Source: Volutella citrinella (Eukaryota > Ascomycota > Sordariomycetes > Hypocreales > Nectriaceae). From it: a stretch of 64,000 nt of DNA. The stretch's first letter is position 1; each line of letters starts with the position of its first letter. The DNA is taken from contig JAWZSP010000002.1 of the NCBI GenBank assembly GCA_034401135.1, positions 2,542,001 through 2,606,000 on the forward strand, given 5' to 3'. The notes beneath the pieces are model-generated. The model did not search any database and was not told the DNA's origin. It saw nothing but the letters and a program-made list of their open reading frames with translations. Position numbers and translations under genes: made by a program. Of the stretch, positions 1 to 64,000 are shown piece by piece.

Positions 1-741
1 GACGTCTAGGTGGTGGGGGCAGGTACTTGGAAACCCCACATCTGGGCGCAGCTTACCCTATCCTTGAGATTGACGGAAAGGCAGCCCAACCAAATGGTAA
101 TTTTCTTGATCCTGATAGTTTAGGAGTTTCGATATTGGAAGGTAAACCACAAGGCAGAGTCGAGAGCGACAATACGACACATTTATTCGCAATCTGTATT
201 TCTAGAACAAGCCTCCACCCCTATTGGGAGATGCACCCACCCTGTTTTGTCATTCACGTCTCAATGTTACTAATGCTCCCAGCTTCACACACCAAGAACA
301 GCATCGTCAGCAGTCAGCGAAATCCCAAAGTGGCACACGCTTCACAAGGCTACACCCACACATATTTCAGCGATATATTGAGCGAAGCTCCAGGAGCAGA
401 GATGGTCATGATCTCTAGTACAAAATAAAAAGGTATAAAGGACAACAAACGCTCGACCAGTCCAATTTGTGATATCAACAAGTGCGAAACCCGCCCAAAG
501 CCAACATTATCGCCACGCATCCCAGGGTAAATAAATCCAAGCCAGCCACACAATGAACCATGCCAGTGACGAAATGAAAGAAACCAAAGGACCGATATGC
601 CAGCTATGCCAATGCAGCCACACCCATGAGCCGAACCACCCACCACCCGAAAACGCCACAATCCCAGGACGCAAGAAGAAACAGGGAGGCATCCAAAACC
701 AAACAAGAATCCTTCTTTCATTAGCCAGCTTTGACCCCTAC
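1..741. other. Left-edge spacer without a supported gene
   Basis: Open frames here, such as 27-428 on the plus strand, have no recognisable domain or fungal splice pattern. The stretch lies downstream of the minus-strand gene ending at 742 and probably contains its 3' untranslated region. I see no RNA gene or repeat. Confidence 0.5.
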
Positions 742-1860
742 TCACCGAGCGTTCACATCGGCGCCCCATCCCATGGTTCGCTGCACAGCCTCCATCCCAG
801 CACGAATGCCCCTAGCAAAGTTCTGTCCCTCCTCGGTGTTGTAGGCATCGTCAAGGTCTGCCTGGGTTAGAAAGCCCTTTCGGCGAGCCATGACGGCGTG
901 CTGGATGGGCCGGCACCACAAGTCATACCACTGATCCTCGCTCATCGAGGTATAATGCACGGAGCCGTTGCGGTTGACACTCATGGGCCACTCAACATAG
1001 AGAGTCTCGAAACGCTTGGTGCGAAAGAAGAGCCACGGCCAGGTAAATAGCCAGAGAAAGGTGGCATAGCAGAGTATCTGGACCCACCGCACAAGACGCC
1101 AGCGGTTGACGATGGAGTTGTTGTAGATCTCGACTCGAGCGTTGGTGGCGGGGAATTCGATTTCGAGATGGCCCCGGTAGTTGCTCGCGTTGACGAGGCT
1201 TTCCAGCTTACCACCGACGTAGGAGAAGTCCCAGCCCACAACTCGGCGTTCGAGCGTCAGGGCCTTCATGCCGCATTGCTGGGCACAATAGCGCCGGCAC
1301 CACTCATCGGCAGTGGGCGTGCCCTGCTCTGCAGCCCCGGAACCACCAAAGCCCGGGGCGCGTGAGGCCATGACGGTGCCACGTTTGACCTTGTCAAAGT
1401 TGGTGACGGTCTGGAGGCTCTGCCAGGAACGTCGTGACTGCAGATCCTCGTAGAGCAACGGGGTCAGGTCGACCTGGACATCGAAATCCACCACCTTCTC
1501 AGAGTGCTCTTTGTCTGTCTTCTTGTGTTCACTGTGGAAGCCGCGAATACGGACAGACTGGCGGGGAGGCTCGACGGAAAGTCGATCGATGCTCTCCCTC
1601 AGGAAGGCTGGGTTGTTGTCGAAACGCGCATCCATGTAATAATCGACGCCAGGTCTGCGAAGAACGGGCTTGAAGTCGAGGCCATGGGTGCGGCTAGATA
1701 TGGGTTGGGGGGTGGCGTTGATGTCGTCGGTATAAGAATACTCGGGCGGGGGATCGCTGTGATCGAGGTCGTGATCGAAGCAGGGCCCCAGAGATTCGAC
1801 GGCCGCTGCGTGGAGAGAGACGGCACTCGACGAGGGGCGAGGGACAGGAGACGGGGCCAT
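742..1860 (-). CDS. Conserved fungal single-pass membrane protein, function unknown
   Basis: A single uninterrupted frame encodes 372 residues from an ATG at 1860. The N-terminal third is Pro/Ser-rich and looks disordered. The middle holds several Cys and Trp residues (the stretch WCRRYCAQQC lies near residues 187-196). One clear hydrophobic segment at about residues 258-280 (WVQILCYATFLWLFTWPWLF) is bracketed by Arg/Lys. The C-terminal part, about residues 281-372, is polar and carries EWPMSV and DQWYDLW. The order of a Trp-rich domain, one helix and a polar tail resembles a conserved fungal protein family that I cannot name. No signal peptide is visible, so a tail-proximal anchor in an internal membrane is an inference. 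The coding call is supported by length, composition and a sensible start; function is not assigned. Confidence 0.75.
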   Translation of the reverse strand: MAPSPVPRPSSSAVSLHAAAVESLGPCFDHDLDHSDPPPEYSYTDDINATPQPISSRTHGLDFKPVLRRPGVDYYMDARFDNNPAFLRESIDRLSVEPPRQSVRIRGFHSEHKKTDKEHSEKVVDFDVQVDLTPLLYEDLQSRRSWQSLQTVTNFDKVKRGTVMASRAPGFGGSGAAEQGTPTADEWCRRYCAQQCGMKALTLERRVVGWDFSYVGGKLESLVNASNYRGHLEIEFPATNARVEIYNNSIVNRWRLVRWVQILCYATFLWLFTWPWLFFRTKRFETLYVEWPMSVNRNGSVHYTSMSEDQWYDLWCRPIQHAVMARRKGFLTQADLDDAYNTEEGQNFARGIRAGMEAVQRTMGWGADVNAR

Positions 1861-3669
1861 GGCGCTGAAGAGGGTGGCGAAGCGGTCGTGAATTCAAGCG
1901 CTGGCCTCGATGGCCGAAGATGTAAGGGCGAGGACGGCGACGGAGAAAACAGAAAAGGCCGTGGTGACGCGCGTCGAGGAATGGACCGTGGGTGGTGGGA
2001 TGAGGATGAGGTGACTGGCCAGCCCGCGTCAGCTGGCGAGACGAGGCGAGACGAGATGCTGCCTGGCGGGTGTAAGTAATGCAAGGTAGTGTAATGTATT
2101 CGAGGAGCGCACAGGCTCAAATCTCGGGTCGGTATCGGTAAGCGCTCCAGCCAGGGCAAGATGGTTGAGCAAGGCGAAAAAGAGGAAACGAGCGAAAGGG
2201 GTGCGCCTGGTAGGTGAATCAAGCCGAAAGCTGAAGCCCAACGAAGTGGGAAAATGGCCACGAAGACGGAAGTGGACAGGCAGATAGATGATGAGGGCCC
2301 GGAATGGGCAGGTGGGCGGGCTTTAGGTACGAGGTACGAGGGACTGGGGGACGCGCAGTGAGCCTAAAACCCCAGAGGCCGGTTCCAGGTGGAGGGGAGG
2401 AACAGACTACTATCAATGTGGTAGTGCTAGCCGCAGTCATGAATCAAGTCCCCAAAGGCGTCGTCACGGACTGCCACTGGGGCGCAGTCATGAGGGGCGA
2501 CTACTAACTGGATCGGCCCTTGATTCCTTTCACTTGACGCGGCTAGATTTCTCGTGGCAAGAGAAGCACAACTTATGAGGCCGGTACTGCATGCAATGGT
2601 GCCCATTTGACTCCCTTACCCAGGTCTGTCCGGCTACGTTATCCGCACTCCGTGCAATGCATCAAATCGAGCGAGTGGCGGCAGGGCTCTCCGTCACATA
2701 TTTCGGTTGGACGCCTGGTTGGCTGGCCGGACATGGACGTGCGTTGTTGCGCCCACCGGCCAACGTGCAACGGCGAAGCAGTGCGAGGTCATACGCCGTA
2801 ATCGCTGTTCACTGGCCGCCACCGCCCACTGGCGCATCGGCGTAGCGGGAAGGGGGACCGGGGAAGCTGCACCAAGCCAGGGAAGGCGATAGCGTACTAG
2901 GGAAGGCGATGCCCCATAATAGCGCATAATGAAGCTGGGCAGGCGCGACGCTGGATGCTGCATCTGCATCTGGGCCCTTGAAAACGATGGGCCTGTTCCC
3001 CACAACAGATCTAGAACACTGGGGGGGAGGGGGACGCGCATGAACCAGGCGGTCGGTCTCTCCGCTAACAATGACTGTCCCCAGAGTTCGGATACTTCTG
3101 CTCAACCGTTGGGACCATGGCCTTGTTTGATGTGGCTGGCCAACTTGCCTGCAGCGGTGGATGATGGCGTACGTCCATCTCTCAGATTTTCCAGCCGTCG
3201 ACTCAACCACCCACATTCACGACGGAGAGTCGAGCTGTCCATTGTCTTCTCCTCGCCTCTCTGTCATCGCCCCTCAAGCTACGAGACGCAGTTGGCGGGA
3301 TGTGTGTCTAGGCTGTCGAGGTCCCCAGCGTCAGGGGTAGGGTTTGGTCTTGTCACAATTCGAGTCACCGGTCCATGACACACGGCTTGAGCAGCACAAC
3401 ATATTCGGCGTGCGAGACACCGTGAAACTATCAAAATCTCAGTTGTCGTTTGCCCTTCCGGCCTTGCCATGGCCTCTGCCGTATCATCCCGTCCTCCGTG
3501 CTCTCATAGCAATATCTGCTGGGCAAGGATCCCGCTCGCCCCTGTAGCTGGAGGAGCCGGGCCAAGGCATTCATCGGTATTATCAAAAGTCATACAATCG
3601 TCAGGCCGCGCTGCGGCGCAAGAAATCCCACATCCCAGAAAAAAAAAAGCCGTCGTCGAACTTCCCAGC
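1861..3669. other. Spacer between two minus-strand genes
   Basis: It holds the promoter of the gene starting at 1860 and the 3' end of the next gene. The open frames on both strands (for example 1504-2079 plus and 2809-3216 minus) have no domain and overlap one another. A run of ten A residues lies near 3639-3648. No RNA gene or mobile element was recognised. Confidence 0.5.
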
Positions 3670-5508
3670 CTAGCAAGGGAAGAACTCGGTCCTCTTCTTG
3701 CCATACTTGGCCACGTTCACGAAGTTCTCCCACGCCACCTTGTGCGTGCAGACGGGGATGTTGAAGATGCCGGCGAGGTTGACACGACCCTCCTGGGCCT
3801 TGTTCAGGAAGTCACCGCTCGTGGGGTCGGCTACGGGCCAGCCGTTCTTGTTGCCGTTGGCCTTGTACGCATCGACGGCACTTGTCATGGTTAGCAACAA
3901 CTACGAATGACAATACGGGAATGTGGACGGAAACCAACCTCTGCACAATGTCATCACGGGTGATGCCTTGCCACTGCTTTCCATCGAGCCTGTCGGTGCC
4001 GCCAAGCTTCACGAAGGTGCCATAGATGTCCACGGCGCCCATGCCGTTGTATCCACCGTCGTAGTGGTGCTTGTCCTCGGGCTTGTTGATGCCCGCAATG
4101 TAGTGGGCGATGCCGTCGATGCAGATGATCTGGCCCTCGCGGTGGTCCTGGACGAGGTTGAGCTCGCGCTGCTGGATCCGCGCGGGGATGTCGTCGCAGC
4201 GCCTCTCCGAGTTGAGGATGAATGGGTTCATGTCCTGCTCGGGCAGCTTCCAGGCAAAGGGGATCAGCACCACGTACAGAGCGCGGAGCACCGCGTTCTC
4301 CATCTCCACGGCCGGCACGAGCTCGACGTTGTTTGGCAGCATGTTTCCGTCCGAAACCATGGTGCCCAGAAGGCCGAGCGACTCGGGAGATCCGTCAAAC
4401 AGCTTCTTGGCAAGCTCGGAGGTGATCTCCTTCCACCTGAGCACAATCTCGGCCAGCTGGCGGGACATGGCAATCTCGTTGCTGAGCGCGGGGTTCGTCT
4501 TGTAGAGGTCCTTGACGAGGGTGATGGAGGCCTTGACCATGTCGTTTGTCATGTCCTTGACGGAGCCGAGCGTGCCGGGGTCGATGCCGGGCGTTGCTCC
4601 CCTATCGAGCCTCCTCTTGGTCAGCACCTTGCCCCAGGTCGGGCCGGCAAAGACTGCGTAGCCCATGAGGACCATGTCCATGATGATTGTGAAGCTGAGG
4701 TTGCTGTCCTTGGGGATTGCGGCAAAAGTCGACGAGAACTCGGCGATGATCATGTCGAGATAACTGGAGGAATCTTTGATGGAGGAATAGTAGTTCCACA
4801 TGAGCTTGTCGATGGATGAAAATGAGTTGATGAGGAACTGGCCAGCAGGGCGCATGCTCTCCGAGTCGGAGCACTTCTCTGTGTTGTCGTGACAGCCGTT
4901 GCTCTCCGTCATGATATCGCAGTTGAAGCCCTCGGGGCCGTAGAAGTAATTGCTCATTGCCTGGGGGAAGGACATCTTGAAGTTTTCGTCGGTCTTGTTT
5001 TCGGCCCAGCCGATCTTGACAGCCTCCCAAGCTAGAGGGGCCTTGGCCTTCTCCCAACGCTCCTTGCTGTTTGTGTTGGCATCGTCGATTCCGGGCTCGG
5101 TGCACATCACGTCCCTCCACTTGTTGACCATTTCCTTCTCGGCGTCTTTCATAGAGATGACGCCTCCCTCTCTGTAGTTCACGCAGTTAGAGACGTTGCC
5201 TGCCTGTAATTGGCTTCGGGGGCCAAAAGACCTACTGTGGTGCTCCAGGGTCGCCAGCAGGGCTACAAGGAAGCAGGTTAGCAACCGGACATGCCGTTGG
5301 AGCGAGGTTCGGTGACTAGTCGGGCATACTTACGGTTCGAAGGGGGCAATTTCTACTTGGGGCCTGCGGTTTACATTTCATGTTAGGACGCAGATCTTGC
5401 ACCGGGAGAACCGACCATCCATGGCACTTACATCGGCGAAGCCGAGACGAGGGAAGAAGCCGCGAGGGCGAGGCAGACTGCCCTGGGGAAAAGCGACACG
5501 TAGACCAT
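3670..5508 (-). CDS. Secreted protein of unknown function, five exons
   Basis: Exons on the minus strand are 5508-5432, 5363-5334, 5262-5236, 5171-3939 and 3880-3670. Phases match at every junction and give 525 residues. Residues 1-24 (MVYVSLFPRAVCLALAASSL and on) form a signal peptide ending near SASP. A short Pro-rich linker follows, then a Cys-containing mature region with sequons NKT and NLS. The C-terminal motif IFNIPVCTHKVAWENF recalls the tails of some killer-toxin-like GH18 chitinases and secreted proteins found beside them; that likeness is from memory and weak. No catalytic motif is visible. Introns 1 and 2 have GTAAGT donors and CTAAC branch points. The first ATG was chosen because it alone supplies a signal peptide. 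An ATTAAATA box on the minus strand lies about 100 bp upstream, at 5606-5613. Confidence 0.8.
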
Positions 5509-7584
5509 GATACTGCTCTTTCTGAGGGCTCGTTATGTGACTGAGAGTGGCTCGTGGCTCTGTGATGCCTCAATTACAACATTCTCTCCCGGAGATGCAC
5601 CAGACTATTTAATACGTCTCGAGGGTGGACTTTGACGACTTCTCCTCCGCGTCGTTGGACCTCACAGACTCTGCTCTGAGCACCACGTGGGCTCGTGAGC
5701 CTTGCCGCCGACAAGACCATCATCTCGTGCATTTCTGTGATGTGGTCCATCAGCTGCAGCCCTGGCCGGCCAGATCGCTGTCTCTCTTGGCCGACCTCCC
5801 CACGTGTAAGAGCCGTGAGATCTGAGCGGACGAGCCATCGGGTCGACAGCGGGAGGATGAACCATCAGGAGCAGTATCCTAGAGGGCATTCAGCCTCGAC
5901 ATCAAAGCAAAACGACTTGGCTGAGATGGGGGCTTGGCCAGAACAAGGGGGATGGACCCTTGGGCATGGGTTGGTGGTCGATGTTTGTTTCTCGAGTGTC
6001 CCGAATAGGAAATTCGCCAAACGACCGGCAGAGCCAAACAGGGGTGGTCGGATGATTATCTGTGATTATCTATGCTCTAAATGCGTATTTTCGTACATGA
6101 TGAATTTATGCCGGCCCCCTGCTGCGTGTATTAGCGTAGTCGATTCTCTAATCCGACTGAGGGCACCGGCAAAGATTGAAAAGCGCCCACACCACCGGGC
6201 CCGCGCTGGCAATGGGCCATACACACACACAAACAGCCTCATTTAGTCCTAGATCCCTTCATACTGCCGCCGTAGATGCATATTCCCATCGGCTGCGACT
6301 GGCCGAGCCTCAAGCTCGCACGATGGGCCGAGTCTCCCCATACATGCCCCGAGAGAGGGAGTGGAAAAGCCTCCGCCGGCCGCTGCAAAAGAAGAATTGC
6401 TTATTCGGACAAGCGTGTGTGATCTAAGCGAGCCTCGACCTATCACAGGCTGCGAGTCGGCCGTTTTTGAAACGTCGTCTCGGCTCCGTGGAGAACTCTG
6501 GGGTGACTACTCTCTGGGCACGCCAACTCTGCAAGCATTCAACCTGTTGACACCGGAACGCTCCGCTAGGGCAGGGGTCGGATCAAGGTTATCGTGAGGC
6601 CTCGCCCTTGTTGCGGAGCATCAGGGTCTCTCAGCGGTGAGGCTCCTACGCCGACCGAGGCCCTTTTGGGAACTCGGCATGAGTGGCAGCCGTTTACCCC
6701 AGCTGTGAGACCAGGACGTGCAGCTGTGACATGCGCACAAAATCCCATCGAGTCATACTGCGGGCTTCATCGTCACTTGGCCACGGCTGAGCCTCTGCTT
6801 CCGTTCCCTCTTGAAACTTGAGACCATCCAGTCAGCCCATCTCCGCCTCACATGATGGGAAATGGCTGTTTCGTGGCAGTGATCCCTCTCGTGTACTCTC
6901 GTGTACTCTCGTGTACTCTCGTGTGAGGCAAAAATCAACGACGGCGCCTATGCGCAAAAGGACCATTATTAGCAGTAAGCAGACTGAGCTTCATTTATAG
7001 TGGTGGGCCAGGCGGTGTTCTGCGTGTTTGGACTGGGAGATGATGGCGAGATCCGCCCCCAGAACTAAACCTAGCCTCCAACCCGCACCCAGAGCGTTCC
7101 CGAATACTTGGGACACATGCCCCATGCGATGCCGTGCGAGATGGCATGCCTGTGGGTCAGGAAGCAGCTCGTGCCGTTGTCATTCAGGGTTGTGATCCAT
7201 GGTTGATGACCGTGCCTCGGAATCCTACTACACCCACTCACCCGCTCACTCACTCTGCCCAGAACAGCTGCTCGTCTCCCGAATGACAAACCCTCATCTA
7301 AACCCTAAGCGAAAATAATCTCACTGTGCGGTCATCGTTCCGCAAAATGCTGACTGCGCACGAATGACAAAGGCAGATCAGATCGACACGTCTTCTCCGC
7401 GGCGTCTCTTCACATCCATCTGGCATACCAGTAATGAACAATGATAAGCGACTTGGCATGACTATCTATCTTTTTATTTTCTCCAAGGGGCCCCGTCATA
7501 ACTCCCATCTGTGCCGTAAAGTCACGCATTTATACAGTCCAGCTCCCCTTGGAAGGTACACTCGTTACCGAGCTTTTCGTACAA
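5509..7584. other. Spacer upstream of the secreted protein gene
   Basis: It contains the promoter of the secreted protein gene and the 3' flank of the ABC transporter gene, plus a short tandem repeat listed separately. The open frames are short, overlap, and show no domain. No RNA gene was recognised. Confidence 0.5.
6886..6925 (+). repeat. 10-bp tandem repeat, four units
   Basis: The unit CTCTCGTGTA occurs four times in a row with only the last base of the fourth copy changed (G for A). It lies in an intergenic spacer and is probably a minisatellite. Confidence 0.9.
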
Positions 7585-10500
7585 TCAGACGTCTACGAGT
7601 CGGTCTGCATCCCACTTCTTCTTGGCAGCCTTCATCAGCACATCCAGCTCCCCGCTCGTCTCACACATGCTGCGGAATGTGCCCTCCGTCTTGTTGATGA
7701 GCTCCCAGGGGTGGGCGTATTCCACCACCCGACCCTTGTCCAGTACCAACACCTTGTCATAGTCCACAATTGTTTGCAGTCGGTGCGCAATCGTAATCAC
7801 GGTGCCCGTCAGTTCTCGAATTGTCTCTTGAATCTTCGAGTCTGTCGTGTAGTCAATGGATGCCGTTGCCTCATCCATCACCAGGACCGTGGGTGTCTTG
7901 AGCATGGCTCGGGCGAGGCACAGCAGCTGCCGTTGGCCCTGTGACAGGTTGGATCCAGACTCCGTCACCGAAGACTGGAGGTCTAGGAACACGTTCTTGT
8001 TCGACACCACCGACTCCTGTCCATTGGGAGTCGACGGGCCCGTCGACGGCTCGTTGGGGCCGATGAGCTGCACTCGGCGGAGAGCAGCAAATATTTCCTC
8101 GTCTTCGTATGTGTCAAACGGGTCGAGGTTGCTTCGGATGGTCCCCCTGAAGAGCGTGGGGTCCTGTGGGACGATAGTGATGTTCTCCCGTAGATCTTGC
8201 AATCCAATCTTCGAGATGTCAAGGTCATCAACCATGATCTTGCCTCGGTCGGCTTCCAGTGCGCGGAAGATGGCTAAAGCCAGCGAGCTCTTGCCAGCGC
8301 CTGTTCGTCCCACTATACCGACCTTGTCTTTTGCGTCGATCTTTATTGAGATGTCGCGGAGAACGGGGTCAAGCTCCTTACGGTAGCTGGTCGTGTAATC
8401 CACAAACTCGACCGAGCCGCTTCCGGGCCAGTTGGGCGGGGGCCTGCTGTCCTCAATGATAGCCTCGGCCTCCTGCTCCACCTCCAGATACTCCTTGATC
8501 CGCTCCATCGAATTCATGTTTTGCTCGTTGATCGCATAGAGTCGGACGAGCCACAACACGCTTTCCGTGAAGCCCAACGCGTAGCTGAGGGAAATACCCG
8601 CAGCACCAGCATCGATTTTGCCCAGACTAAGAATGATGAAGACTCCAGCAAAGAAAGCAACGAGGTCTCCCAGTAGATCGGCGCGGAAAGCCAGCCATCG
8701 ATTACATGCCCACAGATAGATGAATGGCCGGCTTTGCTTGTTCACCTTTTCGAGATTGTCCCGAATGAAACGGCGCTCGTCGCCGTACGCGCGGATTGTC
8801 GTCATGCCGCTCAGTGTCTCGCCGAATTGTTGGAACAACGGGCTGCGCTGAACTGACTCGAGTCGCTTCAAATCACGGGATGCACGGAGGTAGAATACTG
8901 CTACCAAGTAAAACAAGATTGCAATGAAGAACGCAGCGATCAAAAAGCTGGGTGTTATCCACGCGATCAGGACCACGGTGAAAACCAGGGAGAGGGCGCA
9001 ACTCAAGACACCAATCGCGACTGGAGCAATTTCTTGGTCGACGGCTTCCAAATCTTTGCTGAAGCGGTTCATCAATTGTCCGAGTGGGGTGATGTCGAAG
9101 AACTTGAACTTCGCACGAGTGACTGCTGAGATCAGGTTTTCATGAATGCGTCTTGAGGCTTCGAGCGATCCCAAGAACACCCAGAGGTCCCTAACCAGTG
9201 CTGCTGCAGCTCCGGCAACGCCAATGGCTGCAAGCACTAGCAAATAGTACATGGCATTGACCTGGGGCTCAGCCTTTGCGGCAAGGGTTACCTGACCCTG
9301 GTATGTGGGAGAGCTGTCACTAGGTTCGGTGCTTCCGAGTTGACCAACGGCGAGAAATTGCGCGGTTGAAAATGTCGCAGTGCTGTATGAGTGCATTTGA
9401 GAGCCCCACGCCATCTTCTTGTCTTCTGTCACGTACTGGTTCGCCCACTCTCGCACCCAGAAATTTGTGGCCACGGCTGACAGTTGCTGGGCAGTGAAAA
9501 CGCCAATGGCCACGATCCAGAACCACCAGGGGCCCATGGCTGTGAAATATAGCTTCATAACAGGCCACTTGACGGATCCAGTGGCCTTGCCCTCGTCCAT
9601 GGCATCCTGCTGCTGCTTCTTTTTCGCATTGTCCTTCCTTGAGCTATCGACACCGTCGAGGGCATCGCCCTGACCGTTGACCATCGTTTCGGCATCGCCA
9701 ACGCTCGAGGGCACTCGAGATGGAACGCGCGATGGATCAGCGGACACTGTATGCGATTTTTGGATATCTTCGCCTAGTTTACCTGAAGCAATGACCTCAT
9801 CGGCGGACCCTTGGATATCAACGCGACCATTGTCGAGGAGCACCACGTGGTCGGAGGAAGGGACACAGAGCTGAACGTTGTGTGTGACAAGGATACAGGT
9901 GCGGTTCGTCATGAGCGGGCCCCTGATGCAGTTGCTGAAAATCCACTGTGCTGTATGAGAGTCCACAGCGCTCAAACAGTCGTCCAGAAGGAGGTGGGCA
10001 GAATTGGAGTACAGGGCTCGAGCAAGCGAGATTCGCTGCTTCTGGCCACCGGAGAGAGTGATTCCCTTCTCGCCAACAAGAGTTTCATCACCATTGTCCA
10101 GGATTTCAAGATCTCGCTCAAGCGCGCAGGCGACGATGACATCTCGATAACGGCGCTCGTCGAATGGACAAGAGAAGAGGATGTTTTCGCGAATGTTGGC
10201 GTTCACAAGCCAAGCTGACTGGGCCACATATGCGATGGTGTTGGCGAGACCGGTCTCGGGATCGGGCCGAACATCCTCTCGGCTCCGTCCACCAGGACAG
10301 TAGATATTTCCATCCATGATGGACATTTCGCCGAGAAGAGCCATGAGCATCGACGTCTTCCCTGATCCAGTGGGCCCGGCAATGATGTTCAGCTTGCCAA
10401 GCCGGAAATCCACGTTGAGGTCCAGCAGACGGAATGCTCGTGAACCGTCCTCAGCGACGGCATCCTTGCCGCCCCAGATGAAGGTCGCATCTTGGAAGCC

Positions 10501-12709
10501 AATGCGTCGAACACCATTCTCATCCACGTTATCCAGTCCCAGCTGCTCATACTTCTCCGTCTCTTCTTCCTGGAGAAATTCTTCCACGCGCTCAATTGAA
10601 ACCTTGGTTTCCTGGACGTGTGCGAACATATCGCCAAATTGATCCAGAGGAACACGAAGAAGCATAAACAGAGAGATAGCGGTGAATGCAACAGATGGAA
10701 GCAGTGGCTTCTTTTCCACGGTGGTGTAGACCAAGAAGGAGAAGAAGGTGATGAGGACAGGAACCGAGTTCCAAATGGCGACGGCAAGAGCCCAAATCAT
10801 GAACCTCGACCGCAAAGCCTTGAGCTCGGCACGGCGTTTGTCCTCAATTATGCGACCAAATCGCTGCTCCCACGCGAAGTATTTGATAATTCGGATGTTC
10901 TGCAACACCTCATTGGTGACATTGATTCGCTTATCGGTCGCAGACAAAATGTTCTTGGACGTGATGGAGAAGCCTCTGGCGAGGGCGTAGTTGATGGGGA
11001 GAAGGAAAGCCATAACGATTAGACCAGGGATGGCACTGAGACCCATGACTCGCCATAGTAGCACGATGGCCACGACGAGCTGCGTTGGGGCCGCAGCACA
11101 GAGAAAGTGCAGGTAGGCTGTAATTTCGGCAATCTTGAAGCTGTCGACTGACATGAGGTTGATGATGGTGCCAAGGTTTGCTTGTTCGTCGTCAGAGTCA
11201 TTGGTCTTGTTGTCCTTGGCGTTGCCGTTGGCTGCTTCAGAGTCGTCTGACGAAGTGGCATTGGTCTTCTTCTTCAGGCCCAGTGCGCGCTTGATCTTGC
11301 CAATTGTAGTCTCTTTCTCGCTACCCTCACCACTGGGCTTGGCGCCAGATTCGAGTAAAACCCTGTCTTTTCCAGCTGCCGCTTTCCGGCGGAGAGCCTT
11401 GGCATAGATATCGCCAATGATGATAGCCCGGATGCGAATGCAGATCTTGCGTCCAATCCACAAAGCCGCGTTGTCGCTGTAAGAACGAATGATATCCAGA
11501 ACAGGAAGACCGATGACATAGAGCCACAGTACGTTGATGGGTGCCTGGTCGGGGTTCTCGACATACTCAAGGATGGCCTTGAGAAGCAAAGTGGGGGCAA
11601 AGGTGAAGAAGCCCGAGATAAAAGCCAAAAAGCATTGAACGAATAGCATGCCTTTGAAGTACTTGAGCAGGTGCCATGCCAGCGATCCCGTCTTCTTCAA
11701 CTGGCGATAATCTGCAATAATAGTTGCAGCCTTGTCCTTTGGAAGCAAATTCCAGACATTCTCCATCTCCATGTTGCCCTTCCATCCCTCCCATACGATG
11801 GCATCGACCCATCCGAATGTGGCAAGGGACAGGAGACTGGCCAAGGGCTCTCGCGAGGGCTCAATTCCATCCTCCCACTCCATGAGGACGGTCTTGTTGC
11901 CTTTCCTAGTCGTGACAGCCATACCAAAGAGCAGAGTAACCAGAGAGAATTCAGTGATGACCAAAATCCGGGCGAGCCGCGAGGGTGGGTAGAGGATATA
12001 AGAGCGGAAGACAAAGAGGAGGAAAACGAAGTTGACGCCGTAGAGGGTTGCGGTGTGGTTCCAGAGGTGCGGCACGCGCCATTTCGAGTTACCAAAGAGT
12101 AGGCGCAGAGTCGACAAAATCAAGACATAAATCCAATTGACAAGCCCAACGGCGGCAACCACCTGACCATGGGATGGATATGCATCAGTCACGAGAGCAG
12201 TGATGTTGATGGCAACGAGACCACAGATGGCAAGCTCCTCGATAAACACGGATATTCGCTGGGTCGGGGGGGAATCGGCTTGAATAATGGAACCGCGGGT
12301 CGTAGTCTTGACCAAGGATAGTCGGCCTCCATTGATCTCGAGCGCATCGTCGTCGTCAGAGTCGACGAGGTCGTCGAGCGTCGCAGGCTGCTCGGGGGGG
12401 AGATCGGTGTGGCTGCGCCGTCGTTCGTCGCCCGAAAGCTGGGTATAGCCAGCTTTAGCGGCTCGTGCTCGACGAATGCGCAAAAAGCTATTCAAAAGGA
12501 TATGGGCGAATGAGAGGAAAAGCGCGATTAGGGGAAAGAGGATTTTGAGGTAGCTGTAACACAGTCAGCATAGATCGACGGAATAAACGTGCCAAACGAC
12601 GGGAAAAAGCAAGGCGGGGTCTCAGATTGGGGAGCACGAACTCATGCATAAAGCATTCGGAGAAGTCATCGACCCTCCATACTGGCCAGGAACACTGCGC
12701 AAACCCCAT
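7585..12709 (-). CDS. ABCC (MRP-type) full-length ABC transporter, vacuolar Ybt1/Vmr1-like
   Basis: Two exons, 12709-12642 and 12553-7585 (intron of 88 nt), give 1678 residues. The long frame alone begins at a TTG. The upstream exon supplies an ATG and restores a further membrane helix (YLKILFPLIALFLSFAHILL). The order is an N-terminal TMD0-like helix set, a first membrane domain, NBD1, a charged linker, a second membrane domain and NBD2. NBD1 has Walker A GPTGSGKTS near 747, signature LSGGQKQR near 855 and Walker B LLLDDCLSAVD near 879. NBD2 has GRTGAGKSS near 1442, LSQGQRQ near 1559 and VLVMDEATASID near 1582. NBD1 carries Asp where the catalytic Glu would be, as is usual in ABCC proteins. 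The length and the acidic insert in the first membrane domain resemble yeast Ybt1/Vmr1, which act in the vacuole membrane. Substrate is unknown; conjugates, bile acids or metals are possible. Confidence 0.95.
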
Positions 12710-15700
12710 GTTGGCGAAATGACGTCGCTAGGCCGTCCCCGTGAAACTCTCCTGGGGGGAGAGGAACGGGGGAGGATACACGGTTGATGCTGTCGGCGTG
12801 GAGGTTTTACAGCGACGTGCGGATTGTGTTGCAGGACGTATGGTTCGGCGGGAGAGAACGAAAAAGCCGGGAAAATGTCTTCAACGGCCAGTCGTCAAAG
12901 ACCGGTTCGCCGGTGGCGGGGATCTAGGGTCCCTTTCGAGGTAAGATATACCACCCTGTGGTCCGGGCCGGAGTGCGCGCCGCGTCCACTTGCCCAGTGA
13001 CGAGAACCAGGATGGCTTGACGGGGGACGGGGTCCGAAGAAGGCCCTATGACCAATCTCCAATGATCCGTGACGCTTGCTGCGCCAATGCCTTTGTTTAC
13101 GCCAATTCGGAGCGCAGAGCAACCGCTCAATGGATTTTTCGTGATTCGACCCGGGTCCTGCTGGGGAGGGTGGCGACCGAGTCCCGTTGGTCGACTAATA
13201 ATAATCCCCAGGCGTTGCGGTTCCTCCAGCAAAGAGCGTCCCCGGCGATGCGCAATGCAAGCCGAAAGCGCCCGCGAAAAATAAAAATATATGGCGTGGG
13301 AGATTTCAGAGCTGGGGAGGAAGCGACGAAGAAAGCTAGGAAATGGGAGGAGAGGGAGGAGCAGAGGAGAAAGAATGCTACCAGCAGAGGGAAGGAAGAG
13401 CGGGATGTCTCGGTGGAGCAAAAGAATGCGCCGCGATCAAGCTAAACCCACCGCCAAGTCGAAGGCAGGTAGGTATGTACGGCGTACCTCGAGGCTCACC
13501 CTTCCCTTGCGCTTGTTCCCGCCCTGCTCCAAATGCTGCCCTGCAATGCACCCTTGGTCTGCAAGCGCGTCAAGAGAACTGCAAATTGACACAGCCTGAG
13601 TGGACGGCACACTGCGCCAGTACCGGTGCCTTGTCCAAGGTGCCTCCCAATTCGCCAAGGGGGGCAGGTTCTTCATTGGTAAGAATTCAAGGCTCTATCC
13701 GACAACCAAGGCCAGTGCACTCGTCGACACCTTCGGTACAAGCTCAGGTACAACAACCTTCGCATCAGACCGAGCTGCAAAGCCTACAATCGCTGCTAGC
13801 TTGCAAGAAGATGGGCCCGCCTGCAACACCATGCAGATGCTACGGTGCTAGGCGGTGGGGCATCTGACGAGCCCACTAACCCGACCAAGCCCAGTGTTGA
13901 ATCTGCAGCGCCGTGGCTGCCCTTTCTTCCAACGGTCGGCCTGGCATGTCGGGTCTGATCTGGGTTGCTTGCCACCTGGCCGCCGACACCTCGATCATTG
14001 CATCACTGCCACCGTATGTATGAACTTGGGCGTGGATACGTGTAGCGACCGGGCGCGTCTTGACACTGGATGAGTCTTGGGGAAGCGAAGGGTCTCTTAA
14101 AGTTTGACCGGCTGCTCCGGCGACCGTTCCTGTGCACGGCGCCTGGGACCTGACTACTGTGCCCGCCGTAGTAAATTCTACGACAAGGTGCGGAGTAACA
14201 GGCGGAGTAACAGGTTCAGCAGAAGACTGGGCAAATTAGCCGGTACCCGCTACGTGTATACGGCTTGTGAAATCGGATCGTATCCGTGCCTATTGCGAAC
14301 TTGCGTTCCCCAGGGCGGAGAGGCCCATCGTGGGTAATTACACTTGATTAGGCCCGCCTGCTAACAGGAGCCACCCCGTCTCCGGTGTTGTCCTGGCCAA
14401 CATGACTGACGTCGTCTACCAGGTTCACATTGGCTGGCTCGCATGCCCAATAACAGCAAAAGAGCCCGATTGCAATGCTTTTGGGACATCCCAAAAGGAT
14501 GCCGAAACTAGAGAGCTGGGGAGGGTGCCGTGACCCTCTCTCCCTTGGACATGAGAATCCTGATACGCAAGGCTATCACGGTGGCGGCCAGGAACGCTGG
14601 CATCGACAATTGAATCAGACAGAATACCAGTCCCGTCTAGCCTCCATTGCATGGGGCTCACCAGACGCGATCGAGATCGGCTATCGCCACGTTTGTTACT
14701 TGCCCAGATGGAGCTGTCATAAATTACTTCGGATCATGGGTCAAGGAGCGTCGTGTGCGACTGGGGCGCCAGGCTATGAGCAAACGCATGGCGTTCCGCG
14801 GGCTCATTCACTAAAATCGAGTTTGTTACCAGCTTGCCATGGACTACACAACATGTCGATCGCCGCAGTTCAATTCATTTGCTGCCGAAGAGGCCCAACA
14901 TGCGTAACGCCTACCAAACCACCTCACCTGGAATCATACCATGGAGTGGTGTCGCGCCTTTGAACTGGAGGCTGGTTCCTCCAGGTCCCAAGTTAGCGTG
15001 TCACAGCCACTTGGTTGCAGGGAATAAAACCCACCTGACAGAGAGTGGAGCCCCATGATAACAGGAGGTCCACGGTGGCCCCACTATAGTCTGCCGAGGG
15101 GTGGTTGAGACTCGCGGTGCCTGGTCATGCTGCTGCTGCACATCGTGCCCTGATAGTCTTCCGTGCGAACCGCTATACACGAAGGCCGCCTGAGGCCTAC
15201 TATCGCCCTGAGGCCATGGGGTTTACTTGTGTAGCCGGCCAGCCGCAGTCATAGGCACCTCATTCTTAGGATTCCGCTGCGGCGCCGCAGAGAGCCTGAT
15301 GAACCCTTGCAGGGCTTGCGCGGTCACTCGTCATAATAGTTCGATCCGTCTTCTTTATCAATCTTGGACCTCCATCCCTCGACCTCGGCGGTCTAGCCCC
15401 GACAGCTCCAGATCTGGTGCGTAGAAAATTGAACGAAGAACCTAGTGCCTCCTCGAAATTCGAAGGCCAGCTGCAATGAATTCGGCTCGCCTGGCACCGG
15501 TACTACCATGGAGAGCATCCATTTCTTCCACGATCAATGCAGAAGCACACGCATTTGCCTGCAGGCTGGCCAGGATTTGTTCGCTACAGTCCCCAGTACT
15601 TGACTGCGCAATACCACGTAGACGTCACGCAAGCGAACCCAGCTCTCAAAAGGACCCTATCCCGGCCAGCTCGTGGTCCCTGTTCCATGGGCTCATCACA

Positions 15701-17701
15701 TGCATATCCCATCCCCTCTTTTCTCAGCGCTTCTGCCATCAGTCCTTTATCACTACAGTATTATTCACTGATGACTGACCTTCCCATTGTGGACTCCGTC
15801 TCCCCTCTTCGGCTCTCCACAGGGCCTTCCGGTGGCCTCGTGCGTTGGTCTCGATGGACTCGCTGCTGCCCTTGCATGCATGGAGCTGGGGTTTTTACTG
15901 CAGGACAGAAACGCTTGTGACTCTGCAGGTCTGGTCAAGCTTATCCCGTGACTCACCGCCAATTGGGTCTTCCAATTCGCTCTTGCGCCATATCCTATCT
16001 TGGCACACGCTCCCGTCGATCATATACTGTATTCGTGAAGTGATGGCTAGGTATTTCTCGACAAACAGACATCTCAGAACGTTGCAGTCTGCATGTGCAG
16101 TGTGTCGTGCTAGCTATCCGAACTAATGGCGTCGTCTGGGACGCAGCCTGCATCTTCAGCCGCCAACTCATACTCTTAGTACCTCAAGGACTGTGAAGCC
16201 CGAGGCCGAAGGAGTGGGATATGTGAGGCCCGGCATTGTAATTAACCGCAGCAGCATCGTTACCACCGATCCCATCCAATCTACTTCGAGGAGCCTTTGC
16301 GCCTCTAGATTTGGGCCCAGAGGCGCTGTCATCCATGCCTAGCGACTTCCACACCGGCTGCGCAGTCGTCGGGGTCGAGATTGCGGCTGCAGCCAGGCAT
16401 ATACGAACCGGACTATGTAAGCCGCGGTGTAGGCGAGCGCCCACGATACACAAGGGAGCAGCTCCGCAGTCGGCCAATTATGGCCTAACAGCATGCGGAT
16501 GGCACCTTCCTGCTGCAACCGTCGTATTAATACCTGCTTTCTGGTTGGCTGTCCATGTTCGGCTCGTGAATCGTTCTCGATTATCTTTCCTGGGGTAGGA
16601 CCACCGCCTACAGCAGAGCCGAGTAAGATTCATTTTCTCTGAATCCTACACCAACCTCAGCAGTAATGCGCTCCGATTTTCTAAGCCGCCAGCGCAACCC
16701 TCCCCCCATTGCTACAGGGAGGGAAGGGTTTTCATTAATGCCCTATCGGTTGAGGTGAACGTGGCATCTCTATTACCAGGGTACACGTAGGATTCCGGAA
16801 AGGACGACAAAGGGAAAGGTAGCTTCACCAAGGGGATGCCACTCACTTCGGAGCAACCTAATCTTACATAGTATATGCCGCCGTATAAGCCTGCCCCAAG
16901 AAACCCAGCATGGGGATATAAAAATGAGATAGAAGAATCCCGATTAGAGGGTGCTAGCTGCTGGACTGGCGGGGCAAGCGAGTTCCAACTGAGTTGGCCT
17001 CGTTTCTACCATCGGGACAGATGTAGACATACTATTAGATAAGAGCGGCATTCCGTCCTGTTGATCCCCAATGACCGATAACAGTAGCTACTAGTAGTAT
17101 TGAACTACTCTGTAGTCCCAGCTACAGGGTGTCTCCTTCAGGTTGATCTTGCAAAACTACAGAGATGCGGTTACCCTATGTCGAGTCTCATGTCGGGCCG
17201 TGATCGACCAGATGCGTACACGGCCTGATCTGGCCGGTCTCAACTTGAACGACAACTTGGTTTTTCAAGAGGGAGCCTTCATTGCCTTCATTTGTGGACA
17301 CTGGCGACAGGACAACATTGGTGAGAGATCTGTCATTCATACATAGCCCAGTAGGTACAATTGAACCCTTCGCCTAGTCCATATTGACGACTTCCGCCAA
17401 GGGCTCTCTCATTACGCAACAGCCTCATTACGCAACAACCAATGAAGACAGCCCGATACAGTATTTGATTTTGGATCTCGACCGCCCAGATGCCCTTTCC
17501 AATAGCAAGAAAACGAAGACCCACGATCCCCCGACTCCCTCTTGGCTTATAGAGCATGAAATAAAACACACCATGTATAACTAATTCTTTTCATTTTCTC
17601 TGGTCTGGTGATACACAGTAGGGTCATAGCCGAACCCTAGTAAGAGAGGTATCCATCAATGAATACCCGTGATTTTGTTGGCTCTGGTAAATCTTGGTCG
17701 A
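12710..17701. other. 5-kb gene-poor region
   Basis: The proximal part is the promoter of the ABC transporter gene. The rest has only short overlapping open frames with no domain, no transposase or reverse-transcriptase remnant that I can read, and no extreme AT bias of the kind left by heavy RIP. A 10-bp palindrome, CTACTAGTAG, lies at 17089-17098. No tRNA or 5S gene was recognised. The last few hundred bases are the 3' flank of SEC61. Confidence 0.5.
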
Positions 17702-19351
17702 TTAACCCATGATCATGCCCTTCATGCCGGACAGATCTCCCTCCTTGGCGGCGATTTCGAAGTAACCATAGATGATGCTAGCAATTCATATTAGCATGGA
17801 TCAAAGTGTAGATTAATTGGGTGAAACTTACGTGACGGCAAGGAGAGTTCCGGTGCCAGAGCCGAGGGCACCGAGGAGGTCGCTGGAGACCGAGAGGGCG
17901 CCAATGCAGGCACCACCGAAGGCAGCGGCAGTGGGAATGATGCGCTTCAGCTCCTTGTACATGCTCTGGTCACGGTGACCGGCCATGACAAGTCCCTGAT
18001 CCTTGAGCTGCTTGGCAACATCGCGGGGGCTGGAGCCAGACACCTCAATCCAGGTCTTGGAGAAGAGAGCGCAGGCACCGAGCATGTAGACAATGTAGAC
18101 GGCCATGTGGATGGGGTCAAGAAGAGCCTCCTTGATGTTCAGGGGAGGAGACATGTAGTAAACAAGACCGGAGACAGCGTGGAGCTGAGAAGAGCCGTCC
18201 TTGGCCTCCCAGACACCAAAGAGACGGACAAGAAGGTTCTCCGAGAAGCGAGAGTACAGCATCTGGCTGATGAGGAAGATGTTGGACGAAAGAGCGGACT
18301 GCAGCATGATGGGCATGTTGGAGGTGTAGAAGAGGCGGACGGGGTACGAGCCACGAGCACCACGCTGTCGGGAGGACTTGACGGGGATCTCGACGCGGAA
18401 GCCCTGGAGGTAGATGACGGCGGCGAAGACGGCGAGGGTAGCCAGCAGGTTCATGATGTTGGGCAGGTTCTGCCTGTAGAAGGCCTCCTGGAGAGCACGC
18501 TGCTTGTTGGGCCAGGTCATGAGGAGGTGGAAGAGGGCAATGACAGCACCCTCAAACTCGGGGCCACGGCCAGTGTTGATGGTGGTGGGGGAGAAGGCCT
18601 TCCACATGATGGACTCGCAGATGTTGGTGGCGATGAACAGAGAGATACCGCTGCCCAGGCCATAGCCCTTCTGGAGGAGCTCGTCAAGGAGGATGACAAT
18701 CATGCCAGCAACAACCAGCTGGAGGATCAGGAGGAAGACAATACCAGCACCAAGGTCGGAGGGAGGGCCGTAGAGACCGCTGAAGACGTAAACGGTGGCA
18801 GTACCGGCGGACAGGATGAAAGCGAGGAGCTTCTGGGCGGTCTGGTAGAGTTCGCGGTCGGACTTGAGGTCAAGGTTGACGTCGATCATGTGGGTACCAG
18901 CGAGGAGCTGGAAGACCATGCCAGAGGAGATGATGGGGGTAATGCCCAATTCCATCAGGGTTCCGCGGTTACTCGCGATGACCATTCGTAGCCAGTAGAG
19001 GGGGTCAGAGTTGTCGGACGAGACAATGCCGTACAGAGGCATCTGGCTCATGACCAGGAAGATGAGGAGAGTGAGGGCCGTCCACATCAGCTTCTGGTTG
19101 AAGGGGATCTTGGTCTCCGGCTGCTGAACCTCAGGGAGGAACGGCACGAACGGCTTGACCAGGTCGAGGAATCGGACTGTAGGGCGCATCAAATGTTAGC
19201 TCTCGTCGTGCTGCGAATAGCTGCGCGCGGTGCGACGCCAATTGCGCGCTGCCGCCGTGGTCGTGCGAGCATGTCGCGACAGACGGTGGGCAGGATCAGG
19301 TTTGCGCACAGGGGGTGACGGGAAGGTTGGCGGGCACTTACGGGAACTCAT
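17702..19351 (-). CDS. SEC61: Sec61 translocon, alpha subunit
   Basis: Three exons, 19351-19342, 19176-17832 and 17777-17702, give 476 residues, the usual length for this family. The first coding exon is only 10 nt (MSS plus one base), followed by a 165-nt intron. Correct splicing restores the conserved start [20 protein letters not shown], and the last 54-nt intron adds the terminal helix and tail ending MKGMIMG. The protein forms the protein-conducting channel of the ER membrane. Visible family marks are the plug region around residues 60-75, QKLMWT before the first helix, GSGISLF in the middle helices and the positively charged loop [15 protein letters not shown] that contacts ribosomes. 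The gene is divergent from the isopentenyltransferase gene. The identification is firm. Confidence 0.97.
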
Positions 19352-20415
19352 GGTGGCGGTTGGACTGCGAGAAAGACAAAGAAGAACTGGCCTATTTCAT
19401 CCAAGAGTAAAGAAAAGAAGAGAATGAAGAAGCCGAGCTGGCAGAGCTCAGGCGGGATGTGAAGGGGGTCGATGGGGGTAAAGGAGCTGGGGGGAGCAGA
19501 CGGCCATCTGGCTCAAGGCGAGATGAGATGTGTCCAAAAAAGTGGCACGTGACCTTAGTAGCTACCCCAATTGCGCTGCGGTGCAGTGCCATGCTCAGAG
19601 CTTATTGTGCGCGGTGACCCCCCGGACCAATTGCCAATTCGCGCCACCCTATGGAGACACTACACGCTCCCCGCTGCTACAAGCTCAGGTGCTAGGGTGG
19701 CATCTTTGCACGTGACTAGAAGGTTCCAAGGCCAGATGGTCAAAAGCTGAGAGCTGGTCATGGCATCTCGCGAGACCTATTATTCCCTTTTGCAGTGGCT
19801 GACACGTTGCATCATTTGATGGAGCTTCTGTGCGCTTCTTCGAAGACAAATTGATTGACATGCCCAGTGGCAGAGACATGCCAATTGGCGCCAAATTTGG
19901 GCCCGAAAGGGGTTGCGCAGTGTCAGAACCTAGCCCGGCTCCTCCCTACCTGAGTAAGGTACCTTAGTTATGACCCTAGTGCCAGGAGTTGCTTGAATAC
20001 TGCTTCTTCTGGAGAGGAGGCCGACCCGGCTTTCTAACAAAGCAGTTCTTGCAGCGCGATGCTCCTGCATGAATGTAAATGGCAGGACCCGGGCAATGGT
20101 AATGCCTCTTTGGACTTGCCAAACTTGCCACTGTAGCCTCACCACCCCATCCCGATCCTTGCAGCAGGGACCAGCGACACCATTCTCATGTTGTGAATTA
20201 CAGGAGCTGACAGTGGGGAAGCTCCTGGCCTCATATCGCACCGCAATTTTTCCGTGCGTATGTGTGGGGGTGGCTGTCCGTTCTGGAAACCACTAACCAC
20301 CAAGGAAAATAATCAATCCATTCAGCCGAGCAGCCCAGTTGATCTGATACTTTGCGACGAAATCTGATGCAAAGTGCACTATGCGCAACGCACTCGTGGC
20401 AACGCGTTGAATTTG
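19352..20415. promoter_or_regulatory. Divergent promoter region of SEC61 and MOD5
   Basis: About 1.06 kb separates the two start codons. CACGTG followed by AC occurs at 19546-19551 and at 19709-19714, about 195 and 358 bp upstream of the SEC61 start. Such E-boxes are bound in fungi by Cbf1-type bHLH factors; their use here is an inference. No gene is visible in the stretch. Confidence 0.5.
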
Positions 20416-20432
20416 ATGTTGAGACGTCTTAG
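20367..20432 (+). promoter_or_regulatory. Short upstream ORF overlapping the first MOD5 start
   Basis: ATG at 20367 opens a 21-codon frame that stops at 20430-20432, after the proposed mitochondrial start at 20416 and before the second start at 20461. A second, 9-codon frame runs from 20381 to 20410. If transcription begins upstream of 20367, these would reduce use of the first start. The transcription start site is unknown. Confidence 0.3.
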
Positions 20433-21875
20433 TGGTATCCTTGCGCGCGATGTTGCAACAATGGCCGCAACACAGCCTCCAGCCGAACCTCTCGTGGTGG
20501 TACTGGGATCTACTGGCACGGGCAAGTCTGAGGTATGAATTCAGCAAGTTTATAGGTGCCAGCTTCCCCATTATATTAACGGCTTGTCTAGTTAGCCGTA
20601 GAGCTTGCATCCCGCCTAAATGGAGAGATCATCAATGCGGATGCGATGCAGCTGTATAACGGCCTCCCAATCATTACCAATAAGATTACTGCAGAAGAGC
20701 AGCGCGGGATTCCGCATCACCTGCTGGGCCATATCTCACTGGCCGAAACCCCTTGGGATGTGGATGACTTCAAGCGAGAGGCGACCAAGGTCATTCGCGA
20801 GATCCGTGGCCGGGGAAAGCTGCCCATTCTCGTGGGCGGCTCACAATATTATGTCGACCCGCTCCTCTTTAAGGAAGTTATCCTGGAAGACATGGAGTTG
20901 GACACATCACAGTCGTTTCCTATCCTAAAGGAGTCTAGCGAAGTGATGCTCCACGAGCTGCGAAAAGTCGACCCTGTCATGGCAGAGCGTTGGCACCCCA
21001 AGGATCGCCGCAAAATCCAACGCTCCCTTGAAATCTTTCTGCGCACCGGCAAGCGTGCCTCCGAGTACTATGCCGAACAGCAGGCGCGAAAGGATACCGC
21101 AATGCAAAACGACTCAGACGGAAGCCGCTGGGAGAACCTGCTGTTCTGGGTGTACTCGGAGCGCGAAGTGCTGCGTGATCGCCTGGACAATCGTGTCGAT
21201 AAAATGCTCGATGGCGGGCTAATGCCCGAAGTGCGCGAGTTGTTCGAGTTTAAGCGGCGCAAGGAGGCTGCTGGCCAGATTCTCGACATGACCAAGGGAA
21301 TCTGGCAGTCGATAGGCTACAAGCAATTCGAGCCATACTTAACCGCCGTGGATGAAGGCAGAGATGCTTCCGAGACGGACCGCTTGAAGACTACTGCCCT
21401 AGAGGAGATGAAAAGCGCCACGAGGCGATATGCCGTCTACCAGACTCGCTGGATCAGGTTGAAGCAGATCCCTCGGCTCCGCGAGATTGGACCTGAAGCG
21501 GTGAACAGTCTGTATCTGTTGGATAGTACAGACGTGTCGCGTTATAAAGACAACGTGGTAGAGCCGGCAGTGCAAGTCGCCACCCGATTCCTCAATGGCG
21601 AGACGCGACCTGCGGCAGCGGAACTGTCAGAACTGGCTCGGGAAGTGCTTACAGAGGTCCTCGCTCCGAAGCCGAAACCGACTCCTTGCAAGCGCATGTG
21701 CGAGGTGTGCCATACGGTACTGATGACAGAGGAGGACTGGGATCGGCACATGAAGAGCGCAACACATAAGAGGGCTGTACGGAGAAAGAAGAAAATGTCT
21801 CTTGTACCTTTCCAAACGACACAAGGAGACCAGTCAACCGCTGACTCGAAAGCGGAAGAAACCAACAGTGGATAG
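20416..21875 (+). CDS. MOD5: tRNA dimethylallyltransferase (tRNA isopentenyltransferase)
   Basis: Exons are 20416-20532 and 20592-21875, with an intron of 59 nt. The enzyme transfers a dimethylallyl group to the N6 of A37 in tRNAs that read U-initial codons. The P-loop GSTGTGKSE lies at the end of exon 1 and is followed across the junction by LAVELASRLNGEIINADAMQ, typical of this family. The motif LVGGSQYYVDPLL is the tRNA/DMAPP site region. A C-terminal matrin-type zinc finger (C-x2-C, then H-x5-H in HMKSATH) is the eukaryotic MOD5/TRIT1 hallmark. Two in-frame ATGs are present. The one at 20416 gives 466 residues with a basic N-terminus (MLRRLSGILARDVAT) fit for mitochondrial import; the one at 20461 gives 451 residues. 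Yeast MOD5 makes mitochondrial and cytosolic/nuclear forms in the same way. Confidence 0.95.
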
Positions 21876-24800
21876 ATTCATAGGCTTTGGAGTTATGATG
21901 TGATATGATATACCCATGCTGCAGAAAAGCTCCTTGCACCTTGACTCGCTATCAGGAGGGCAGCGTGCTTACTTGAATCTTGCTCTTTATGATCGTAAAC
22001 CAGAATGTGCTTCCCTTCCAAGGCTGAAAGCTTCCTTCCTTCTGGCTGCTTGCTCACCTGTGACGCTTTCCTCTTTCAATAAATTCTCAAAGCCTAAGGT
22101 ACGGCGTTTTTTTCCTATCGTCCAATATATACTTGCCATTGTCAAGCATGCAGCTTGCTTGCTCCTGACGTTCTTGCTCTTCATCTCTGCTCCCTTTTCT
22201 ATCTCATCCCTCGCCGTCCTCCCGATTTCTCCTCTCATTTCATCGTCCCTCCAGCCAAATTTGTTTTGGAGATTTCCCACCCAATTGGACCAAATTTTAG
22301 AACTATGAAGCCAATTCTAATGAAGCGGAGCCTTCCCGGCTGGACTACTAGATCTCGCTGTTTGTTCTGCACAATTGCGCTCTTACTGCAGTCACTAATA
22401 TCCATAGAAGCTTCTAGTCAATGTTGCGGGTCATGTTTTGCACAAAAGAAAATGCACTCGGACTATGTCGCCGAGTTTTCCATGAAGCGGTTTCAGATAT
22501 TGCCGTAGATGGGATTTTTGGTTCAAGATTCGAAGGTTCTAGCAAGAATGCACGGGGCATTCTGAGCCGGGACAGTCGTGGCATCAGTCGGTTGGGTTGT
22601 CAATCACGCAATGCCGGACGGAACTAAAGGAACCAAGAATTGTGTAAAAAACACGATGATGCACAGCTCATCAGCAAAATTACCTGGGTCCTTCGTGCCC
22701 TGTAGCCATGATTGACATGTCAGGCTGTGTTATATAACCTCTCGAGCTTGTCGGTAAAAGCCGGCAGCCAATAGGCATTTTCTACAACTCGTGGACGGCA
22801 AATAGCTACGGGGTCTCTCTGTATCGGAAAACAGATATCCACTTCGGTATTGATATATTGCTTTAGGGTTATCCTCGATTAGCTAGCTGCGTCTGGGCCA
22901 CTCGCGGTCTGCATGTGTCAATGTGCACCGCTAGTCGGGGATTCCCCAAGGCTTCGGGATTCCAACAATGCCCGAGCCCGATAAACAAAGACGACGACCG
23001 AGGCAAAGAAATTCGCTCCAATTTTGGATACGTTAGTAATGGAGTGGAACAATTCAAGGCGAGAGCACGGAAAGTAGTCGTGCAGGGTTGGGGAATGCTT
23101 TGAGTCTGTTCGCAAATAGTGAAATTGGAGAAACTGATGGGGTATTTCCGTGGGGTATAGTCAGGTATAGTATTGCCTCGCCGAAAGGGACAATACCTTC
23201 CTATTGGCCAGTAAAGCGTGGAGGAATGAGATATTGAAACCGGGCCATGGGCCAGGCAGAAGCCCTCGTGGATGAGGCCATGACCGAGCACATGCTCAGG
23301 TAGGAATAGTTGTTTTCCGGCTCACATGCCAGGGCAGTTGGGAGATTCGTATCGGATGCGAGACAGCGGGGCTAGCGGAGATTGTCTACCTTGATTCCTG
23401 TGTGTCGGTACAAACAAGAATGGCCTGGCCGCCTGGGCCGCGGAATGGTGGTCATCCAGGGTTCATGTTTCCTAATCGGCGGCCTCAGTCTGGGCTTCCC
23501 GATGACGGCATTAACTGCCCATGGGAGGTGATAAGGCCAGAATGCGGGATCGAGCAACTAATAGAGCTGGACGGCACTCACGCAACGTGTTAGTTGCCTT
23601 GGGCCAAGCTCCAGAGACCGTGCCACAGAATTCGTAACGGGCCAGGGCCGCACCCCTTGCCGTCGTTCGACTGGCGACAGGCAGTCGGCTCAACGTCTTG
23701 ACGACTGGCCCAATCAAGAGGCTGCCCGGGATTTGGACAGGCAGTGCCGTCGCCCATGTGCTTGGGTTTCGGGGTCCTGGACTGATCCACCCATGCTGTT
23801 TGAACAAATATGCCAGATGCAACCGACTTACTCCCTTGATGTCGATGGCTCTAAACGCGATGCGACGGGCGTTGCCTCGTGGTTTGTCTCGGCATGCCCT
23901 GCAAAGATCAAGTTGACTCATACAGTAGCCGAAGACCACGGTGGTCTCTTCTTCCTCGGTGAGCGGCCGTGACAAGCTGGCAACCATTGGAGACACTCCG
24001 CGCGGGCCGCACCGGCGCAACTGCTGATCCATTTTTGCTCTACCCCTCGTCCCCGAACTTCCCTTTTCGTTGCAGCTTGGGGTTTATGCTTTTTGGCGTG
24101 CTTCGTTGTTCCTTTGTAATTATTGGATTCCCTCCCGCCGGCCTCAGCCTCTTCGCCATGCCATGCCAGACCAAAGAGGCCGCCAAGCGCATCACGCACG
24201 GAGGGCCACCGTAGTCACCACTTAGCTACCGAATTAATTAAACAATTATGTTACAGCCTTCGCTTTTAGCAGGTTTTGGACAAGGATTTTGGAGGGGAGG
24301 CTTCCCCATCTCCGCAAAATCCGCAAAGCATGGCGCCAATCCACCGGCTAGGGCATCAGGTAAGAGGTTAGAAGTCAGAACGGACCAGGGAGTCCAGGGA
24401 CGTTTGTCGATCAATCCAACGCCAATCCGACGCCCGTCAGCAGGCGCCCACCCATCCAAACACCCACTGGTGCGTTCCACCGCCCGCCGGGGAGCACCCA
24501 TGCCACCTGGCTTAGAGCTGGAACCTTCGGGACTGCCCACGTCGCCGCGGTGTTGGCATTGTCGGCGCACGAAGCACGCAGACGCCATTGAAGTCGTCGT
24601 CAGCCAGACCACCGAGAAATACCGCCCTGTTGCAGCCCATGTATCCGTAGCAATACGACAAGTACTAATCAACAATGGTGATCCCATCGAACAAGCGCTG
24701 ACCACTAGCACTCTTCCTGGGTAACGTGCATTGCATTAGGCATCGGAATCCTCTCCTACAGACACGCGCGACCCCTGGCTGTTCGGCTGGCCGCGGAAAC

Positions 24801-25670
24801 TTCAAAAGGTCCCAGGGCGCATCTATTATATCCTGTATCTGCACTTGCATCTGCGTCTTCCTTTTGACACATGGAGCTCCATGCCGACTGCCCTGCACCT
24901 CTTGCCCTTAGGCTAACTTATGCTTGATATGCACACGACCTTGTCCGCACGCTACCAGTCCCAATATCCGCCGGTGTGCATAAAGCTTTGCCGCCGGAAC
25001 TCCGCCAGCCGGTCCAATCCACTGGCAGACAGCCACAGTGGTGAGGTCACCACGCTACCCTAACCTCAGGTCAGCCAGGGTGCAGCTGCACGCCCACTAC
25101 AGGCACCTACCGACCGAGTCTCGCCGGGCGCCCTCCGGACCGCTGCCATTAGCGCCCACAGTAGGTACCGATCCTGCCGGCCGACCCTGCTGCCACCACT
25201 GGAACGAAACCACAGCCTGCCGCCCACCCTTGGCAGGCCTGATCCGCCCGCCGGCAGCGCGCGCATTATCACTTCGCGACGTTTCCATCTCGCACCAAGC
25301 AAATCCATCCACCTTCAGATTCGCATACCTGAACTTCCACATAGCCGTATCCAGACCGTCCGTACTGCCCGCCGCTCGACACGCATCAGACACGCCTCAC
25401 GCCCTTCCTTTCCTTTTAATCCGTCCTATCCGCACCCGTGTCTATCTCGATCCGCGAGGCCCCGTTCAGTTTTTGCCCCTCCCCCTCATCTGCTCCCACT
25501 CCCACCGGGCTGGTTGGCTACAGCAGTGGTGCACGCCCCTGTGACCGACTCCCCAAAAAAACACCAACCGTCCGTCTCATCGACGCCCTTGGTCGGCGAC
25601 TTTGCCCTGAGGCCAACAGACCTCCAGCTGGCATGTGAGGCTGATCCAGAGCCCTTCGGATCTCGCGGAA
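21876..25670. other. 3.8-kb spacer between MOD5 and a Zn2Cys6 gene
   Basis: No supported gene. Frames such as 23511-24032 minus and 24248-24724 plus are mirrored by equally long frames on the other strand and show no domain. The final several hundred bases are probably the promoter and leader of the gene starting at 25671. No tRNA or repeat was recognised. Confidence 0.5.
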
Positions 25671-28046
25671 ATGTCGACGACTATGACGCCCCCGAGTCAG
25701 CACAAGTCCGCGCGAGTCTTGGCATGCGTTCTCTGCCAGCACCGCAAGATCAAATGCGATCGCAACACGCCTTGCTCCAACTGCGTCAAGGTGTGTCAAA
25801 TACAAGAAGCCTATCACGATGATTCCACCTTGCCCTCTGTGTCCCCATTAATGTCCTCTCGTCTTGTCCTGCCTCGTCCCCCACCAGATCCGAGACACCC
25901 GGCCATGGAGAGCATGTTCTGACTAGAACCTAGGCCAATGTGACATGCACCCCAAGCACGCCCGCACCCGCGCGCAAACGACGTCGCCCTAACCAGGACC
26001 TTCAAGAGCGTCTCGCCCGCTGCGAAACGCTTCTCAAGCAATATGCCGACGGAACTGTGCCATCTCCTACCGTCCAACCGGCACAGATCCCCACAGCTAC
26101 CCCGGGTTCGATACCAGACTCCTCAGCCTCTACCCCGACTAGCCAAGAGCCCATATCTAAATGGAAGCCCACCGGGAAGATGGTCAAGGAGGATGGAGGA
26201 GTGCGGTTCATGGATAGCTATCTATGGGCAAGCATCCATGAGGAGGTAAGCAACTGACATACCTGCTACTTCTTTTCATCACCACACTCTAACTCTCGTC
26301 TATAGCTCCAGGCCATGAGAGAAATTGTAGACACCGACGACCCCGAAGATCACAGCGTTCTCGGATCAGAAGATTACAGCCCCGATGGCAATATAGACAT
26401 CCTCCTCCAGGGCGAAGGATGTACTCAACAAATCGAGGATTACCAGCCGGAGCCGGTCCATGTCTTTCGGTTATGGCAGCTCTTCATCGATCGAGTCAAC
26501 CCACTGATAAAGGTCATACACGTTCCCAGCGTCCAGCCTTACGCGATGGAGGCTGCGACCAATATGAGCAATATCCCACCCAACTACCAGGCCCTCCTAT
26601 TTTCAATTTTTACCATGGCCGTTGCGTCCCTGAATGACACGGAGACGATCCAGCTGCTGGGTATCGCCCGAGAGGAAGCGCTCCGAAAGTACACCGTTGG
26701 GACTAAAATTGCGCTCACAAACTTCAACTTCTTAAAAAATTACGACATGGTTGCCCTGCAATCTCTGCTATTGTATCTGGTAAATGCCCCCACCAACCAA
26801 CTGCTGGGGAGTCCTCGCTGACCAATTGAAGCTCTCCCTTCAAAATCGATATGACAGGCACGCAGCCTGGGTCCTTAGCGGCATGGTTGTTCGGATAGCG
26901 CAGAAGATGGGATACCACCGAGATGGTGATACTCTTGGCCTGACGCCCTTCGAGACCGAAATGCGACGACGGATGTGGTGGCAGATTATTCTGCAGGATG
27001 CTAAGAATGCCTTGACTTCTGGGTTGAGCCATTCCATGCTTCCTACAAACTGGGACACCAAAATGCCCCAGAACGTGAATGATGCAGACCTGTTTCCTGG
27101 GTCGACCGAGCCATTACAGCCTCGTGAGGGTCCGACCGAAATGGCCTTTTGTCTGATGGGCTACCAAATCGCCAAGTTTCTCATCAACGCGGACAGTCTC
27201 CACGGAACGTCTGGCATTGAGGCAGCGATTATGGCGCAGGAATCTGGCGATGACAGCGCGTCACCAGTCCCCCTGCAAAGATACCGTGCCCTCGTTGATG
27301 ACCTGGATATAAGTTTGGCTCAAGTGGAGGAGAGATACATTGATGCCACGGCAGGCAACGTGCATATCGCCGCTCTCACCATTCGCCCGATGCTGGTCAA
27401 GAAATTGAAGGAAATGATGGTTCCCATGAGAGAACAGCCAGAATGGGGTACTGAGCTCTTCAACAGCAAGGATAACCTCTTCAAAATTGTCTTGATGAAC
27501 ACCGAGCACAGTACGGATGCATATCGAACCATGGACCAAACTGGCTTTCTTTGGTTTGTCAAGTTCCATTTCCAGCTCGACTTATTTGCGGTCATGACTG
27601 GTCAGCTATGCCACCGCCCAACAGGCTCGCTCTCCGACAGGGGTTGGAGAATCTTGGAGACCATCTATCGCTACCACCAGGAGCTCATGGACATGTCGCA
27701 GAAACCCTATGCGGCACAAGCGCAACTCGTCCTCAAAGCCTGGAAGGCTCGTGAACAAGCATATAACCAGGCCGGACAACCCATCAAGTGTCCGGATTTC
27801 ATTTTCCGACTTCGCGAATGTGCAATCGAACCCCGTGGCCCAGATTCCCAGCACCAGACACCGGTTGTGCAACCGACTCCAACCTCTGCGCCGTCGCAAA
27901 TGACAGACATGGACCAATTCCTCGGTGGTTATCTGGACGTCTCGGCACTCAATTGGGACATGTGGGGCAACATGAACAATGGACAAAACCAAGCAGCCGC
28001 AAGCACCCTCTTCGGTGGGTTCCCAATGGGTGGTGGTATGAATTGA
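25671..28046 (+). CDS. Zn2Cys6 transcription factor with fungal-specific regulatory domain
   Basis: Four exons, 25671-25790, 25934-26245, 26306-26779 and 26832-28046, give 706 residues in frame. The zinc cluster is completed only by splicing: C19-x2-C22-x6-C29-x5-C35-x2-C38-x6-C45, with the first intron after residue 40, a common place in this family. A basic stretch (RKRRRP) and a coiled-coil-like segment (LQERLARCETLLKQY) follow, as in Gal4-type dimers. The centre, about residues 200-480, has the Fungal_trans features HVPSVQ, LLSLQNRYDRHAAW, GMVVRIAQKMGYHRDG and EMRRRMWWQI. The C-terminus is Gln/Met/Gly-rich. It is a nuclear DNA-binding regulator of unknown target. No biosynthetic cluster lies beside it. 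The ATG at 25671 was preferred because the upstream part of the frame has no ATG. Confidence 0.93.
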
Positions 28047-28574
28047 GGGAGGCATGTGGTTCTGTGTTAATGAGGCTGGAATTCTTTTTCTAGGCCAGAC
28101 AAGGCGAGCTTGCTCATCGGATATGCATTTGGGGAATCTCACATGGAGTTTATAAACAGGTTCATAGAAGGGTTATCGGGGCGTTTGGGTTACTGGCGGT
28201 TCCAAGAGGATAGCCTCTGCTGTGTTATGCGTTTTATTGGACCAATGCGGAAGTGGAAAGAAGGCCACCTGTATACCAGATACTGAAGCAATATCATGAC
28301 TTGTACAACAAAAGCAACAGAGGTGAACCTCATCCGATATGCTTGTCTGACACTTTCCCTTAAATCTTAGTTATTCCCGTGCCTCTATCCCTTCAAGCAA
28401 TGCGAATACTTGTGTGTCCTTGATGCCCACACCACACAAGACAGTCGTCATGTTGGGTTTTGCGATCTGTCGCCAGGGAATCTGGCAGGGGCCGAAAATA
28501 AACATTATCATGCTCTATGGCATCAAATTGATAACTCATCATACATATATAAGATCATTCCTAGAGTTATGGCA

Positions 28575-29000
28575 TCATCCAGCTCTATGGCGATTGTCCA
28601 GCCAGATCGAGAGTTCTCCAACAGCTTCTGCGACATGTAGTATTACAGAGATCGAGACTGTTCTGACTATGCCCCCCCCAAGGAGGGTACCAAGCGGCCA
28701 ACCGCTAATAGACAGAGCTACAGCTGAAGTAGGCGAGGGGTTGGGAGGGGGAGTGGGTGGTGGCGTGGGAGGAGATCGTGGCGGACTGGGAGGAGGAGTT
28801 GACCAATAATTCGGATTCGGATTCGGATTCGGGATCGGATTGAACAACGCATATTCTGATAGGGCCATGTCTGAACTATTAGGGGTGCCAAACAGGGTAT
28901 TCTCGGGTCTAATTGTCAGTTGATCGGGCTGGCGATGATTGGGGCTCTGGCCACTGAGACTGTGACTGCCGGTGCTGGCTTTGCTGTATCGGGGTGTCAT
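28575..29000 (-). CDS. Doubtful small Pro-rich protein
   Basis: A 141-codon frame starts with an ATG at 29000. Its centre is low complexity: alternating Asn-Pro pairs (from the hexamer repeat), then Pro/Ser/Thr repeats around residues 68-93. The C-terminal third has a moderately hydrophobic stretch near GTLLGGGIVRTVSISVILHV. No homologue or domain comes to mind. Repeat-driven open frames often arise by chance, so this is listed only as a possibility. Confidence 0.2.
   Translation of the reverse strand: MTPRYSKASTGSHSLSGQSPNHRQPDQLTIRPENTLFGTPNSSDMALSEYALFNPIPNPNPNPNYWSTPPPSPPRSPPTPPPTPPPNPSPTSAVALSISGWPLGTLLGGGIVRTVSISVILHVAEAVGELSIWLDNRHRAG
28809..28832 (+). repeat. ATTCGG hexamer microsatellite, four units
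   Basis: Four exact copies of ATTCGG are followed by a degenerate GGATCGG. On the minus strand it reads as Asn-Pro repeats in the doubtful frame 28575-29000. Confidence 0.9.
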
Positions 29001-29925
29001 ACAGCTTCCCTCGTGGGCTCATGTGCAGTTTACTTATAAGAGCCTTCTTATTCGTGGGTTCTGGCGGCATCACCTGGTTCACCTACCTGGGGCGGCTTCT
29101 ATTCACACATGAGTGGAATGAGCAAAGCTGGCGCTCGTTGATCAGTTCACCCCCGGCCACCCAACCTGATTGATGGACCCAAAGGATTGCACTGCTAATT
29201 AGGTGCATTCACACACGAGTTGGGCCTTTGGCGATTTGACACTGTCATTCTCCATCCGTGAAGGGGGGACACGGAAGAGTGTGACTTTCCTGACAGCTGC
29301 AGCTGCGGCCCGTCATGAGTTCAATGTTGTCTGATGACGATTGAGAATTTCAGAGGCTAATCTCCCTACAGTTTCGCCATATGGCGCTGGCCGTACAGCT
29401 GACTTCGCATCCAGCCGTGCAGATACGACTATCAAGGACACAAGGGGTGGTTGAAGAGTATCCCGCTGTCCTGTCTTCGGCCATGCAGCCACACCATTCA
29501 TTGCGCAGTCGGATTCATCAAAACACACAGGGCGGTGCCACGGATAGTTGAATCTCACATCACGCTCATAGGCTGTGACGTGCGTGATAACATATTGTTG
29601 CATCGAGGCAATGGTGTACGAGCCAAACTATGTAGAATTTTCTGTCACTGTGGGAAATGTAGATCTCAAAATGAAACGGCACCTAGACGGAGAACAAACT
29701 AGGTGCCGAGATTAACGACGGATCTCCTTCTTCTCAGATCAGTCCTTGGGTCCAAAGACCCTGTCTGCCACGCTGCCCATTCTGACTAGGCAGCATGCGA
29801 CGGACGTTCTTACTATCTGAGGAGGGAAGAAAGAAAAGAAACAAAATCCGACCAGGCGAGATCGCGACAAAGAGCAGAGAACGGGGTCTGTGCACGCTGA
29901 CTAAGGCGAGCGGCTTCCGGAAAGT

Positions 29926-29990
29926 CACGTGCGTCTAAGTAGCCGAGCCCCACGTGACCGCGAACTTTTATCCAGTTATGGGCTCACGTG
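29926..29990. promoter_or_regulatory. Cluster of three CACGTG E-boxes upstream of SDHC
   Basis: CACGTG occurs at 29926-29931, 29951-29956 and 29985-29990, about 360-430 bp upstream of the SDHC start codon. The first and third are preceded by T (TCACGTG) and the second is followed by AC. A GATTGG (reverse CCAAT) follows near 30019. Binding by a Cbf1-like bHLH or HAP complex is an inference. Confidence 0.55.
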
Positions 29991-30352
29991 ATGGTAGGGA
30001 TGAGGAATTGCAAGCCACCGATTGGCCAGGCTGGACCGAGAAGCCGAGGATCCGTTCCGATGTGCGTAGTGGCCCAGCGTCAAATGGCAGCGTGAAATAG
30101 AGGCGTCAACCAAAACGTCGAGAGAACGCCATCCCAACCCGCCCCCAGGTCAACCCAAAGGTCTGCAAACCCACAGGAGGTCAAGCTCGCCGCACCGAAT
30201 CGCATCCCACCCCCATCACCTCCCACGCCCGCGATCCTCCTCCCGGCATCGGAACTGCAGAAGCGCGTCCAACTTGGGATTTCGACCTCTGGGAAAACCT
30301 TCGGCTTTCGGTCATACTTTTGATAGCAGTGTTCCTCCCCAACACCGTCACC

Positions 30353-31070
30353 ATGATCGCGCAACGAGTTGGCATCTCCGCCCTTCGACAAGGTGCGCTC
30401 CCGCGATCCCTGCGTCGCTCAATTGATGTCCCAGCGCTTCCTCATACTGACCCGTGATCCTCCCAGGCGCGGCCAAGCCCAGCAGCCTCTTCATCTCCAA
30501 GACGCTGCCTCGGGCTGCTCTGGCTGCTGGCATGTCCACCACCACCACCCGGTAAGCTCGCCCAGCGTATCCGTCCTCCAAGCCGTTGTGTCTCCTGCGA
30601 ATCTCTGACCCGTTCTCGCCGCCAGACCCGCCGGCATGGCCAAGCTCTCCCAGGAAGAGGGCCGCAGCATCCTCGTCAACCAGCGCCTCAACCGCCCCGT
30701 CTCCCCCCACCTGGGCATCTACAAGATTGAGCAGATCTGGCTCGGCACCTCTGCCTGGACCCGTATCACCGGCTGCACCCTCTCCGGCGCCCTCTACGCC
30801 TACGCCACCGCCTACCTCGTCGCTCCCCTCCTCGGCTGGCACCTCGAGACCGCCAGCCTCGTCTCCGCCTTCGCTGGCCTGCCTCTCCTCGTCAAGGGCG
30901 GCATCAAGTTCTTCTTCGCCTTCCCCTTCTCCTTCCACTTCTTCGCCGGTCTCAAGCACCTGACGTGCGACCTCGCCAAGGGATTCTCCCGCCCCGTCAT
31001 CAAGAAGACCGATACCGCCATCTGGTCCCTCGGCATCATTGGTGGACTGGCCCTTGCTTTCTTGCTGTAA
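30353..31070 (+). CDS. SDH3: Succinate dehydrogenase cytochrome b560 subunit (complex II, SDHC)
   Basis: Exons are 30353-30392, 30467-30551 and 30626-31070 (two introns of 74 nt), giving 189 residues. The N-terminus (MIAQRVGISALRQ, then a Ser/Lys/Arg-rich stretch to about residue 41) is a mitochondrial presequence. The mature part has the family motif RPVSPHLGIY and three membrane helices near residues 88-110, 118-150 and 165-188. The segment SFHFFAGLKHLTCDLAKGF carries the His expected to ligate haem b. The subunit anchors complex II in the inner mitochondrial membrane and forms the ubiquinone site with SDHD; residues of this subunit are where resistance to SDHI fungicides arises in other species. 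It is convergent with TAF6. The identification is firm. Confidence 0.96.
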
Positions 31071-31404
31071 AACTATCAACTCACCTAGGGACGAGGGAGA
31101 AGAAAAAGATGGGCTGTACTGGGATGGAGGCGTCATTAGATGGAGTAAACGCCGTGAAGGGCAGGGATTGGGATACCCAGTCGGACACAAGTTGGGGGCT
31201 CCTGTGTAGACATACCAGCCATGAAACGGCTTTCCCGAGTTTTTAACAAACAATTGATCATTTGTATACAGCTACTGGTGATGCTCATTGCTACCCACCG
31301 CCTGATATATCTCGTAGTTTTGTGGTTCAAAGCCAGATCCGGAACGCCGTTCGCCCCCGCCATCCCCCGTCCTTCCCTCTCATCGCTGCTCCCTATTACC
31401 GCCT
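31071..31404. other. Convergent 3' spacer
   Basis: It separates the stops of SDH3 and TAF6 and must contain both 3' untranslated regions. A short AT-richer part lies near 31240-31330. No gene is visible. Confidence 0.6.
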
Positions 31405-32849
31405 CTACTCCAGGGATCGAGCATCCAGGATGGTGCGGATGAGGCGCGAGTTCCCAGTCGCCGCGACCTTCTGCCCTACGACCGGTCCGATGAAATCGAG
31501 TAGCTCCTGGGCGGCTGTCTCCGCCGTGATGCCGTTGACCCCGTTGACCTCCTTCTCCGCACGGTGCTCCAGGGATACGACGGCCTGCACGATGCCTTGC
31601 ACCAGCATCTCATATTCGATGGTGCCCTCGGCCTTTTCCTTGAGGGGCTGCAAAATAGCCTGATCGAATGTCTTGAGGTTTCGCAACACCAGTACACGGA
31701 TTGCTTCAGGACCGCCAGCCTCAAGAAGACCGTGAATGGCACCGTAAAGGACCGCAGGTGGCTTCGTTGGGTCCAAAAAGTATTTGAGACACGTCCGTGT
31801 GAGCTTTGGCCGTAGCAATGTGTTGGAGGCAGAGTACTTGCGCGCAATCTGCCCGACCAGAGAAGCAGCGAGCTGTCGCAGGTCGTACTGGTCCCTCAGT
31901 GCATCGGTGCCTTCTTCGGAGCCCAGCTTTCGGGCCATGAGGCACGTCAGGGCGGGCGCAGAAAGCGGGCTAGCGTAAGGATCGAGGAAGAGGCTCTTGT
32001 TTTCGATTAGCGCGTTGGTGAGCTCCATCATCTGCTTAAGAGTGAATGTGTCGTCCAGATGGTGTGTCACGCGGTCCATGATGAAGTTGATGAAGTAAGG
32101 GATGAGTTGGTGAAGTCCCGGGTCGTCTCGAACAGAGCCCAGCGCAGCCTGTCGCAGCCGTTCCACCTCCTCATCCGGGTTGTCGTCGAGGATGGCAGCC
32201 TGGATCTTGTCAAAGTAGAGAATGAGCTCCTTGCTCACAATGTGCTTGACAGAGGGCTTCATGGAAGCAGTGTCGTTTCCAGCCAAAGCAGATAGAGCAG
32301 GGTTAGCGCCAGGACCCTTTGGCAGAAGCTCCTGCGATCGAGACTCGGACGTCGTCGGGTTCTGGGGAATAGAAGGCTGGACGCCCTCGATGGCGAGCCA
32401 GTGGGCTACGGGATGAGTATTAGCCATACGGAGTGAAGCGCGAGAGGGATATGCCATGTACCAGTAAAGCTCATATCGCGCGGGACCTTTGGTAGAGGCG
32501 CATTGATGAGCTTCTCAAAGTCCACCTCCTCATCCTCAATGTAGAAGAGCGGCTGGCCGGGGCCGAGACTTGCTTCGCCGTAGCGCAAGGGGCGCGTCGA
32601 GTCGTATCCATATAGCGGTTCGACGTCGAGGGCGCGGAGGGCAAGGGAGATGTCGTTGACGGTGAGTGTGGTGCGGCGCGCGGCGCGCATGAAGCGGAGC
32701 GATTCGACAATGATCTGGCCGATGCGGTACTCGACGTCCTGCGTTAGGCACTTGAGGGCCTCCTCGTTGAGGGAGCCTATGCCAACAGACTCGGCGACAT
32801 CCTTCACATTGTCTGGGTTCCAGAGCAGCTTGGGCGTATCGGTAGCCAT
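31405..32849 (-). CDS. TAF6: TFIID/SAGA subunit TAF6
   Basis: Exons are 32849-32462 and 32405-31405 (intron of 56 nt), giving 462 residues. The histone-fold domain occupies about residues 8-72 ([20 protein letters not shown], then [20 protein letters not shown]) and pairs with TAF9 in an H3/H4-like unit. The linker has PLYGYDS and the acidic stretch [11 protein letters not shown]. The C-terminal half is the TAF6 HEAT-repeat domain, with [15 protein letters not shown] helices and the motif [12 protein letters not shown] in the form [11 protein letters not shown]. Length and domain order match fungal TAF6, a core subunit of TFIID that is shared with SAGA in yeast. The intron was placed by a GTACAT donor, a GCTAAT branch point and a TAG acceptor; splicing joins SFT to [11 protein letters not shown]. 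Confidence 0.95.
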
Positions 32850-33786
32850 GGCGCGCGGTGGTGGTTGGTGCTGCTTTGGCGATGATGAATGTGGTGTTTG
32901 GACGAATCGGGTGTAGAAAAGCGCAAGTCAACGGGTCTGAGCACACTTGGAAAGCGGGTAGTGTGGCTGGTGGCAGCCGCGGCTTGAGCCCCACCATGGC
33001 TGGTGGCAGGGATGTCAATCTGATTCGGAACCATGCTCATAGGAGGCATGAGAGATGATTCTAAGCAAGAGAACAACCGTTGGTGTCTTTGATTTTAATT
33101 TTATTGACTAAACTCCCGTTCCTTGTTGATCTCGAAAGCTATCCCCTGGGAACGTATTGTAGTGTTGCGAAACATCCTCATCGGCAACTTCCCGACCGTA
33201 ACATCTCTCAAACTGTACGGCGTTTAATCGTATAATCTCAGGGTGACTCTAAAAAAGGTTACTTTAAACTGGAGAGCCGCGTCAACTGTAGATCTAGTTT
33301 GGGACATGAATCTGAAATTTATCAGATCCAGGGATGGCGTATTTTGCTTGAACAGGCGATTAGGACCCGCACAATGCGATACGACTTTGTATACGTTATA
33401 CGCGTAAAGGGAGACAATCGGACCAACAAACGGATGCATCCAAAACGACCGCATAATGGAGCCGTTACGGCGCGTGTAATACGAAAAAGGGACGCGTAAT
33501 GGCTTATTTTGAAGCTTAATCGTTTGGTGGACCTTTGCCATCATCTCTGCGCTTCTATAAAGCTCCCCTTTGTTCGTGTCATGAAGATTCATTCCTCGAT
33601 ATTTCACACCCAAAGCCTTTGCTGACGGTCATTACTGTTTCCTACTCAAACCAGAAAACAACAACAAAACAAAGAAAAATCGATAGCCGAGACGGCACGC
33701 CTTCCAGCCCTTTGACTGACCTCGAAACCGACCCCACGACACATCTTTTCTTCAGCAGAACTCAGGACAGGCTGACCACCTTCAAG
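32850..33786. promoter_or_regulatory. Divergent promoter region of TAF6 and the four-helix protein gene
   Basis: About 0.94 kb between two start codons. An AT-rich part lies at about 33080-33115. The minus-strand frame 33224-33613 begins with a non-ATG codon and has no domain. No other gene is visible. Confidence 0.5.
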
Positions 33787-34484
33787 ATGTTGGACGGAGT
33801 CAAGTCATTCTTCAGAAGCAGTTGGTTCGACGCCAAGCACAAAACAAAGCTACATGTGGCTGAGCTGGTCCTCGTCGTCCTCGTCATCGGATTGACCATT
33901 GCGAAAATGAGCACAAAACCGGCGGGAGTGCCCACGACAAGATCCGATATGATCGGCATCACCATGGTATGCATTCAACTAGAAACCCCGACCCGCAGAA
34001 GGAAACCAGTACTGATCATGGCATATTTGATTTGATAGGGAGTCAAAACCTTGGTTGTGCTAATGTATCAACTCCTCACCCAGCACGTGTCGCGGCTTCA
34101 GAGATGGGGCAGCCTTAAGGCATACACAATTCTCAACTTCCTAGAGATCCTCTTCTGGTTCGTGGTGGTAATCATTACCCTCATGGGCATCACTAGGTTC
34201 TGCCAGGGTGTGAGCTGCGGCCTGAACTGGCTCGTGGTCCTGGTCGCCTTCGTGATGGTGTACGTAACATCTCGCCCATCCAGGTCCCAAGCAGCTGAGC
34301 CAGAATGCTAACATGCATTCAAATTAGTGCCCTTTCTCTCTGGGCGGCAGTCATTTGCCTACACGATTTCCGCCACTTCAAAAATTACGGCACGCACAGG
34401 GGCGCCTCACTGCCCCAGCACCAGCAGCGACCATTCGACCCTCGTTACGACTCTTCCTTCACAAGCCAGTCTATGGGGAAATGA
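33787..34484 (+). CDS. Four-helix MARVEL-like membrane protein
   Basis: Exons are 33787-33966, 34039-34259 and 34328-34484, giving 185 residues in frame. Four hydrophobic segments are visible, at about residues 24-42 (VAELVLVVLVIGLTIAKM), 54-80, 88-108 (LNFLEILFWFVVVIITLMGI) and 115-143. The last helix is completed only by the third exon (ALSLWAAVICL). A polar tail with His/Gln/Ser follows. The arrangement of short polar termini and four helices matches fungal proteins with a MARVEL-like domain, which act in membrane apposition and vesicle traffic; the assignment to that family is an inference from topology. The ORF track alone would give three unrelated fragments. Introns have GTATGC and GTACGT donors. 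Confidence 0.8.
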
Positions 34485-34931
34485 GAAATTAGAAACCACG
34501 GAAGCGAAATATATGAGGCATCTCTCCCAGAGGCCTCTCGAGGAGTGATATGACACTTACTGGTTGGGGGGGTGGTTTTCCAGTCAATTCTACGACAGAT
34601 GCCATGCATAGCATCTCAACCACATTGTTAGTTCAGCAAGAGTCACAATTAACGTTTAAGAAATGAAGCAACTGGTGGCCTCCTTGTCCACTAAGCTTGA
34701 GGTCTCTGCACTACAAAAGGTTGTTACAAAACATCGTGATGAACTCACGGATGTCAGAGTTTTTCAACCTTTGTGGGCACATGCCCATTATTTTTTATTG
34801 TACTTTCTGCCGTTTATCAGCGTTTAGCATTTGGGCCGTGGGAAAAAGTAGGCAAGGAGCGTAGTTTATTAGAATGAATTTAGCTGTCCATTACTATGAA
34901 CCAAAGCCAGGACTCATATGATCCCTGCCAT
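34485..34931. other. Convergent 3' spacer
   Basis: It lies between the stops of the four-helix protein gene and the dehydrogenase gene. It is relatively AT-rich near 34790-34870. No gene or repeat is visible. Confidence 0.55.
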
Positions 34932-35795
34932 CTAAGCCGCGAGGGTAATTGTGAGAAGCGATTCATCGGCCGCAAGATCGTCTTTCAATGCCTTGAGCTC
35001 ATCCACATCCCAGCTGGCCTCCACAAACCTGTGGTTGAGGAACTTGGCTTCATCACTCACAGCCCAAACAGCGAAATCGCCCGTCAGGCTAATGTCATCG
35101 TACTTGTAACCGTAGGACTTGATGTACGGCTTCAGGGGCAGCGTGAGGTTTGTGTCAATCAACCCTGGGTGGAACTGAATGACGGTGAAGTCGGGGTTCT
35201 CATAGGAGTAGAACTCAAACATCTTGTAGGCAGCGAGTCGCGAAGCACGATAGCTGGAGGCGCCGTGCATATACGGAATGTAAATTGCGGCGGTGGAAAC
35301 GTGGAGGACGGCCGCCTGTTTCGCGGCGAAGGGATGGAAGGCCCGGAGGAGGTTGAAGTTGCCACGCGTGGAGACATCGAAGCAACTCAGCCAGTCGTCG
35401 GCCTCTGAGTCGACAATGCTCTTGACATCGGCGATCAGCCCGGCATTTGCGACAAGAACATCGATCTTGGCTTGGACCAAGGTGGCGAAGGACTCCATAG
35501 CCGAGTACAGTGCCTTGTCGTCAAGAATGTCGGCGATGAAAGTCCACACTTTGGTCCCTGGCTTGCTGGCCTCGATATCTGCCTTGGTTTCCAAGAGCGT
35601 CTTCTCGGTTCTGCCGAACAGAGCCAGGTTGGAAACGCCGGCCTGGGCGAAGGACTTTGCAATTGCAGCCCCGATGCCTGTGCCCCCACCGGTGATGACG
35701 GCGTTCTTTCCCTTCAATGAAAGCTCTGGGCGATCAGGAGAGATTGCTGGGTATGTGGTGTGACGAGTTGACGTGATGCTGACTTTGGGTGCCAT
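34932..35795 (-). CDS. Short-chain dehydrogenase/reductase with an altered catalytic motif
   Basis: A single exon encodes 287 residues from an ATG at 35795. The Rossmann motif TGGGTGIG is at residues 35-42, the structural NAG at 117-119, and a candidate catalytic Ser at 167 (VLHVSTAA). The active-site Tyr is Y182, but the expected YxxxK reads Y-R-A-S-R, so residue 186 is Arg instead of Lys. A Lys occurs only at 191. The C-terminal part has FHPGLIDTNLT, the usual PG segment after the nucleotide site. It is likely cytosolic and NAD(P)-dependent by family, but activity is uncertain given the substitution. The substrate is unknown. It is divergent from a bZIP-like regulator and shares a 460-bp promoter with it. 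Confidence 0.9.
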   Translation of the reverse strand: MAPKVSITSTRHTTYPAISPDRPELSLKGKNAVITGGGTGIGAAIAKSFAQAGVSNLALFGRTEKTLLETKADIEASKPGTKVWTFIADILDDKALYSAMESFATLVQAKIDVLVANAGLIADVKSIVDSEADDWLSCFDVSTRGNFNLLRAFHPFAAKQAAVLHVSTAAIYIPYMHGASSYRASRLAAYKMFEFYSYENPDFTVIQFHPGLIDTNLTLPLKPYIKSYGYKYDDISLTGDFAVWAVSDEAKFLNHRFVEASWDVDELKALKDDLAADESLLTITLAA

Positions 35796-36255
35796 GGTTT
35801 ATAATTGACGATGCGTGTAAGTGCTAGAGGAAGTTGGATGAATGAAGATGCTGAGTTTGCGGTGCTTGTCACATCTTTCCAAAAAAAATCGACTGAGATA
35901 TCAAGATACTTATAATTCTCAGTTCCTCAGCGATTCATGCCCCAAATGTTTCCAGACCTCGTTCTTTTAATAAGCCAGCGATCCCTCATTGTAGGGAAGT
36001 CAATTGTCGTCTTCCTCTTTGGGAGCTATAACGTTGCCCGCTATGCCTAAATGGGCCCCATAACGTTATCGGCGGACTCTGTTAACGACATCCTCCACCG
36101 CTCCTGCCTATTAGTAATGTATAAGCTGAGAAATGGACGGATGAACCCTTCTCATCTTCAAACAACATCGCAAAGCCCAAAATCGCCAGTAACGTTATTG
36201 CCATCCTAGCCTCGCCTGTGCACTTGAGCCGCGAACTTGACAGCTCTCGTTCCCA
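35796..36255. promoter_or_regulatory. Shared promoter with three TAACGTT palindromes
   Basis: The divergent spacer holds TAACGTT at 36029-36035, the perfect palindrome ATAACGTTAT at 36060-36069, and TAACGTTA at 36190-36197. A GTTAAC lies near 36081. The sites are 59-227 bp upstream of the bZIP gene and 234-402 bp upstream of the dehydrogenase gene. Palindromic AC-GT cores suit bZIP dimers, which suggests autoregulation and co-regulation; this is an inference. A run of eight A residues near 35880-35888 lies in the dehydrogenase leader. Confidence 0.55.
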
Positions 36256-37399
36256 ATGCCACCAGGTCAAGAGCCAGAGCCGACCTCCCGTGTAAGTGGA
36301 TCTCGGCCCCTACCTACCGGCTGGAGCCACCCGCTTGTTGGCATCAGTTGCTTACCCGGTGTAGTCGAAACGTGAGCGAGGCGTAGAAGCCCAGCGAAAA
36401 TATCGCCAGCGTCATGCCGTCACCTTCAAAGCTCTCAAGGAGGAGAACCAGCGGTTGAAGGACGTGATTCGGAACATTTGCAAAGTCGCCGCCACCAATG
36501 AGCACCTGGGAGTCGAGCTTGACACTGTGCTTGCCCAAGCAAAGACAATCGCTGGAATTGACGAAGATGGCGTCCAGGAAACAGAAAACCGCAAGCCATC
36601 ACATCCCGGAACCCACGAGTTTGCTTGGCGAACCACTGTAGGAGAGCAGGGAGTTGCTGAGCGGAGGGGCATTGAGACCATTCTGCGCATTCCACACCTT
36701 ACCCCTCCAATCCCCAAACAGCTTTGGCTTAAATCCGATCGACTACTGAGGCTTGCGGATGCTCCTTCGGATGTCGTACCGTACCTCGGAGAGGGCTTGC
36801 ATACATTTGCTGGCAGTCTCTACTGGGCGTGCACTTACCAGACAGTCATGCTGTGGAGGCAATTCAAGACAACTGGGAGGACGGACGATTCAACCAAAAG
36901 AGTACTAGACAGAGTCTTCGGACACTCTGGGCATCTCTACGACTATGGATTCATCATGGCTCTCGCGGAAGTCCGGCTTGAGTATCGACTGAATGGGGGC
37001 CACTTTGAGCATGCCTCCACCAACCACAAACTGGCAGAAAGCACGTCGAGGGACCTTCTCGAGCTGGTAAAGGAGGATTATCACAAACAAGGACTCTCTC
37101 CGGAGTGGTGGAGGAACTCACAAGACGTCGAAACAAATCTGAAGGAACGCCTGCACTCTCGGGAACAAGTCGAGCTTCAGAAACTGGTCGAGGGCAGAGG
37201 GACCCAAGCTGCGGTCGAGGTGTTTGCTCCCTTGGTGCATGCACTCGCAGACTCATATGTGTGCTTCGGTGATGGCCCTCGATGGAACATGCTATACATC
37301 GCCATGATGGTTGGTAGCTGGCTTGAAACGGCCCGCAATGGCCGGGAGTCGGCCTTTCATCCACCCATCTCCAGCAACCTCGTTGATACCACAAGCTAG
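36256..37399 (+). CDS. bZIP-like transcription factor
   Basis: Exons are 36256-36291 and 36365-37399 (intron of 73 nt), giving 356 residues. The long frame alone starts at residue 43 and would lose the DNA-binding part. Splicing adds MPPGQEPEPTSR and SKRERGVEAQRKYRQRH, a basic region followed by a short leucine zipper (FKALKEENQRLKDVIRNI). The invariant Asn of the classical N-x7-R motif is Gly18 here, with R26 retained; fungal bZIP-like proteins with an RERG-type basic region exist, as I recall. The rest, about residues 60-356, is a mixed helical domain (LDRVFGHSGHLYDYGFIMAL, ALADSYVCFGDGPRWNMLYI) that I cannot name. It is nuclear by inference. The divergent dehydrogenase gene is a candidate target. 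Confidence 0.8.
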
Positions 37400-39029
37400 G
37401 AGAAGCTTAGCACACGCCACCAGTCATCAAATGAATCCCACAAGGTCATGGGCCTCTCGGCGAAATTTGTCCGTTTGTCCGTTTAGAGGCGTACCATTGG
37501 AGCTTTATTGGGTATCATGTTGAAGCCCGCGTCACCACAGCGGCCTCCTGGCAGTGAGGTCAACTTGGCAGACAGACTCATCACTTGCAGATTGGTTGAT
37601 AGGAGCCTGCAAAAGCATGCCTCGAGTGGCTATTCAAAGCCCACACCGGATCGATTTCAAACCAATCCGCGCTGTGGACCACATCCCAAGCTGGCATGCG
37701 TTGACAGGGAGTGCCTGGCGATGCACAGGCGCCACAGCACCAGGATATACCCCAGCTGCGACACACCACATTCTCGCACACGAATCGTGCTCCAAGGCAG
37801 AAACCCTCACCATTGGAACGTCGACTTGGCTGTCCATCCGAACACGCCCTGGAAGCGAGTATGCGGAGGGCGCCGCGGCCGGCCACCCGGTGCGGCTATT
37901 GCCGCCGGGACAAGGGTTTCGGATTCCCACTGTTCCCGGGAAGGGGAGCGCGAATTCCGTTCTTGGTGAAAGCTCCACGAGAATTCCATCGCGAAGGAGA
38001 AGCTTCTGTATGATGCTCCCCGTTTGCATCGTTCCTGCACACCGAGGGCGAACCGTTCGCGATGTCGGTTCATGTAGGCGAGGTGCAAACTACGTGTTTG
38101 CCATGGCAGAGGGTTCTCTCTCCCGTCGTAACCTGCGACGATTGTTCGTCCTCCCTGACAGTCATGCGACGACGTGTTCCGAAGGAGACGTGGCAGCTTG
38201 GACTCGGAGCAGCCATAAGCGGGGCCTGCACTGCAGGCTGCATCCCATCGCCCGATGGGTCCTCTGCTCTGGGGTAATTATTGCCCCATACAACATGCCC
38301 ATCTATTGACCCTTGCAGACGTGCTGCAGGGTGAGGTGGGATGGCTCTCAGAGAACTCAGACTCCTCCCGGAGCACAAGAGGGCTGCTTGGCAGAAATCT
38401 GGCTGGTCATCTGGTACTGCTGTTTGGTGAAGTTCTTTTGGAAGGGCCTAAGCTGGTCTTCTTGTCGCCGATATGCTGCATCTAGTCAAAGTATTGATCC
38501 AAAGCAAGGAGAGAGGCGAAACAGGCCCTTTTAGCTGTCAGTGTTGAGACTGCATTGGTACTTGCTAGCACCCTGGTGCCTGCGCTAGCGAGGATCAAGA
38601 CCGATATCTTGCATAATGTCAAAATAACGACATGGAATAGGAATGCCCTCTGCCAGGGTGGACTCGACCATTGGTGCGTCGCGCCCACCGCGCTACGTCT
38701 TGCGTGAGAAGGCACAATGACAGTTACAATCTTTGAGTTACGAAGACAGAGTATGGTGCGGTGACGAAGCTAGCCGCTACGTTGTCATTTCGCGGGCGGG
38801 CAAGTGGGTGCGTATAGCTGTTTTCCAACATTCCTATATGCCAGTACCTAAACTCCAACTAAAATAACCATGGAAATTCGTTACATACTCGTTACAAAAA
38901 GGGCTGCAATACAGAATGAATGACGACAAAGTAGAAAGATGCCGGCAGAGACTTCTGACACATGCGTCTTCAACCCCTTGGCAATACTCAATCTGGCCAA
39001 ATGGGTCGGTAGTCGTCGCAAAACCCTCT
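37400..39029. other. 1.6-kb spacer
   Basis: The frame 37554-38309 (251 codons, plus) overlaps long frames in two other phases and has no domain, so I do not call it. No RNA gene or repeat was recognised. The right part is the 3' flank of the Ala/Pro-rich gene. Confidence 0.5.
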
Positions 39030-40655
39030 CTAATTCTGGGTGATCAACAAGCGTGTGACGGGAGGAGGCAACGTCTTGGGGGAGTCGGGTGGGAGAGCCG
39101 AGGCCAGCCTGCTCTTCGGGGCGGGAAGTGTTGTGGGAGATGGGGCAATGGAAGGAGCAGGAGCAACCTTGGGAACCAGCACATTCAGGAGAGCTCTTGC
39201 GACGATGGGGGCAATGGCAACAGCGGGGATATCGGCCAATGTAGGCAGCGGAGCAGTGCTTGGAGCAGATGAAACAGAGGGCGACCCATGGACGGCTGGA
39301 GCTGCGTGAACTTCAGGGCCCCAACGAGTCAGGGCAGTCGCGGTGCTTGAGACTGGAACGGCGGTCTTGGCAGGGGCAAGAGTAGGCACTGGGCTAGATG
39401 TTTTCACAAGCGGCGCGGTTGAGGATGGAGCTGCGGTCCGTACAACTGCAGCAGTAGGCACGGGCGCAGAGGTCGACGAGGGAGGTGCCGTCTCGGCGGG
39501 AGCCCTGGACTTAACTGGAGCTGCCGGCTTGGTGGTCGGCGCAGGTTTTGATACGGGCGCCTTGGGGGCAACAGGGGCAGCCGGAGCTGCGACGGGAGCT
39601 GCGACGGGAGCTGCAACAGGTGCAACGGGCGCCTTGATCGGGGCAGGGACGGCTGGGGCAGCGACCGGGGCAGCGGCTGGAGCAACGACGGGATCAACTC
39701 CCTTGGGGGTCGGGGTAGCCTTTGGTGGCACGACAGGAGCGGCAACCGGAGCAACGACGGGATCGACTGCCTTGGGAGCTCGGGGAACAGCTGGCGGCGC
39801 AACAGGGGCGGCAACTGGAGCAACAACTGGAGCTGGAGCTGGAGGGGTGATGGGCGGTGCCGGGGCCTGGGGCCGACCAGGAATTTGGACCGGCGTGGCA
39901 GGCGTAGACTCGACTGGCCTCTCAACTGGCCTGCGAGCTTCAAGAGGACGCTGGGGTGAGAGGATATCGGCAATGCTCTCGGCCCTGGCCTGGGGAGGAG
40001 ACTGGGCCGGGCTCTGCGGGATGGTGAAGAGCGGCTGTGCCTGGTACTGAGACCTCAACGTCGAGGGAGGCGTGGCAGGTGGCTTTATATCGTCCCTAAC
40101 TGACACGGGGGACGGCTCCATGGGGGATGACATGAGATCCATCGGAGTTGGCTCCTCCATCTTGGGCGCCGGGCGAGGGGCCGGGGGAGTGGACGGAACC
40201 TTGGCGGCAGGTCTCTTGACGGGGCTCGTGGGACTTCCAGCAGAGCTTTTGGGAGTTCTTGGGGGAGACCGGGCGGAAGGAGGGGTTGTAGGGCGCGAGT
40301 GTTTTGAGGCATTGGAGGCAGAGCGATGCAAGTTTGCGTCCGAGGGGCGTCGTCTCAGAGTGGGAGTTGTCGGGCGCGTGCTGGTGCCGGTGCTGGGCCG
40401 TCCGAAAGAAGGAGCTCTGCTATGCCCGCCACCACGGGTCGGAGTCGAAGGGCGACCTCCACGTGTAGGAGTCGACGGTCGACCACCGCGAGTGGGAGTC
40501 GGGGGGCGGCCACTGCTACGAGTGGGGGTCGGGGGACGCTCCAAGGGAGGTTTCCGGACCGGACTGGTGCGCCTCGAGGAGGATTGAGTCGGGACCGCGT
40601 AGCGAGGCGATCCGGGCATTGCCCCAGGAGAAGCAGCAGCAGCAGAGGTGGCCAT
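39030..40655 (-). CDS. Ala/Pro-rich, largely disordered protein
   Basis: One exon encodes 541 residues from an ATG at 40655. The N-terminal 150 residues are Ser/Pro/Thr/Arg-rich with tandem copies of a GGRPSTPTR unit near residues 45-75. The centre, about 260-400, is a run of Ala/Pro/Val repeats built from VAPVAAPV and variants. The C-terminal 60 residues (ADIPAVAIAPIVARALLNVL and on) are more hydrophobic and may form the only ordered part. No signal peptide or membrane helix is present. The many S/T-P pairs suggest proline-directed phosphorylation, and PxxP runs could bind SH3 domains; both are inferences. Codon use and a long uninterrupted frame support coding, although the mirror frames on the plus strand are also long because of the repeat bias. 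Confidence 0.65.
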   Translation of the reverse strand: MATSAAAASPGAMPGSPRYAVPTQSSSRRTSPVRKPPLERPPTPTRSSGRPPTPTRGGRPSTPTRGGRPSTPTRGGGHSRAPSFGRPSTGTSTRPTTPTLRRRPSDANLHRSASNASKHSRPTTPPSARSPPRTPKSSAGSPTSPVKRPAAKVPSTPPAPRPAPKMEEPTPMDLMSSPMEPSPVSVRDDIKPPATPPSTLRSQYQAQPLFTIPQSPAQSPPQARAESIADILSPQRPLEARRPVERPVESTPATPVQIPGRPQAPAPPITPPAPAPVVAPVAAPVAPPAVPRAPKAVDPVVAPVAAPVVPPKATPTPKGVDPVVAPAAAPVAAPAVPAPIKAPVAPVAAPVAAPVAAPAAPVAPKAPVSKPAPTTKPAAPVKSRAPAETAPPSSTSAPVPTAAVVRTAAPSSTAPLVKTSSPVPTLAPAKTAVPVSSTATALTRWGPEVHAAPAVHGSPSVSSAPSTAPLPTLADIPAVAIAPIVARALLNVLVPKVAPAPSIAPSPTTLPAPKSRLASALPPDSPKTLPPPVTRLLITQN

Positions 40656-42342
40656 GGTGCGAAGGGATTGGTGATGGATGGTTCAAGAGGGTGTTGATAG
40701 AGACTTTGGGGTAATGGCCAAAGAGGGGGCTCGGCCGGGCAGACAGGGCAAGGACAGATCCCGCGACGATCTTAGACGAGGAGTCTCAATTCCAGCAGAC
40801 GGACAACTGGAAAAAGTCACAGATGGCAACCAAGAAAGATGGGGAAGCGGCTGGGGGGGTTTTATACCAGAGCAGGGCTCACTGTGCAGCCCAGGGAGCT
40901 CGTTTCTTCTGGGTGAAGAAGCACAACACGCCAGGCGTGCAGCAAATTCCAATTGGGACGCCCCGGATGCGGAGCATGGAGCCACGGGCGATTGTCGTCG
41001 AGATGCGCAACTAGCCCAGGGTACCCCATGGAACCCTCGCAGCCCAGATCCCTCGTCGTGGTGAGGCTGTATCAGGACAGTGGGACTCGGAACGCCGCTC
41101 AGTCGACGGAGAGGCAGACGGGAATTGGGACACGGCGTCGGGAAGGACCGGCACCCGCACGGGCGTCAATTATTTTCCCATTTCTACCCCACACGCAGGA
41201 TGCCAGCAGAAGACGCGTTGAGGCGGACTGGGTGTCGGGGACGAGGTGGTGTGGTGTTTTGGTCGGTGGGGGTGAGGAGTGAGAGCTGCACGTCCAAGGG
41301 ACGCGCTCTACGGGCCCCGGTCCCTGTCGTGCATTCTCCTAGCTCCCGATAGAATGACGTGCCGACCGATCGTGCAACCGGGGATCCCTGTAGGGCGGCA
41401 TGTCTTTATTGCTGCGCTGTTGGAGGCAGAGACCATTCATTCTGCAGATCGAGAAGACGAGGCCCCGATGGACGCCAGGCATGGATCACCCTCCGGCATA
41501 GCGCCTGTGCGATTGTCCATCATATCCGGAATCCCACAACCATAGGCCAGACTCCCGGGCAAGGCGCCTTGTTTGTTTGGCTGGCCCAGCGAATGGCGTC
41601 TTGCATCGAATGCGAGCTCAGCGCTGCGCCCTCACTGGGGAATGCATCGCGCCATGGAAACGCCGCAGCTGAAGTCGGGTAAAAAGCAAAGGCCGATACG
41701 GAACTGGCAACCGGCAGCTGTGGATGATGCGTGGTCACACCAATTGGCAGTGGAGGTGGGAACACGCAATCGAATAAGAATCGAATAATGCAGAGGCAGC
41801 GGGAAGGTGCTGGACGTGGACGTGGAAGTGGAAGGAGGTGGTCGAGTGACTGCACGGCCTTGGTCGGGAGCAACCCCGTGACTTTGGAGACTGCAGACCG
41901 GTGCTGCCTCCTTAAACACTCATTGCTTCCCAAGGCTAGCCAGAATGCATTCGTGCAAACCGTTGCAGGCGTTTCCGGCATTGGACATGTGGTAGGCGCA
42001 TGCTTGCCAGTTGTTCGCCCGACGAACGGTTCATCGTGAGCCAGTCTTTGCTGGCAGCGCAGATGGGTGGGCCAGCATAATCATCATGTGACATTAATAA
42101 GGGCAGACAGACTCCTGAGGCTCTGTTTTTCTCATGTATGCTTTGCAAAAGCAGAAAATATGCAACCACGTTTGGGCATAAAAGCAAAGTGGGTGCGCTG
42201 ATGACTCCTAACTTCACCCTTCTACTGATATTGATAGGAAATTATCGTATAAACAATCCAGAGCAAGTGTTCATAACTGGCCTGTGAGAAACATGCCGTA
42301 TGCCGCTCGCGTCTATCGCATACCGCATTCGCCCATGCGCCA
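40656..42342. other. 1.7-kb spacer
   Basis: It contains the promoter of the Ala/Pro-rich gene and the 3' flank of the next minus-strand gene. Frames are short and overlap on both strands. No RNA gene was recognised. Confidence 0.5.
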
Positions 42343-45300
42343 TCACGTCCGCGATCTCCCGTCCCTCAGCTTCCCGCTCCCCCAGCGTTTCCTGGCTGTC
42401 CTCTTGTTCTTGTCCGGCACCTGGTACTCTCGATCCCTCTCCAGCCGGTGCCGCTCCCAGAAGTCGCTCGCCTCGTGGTCCAGCGTGCCTTTGCCCCAGC
42501 TGCCCCAGCCGCCACCCTCACGCTCCTCCCGCGCCGTCTTGTCGGGCCGCTTGCGTGTCGCCAGACGGCCCCGGAAGTGCTCCACCTGGGCCATGACCGC
42601 CTCCGACGCCGGCTCGAGCGTCCGGGCCCATGCCAACCGGGCAGTGCGATTGTACGTCCTGCCAATCCATCTGAAGAAGGTGCGGGCCGTGTTGCTCCAC
42701 GCTATGATGAGGGCGAGGGCGATGAGCGCGGCGCTGCCTGGCAACGTAATGGAGCCGATGGTCTTGAGCGACAGGTTGTCCCCCCCACCCCACTCTCGCG
42801 TGTTCATGCCAAAGAGGCCGGTGAAGAAGGTCAGCGGGAGGAAGATGACTGTAAAGGTCGTGAAAATCATGACGCTCCGGCTCTGCGAGCTCGCCAGGTC
42901 TGCGTGGAGTCGGCTCAGGCGCACCTCGTCCACCTGCGCCTGGCGCTGCACCATTTGCAGAAGCTTGTCGTAGTCGTTACGCGTGTTTCGTACCCTCTGG
43001 ATCATCTCCTGCGTCGTGTGCACGTACTCGCCAACCTTTTTGAGTGCCTCGCTCAGGAACCCGCGCCCGTTTGTTGTCCGCTCCCGCAGCTCGCCGCGGG
43101 CGTAGGTGGAGAGCATCGTGTTGAGCACCTTGGATTGCTTCTCGAACAGGTGCAGGAGAATGAGGAGCTCGTCTTCAATGTCCCGCAGCTCCAACAGCGC
43201 CGAAGTGTTGTCGCGGTTCGCTTCCTCGGCCCGTTGCCCCTCTGCCTTGTGGCGAGCGCGGATCGATCGCACCTTATTCTCCACTGGCTCGTATGCTATC
43301 GCCTTGTCGCGAAATCCCTCGGCTTGGAAAGTTTTGAGCGACGATGTCAGTTTCTCCGTCTATGCCTTGTTAGATCGCTCCATCACGGGTTCCCAAATCA
43401 AGCACTCACCAATACGCTGATTGCTTCTTCAAAGATACGAAAGACTTCCAGGTCTGGGTGTGAGGCTCTCTCTAACAGCACAGTAACGGCATGCAATGCT
43501 GCCAGAGCGGCTAGGTCCAATGCATTCTCGCACTGCCTCGTGAGATCAACATTCACCTCGTTGAAAATACTGTCGCGGAGGTCGGCCTGTTGATACAGAG
43601 GGCCCTCGATAGCATCCCCTTCCCTCTTGGGGAAAAATGAGAGAACAGTGTCTACCGCTGGTAAGCATATTATCAGCACTGAATTGGGAAGAAAAGCCAC
43701 TTACGGGAATCAAGCACCCAGAGCCAAAGCTGGTCAACCATGAGCACGTTTCCGTTCAACACATCGTCCCTGATGTCGTAGTCATCCGCCCCTTCGCCTT
43801 CACTGGACTTGCTTCGTCCACTCCCACTTCCCCTACTGCCGGCACTAAGGCTCGACCACTGCCCATGAAGACCTGGCTGCTCGCCTGGATGGCACGCTCG
43901 CTCTTTTGTTAACTTGTAAAGCATCTGGTCATCGTCTCGGGATCGCGTGTCCCTAAGGGATGGGTATCCAAATTGGTCAAGCGTCCGGCGTGAGTTTATC
44001 GGCGGGTCGTGGCCGAGAAACTCCCAAAGGACTTGTCCCTCTATGGAATCTGTCTTGGCGACGTTGTCCGGAATGGGCCGGCTTCGTCCGCGACGGATGC
44101 GTTGGATGATTATCTCTCTACGGCGTATGAGGCGCTTGTAAGAGTCAAAGTGCAGATAGGGGATAAAGAGGCAAGTGTAGGCGCCCCCATCGGCATGCGG
44201 TGGCGACTGGGACGGATGGCTAAAGGACTGGTTTCTCGACGATACTTGAGCTTGTTAGAAGTCGGGACTCTCATGAACAGGGCTACAATCATACATACCA
44301 TGACGGGGGGCTGAGAAGTAGCAGCCTGGCTTCGCGAAATATGCATAATGTTGCGGGTGACGCCCACGGGTATGTCTTGTCGCCCAGAAGTCAGAGTTGT
44401 AGAGGGGGGCGAGGTTCCGATTATACGAAATCTGAATCGTCTCAAAGACCTTCTGTTCTCAACGTCAGCACTCGGTCCATCGCCGGCTCTTGCACATCGC
44501 CGGCTCTTGCATGTGCAGCACAGCCATACCGTGACCCACGTCGGGTTGTTGTACGCCAGGTGAATCCAGACAAACTTGCGAGCGTCCACCTCGGGTTTGG
44601 CAAAGGCCACAGGCGGCGCCTCGTCAACGATGACCGTCTCGCTTGCGCGACGGTCTCCGGCCTTGGCTATCTGGCGGATGGCGAGCACCGCCTCTGGTAG
44701 GCGCGGCGAGGCATCGATGCCGTCGCTCACATCCTCGCCGTCGCTGCTGAAACGCCGATCAATGGTGCTCCTGCTGCGCTGCGAAAATGGCGGGAAGTCA
44801 CGGTACTCGTATAGGGACGCTGTGCTCCCGACGCTCATTGATCTGCTCATTGACCTGCCCATGCGGCCTCTTGGCGGAGGCGAGAGCCGGTCCACAGCGA
44901 GATCCTGGTCAAAGTTGGCCCGGACGAGGGGAGAGGGTCGTCGGACCGGAGTTGAGTAGTGAGTTAGACGCGAAGCCGGACGGGATGGAGGAGTCATTGG
45001 AACCCCTGGAATGGTATGGGGGACGGAGTCTGCTCTTGGCTTGATTTCAAGATCGACTGGCCTCAGCACTGGGGATGCCGGCGGCGGCGAGGCAGTCGGT
45101 GGTGCGGTAACCAACTCAGGTTGTTTGATACCCAAGGGGTTCTTTACCATGTCCGGTATCATATCGCTGATGGTGTTTCGTCCACGATCCCGGATCACTG
45201 AAGTCCGTCCGCGAGATTTGAGAAACCGGCCTTCCTCGGGCACGCCGTCGGCCTCATTCAGTCGATCCGCGAGGCACTGGTCTGGGCCCTTTTGCAAGAA

Positions 45301-46780
45301 CTCTCGCAGAGGCAGCCTGGTCGACCATGCACGAATGGTAGCCGGAGCCGCGTCTGGTCCCACGACGGGGTCCTCGAAGAAGCCGTGCACTTCAATGCCG
45401 ACCTTTTGTTCCAGATTGAGGGTTCCATGAGTGTCTTCGTGGGAGTTCTCATCCGCTGTCGCAATCAGGCTGGCTAGTTGTTTCAGGAACAGCCGTAGAG
45501 TGTGCATGTTGTGCCGTCCAAAGGACGCGATGTTGGCGTGGTCACTCTGCAGCGGCAGGATCGTCTCCTGCCTCATCCCTAGGATGGCAGATTTGATGGA
45601 TGTCAGAGGGGCGGTGAAGTAGATGTCTCCTGATCCAGACCCGGACAGCCGTGAATCAATCGTCTCGTACAGCGTCCAGACGCGGAGGTCTGTTGCAATT
45701 GCTTTGAAGTCATCATCGAGGTGCAGTAAGAGGTGGTTTCCCACGCGCAGGTCGTCAGTAATGGACGTGGGCAGGGGAGCCTCAAGGCCGAGAAGGATGG
45801 AGATGCTGTTTGCGAGGCTGGGCATGGCGAAGTAGCTGGAGCCTTGGTGAGGGGTGCCTAAATCCATCGTTAGCTGGCCATCATCATCATCTCGCCTTTG
45901 GTCGTCGCTCACCGAAGAAGGCTACTCCGTAGCATTGCCTGAGAATGCTGTCCAGCCCGTTGCTCCTCGCAGCCTTGACCAGAGCCATCTTCAGGACCAG
46001 TCCGCCGATGCTATGCCCGACAAATATCAATGGCCTAGCCCTCTGCTCGTCGACACCTTCTTCCTGCCGAACCTTGTACAATGCCTGGAGCAATGCATCT
46101 GCGAGCCTGCTCAGTGTCACTGGCGTTGGACCCTTCGCACTGGCAGTCTGTGTGCCAGGGACATCGACATCAATCGACGGGTGCTCGTACAGCAGAATTC
46201 TTGCACGGTCAGCCTCACGCCGAATGCCCTGTCGGATCCATGACGGCGACGGTCGGTCTGCCGACTCCTGAGTCGCCTCGGGATCGCGCATAGAGGGAGC
46301 ACCGAAAAATCTTCCAATGAGGCCATCACGGTTCCAAGTCCGGAGCGGATCACCGCCTGGGCAGGGTACAGCGACGATATCGACGGCGGTTTCGTCATGA
46401 GTAAGTCCTCCTTCCGGGTCAAAGGTAAAGCTGCCAAGGACGCGAGCCTGTTCCGTCCCATTGTCGCTCCTTTCGTCATTCTTCTCCTCAAGCTCTTGCC
46501 GTCCGTCTTGGCCGTCATCTCTTCCAGCATCGCGTTCCTTCTCGCCTGGGTAGCTTTCCTTGGCCGTCGACGTTGTCACATCATCTGTTCCGACGCCTTG
46601 AGCCAACAGCTGCGCATTCTCTCGTCCATGTCTCTCGTCCTTGGTGTTGTCCAGCGGTGGCAGTGGGCTGGGCGGACTGCCTGGGTTGACGCTGATTGAG
46701 TCCCTGTCGTTGGAAGGCTCATCCGCTGGAGTTCTAGGGCTTGCGGGTGACGGCGGTGGCCTAAGCCCACTGGCGGACAT
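42343..46780 (-). CDS. Alpha/beta-hydrolase-like domain fused to a CorA-like membrane domain
   Basis: Six exons, 46780-45913, 45857-44530, 44452-44299, 44244-43705, 43657-43410 and 43359-42343, keep phase throughout and give 1384 residues. Residues 1-110 are disordered. Residues about 133-330 resemble a serine-hydrolase (DUF676/PGAP1-like) domain: VDIVAVPCPGG, then the nucleophile elbow GHSIGG with Ser257, and FFGTPHQGS across the first junction. A Ser/Pro/Arg-rich linker follows. The region from about 715 (WIHLAYNNPTWV) to the end is the fungal CorA-like module, with DQLWLWVLD, a long helical stalk (RDNTSALLELRDIEDELLIL) and two C-terminal helices. GMN, the CorA signature, is at about 1230-1232. 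CorA proteins conduct Mg2+; whether this family does is unknown. It is probably in the plasma or an internal membrane. The acceptor of the third intron (44245) has an alternative 6 nt upstream. Confidence 0.88.
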
Positions 46781-47693
46781 CGCTATAGCACAACAGGGTG
46801 TCCCTGTGACACACCCTTACCACAAGTCGATATAAAGTCGAGTCGTCCTCTGCGAAGCGGATAGCAAATAATCGAGTGAGACAGTGCAGCAGGTTCCTTT
46901 ATCACACCAAGTGGTTGCAGCACAAACTAGTATCGCGGTTTTATTGAGGAAGACAAAACCAAAACCTGAGTTGATCTCTAATAGCTGTCCTGCACTTCGC
47001 ATCATCCGCCGAAGCCGTCGTAGTCATGCTGTATGGTCTGGCCGCCTGATGGCTGGTCATCCTGCACACCCTCACTTGAACCAAGTTCCTCCCTTGAACA
47101 GGACGACATTGTGCTTCTCGAGCCATCAGCTGGAGGCGGCGTCGTTTTCCCCCGGTTCCCGTGACACAGGCTGCGAGGCGTGCAATCCACCCAAATCTTC
47201 ACCAAATCCCAAAGGGGACTGCTGGCTTACGTTCAAGTTTCCACTGGGCCGCCACACCCGCCGCCGGCTGAGACATTACGAGGTGTCGTGACAGCCGCAC
47301 CTGGCACATGGCACACACGCCGCCAAAACCACACACACACTAACACACTTCTGCCTGGAACCTGCAGAGTATATGTAAACTGGGCGAAATTCGATTTAGC
47401 CCCCTCAAATTTGGTATCAATGTATCTTGCTAGAGATAAGTTCGCATCCTGCATGTCTGGCGCCGAAAATAACAGCTATTCTCCCTCTTCTCCATGTGAT
47501 CAGAAATAAAGTAGCTGTTGCAAGCACATTCTCATTATGCCCATGATGATGCACCCATAAACTCCAGAAACTACCCACAATCGTTTGATGCTCCTGGCCG
47601 TTGATTCGTGTAAACGCACCCCCGCCCAAGCGTCACGAGAACCGTTCCGTTTGGGTTCCAGGGTTGCAAAATGCTTCAAGTTGCTTCTCGTGC
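46781..47693. other. Spacer between two minus-strand genes
   Basis: It holds the promoter of the hydrolase-CorA gene and the 3' flank of the zinc-finger/cupin gene. A CA-rich tract lies near 47325-47350. Short domainless frames only. Confidence 0.5.
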
Positions 47694-50452
47694 TTATTCC
47701 ATGCCAAAATCGGCAATCGTCGTGCAGTGCAAGACAGCGTCAAAATAGAGCCGGTTCTCAACTCGACACTCCTGGCCAGGCCGAATCACAAACACGCCGT
47801 TGGGGCCAAGTTGGAATGTTTTGTCGGCCATCTTGATTGTTACCTTGCCCGAGGCAACGGAGCAGGTTCGCAGCCTCTCGCCGTCGACAGCCCAGTGGCT
47901 AGATGACCCGGGTCTCAGAACCTGCACGTTGAAGCTCACGTCCTGCACCACGGGGACTGCTTGTCCGCTGGTGAGGTACGAGTTTGAAAAAGCAATGCCT
48001 GCAAGGGAGAAATTATCTTAGTGACTCTTCGTTCTTCTCGGCCAGAACACGACTCACTCTCAGCGGTGACATCATCCACCATTCGCCCAGGTGCAATCTC
48101 CCAATCCTCCATCTCCAAGTCAGGACCTGGCATCTGGCTTGGCGTCTTGTCCCATCTATTGATTGCCAACCCCTCGCTTTTCTCCGCTTCGGCAGGGGAA
48201 TTTCTGGTTCTCGTCCGCCTCATTGGGCGCTGACGTTTCTGCGTTGAATCCGAGTCCTCATAGCTTTCTTCAGACCCCTCGCCAGCGGAGGCTAGCGGTG
48301 GTGAAGTAGCATCTAAAACGGGCGTCACTGCAGACGATTCAGATCCATGCCGTGGCTCCGTCTCTGGCTTTTCATCAGACCAGTCACAGCTGATCGTCTT
48401 CCTTTCAAAATGAGACCAGTAACGGCAGCCAACACATGCCCGCACGGAGCTGAACTGTTGACGCGCGCTCAAATGCATGCTGCTGGGCAATGCGACGCAC
48501 TTCATCGATAATCGAGGGGAGGGGTGCGAGCTGCGACGCCGACAAATGGAAGAATCAGTCACTTCCTCTCCTGTCAGGTAAGCAAGGGCGGCAGCGTAAT
48601 GCGTTACGTCAAGCGCGCTGCCTTGATGGCATTGAATCCATGTCTTGGGCAAATCCCGTTGTTTGGGGAGACCGCTCATAAACAGCACATCCTCCCTCTT
48701 GAAGAGAGTATGCATCGGGACCAAATAACTGTGCAGATAGCTAACAACCTTGCTTTGGGGGGGTGTGGAACTGTTATTCGTTGCCATCACTCTTTCAGAT
48801 GGCTTTCTCTGGGGCAGAAGAAGGGATCCGGTGCTGAGGGTGCGTTTGAGAGCGGCATTGGCTGCTACAAATGGTAGCCCGGGTGTGACCGGAGGAGGCG
48901 CATCAGAAGGAAGGGCATGTCGGGATATGACGATGGAGGGGGAGGGACCAGGCCCTTGCTTCACATAGTTCCCTAGCTTGGTCAAGGTCCCGTCTCCGTT
49001 GTCGTTGAAAGTGCTTGAGCAATGGCCAGCCCCAAAGTGGCCACCAAGGCCCTTAAGCCCTTGGAATAGACGGCGGCAGTCTCTTACGGGACAGATGTAT
49101 CGAAGGTCAGGGTCATCGTGCAACTTGTAGTTTGGCGGGATGAGAGCGCCGCGAGCAGAAATGTTTTCCCCGCTAGGAGCTGGAGGAAGTTAGCGAGCAC
49201 ACTTTGACTTCTTCTCTTATGGGGGGACTGACTTGGAAATAAATTATAAGGGCGGTCGCCTTCTGCGATTGGTATAGCTTCGATGTTATTTCCGATTCTT
49301 GGAACCGAGGGGCTGGAGGCGGACTTCTGTGGTGGTGGCTCCGAACTGGAGAATGCCTTTGCCTTGACGCTACTAGATCTGATTTGGCGGAGCAGTTGTT
49401 CAGCATTCAGATACTCAGAAGCCACTCCCGGCTTCTGGGGGAGGTCGGGGGGTTGTGAGGGTTGTGATACAGGCGGTTTGGCTGGTAGACCATGTCCTTG
49501 GCGTGTGCGAGGTTCAGAAGCCGCTTTCTGCAGCTCCTTCATAGCAGCCGTCTTTTGCAGCTCCTTCAAAACAGCCGCTTCTGTGAAACGTCGCGTCACT
49601 TCTTGAGAGTGGATTGAATGGGCTTTCGCTGCCAAAGGAGAGATACCAAGGGGATGAAGACTGCTGGGCAAAGATGGGTGTTCGGTTTGCAGCTTCTTGG
49701 CATCCGGTTCGCCGCGTACGGGAGGTTGCGGCTCAGCCAAGGGCCGCTTTAGCGATGACTGGTCCATGGAGGTCGAAGTGGGCCTGGAAGCATCTGCCTT
49801 GTTATCCGGTCCTTGGGGCAAATATACTTGTTGTGAGAGCCTATAGACTCTGCCCGCTGTAACGTTGCTTGTTAGCGGTCTGTGTTTTGTAGAAGCAAAG
49901 ATGGATGGCATAAGAGCAAAAATATAGCCCTTATAATACATCAGACGAAAGAAGAGGTGTGAATCACTTACCTGGGTCCTGATTATTTTGTAGCTGCTGT
50001 CCATCTTGCGATACGACCGGTTCGCTTGACGACGAGGATGTTTCGAACTCTGATGTTGGGTCTTCTCCCCCATCGCTCTGCGCTGGCCCGCTGTCGCCAT
50101 TCTCTTGTTGCCTTTCCCAATCCATCTGAGCCGCTAGAATACGTGGATTTTCGGCCAGGCCAACGACATCACTCACAATCCGCGCCGGCTCTGGGCTGCC
50201 TGCTTCGTCCGCCTTGGCCGCGCTCGCCGTGGATTTGCTGCTCCGCAAGACGCCCGAGTTCCATGGTGAAAATCCAGTGCGCTTGATTTTATTTGATGGG
50301 TGCGTGGGTAACGATTCGTCCTGTAGGGCCGGGAAGGGCTTGTCCCCGAACATCTCGCGCCCCAGCTCCGCAGCCCGCCTTGTCCGTTCGACATCAGGCT
50401 GTGCCTCAAGCGGGTTTGGCACAGCTGCCCCGACAACCCACCGCCTCGCCAT
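47694..50452 (-). CDS. Protein with C2H2-like finger, Cys-rich domain and cupin-like tail
   Basis: Exons are 50452-49972, 49856-49233, 49179-48058 and 47998-47694, giving 843 residues with consistent phases. Residues 1-370 are mostly disordered (Ser/Pro/Gln-rich, with Ala/Lys helices near KELQKTAAMKELQKA). A C2H2-like finger lies near residues 397-420: CPVRDC, twelve residues, then HFGAGH. A Cys-rich segment near 580-630 (KCVALP, ACVGCRYW, ISC) resembles the fungal DUF3716 domain. The last 100 residues read as a small beta-barrel (GKVTIKMADKTFQLGPNGVF, IRPGQECRVENRLYFDAV), like the cupin dimerisation tail of CENP-C/Mif2. The order of domains suggests a nuclear, DNA- or chromatin-associated homodimer; this is an inference. 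The ATG at 50452 was chosen because the frame beyond it has only a TTG. Confidence 0.8.
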
Positions 50453-51095
50453 GCTTCCAGAATTGAAACGTCTCAAACGAGTTCTCAGTGAGTGCTAGAT
50501 CGCACAAACACGCCTGTGGAGCTTCGCGGGTGCCGCAAGGCCCATGAAGGGTAGGCTTGCTCTTTCGTGGAGGTCAAGCTCGTTCCCTAGTGGGAGACGC
50601 GACAGACGCGACCATATCAAAGTGGGGCTTACTTAATTAGGACTTGTACTTTGCTCGCTAGAGCGGGTGAGGAGTACATCCTCACCTTTGGCGCTAATAT
50701 TGGAGTCGTGTGCAGATGCACACTTACGAAAAAAGACCACTTGAAGGTGACAGTTATCCTCTGTAGACACGGACACATGTTAGAACAAGTTCTTTATTGG
50801 TGCTTCGCTTGTGAATATTTTGACATGCGCAGAACTGCACCTTGAGCGCCTTTGCCGCGTAGTACCTCACAGACTGTCACCCAAACTCGACCCAGGCCCC
50901 ATTTCCAAGATGCACACAGCAATTCAGTCTTGGCATGCTTGAAGGCTGTATATTGGGCTACTGTACAAAGGACTACACTTGTTATTTCTACATCGCTCTC
51001 CCTAATCTCCTAGGCAGGCGAGTCCCACCGTCGCCAACGCTCACGACGACGCGGGATATGTGATGCCATCACCACCCCCTGGCATTAGATCACAT
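50453..51095. other. Spacer between two minus-strand genes
   Basis: It holds the promoter of the zinc-finger/cupin gene and the 3' flank of the bL27m gene. The plus-strand frame 50651-50845 is domainless. No RNA gene was recognised. Confidence 0.5.
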
Positions 51096-51988
51096 TCATT
51101 TCTTCTTCTTGATCGACTTGGCAGCCTTCTTGGCAGCCTTCTTGCTGATGGGCTTGGCCGACTTAGCCGAGCCAATGCCCAGTTCGGCCCTCCTTGCGTC
51201 CGCCTTGCGCTGACCCTCGAGCTCACGCTCGCGCCGCCATCGTCGGTGTCGGAACCACTGCTTGCGCGTGCGGAAGCGCTTCGTCCGCAGGCCAGTCGTC
51301 GTCGCCAACTGGCCGATCTGCCAGTTGTCTTCGCGGTAGCTGTAATCCTTGCGCAGCTTGAGGATACGATCCGGTTCCCCAGCCTCCACACGTGTGACCT
51401 GGAAGGGGATACCCGATGGCGACAGATCCGGCTTGGCTGCTTCCTCGCGGATGGCGTGAACTGTCTTTCCCAGGCGGCGCTTGCGCTCAGCGTGGGCCGG
51501 GTACGGCAGTGTGTCGGTCTTGTCGAACACTACACCAATGTACTTGCGGTCGGGGTGTCGTGCTGGATCGCGGTAGTACTTGACGTAGCCGGTCGCCATG
51601 GAGTGAATGGTGTGATCACGGCCCATGATGCAGTTCTCGCCCGGCCACCAGTGGGTGCCTCGTTGTTTGTAGAGGATGTTGCCGGGAATGACGAATTGGT
51701 CTGCAGGCCATGTCAGCGCCTTGAATCCACTGCCGTTCGCCATTGAGGCAATTGAGTCCCAGTGAAGCTGTGATACATACCACCAGTCCTCTTCGCTCCC
51801 AATTTCTTGGGAATTCCACGCTTGCTCTTCTTCCTGTACGCTCCCTGTGTCTTGACGGACGCGAATCGATGACCCTGCACTAGTGCATTCATCAATTGGG
51901 AGCTCTGCGGGGGCGCGGCCGTAATCGCCGGTCGGGTGAGAGCCACAGCAGCGGCCAGGATCGGCCGGTATGGGAGGAGGAACCGCAT
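51096..51988 (-). CDS. MRP7: Mitochondrial large-subunit ribosomal protein bL27m
   Basis: Exons are 51988-51781 and 51700-51096 (intron of 80 nt), giving 270 residues. The N-terminus (MRFLLPYRPILAAAVALTRP and on) is a mitochondrial presequence of about 40 residues. The bL27 core begins at RFASVKTQGAYRKKSKRGIP and continues across the junction as KRTGDQFVIPGNILYKQRGT, then HWWPGENCIMGRDHTIHSMA, the conserved family region near the peptidyl transferase centre. The C-terminal extension of about 140 residues, ending in a Lys-rich tail (KKAAKKAAKSIKKKK), is typical of fungal homologues. It is divergent from LCL2, with only 255 bp between the start codons. Confidence 0.94.
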
Positions 51989-52243
51989 GGTGCGGCGTTG
52001 TGACGTTGTCGTTGTGGTCTGAGGTTGGTGAGCTGTCGGAAGCTGCGACACATTTCTGAGTAGCAATTCTCCAGGCGAATGGAGTTTTTGCGCTTAGTCA
52101 TCCGTGTGGAATCGCCTTATCGATAAGTGGCGCTGTGCAAGTGGACAACAATGACATCCGCCGCATACAGCTGCACCAGAGGATCTAACTTGTCGCAACG
52201 AAGAAATCACCAGACGATCTGCCTCAGAAAACCGCTGCCCATA
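51989..52243. promoter_or_regulatory. Compact divergent promoter of MRP7 and LCL2
   Basis: 255 bp separate the start codons. A TTATCGATAA palindrome lies at 52117-52126. No other element was recognised with confidence. Confidence 0.4.
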
Positions 52244-52716
52244 ATGCGCTACCTTATCGCTCTGTTCGCCCTCATCTCGGTGGCTAGCGCCCAATTTGGC
52301 GGCTTCTTCGACCAGATGTTTGGCAACCAAGGTGGCGGCGGCGGCCACGACCATGGACACCACCAGCAACAGCAGAACAATCCCAGCGATGCCTCACACT
52401 ACAGACAGCACTATGATAACGGTGAGCAAACACCATACGTAGATCGGCCATCCAAATCATGGCCATCTCGCGCTCTCTCTCTTGCAAGGACATTTCACCA
52501 GCTAACACGATCGCCCTCCAAGCAAACTGCGACCATTACCTCTGCCCCGACACCATGGCCTGCGTTCACTTCCCACACCACTGCCCCTGTGCTTGGGATG
52601 CACACCAAGAGAAATTCGAGCTCGCTGAGGGCCAGCGCGTTTGCATCTCGCGCGGCGGTTTCCAAGCTGGCGAGGCGGCACGGAAGATCGAGCTAGCGCG
52701 CAAGGGACTGCTGTGA
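52244..52716 (+). CDS. LCL2: LCL2-like secretory-pathway protein
   Basis: Exons are 52244-52421 and 52523-52716 (intron of 101 nt), giving 123 residues. Residues 1-16 ([16 protein letters not shown]) are a signal peptide. A Gly/His/Gln-rich stretch follows, then a compact Cys domain: [25 protein letters not shown], and RVCISRGG. Length, order and the CxxYxCPDT/ACV motif match Lcl2 of yeasts and filamentous fungi, an ER-associated protein named for long chronological lifespan and linked to ER-associated degradation. The branch point GCTAAC and the CCAAG acceptor place the intron. It is convergent with the GLC8 gene. Confidence 0.9.
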
Positions 52717-53151
52717 GACGACGGTGCATGATATTTCGAGATTTGGACGGAACATAAAAGGCTTCACATAGAAATCGGTGCATTCAAGCCGGGAGAGGGA
52801 CATGGTATACGAAACGACGTCGAATCGGAAATCAGAAGAGGACCGTCAGACGATGTATGCAGCATTTGTGTAGGCGTATTGATCATTGTGTGCGAATATC
52901 AAAAATTCATTCTAAGAGGAACTCAATATGTCTGTAGTGTTAGGAAATGATGAGACCCAATGCCACCTAACCTTACGCCCTAGTAGGTCCCACACAGCTC
53001 TCACCGACGTGGGATGGTATACCCATAATACTGCCTCTTCCTCCCCCTTGTTCCAACGCCACACGGTGGTATCCACGAAACTCCGAGAAACAAAACGAAG
53101 CGAGGGCCATCGCATGCCAGAGTAATGGCCACGACTTCTCATTACGCATTA
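52717..53151. other. Convergent 3' spacer
   Basis: It lies between the stops of LCL2 and GLC8 and contains both 3' untranslated regions. Frames here are short and domainless. Confidence 0.55.
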
Positions 53152-54000
53152 TCATGCAGTACCGTTGGGAATGCGGGGAACCGGGGGCACAACGCCGTCA
53201 TCGTCATCGTCATCCTCGGGCAGGTCCTCGGGATGGCCTAGGAGATGGGCCACGTTCTTCATTTCGTAGTGCTTTTTGCGGAGCCGTTCAAACTTCTGGT
53301 GCTTCGCACGCTCTTCGGGAGACATGCCCGCCAGCTCATCCTCCGCGTCGTGACCGACGCTGCTTTCGTCGTCGACGTGGACGCTCTTTTCGCTGCGATC
53401 GCTGCGCGACGCTGGCGACGGCGCGCCCTCCGCGTAGCCCTCCGGGACCGCCTCTTCCGGCTCGCCCAAAGACAGGCCTGGAATGTCGTCTTCAGTACCA
53501 GGACGTGAAGCTTGACGGTGAGAACCACGGTCCGCCAAAGGATCCTCGTCATCGTCAGACGGGTCCTCCGCTGGGTCGTAGTGCTTCGCATATGGAGTCT
53601 TGGGCTCGGTGATCTTCATAGTAGAGGAACGTTCCTGCTCGGTGAGGTACAGGTTTGCCTCGTCCCACTGGAGGCGCTGCGACGGTTCCGCGTTGTCCAG
53701 GCCAGGGCTGAGGGTGGATTGTCGGCGAGATGCCGAAGGGCGGTCGCCAGCGTTGATTTGGGTGTTGGCTATCGTGATTTCCTTGGAGGACATGGATCGC
53801 TCCCGTTGAGGGGAAACCGGGGGCGATTTCTTGTAGGAGTTCTTGAGAATACCTGAAGCACCGTCATTAGAACATCACGTCAAGCAGCAAATGGCGCCAT
53901 GAATTTGACAGCGCGGGGTCGAAGTCTCCTTACCTCTTGGTCGCTGGACGTTGTGACCAGGAGGCGAGTGAGGCGGCGGGAGGTCAACGGTGGAGGCCAT
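53152..54000 (-). CDS. GLC8: Protein phosphatase 1 regulator, inhibitor-2/GLC8 family
   Basis: Exons are 54000-53934 and 53852-53152 (intron of 81 nt), giving 255 residues. Splicing restores the PP1-docking motif RGILKN at residues 22-27. The second conserved block is LQWDEANLYLTEQER, followed by ITEPKTPYAKHYDP with the Pro-directed Thr that is phosphorylated in family members. The third block, KFERLRKKHYEMKNVAHLLG, corresponds to the HYNE-containing active-site helix of inhibitor-2. The remainder is acidic and disordered. Family members bind PP1 catalytic subunits and in yeast Glc8 acts as an activator or assembly factor of Glc7. It is expected in nucleus and cytosol. Confidence 0.94.
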
Positions 54001-55267
54001 CTTGAGCTTCTCGGGGTGCGGCGCAGAGGTCGTAGCTGACTGATGAATAGTGGTGAGGTGGTCGGGTGCGGGGATGTGATCCCAAGTTCGGGCAGTGGCT
54101 GCTCAGGCAGGCAGGCAGGTAGTTCGAGTCCGAGCAGCTGACGAGCGCAGCAAGGGGAGGGAGGATGAATCTGGAGGAGCAGGCGCAGGGACGGCAGACG
54201 AAATTATTCTGGGGCGTGTGCCAGTGATTAAGCTTGTGTGTGATGTTGTCGCGAGATCAACCGGGGGAAAACCCAAGACCATGTAAAGCCTCTCCTCGTG
54301 AGCACAAGCGGAAGCACCAACGAAAAGCAGCCGTTGCAGGAGCAGCCCACTCCAGACACGAGAGGCGGGGACAGCCCCATATGACGCACTAGCTTGAGAG
54401 GAGGGGTCTCGTCATGCAGGTACCTCAGGTGGTTCAAGTACCACCACTGCCAGCACATGCTAAAGATTTCTGGAGGTACCCAACCACACTGCGAGACTTT
54501 GGGATGGGGCAGGTTGCCAGCGCCCTGTTGACCACGATGACAGAATATCACGGTGATCACCAAACAAGGAAAGATGGTAATTAAGCATCTACTAAACGTA
54601 CTACCACTGTATCAGTCGCCAAAACCGTTCTCCGCCGCCCTTTGCTGGTTGGTCTGCCTTTTGCATTGGGTAGATCTGCCCCAATCCGTCCATAGGGCCC
54701 AGGTCATTTTCCAACGTTTTCCTCATGCTCCATGCCACGACCTGCGATGACAGCCAGCCAAGTGACTGACTGGCTTGATGGAGCCCGGAGGAGGGCTCGT
54801 CTATCTGGCTGGCCTCCAATTCCTCAAAAGCTGCACCTCAGGCAAAGCCGCCAAACAACATGCGACATCTTGCACAGCACGAGATGGCCGCAGATGCGTG
54901 CTCAGATCATCCCACCACACACCTCCAGCGTGCGACGGCGGCCATGGTCGCACCATGCCATTGGTGCAACCAGCCATCAGCGCCATCAACTACGTCATGA
55001 CTCAGCACGAACCCGAACCCGAGTGCACCAGTCCCCAGAGTACCGTGACAGCCCGGCAACTGGCCAAGGAGCCCGTGGCCGCCTCAAGTTTTGCAACCTC
55101 CCATCCTCATCCACCCACCTCGCGCCCTCAAACGTCTGAGCGATCACATGGCACATCTCATGAGCCCATCGGAGATGCCGCCGAGCGTCCGATACGACGA
55201 CGTATCCCTCTTGCCGTTCAATCAAGTTGGCACCATCCTGGCTCTTACAATGAGACATTACTGGTAA

Positions 55268-55291
55268 GTCAGCGTCAGCGTCAGCGTCAGC
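55268..55291 (+). repeat. GTCAGC hexamer microsatellite, four units
   Basis: Four exact copies of GTCAGC in a row, intergenic. Confidence 0.9.
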
Positions 55292-55360
55292 TGTGCTTTT
55301 GGTGAGTGGCCCGAAGGAGACACACTATGAGAACAAAAGGATCTACTACATAAGGTTAAG

Positions 55361-55374
55361 TACTACTAGTAGTA
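55361..55374. repeat. 14-bp perfect palindrome
   Basis: TACTACTAGTAGTA is its own reverse complement. Its 10-bp relative CTACTAGTAG occurs at 17089-17098. Function unknown. Confidence 0.7.
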
Positions 55375-55743
55375 TACATGCTGGCACGTCAACCACTCTA
55401 TGTATGCCCTCTACTCCAGACTCCCGCTATTCCCTTGGCGTTTAGTAGTCTCTCATAACATGACAACTAATTTCTCATATTGAATTTATGCGCTCTAAAT
55501 TGATAAACAAGTCAAGCTGTCTCATTCGTGGCTGTTAACATCAAAGCCCATTGCTGGTGTCCTACTTATCTTACTCTCCTCTTTTACTCCACCATTGGTT
55601 GTAAACAGCAAAAGTATCAAGCATTCTCATGCAAAGTATTCTGCATTCCTTTATCGTCGTGGCCAGCGGTCCACATCCAAATGAGCCACTGCTGCAACCA
55701 CTTTCTCAGAACGCTCTTGTCGCGTTTCATCTCCTTCTCTGCC

Positions 55744-57810
55744 CTAAGCGTTCGGTAGCATGTTCAAAATCACCAAAAGCAGATCATAACCAGTGCGGTA
55801 GCACACGCTTTTCTCCCGCTCCCCGCTCCATATGTCAACACAACTCCGAAGGGTATCTAAGATGATCTGCCGAGGTGGTATAGCACACGTCATGGCATTG
55901 TTTCCAGTCAGGGGTGCATCCGGCCTCAGCATATGTAGGAAAGCCGTCAATGCGGCAGAGAAGAAGTCAAGGATAAAAGATCGGCCGACGAGCTTCATAC
56001 AGCTTAACGCGGTGCAACACCACAATTCGCGGTAGTGTATCAGCAAAGCTAGTGAGCACTCCAGTGACGACCAATACGACTCGGAATAGAGCGTCGGCGC
56101 ATCGGGATGCAGGGCAAAAGGCCGATGCATGACCATGATGAATCGTCTCAAGAAAATATCAATGGTTATTTTTTGCAGTTTTCCCTGGCAGACATGTTGA
56201 GCATAAGCCATCAACTCTCGAAGTTGAATGTTGTAAATCAACACCTCTTCGTACGAGATTTGATCGCTCTTGGAGTTGAGCTTTGCCAACACCGTAAGCA
56301 CGGTCGGCATCGACTTGTAGAGAACCATGTGCAGGCCATCTGCGTGATCCCACTCCGGCTGGTTTCTTATGCTGGCGAGCTCATCTGGTCTCGTCAGCGG
56401 GGGCATCCCAGTGCACATGGAGACCTTAAGGTCCAGGTACAATATCGTGAGCCAGAGCTTGCGGCGTTCGTCTCGCTCCGATGCCTCCATAGACGCGTCT
56501 TCGCCCTCAAGACGCTCAAGAGGCAAGCCGTATATGAAGGCGGCTCGGACGAGTAGTCCGATCAATGACCAGCATGAATCCACGGACCAACACGTGGCAT
56601 TGCAAACTTGCTTTGCCACTACCATGAGAGTCAGGGTCTTCAGGGCGAGGAGGGTCGGTCGGAATATGAAAGGTGTCTGAACAAGGCAAGCTTCCGAGGC
56701 CATCATCAGCTCAGTAGCTTGGTGAGGCTCCTCGACAGACATGAAGCTGCCGAGGCCAAGAACCATGAGAAACTGTGCAAGCCAGTCCAGGCTCATGGAG
56801 TTGGGGTCCTGCCAGTATTCTTCCACCTCCTGGTTGAACTCTTCAATGTTGAGAACAGGGTTGACGCAGTCGAGTACGCCGATGTATTGGTCGATGTATC
56901 CACGGTGGTTGGCTCTCTCGGCTTCGAGTAGTCGGGTTACGGCGTCTCTCGCAAAGTACTTCGTCGCGCCTGGGGTCCCAAAGGGAAAGTTTCCTGGTAA
57001 GGTGAAGTTTGCCAGACAGGCGTTAGTTGCGACACCTTCGAGCGCCACGCCCAAGGCTTTCTTGTCGACCGTTGGCAAGGAGCCAATCTTGGCCATCAGG
57101 TCTCGCCAGTGACTGGAGCCTCGCACTTTATGAGGGATGATCCAGCTTGCGCCAGCGTTCTTGGACTCGCGTCTCGAGGAAGACATTGGCGCAGACGGAC
57201 AAGGGAATTTGCCGCCATTGGGACCTTTGTTGTAGCTGTAATAGCACTCTCTGCCGTTGCCACTTGACTTGCAGCGGCCGCAAGGCAGCTCCTTGTCGCA
57301 TTTGACTTTCAGCCGATGGCATCTGAGACAGCTAAGACAATTGCGTTTGCGCTTTCGCACAACTCGCTGTGTGGGAGGAGTAGGGTTGGTCGGTTCTTGG
57401 GCCTGGTCACCCTGCGCACCAGCCTCAGGCTTCGGCTCAGGGCTTTCTGTAGACGTGCTTGGTGAGATTAGGCCAACGGTGGGAGGGGTTGGTGAAAGGC
57501 TACCAGTATGGTCGTGTATGTTTGCGAAGGGAAACGACGCTTCCAGCGTCGCTTCCAGAGTCATGTCTAGCGGGAAATCGTCCATTGGAGCGGCGGACAT
57601 GGCAAAGGGGAGGGGACCGGCGATATGTGCGGACGTAGTGGCCGCAGCGGCCGTTGCAGCGGCAGCCGCCGCCGCAGCTGCTGCGGCTGTATCAAAACTG
57701 CACCGCACACCAGCCTGGAGGCAGCGTGAGCATGAAGGCTTAATCAGATCGCATCGGCGCTTAAAATGACGACACCGATCGCAGGTTTTGACCTCTCGCA
57801 AATGAGGCAT
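55744..57810 (-). CDS. Transcription factor with two complete Zn2Cys6 clusters
   Basis: One exon encodes 688 residues from an ATG at 57810. The first cluster is C10-x2-C13-x6-C20-x6-C27-x2-C30-x6-C37. A poly-Ala tract follows at about residues 42-58 with a single Thr interruption. The second cluster, after the basic stretch RKRKR, is C162-x2-C165-x6-C172-x5-C178-x2-C181-x8-C190, with an extra Cys at 159. Both have the basic loop residues usual for DNA contact (RHFKRR and HRLKVK). The C-terminal 450 residues are a helical fungal regulatory domain (LIGLLVRAAFIYGLPLERLE, ERDERRKLWLTILYLDLKVS). It is a nuclear regulator by inference, target unknown. The linker between the clusters has no splice signals that would separate them into two genes. 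Confidence 0.9.
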   Translation of the reverse strand: MPHLREVKTCDRCRHFKRRCDLIKPSCSRCLQAGVRCSFDTAAAAAAAAAAATAAAATTSAHIAGPLPFAMSAAPMDDFPLDMTLEATLEASFPFANIHDHTGSLSPTPPTVGLISPSTSTESPEPKPEAGAQGDQAQEPTNPTPPTQRVVRKRKRNCLSCLRCHRLKVKCDKELPCGRCKSSGNGRECYYSYNKGPNGGKFPCPSAPMSSSRRESKNAGASWIIPHKVRGSSHWRDLMAKIGSLPTVDKKALGVALEGVATNACLANFTLPGNFPFGTPGATKYFARDAVTRLLEAERANHRGYIDQYIGVLDCVNPVLNIEEFNQEVEEYWQDPNSMSLDWLAQFLMVLGLGSFMSVEEPHQATELMMASEACLVQTPFIFRPTLLALKTLTLMVVAKQVCNATCWSVDSCWSLIGLLVRAAFIYGLPLERLEGEDASMEASERDERRKLWLTILYLDLKVSMCTGMPPLTRPDELASIRNQPEWDHADGLHMVLYKSMPTVLTVLAKLNSKSDQISYEEVLIYNIQLRELMAYAQHVCQGKLQKITIDIFLRRFIMVMHRPFALHPDAPTLYSESYWSSLECSLALLIHYRELWCCTALSCMKLVGRSFILDFFSAALTAFLHMLRPDAPLTGNNAMTCAIPPRQIILDTLRSCVDIWSGEREKSVCYRTGYDLLLVILNMLPNA

Positions 57811-60800
57811 GTTGATGTTGCTGTAGTTTGCCGTGGTTTAATGCTGGCAGCTGGCCGTTGGTAGGGACTAGACTTCTGGCGGCGCGCGGATGTAAGCGCC
57901 CACAAACCGTTAGACAGCGGCAACGAACCCCACAGGACGGGAGAGTTCTGTGTAAGTCGAATTGCGGCAGCGATACCGTTCCAGGAGAAAGTCGCCTTGG
58001 AATGTAGCAACAATAGTTGAATGAGTTTGAGGGGACCAACGTGCGCGGTTGGTTGTGTCGCGGCAAGGGAGAGCCACTAATATGTGTGTGCCAGGGGAGT
58101 TGAATCAAGGGGAGTTAAAGCACGCAAATGTAGCCAGGTGCAAAGATAGGCTAGGGCGATGAGGCGTCGAAGCGTGGGGTCAATAAGCGAGTTGGCTGGC
58201 AGCTCATTAGTCGAGGGGAAAGCTCCTCGTTATAGGGCTGGCCAAGAAGCACTGGCCGGAGGTTCCGGATCGTTTTTGTTTCCCACGGCCAAGAAGGATC
58301 GAGAACTGAATCATGCACAGACGTTGACGATGAAATGGGCCCGCATGAGAAGGAACCATAGATTAGTGTGGCCTCCGTCCGAAGTGATGATGCAGTCTTG
58401 TCGAGGCCAAGCGATAGGATGCTGCGTGTAGTCTGGCGGCGTAGCGCTAGGCGCGGTCAGGACATGGATTCAACTAGCCCAGTGGGCGTTGATCCGCAAT
58501 GAGGCCCATCCAGGATCGCTGTTTCGGGCAAGAGGCACGAGCAAGTTCGAACAAGTGGATGAAGGTGTCAGAGACTTGACGCTTGCTGAGCACCCGACGA
58601 GGATGGCACGGTAGAGTAGTCCACAAATAGTAAGAGAACAGGTACGTGCGTCCCGTAGATGCGTCGCGCGCGTTGCTTTGCCTATTGCTTAGCCTCACCG
58701 TCACGACCCTTTGCTTTCGCGTATTGCTTCCTTGTGGAGGTGTGCAGATGAAGCCGACGAGAGGCCCGCCGGAGTATGTACCCAGGCACGAGATCAGGAC
58801 AGGGGACTGGCTGGTCTGATCCCCCAGTCTCTCCCTGTATGTATTTCGTCTGAGGCGTGTGTTTATGGCTCTCTGTCGGTGGTCGGGCCGTGGCCACAAC
58901 AAGCCCCCTGGCGATCCGTAGTGTTGCTTGAGGCAGGGCAGGATGGATTCGAAGCCTGGGACCGATCTGCCGGGGAGGATGGAACTCTGCACGGCAGATA
59001 CAGTGGTATCGAAATTAGTCGGTTGGGGTTGAACCGGGGTGTAGAGGCTCAGAGGTTCCCAGCAGGGCAGGCAGACGGACGCGGCGGCGGCACGACAGGG
59101 TTCTGCCTCCACAGCAGGGTATGATGGCTTGCAACGGAGCGCAGAATGGCGGGACCGAATAGAGAGCGAACTGTAGGAGGGATGGGATGCGAGGGTTGTG
59201 ATCGCACGCGAAGTGGGCTGTCAAAGAACGGACGTCTTCCTAGTTGGGCGGCAGATGGGTCGAATACGCGGAAAGTGAAAGATGCAGACGGGGTTCATCA
59301 GGACACGACTGATTTGACGAACGGCGCAAGGTGGCAGGCGCGATGTCAAGGGTCAGATCCAGGGCCACCCAGGGAAACCAGGGCGGAACAGGGTACGGCT
59401 GTAGGCGCCGCAGGAGCCGTGGCGCCCACAGCCCAGTGTCAAATGCCCTGTAGGGACTAGCTGGAGCCCCGAGGGCAGGGCACCGGGGACGCATGGGTGG
59501 GCGCGTTGGGCGTGAGGGCGGATGGATGCAACCTGGAAGGCTGGACCACACCTACCTTACTGAATAACTTTGGGGAGCGTTGGTAGCAGTCAGGGGTGTG
59601 CTCTATAACAGCGCCTCCACAGTTGGGGCCAGGCTCCTGCCTCTGGGGCTGAGTGGTTTCGGGTTTCTGGAACAGACCAAGGGGGGCCCGGGTGCCGATT
59701 CAATTCATTTCCAAAACATGGATGGATGCCGTCGAGAATACGCGCGTTAGGCCGTTGACAGCGGCGGGAGAAGCACAGACCGGCGGATCGATTGACGTTT
59801 TTCGCAAGTGTCACCGAGAAGGGTTGGGTTTCTGATGGCGGATCCCCAGGCCTTAGGCCAAGTGCAGGGGGTTCGGATTTACGGTTGTGGAGGCGCCTAA
59901 CGGAGGCGCGCGGACGCTACTGTTGCGGCCGGCCTATATGAATGTTTGAACAAGCCAGTACTGTTGCGCACTAGGAGCAGGCCAAATCAGCGCATATCCC
60001 AGCAGCCCTATGCTAAGGCCAGGCGCGATAGCGTCACTGCTGACTGACCTAGGACATGGAGTGTTGTCATGCCATTGCGTACGGATACGGGATGTGCAAA
60101 TCTCACTGAGAGCTACGACCCCAACAGCCTGCCCGGTCGAACGCGCATATACTATCCGCAGCCTTGTCAGGCATGCAGCGGGAAAGCGCTACGTGCGGCT
60201 GGTGGTGACCCGGAATCGCCTCGACAATCGAAGCACCATAGCAAGCTTGCGCCACATCCTTCGGGGCGTCACCATGACACCGCCTAATGATGGCCCACTC
60301 CAGCCCATCAGCGCAATAGCTTGGTTGTCAAGTTGTTTGGCCGCGGCTACTGAGCGCTACACACAGGGAGGAGGCTAGGCACGGAGTATTGCTTGCACAG
60401 CTCCAACATAGTTCCCAACGGGCTGGGAAGGACGATGGCAGCACCACCAGCGATTGGCCGAAAACATCATGCATTACTCGCCTCATGGCGCGTAGTTCCT
60501 GCTGAAACGCCCACTGGTATATACGAGGTAGTCTCGCTGCTTTTGCTCAACTTGTCATGGCGTAGGAGGCGCCACCAGAAGGTATGAGGCGGACGGACAA
60601 TCGAAGTGGTGTCGACACCTGACTGTGGAGGGCAAGGAGGGGCGGGTCTACAGCAAGGATGCCACACCACAGAACACCGTAGTGGAGCATCTCGCTTGCC
60701 TGCGCAGACACTGGGCTGTGCACAGTACCACAGTCCGTCCCTGAGTCGCGGCTGGTATAGTATGGATTCAGACTGGCCGATCTAAGAAACAGACCATCCT

Positions 60801-61325
60801 TGTCTGTTGAATAAGAGCAGGTGCCCAGGAGAGGCTCGTGGGAGGGAAGTGGCAGGGAGCTAGACAGGGACTCGGCTGCAGATTGCGCTCCGCCGCATTG
60901 CATCACGACCTGGTACCTTGACAGTTGGCCAGCCAGTTGGGCAGTGTATGTTCTGGTTTTGGTGTGCTATTATACAGTACCTGGCACTCTGGTCAAGGAT
61001 CATCTCCCATTTTCCCTATTGGTGCCCTGGGAGTACGGTGGCCGGCATGGCTGTTGTCAGTTTCTGCCACTACGTATTACACCGCGGTAATTAAATACTA
61101 GTGCCCATTACCTTACCAACCTTTTCACGACCCCCCTCCTCCAGCATCTTAGAACCTGCCGAGTTGTACCTGCATAGTAAGTTGGGGCAGAGTCAATAGG
61201 CGAGGCGACCTATTTTGATAGAGGCTGTGGGGAGCTAGTGGCGTGTCGTTTGCAAGAGTGGTCAATGCTCAGTGACCCCGGCTCATAAGCTGTCATAAGG
61301 CCTACCCCACACAGCGCTCCAACTC
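57811..61325. other. 3.5-kb gene-poor region
   Basis: The left part is the promoter of the double-cluster regulator. The remainder has only domainless frames (for example 58474-59112 minus). No mobile element or second RNA gene was recognised. It ends at the tRNA-Cys gene. Confidence 0.5.
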
Positions 61326-61455
61326 GGATCGATAGCTCAGTGGTAGAGGTATGGGACAACATGGCTCCTGTACACCTGTGAAACATCATATCTAACAATT
61401 CCTCAGCGAGAGATTGCAGATCTCTAGGTCGCGTGTTCGATCCACGCTCGGTCCT
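61326..61455 (+). tRNA. tRNA-Cys(GCA) interrupted in the D-arm by a spliceosomal-type intron
   Basis: The exons are 61326-61348 and 61407-61455. Joined, they give 72 nt that fold without a mismatch in any stem: acceptor GGATCGA/TCGGTCC (one T-G wobble), linker TA, D-stem GCTC/GAGC with loop AGTGGTA (A14, G18, G19), G26, anticodon stem AGAGA/TCTCT with loop TTGCAGA (anticodon GCA), variable AGGTC, T-stem GCGTG/CACGC with loop TTCGATC, and discriminator U73. U73 and the GCA anticodon are the universal Cys identity marks. The A box (TAGCTCAGTGGT, 61333-61344) is intact before the insert and a B box (TGTTCGATCCA, 61434-61444) after it. A T run follows. Position 37 is G, so this tRNA is not a substrate for the A37 isopentenyltransferase encoded at 20.4 kb. 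Without removal of the insert the D-stem lacks its fourth pair. Confidence 0.92.
61349..61406 (+). other. 58-nt intron with spliceosomal signals inside the tRNA gene
   Basis: The insert begins GTATGG and ends with a CTAAC branch-like motif at 61392-61396, nine bases and then CAG... in full, TCTAACAATTCCTCAG at 61391-61406. It splits the 3' strand of the D-stem between nucleotides 24 and 25. Its length, donor, branch sequence and branch-to-acceptor spacing match mRNA introns in this window (47-165 nt, many 54-60 nt). It has no run of four T residues that would stop Pol III. The anticodon loop, where the tRNA endonuclease acts, is uninterrupted. Confidence 0.85.
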
Positions 61456-61460
61456 TTTTT
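61456..61460 (+). terminator. Pol III terminator of the tRNA-Cys gene
   Basis: Five T residues directly follow the discriminator T (six in all from 61455), enough for RNA polymerase III termination. Confidence 0.85.
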
Positions 61461-64000
61461 GCCGGGTCAGCATCGTAGATATCGTGTGGTCCTGTATGGC
61501 TGCAGACGTCGGCCTAGAGCTAGCTGTGGTCTGCGTATGACTCGCCTGCCAGGGGTGCGCGCCTCGATGCGACCTCAGGCAGCAAGAGAGCTCAACGTTC
61601 CGAACCTTCCTCCTCGCTAAGGATTACATTGGGTCCGAAGCTTCTCCAGTCCACAATTTTTACCTCAACTCATCAAAACATCCGTCGGCCTGTCTGTCGA
61701 AACCTATCCCCTGAGATGGGTTATGTTTGATCCCATTTAACACAGCCCGGGTCCCCTTTCTGCTGCGAGATTGCTGCGCAATCAACCGACAAGATTCCTT
61801 CAAAGGGGCTACAATAGCGAGCTTGACTGCATCGCCACGCCCCATATCGTATTGCTGTTACAAGGCTACGCAAGCCCCAGGGAGGTGGGGAGCGGACGGA
61901 CGCCGACCACCGCCCATTGGCCAAGCTGCTCAAGCGCTGTTCATGATGAAGGGCTGCACAATAAGGCCAGGAATGGAGCAGCTCCCCACCACGTCCAGCA
62001 ATGCCGGTGCGCCGCTGGAGCCAAAGTGACATGGTTTGCCCCCAAACCCCATTCGGCACACGGGGCAGTTGACTGCGTGCCTGTTTGAACGCTCAGACGT
62101 CCATGATGGCCAATCCGCGCCCAGGCCCAGGCTCCAAACTTCGGGGCAGGCGGGGACAATCAAATCTCTGTTTCGCAAACTTGAACGCACGAGGCGCTGT
62201 CAATCCGTCTGACAGGGAGGAGGCCCAAGCAAGCATGCCCAGCCCTTCCGATATCAGACTAGGCGCTTCAGCGAGACAGGCCAAGGGCCCAAGGCATGGC
62301 AATGACCTGGCCTCGCAGGAGAGAAACATGGTATCAGGCGGCTGTTTAGCCTGGCCTGTCTCTGGAACCTTTGAGTCGGCCATGGGGCCATGTCGTGTAG
62401 CCATGAAGCCAGGGGCCGGCCACGAGGACCGACATCGTCCGGATCCCCGGGGTGGTGAACACATGCTCAGGGGGTGTAAACCTGGTATGAGCTTTCCCCA
62501 AATCTCCTCAGCTAACATCACGAATACAAAGCCCATCATAGGCAATAAACTTCGTGGCTTGAACTAGAAGCGGTGCCTAACGTTTCGTCAATCTAATCAA
62601 CGTCCTCCCTCTCATCCATCGTCTTCCTCAACTAGTAAAGGTTGCGGACTTGACCGTCACTGGACCCAAACGCGAATGGCGCCGAGGAAGGGCCCGCTGA
62701 GGAACGAGGATCCAATTACCTACGTACTACCTACTCCGTGCAGGCTAGTCTACATAGTAGTCCGCAGTTTGAGGCTGGGGTCGTGGGGACGTGGGCCCCG
62801 CCAAATCGACAGTAAAAGGGCTTGAGATATTTCCACTGAAGCCAGCACACAACACACGATGGGGGTTAGCAGAGAGCAGGTGCCCACAGGAGATGAGATA
62901 TCCGGAGCGCTGTGCGCTAGCGCGGGGTCGTTTGCAGAACTTGTGAGAGGAAAAGAAGCAATGTGAGACAGCAAATGCTCACCTGCCAGTCCGGGGTTGC
63001 CAGAGCCCAACCAGACGTTCCACTCCGACATAGTTTTGTGCCCCGGGGCAGTGAGAGTGCCGCGTACGGCAGTTCGAACTTAGCAGGAGCGGGGGCAAGA
63101 CGCAGACTTCGAGGATCTTCGCTTGGCGGGCGTTCTGAGTCTGGGTGTAAGTGCGGGACGGGACGGTTTGCATAATGTTCGCGGGCGCCAGAGTCTGAGA
63201 AAAAATTCCCCGGGCACACGCCGTGCACAAGCCAGCATGGGCCAAGGAAAGTAACGCACCCGGTCCGAGGACGTTAGTGATTTTCCTGTGCTGGCTATGC
63301 ATGTCTCAGAAATCGAAGGATCAAGGGTGCGGTGGCGGAGGCTGAGGCGAGACGCGAGGCACGAGACGCGAAGAGTGAAGAGGTCTTGTTTCGAATCATC
63401 GACACTGACATGCACAATGTTGACCCCATCAACCAAGCTTCAACATCCTTCGCACTTGATCCACCTGTCACCATACTCATCCGCCCCGGGCACGCGAGCT
63501 CCTCGCATGGTGGGGGCTTATCAACCCAGATGGGCATGCCGAGCCTGTGTTGGTCGCTGCTAGGGGGGCCCGTTGGTGGCGACAACATGGCAGCCATTGG
63601 AGTCGGTGGATGAAAGTCAAGGGGCCAACTTTCCCAGGAAAGGGGTATGCCTGGGAAGATATATCTCGGTCCATAACACGATCCCATCTACAGGAGGTGG
63701 CTGCCCTCATGGCGTCCATGCAACACGAGGGAGGAGCGTCGACGGATGTTGCGGGCTGTGCAAACTGGAGCCGCCGTTGCGTCCCTATCCACAACGTTAT
63801 AACTGATCTGTAACTGACACGGGGAAGTTGCGATTCCGCGCCTTCAACGAGTCATCCCGGGCGGAAGATGCTGTGATTTGTCTCCAAAATTAGCTCGGTG
63901 TAATACTCATCGTGAAGTCCACGCAACGGCATCGTCACGAAAGCAGGCGTCGGTGGAGAGTTGGAAATTATGATCTTGCTGGTAAGGTTGATTGCGTAGA
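61461..64000. other. Right-edge gene-poor region
   Basis: Frames of up to 160 codons exist but are mirrored on the opposite strand (for example 62085-62567 plus and 62093-62545 minus) and show no domain or splice pattern. No RNA gene or transposon remnant was recognised. Confidence 0.5.

What the first reader, a model, noticed from the sequence alone, without database searches (positions are those of the whole stretch)
61326..61455. A tRNA gene whose D-arm is split by an mRNA-type intron
Seen: removal of the 58-nt stretch from GTATGG to CAG yields a flawless tRNA-Cys(GCA) with U73, A and B boxes and a T-run terminator; the insert carries a CTAAC branch motif and the size of local mRNA introns. 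Known: nuclear tRNA introns sit at 37/38 and are cut by the Sen endonuclease; noncanonical positions are known in archaea and some red algae. Spliceosomal introns have been found in noncoding RNAs such as fission-yeast U6 (Pol III) and ascomycete rRNA. Inferred: here a Pol III transcript depends on the spliceosome for tRNA maturation. I know of no described case in a nuclear tRNA.
Basis: partly seen in the sequence, partly recalled or inferred. Interest (0 to 1): 0.97.

Follow-up and report, generated by a model that had tools for sequence, protein, structure and literature searches.

The report
Spliceosomal-type introns inside fungal tRNA genes
In this fungal genome nine tRNA genes of four kinds, including all four genes found for the phenylalanine tRNA, are interrupted by inserts that look like the introns of protein-coding genes, so the cell likely needs its messenger-RNA splicing machine to make tRNAs that protein synthesis cannot do without.

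Summary
Removing window 61349-61406 (58 nt, GTATGG...TCTAAC...CAG) leaves a clean tRNA-Cys(GCA). Nine such genes in four families were found in the genome: Cys(GCA), 2 interrupted of 4 loci; Ser(CGA), 2 of 2; Phe(GAA), 4 of 4; Thr(CGU), 1 of 1. All nine introns are 51-59 nt, read GTRNG...[AG]TCTAACA[AT]...YAG, and lie between box A and box B at 20/21, 24/25 or 33/34, not at the canonical 37/38. None shows a strict bulge-helix-bulge. Paralogous exons are identical or nearly so (Cys 2/72 differences, Ser 0/82, Phe 0 over four copies), while intron interiors diverge (Ser: to shuffle level) and the splice signals stay. Other tRNAs of this genome have short (16-24 nt) anticodon-loop introns. No uninterrupted Phe or Ser(CGA) gene was found, so decay is very unlikely. 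Best explanation: Pol III transcription, then spliceosomal removal. Neither was tested: there were no RNA data, and no related genomes could be searched. Ten literature searches listed no spliceosomal intron in a nuclear tRNA; the nearest precedent is the Pol III-transcribed U6 of fission yeast. The inventory is a lower bound.

The parts
61326..61348 (+). tRNA-Cys(GCA) exon 1, nucleotides 1-24 (no nucleotide 17)
61333..61343 (+). box A-like element TAGCTCAGTGG, intact in exon 1
   Evidence: sequence read; motif recalled
61349..61406 (+). 58-nt mRNA-type intron between nucleotides 24 and 25 (3' strand of the D stem)
61349..61354 (+). 5' splice site GTATGG
61392..61396 (+). branch motif CTAAC, in context ATCTAACAA, starting 15 nt from the intron's 3' end
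61404..61406 (+). 3' splice site CAG
61407..61455 (+). tRNA-Cys(GCA) exon 2, nucleotides 25-73, identical (49 of 49) to exon 2 of the second interrupted gene at C1:2025287-2025335
61416..61418 (+). anticodon GCA
61435..61443 (+). box B-like element GTTCGATCC in exon 2
   Evidence: sequence read; motif recalled
61456..61460 (+). run of five T after U73, Pol III terminator-like

Best explanation
This is a tRNA-Cys(GCA) gene on a fungal chromosome whose D stem is interrupted by a 58-nt insert with mRNA-type splice signals; [quoted passage not shown] Shown: the anatomy, eight more genes of the same build in the same genome, constraint on exons and splice signals, and no intact Phe(GAA) or Ser(CGA) gene found. 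Inferred: Pol III reads through the intron, because box A and box B lie intact on either side. U1 would pair with GTRNG and U2 with TCTAAC, a lariat would be released, and the joined exons would fold and be matured as usual. The spliceosome would thus do for these tRNAs what the tRNA splicing endonuclease presumably does for the short anticodon-loop introns that the same genome also carries.
For: Nine interrupted loci in four isoacceptor families were found, by BLAST with the joined exons, which is blind to intron motifs, and by motif patterns that first led to the Ser, Phe and Thr families. 9 of 9 introns are 51-59 nt with GTRNG, [AG]TCTAACA[AT], CTAAC starting 14-17 nt from the end, and YAG. 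9 of 9 joined forms are called the expected tRNA; 0 of 9 unjoined forms are called in ARAGORN default mode. Of 501 mRNA-like excisions in everything held, only those at these nine loci give a tRNA across the junction. In both Ser genes only one excision register restores the tRNA, and it is exactly GT...AG (sequences). All nine introns lie between box A and box B. 9 of 9 loci have T5 or longer within 45 nt downstream; 355 of 18,274 background windows do. Exon versus intron-interior identity: Cys 70/72 vs 22/34, p = 1.4e-5; Ser 82/82 vs 15/32, p = 7.6e-12. No strict bulge-helix-bulge in 9 of 9. 4 of 4 Phe loci, 2 of 2 Ser(CGA) and 1 of 1 Thr(CGU) are interrupted. [quoted passage not shown]
Against: There are no RNA data: neither transcription nor splicing is shown. 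No related genome could be searched (searches covered viral and prokaryotic contigs only and found nothing). Two intact tRNA-Cys(GCA) genes exist, so the window's gene may be dispensable. The Ser introns sit in the anticodon loop, close enough to 37/38 that the tRNA endonuclease cannot be excluded there; ARAGORN with introns allowed finds both at this very boundary and cmscan scores them over the gathering cut-off with their inserts. With introns allowed ARAGORN also makes a tRNA of each of the 7 other unjoined loci, though of the wrong identity or anticodon. The 5' splice sites vary among families (GTATG, GTAAG, GTGAG), and the few mRNA introns compared have more varied branch words and distances (CTGAC, CTGAT, CTAAT, CTAAC, 16-25 nt) than the tRNA introns. 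Bulge-helix-bulge was tested in its strict form only.
Confidence: 0.87

Rival explanations
1. The inserts are non-canonical tRNA introns cut by the tRNA splicing endonuclease (Sen complex), as supposed for red algae and nucleomorphs, and their GT-AG look is incidental.
For: Non-canonical introns removed from D, anticodon and T arms are known in Cyanidioschyzon and nucleomorphs (PMC4090602 section 5; PMC9602550 passages). In the same genome 5 tRNA genes are called with 16-24 nt anticodon-loop introns, so an endonuclease is presumably at work. The Ser introns lie in the anticodon loop.
Against: No strict bulge-helix-bulge at 9 of 9 junctions (relaxed forms were not judged). Lengths of 51-59 nt against 16-24 nt. 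GTRNG, TCTAACA and YAG kept in 9 of 9 while interiors diverge; an endonuclease reading structure would not need these words.
Confidence: 0.08
2. The interrupted genes are decaying pseudogenes in which an element was inserted; intact genes supply the tRNA.
For: Two intact tRNA-Cys(GCA) genes exist. A review notes that insertions in D or T arms of single eukaryotic tRNA genes are supposed to mark pseudogenes (PMC4090602 section 5).
Against: 0 intact of 4 Phe, 0 of 2 Ser(CGA), 0 of 1 Thr(CGU) loci found. Exons identical or nearly so between paralogues whose intron interiors (and, for Ser, flanks) are far diverged or no more alike than shuffles. Compared with the intact Cys genes the interrupted pair carries a compensated change on both sides of the anticodon stem (AGAGA/TCTCT vs AGGGA/TCCCT).
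Confidence: 0.03
3. The tRNAs are embedded in Pol II transcripts and spliced there as part of an mRNA or long RNA, not from Pol III precursors.
For: Spliceosomal splicing is normally coupled to Pol II (general knowledge).
Against: Box A and box B both intact around every intron, T5 or longer downstream of 9 of 9, and no Pfam family in the 6 ORFs beyond window 58 kb that I tested, of the many listed there.
Confidence: 0.02

Closest known systems
mRNA-type intron of the fission-yeast U6 snRNA gene (Tani and Ohshima 1989, 1991; seen as cited in PMC8917221 and PMC10484740 passages)
   Same: Pol III transcript with an mRNA-type intron that the spliceosome removes
   Different: Host RNA is an snRNA of the spliceosome itself and the intron is thought to come from reverse splicing near U6's catalytic nucleotides; here four tRNA families, nine genes, three positions. 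The best U6 hit in this genome is contiguous.
Canonical eukaryotic tRNA introns (Sen endonuclease plus ligase)
   Same: Interrupt nuclear tRNA genes between box A and box B; such short introns are called in other tRNAs of the same genome
   Different: Position 37/38, 16-24 nt here, no mRNA-type splice words; cut by a protein endonuclease
Non-canonical introns of Cyanidioschyzon merolae and nucleomorph tRNA genes
   Same: Introns in the D arm and other unusual positions of eukaryotic tRNA genes
   Different: Associated with bulge-helix-bulge motifs in C. merolae, 3-24 nt in Guillardia (PMC4090602 section 5); here no strict such motif, and mRNA-type signals
Spliceosomal introns in ascomycete rDNA (Bhattacharya et al. 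2000; only the reference entry seen)
   Same: mRNA-type introns in a structural RNA of ascomycetes
   Different: rRNA, not tRNA; Pol I rather than Pol III (general knowledge)

Membership tests
U2-type spliceosomal introns | GT...AG ends with an extended 5' site | tested here: met
   9 of 9 GTRNG...YAG
U2-type spliceosomal introns | branch motif at a short distance from the 3' end | tested here: met
   9 of 9 TCTAACA[AT], CTAAC starting 14-17 nt from the end
U2-type spliceosomal introns | length in the range of the genome's mRNA introns | tested here: met
   51-59 nt against 53-77 nt for 6 mRNA introns, 5 of them ab initio only; small sample
U2-type spliceosomal introns | interior free to diverge, signals kept | tested here: met
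   Ser interior 15/32 identical, shuffle mean 14.0; Cys 22/34, shuffle mean 16.0, maximum 23
U2-type spliceosomal introns | removed through a lariat by the spliceosome | not testable with these tools
   no RNA data
nuclear tRNA genes (Pol III) | cloverleaf with the right anticodon after intron removal | tested here: met
   9 of 9 by ARAGORN
nuclear tRNA genes (Pol III) | box A, box B and T-run terminator | tested here: met
   boxes read in the sequences; T5 or longer within 45 nt in 9 of 9
nuclear tRNA genes (Pol III) | transcribed and matured | not testable with these tools
   no RNA data
canonical tRNA introns (Sen type) | inserted at 37/38 | tested here: not met
   20/21 (Phe), 24/25 (Cys, Thr), 33/34 (Ser) (numbered by hand sequences)
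BHB introns of archaea and red algae | bulge-helix-bulge at the two junctions | tested here: not met
   0 of 9 with a 4-bp central helix and 3-nt bulges; shuffled introns 0-6 of 500; relaxed forms not judged
tRNA pseudogenes | exons decay at the rate of their surroundings | tested here: not met
   Fisher p = 1.4e-5 (Cys), 7.6e-12 (Ser), exon vs intron interior

The most novel reading that the evidence does not exclude
In this fungus the spliceosome has become an obligatory tRNA-processing machine: all cytosolic Phe tRNA and all Ser(CGA) tRNA pass through it, so translation of practically every protein depends on mRNA-type splicing of Pol III transcripts, side by side with the classical endonuclease pathway that serves other tRNAs of the same cell. 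Three insertion positions in four families suggest repeated intron gain, a recurrent route and not an accident.
Probability: 0.75. Interest if true: 0.97.

Novelty: new variant of a known kind. Interest (0 to 1): 0.94.

Why it matters
Nuclear tRNA introns and mRNA introns are treated as separate worlds, with separate enzymes. If these introns are removed by the spliceosome, that separation is not fundamental: a tRNA can be a spliceosome substrate, a Pol III transcript can be spliced routinely, and a whole amino acid can depend on it. It offers a natural system to ask how splicing works without Pol II, a cap or poly(A), and how introns enter structured RNA. There is a practical side too: standard finders do not report the Phe, Cys or Thr genes correctly (0 of 7 such loci by ARAGORN default, wrong calls with introns allowed; none over the Rfam cut-off), so other genomes may hide the same thing.

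Tried and rejected
Relatives: patterns for an interrupted tRNA-Cys in viral contigs and genome contigs found 0 matches; these collections are viral and prokaryotic, so this says nothing about conservation in fungi. The genome tool offers no relatives for this genome.

Pattern TAGCNNAG...GTRNG...GTTCRANNC, meant to find further families, was asked 11 times and did not complete, so four families is a lower bound. Pattern TGGCNNAG...: 48 hits against 24 in the reversed-pattern control; 2 are the Ser(CGA) loci, many are a subtelomeric repeat, and the 30 whose loci were held (L047-L076) gave no tRNA on mRNA-like excision. Pattern TAGTNNAG...: 6 hits against 46 in the control; none of the 6 gives a tRNA. 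Pattern CTAAC...YAG...GTTCRANNC: 79 hits, fewer than the control (156), so the pattern itself is not enriched; 9 are the loci reported here, 1 lies in the intact Ser(UGA) gene and 1 in the tRNA-Gln(TTG) gene of L104, and the other 68 were read by eye in the listed letters only. A CTGAC version was not run, nor other B-box forms.

Phe-anticodon patterns: one search listed only the first places (C1-C4) of 177; the narrower one search listed all 48 (control 48): four are the Phe loci, one (C6:3971797) looks like the tail of a different tRNA, and the other 43 were judged by eye in the letters shown, not scored. An intact Phe gene with a canonical intron would escape this pattern, though not the BLAST if its exons were similar.

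mRNA intron statistics: a first hexamer script printed no intron; the relaxed one gave 5. An SRP RNA precedent that I recalled was checked and dropped: that paper argues against introns (PMC4605306 passages). U6 of this genome: best hit contiguous.

Papers: 10 searches. Searches returned nothing; in the other six I saw titles and starts of abstracts, none of which describes a spliceosomal intron in a nuclear tRNA. The library holds only open-licence PMC papers.

Corrections made on re-checking: 6, not 5, ORFs beyond 58 kb were scanned; subtelomeric-sequence counts were recounted; L080-L085 and all held loci were tested by script instead of by eye.

Full report
What was checked. The window is G000:C2:2542001-2606000 of a 45.1-Mb genome in 26 contigs. 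Its proteins point to an ascomycete of the Hypocreales: a Sec61 alpha is 96% identical to that of Purpureocillium takamizusanense (Sec61 is very conserved), and the zinc-cluster regulator nearest to the tRNA is 70% identical to one of Neonectria magnoliae. The species was not identified.

The locus. Positions 61326-61348 and 61407-61455 join to a 72-nt tRNA-Cys(GCA) with paired acceptor, D, anticodon and T stems and U73, followed by five more T. The insert 61349-61406 begins GTATGG and ends ATCTAACAATTCCTCAG. By standard numbering it lies between nucleotides 24 and 25, in the 3' strand of the D stem. ARAGORN (default) and Rfam at gathering threshold see nothing here; with introns allowed ARAGORN makes a tRNA-Cys(ACA) with a 36-nt intron of it. 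In the whole window 2 of 1,150,920 stretches of 51-59 nt carry GTRNG, CTAAC 14-17 nt from the end and YAG; this insert is one, and the other is one of my ab initio mRNA introns. Of 501 mRNA-like excisions tried in everything held, only those at the nine loci below gave a tRNA across the junction.

A second copy. A BLAST search of the genome with the joined exons gave four loci. Two tandem genes at C1:5545603-5545674 and C1:5545908-5545979 are intact (ARAGORN). The fourth, C1:2025205-2025335, has a 59-nt intron at the same place. Between the two interrupted genes the exons differ at 2 of 72 positions, while the intron interior matches at 22 of 34 aligned columns (shuffle mean 16.0, maximum 23); p = 1.4e-5 for exon against interior. 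Downstream flanks are still recognisably related (local score 30, shuffles at most 14), upstream ones are not (13 against at most 14). Against the intact pair the interrupted pair has a compensated change in the anticodon stem.

Three more families. Pattern searches pointed to them and BLAST with joined exons counted them: tRNA-Ser(CGA), C6:1644638-1644770 (+) and C6:1648209-1648346 (-), introns of 51 and 56 nt at 33/34; tRNA-Phe(GAA), C2:977227-977356 (-), C2:1954226-1954355 (-), C5:1120463-1120592 (+) and C5:1120727-1120853 (+), introns of 57, 57, 57 and 54 nt at 20/21; tRNA-Thr(CGU), C2:3333500-3333622 (-), intron of 51 nt at 24/25. All nine introns read GTRNG...[AG]TCTAACA[AT]...YAG. All nine joined forms are called the expected tRNA by ARAGORN, none of the unjoined in default mode; with introns allowed the two Ser loci are called correctly at this boundary and the other seven with a wrong identity or anticodon. 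In Ser only one excision restores the tRNA and it is exactly GT...AG; in Phe and Thr two and in Cys three equivalent registers exist, one of them GT...AG (read from the sequences). Every intron lies between box A and box B, and T5 or longer follows within 45 nt in 9 of 9 (background 355 of 18,274).

No intact Phe or Ser(CGA) found. BLAST with the joined Phe found 4 candidates, all 4 interrupted. A pattern for a Phe anticodon loop at the right distance from a T loop lists 48 places, the same as its control; four are the Phe genes (the others judged by eye from the listed letters). For Ser, 7 candidates were scored: the 2 interrupted Ser(CGA), 1 Ser(UGA) and 4 Ser(AGA). For Thr(CGU), 1 candidate; Thr(AGU) and Thr(UGU) genes exist elsewhere. 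That Ser(CGA) is essential in budding yeast is recalled, not tested. The same subtelomeric sequence lies 6-8 kb from the low end of eleven contigs and near the high end of 7 of the 8 among them whose length I saw (lengths), so the assembly looks near-complete; this is inference.

Constraint. The two Ser genes have identical exons (82 of 82), flanks no more alike than shuffles, and intron interiors at shuffle level (15/32, shuffle mean 14.0), with the splice words kept (p = 7.6e-12). The four Phe genes have identical exons; three introns are similar to each other (51-54 of 57) and the fourth is diverged (38-40 of 58).

Which machine. Of 25 other tRNA genes examined (20, chosen to include the longest hits, and 5), 5 are called with an anticodon-loop intron of 16-24 nt, none beginning GT and ending AG, so the ordinary pathway is present by inference. 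A search for a strict bulge-helix-bulge at the nine junctions found none; shuffled introns gave it in 0 to 6 of 500, so this test has little power alone. Lengths and ends match local mRNA introns: a Sec61 intron read against a homologue (17778-17831, -, 54 nt, GTAAGT...GCTAAT...CTAG) and five ab initio introns of 53-77 nt. The branch words of those six are more varied than those of the tRNA introns. The spliceosome is the simplest machine that reads these signals. That a Pol III transcript can be its substrate is established for fission-yeast U6 (PMC8917221, PMC10484740, passages).

Literature. A review of tRNA introns knows non-canonical eukaryotic introns from nucleomorphs and Cyanidioschyzon and has no occurrence of 'spliceosom' (PMC4090602; section 5 and passages). 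The passages of the tRNAscan-SE 2.0 paper that I saw treat non-canonical introns in archaea (PMC8450103). Ten searches listed no description of a spliceosomal intron in a nuclear tRNA (listings and starts of abstracts seen).

What is shown and what is not. Shown: the anatomy, its recurrence, the constraint, and that no intact Phe or Ser(CGA) gene was found. Inferred: transcription by Pol III, removal by the spliceosome, dependence of translation on it. Not known: distribution in other fungi, origin of the introns, and whether more families are affected, since one planned pattern search did not complete.

Noticed in passing
G000 C1-C11, 6-8 kb from contig ends: A conserved subtelomeric sequence (TGGCCAAGGCAAGATCCAG...) lies near the low end of eleven contigs and near the high end of most, suggesting eleven nearly telomere-to-telomere chromosomes.
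   Followed up: no
G000 C16 (75,286 bp) and C26 (37,643 bp): C16 is twice the length of C26 and repeats its tRNA hits at a 37,643-bp spacing: a mitochondrial genome assembled once and as a dimer, by the look of it.
   Followed up: no
L086, L087, L088; L089: All four Phe genes have a G5-A68 mismatch and the Thr(CGU) gene a T5-C68 mismatch in the acceptor stem (sequences, by reading); no explanation sought.
   Followed up: no
L088 (C5:1120593-1120630 and 1120854-1120890): In two Phe genes the trailer between the tRNA and the T run holds a short inverted repeat (by reading).
   Followed up: no
C3:5044332-5044432 and C4:4224003-4224062: A second, diverged U6-like sequence (65.7 bits) and a weaker U6-like match (43.2 bits, below cut-off) besides the main U6 at C2:4256403-4256508.
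   Followed up: no
L077, C6:1644638-1648346: The two interrupted Ser(CGA) genes face each other across about 3.4 kb, although their flanks and intron interiors are no more alike than shuffles.
   Followed up: partly
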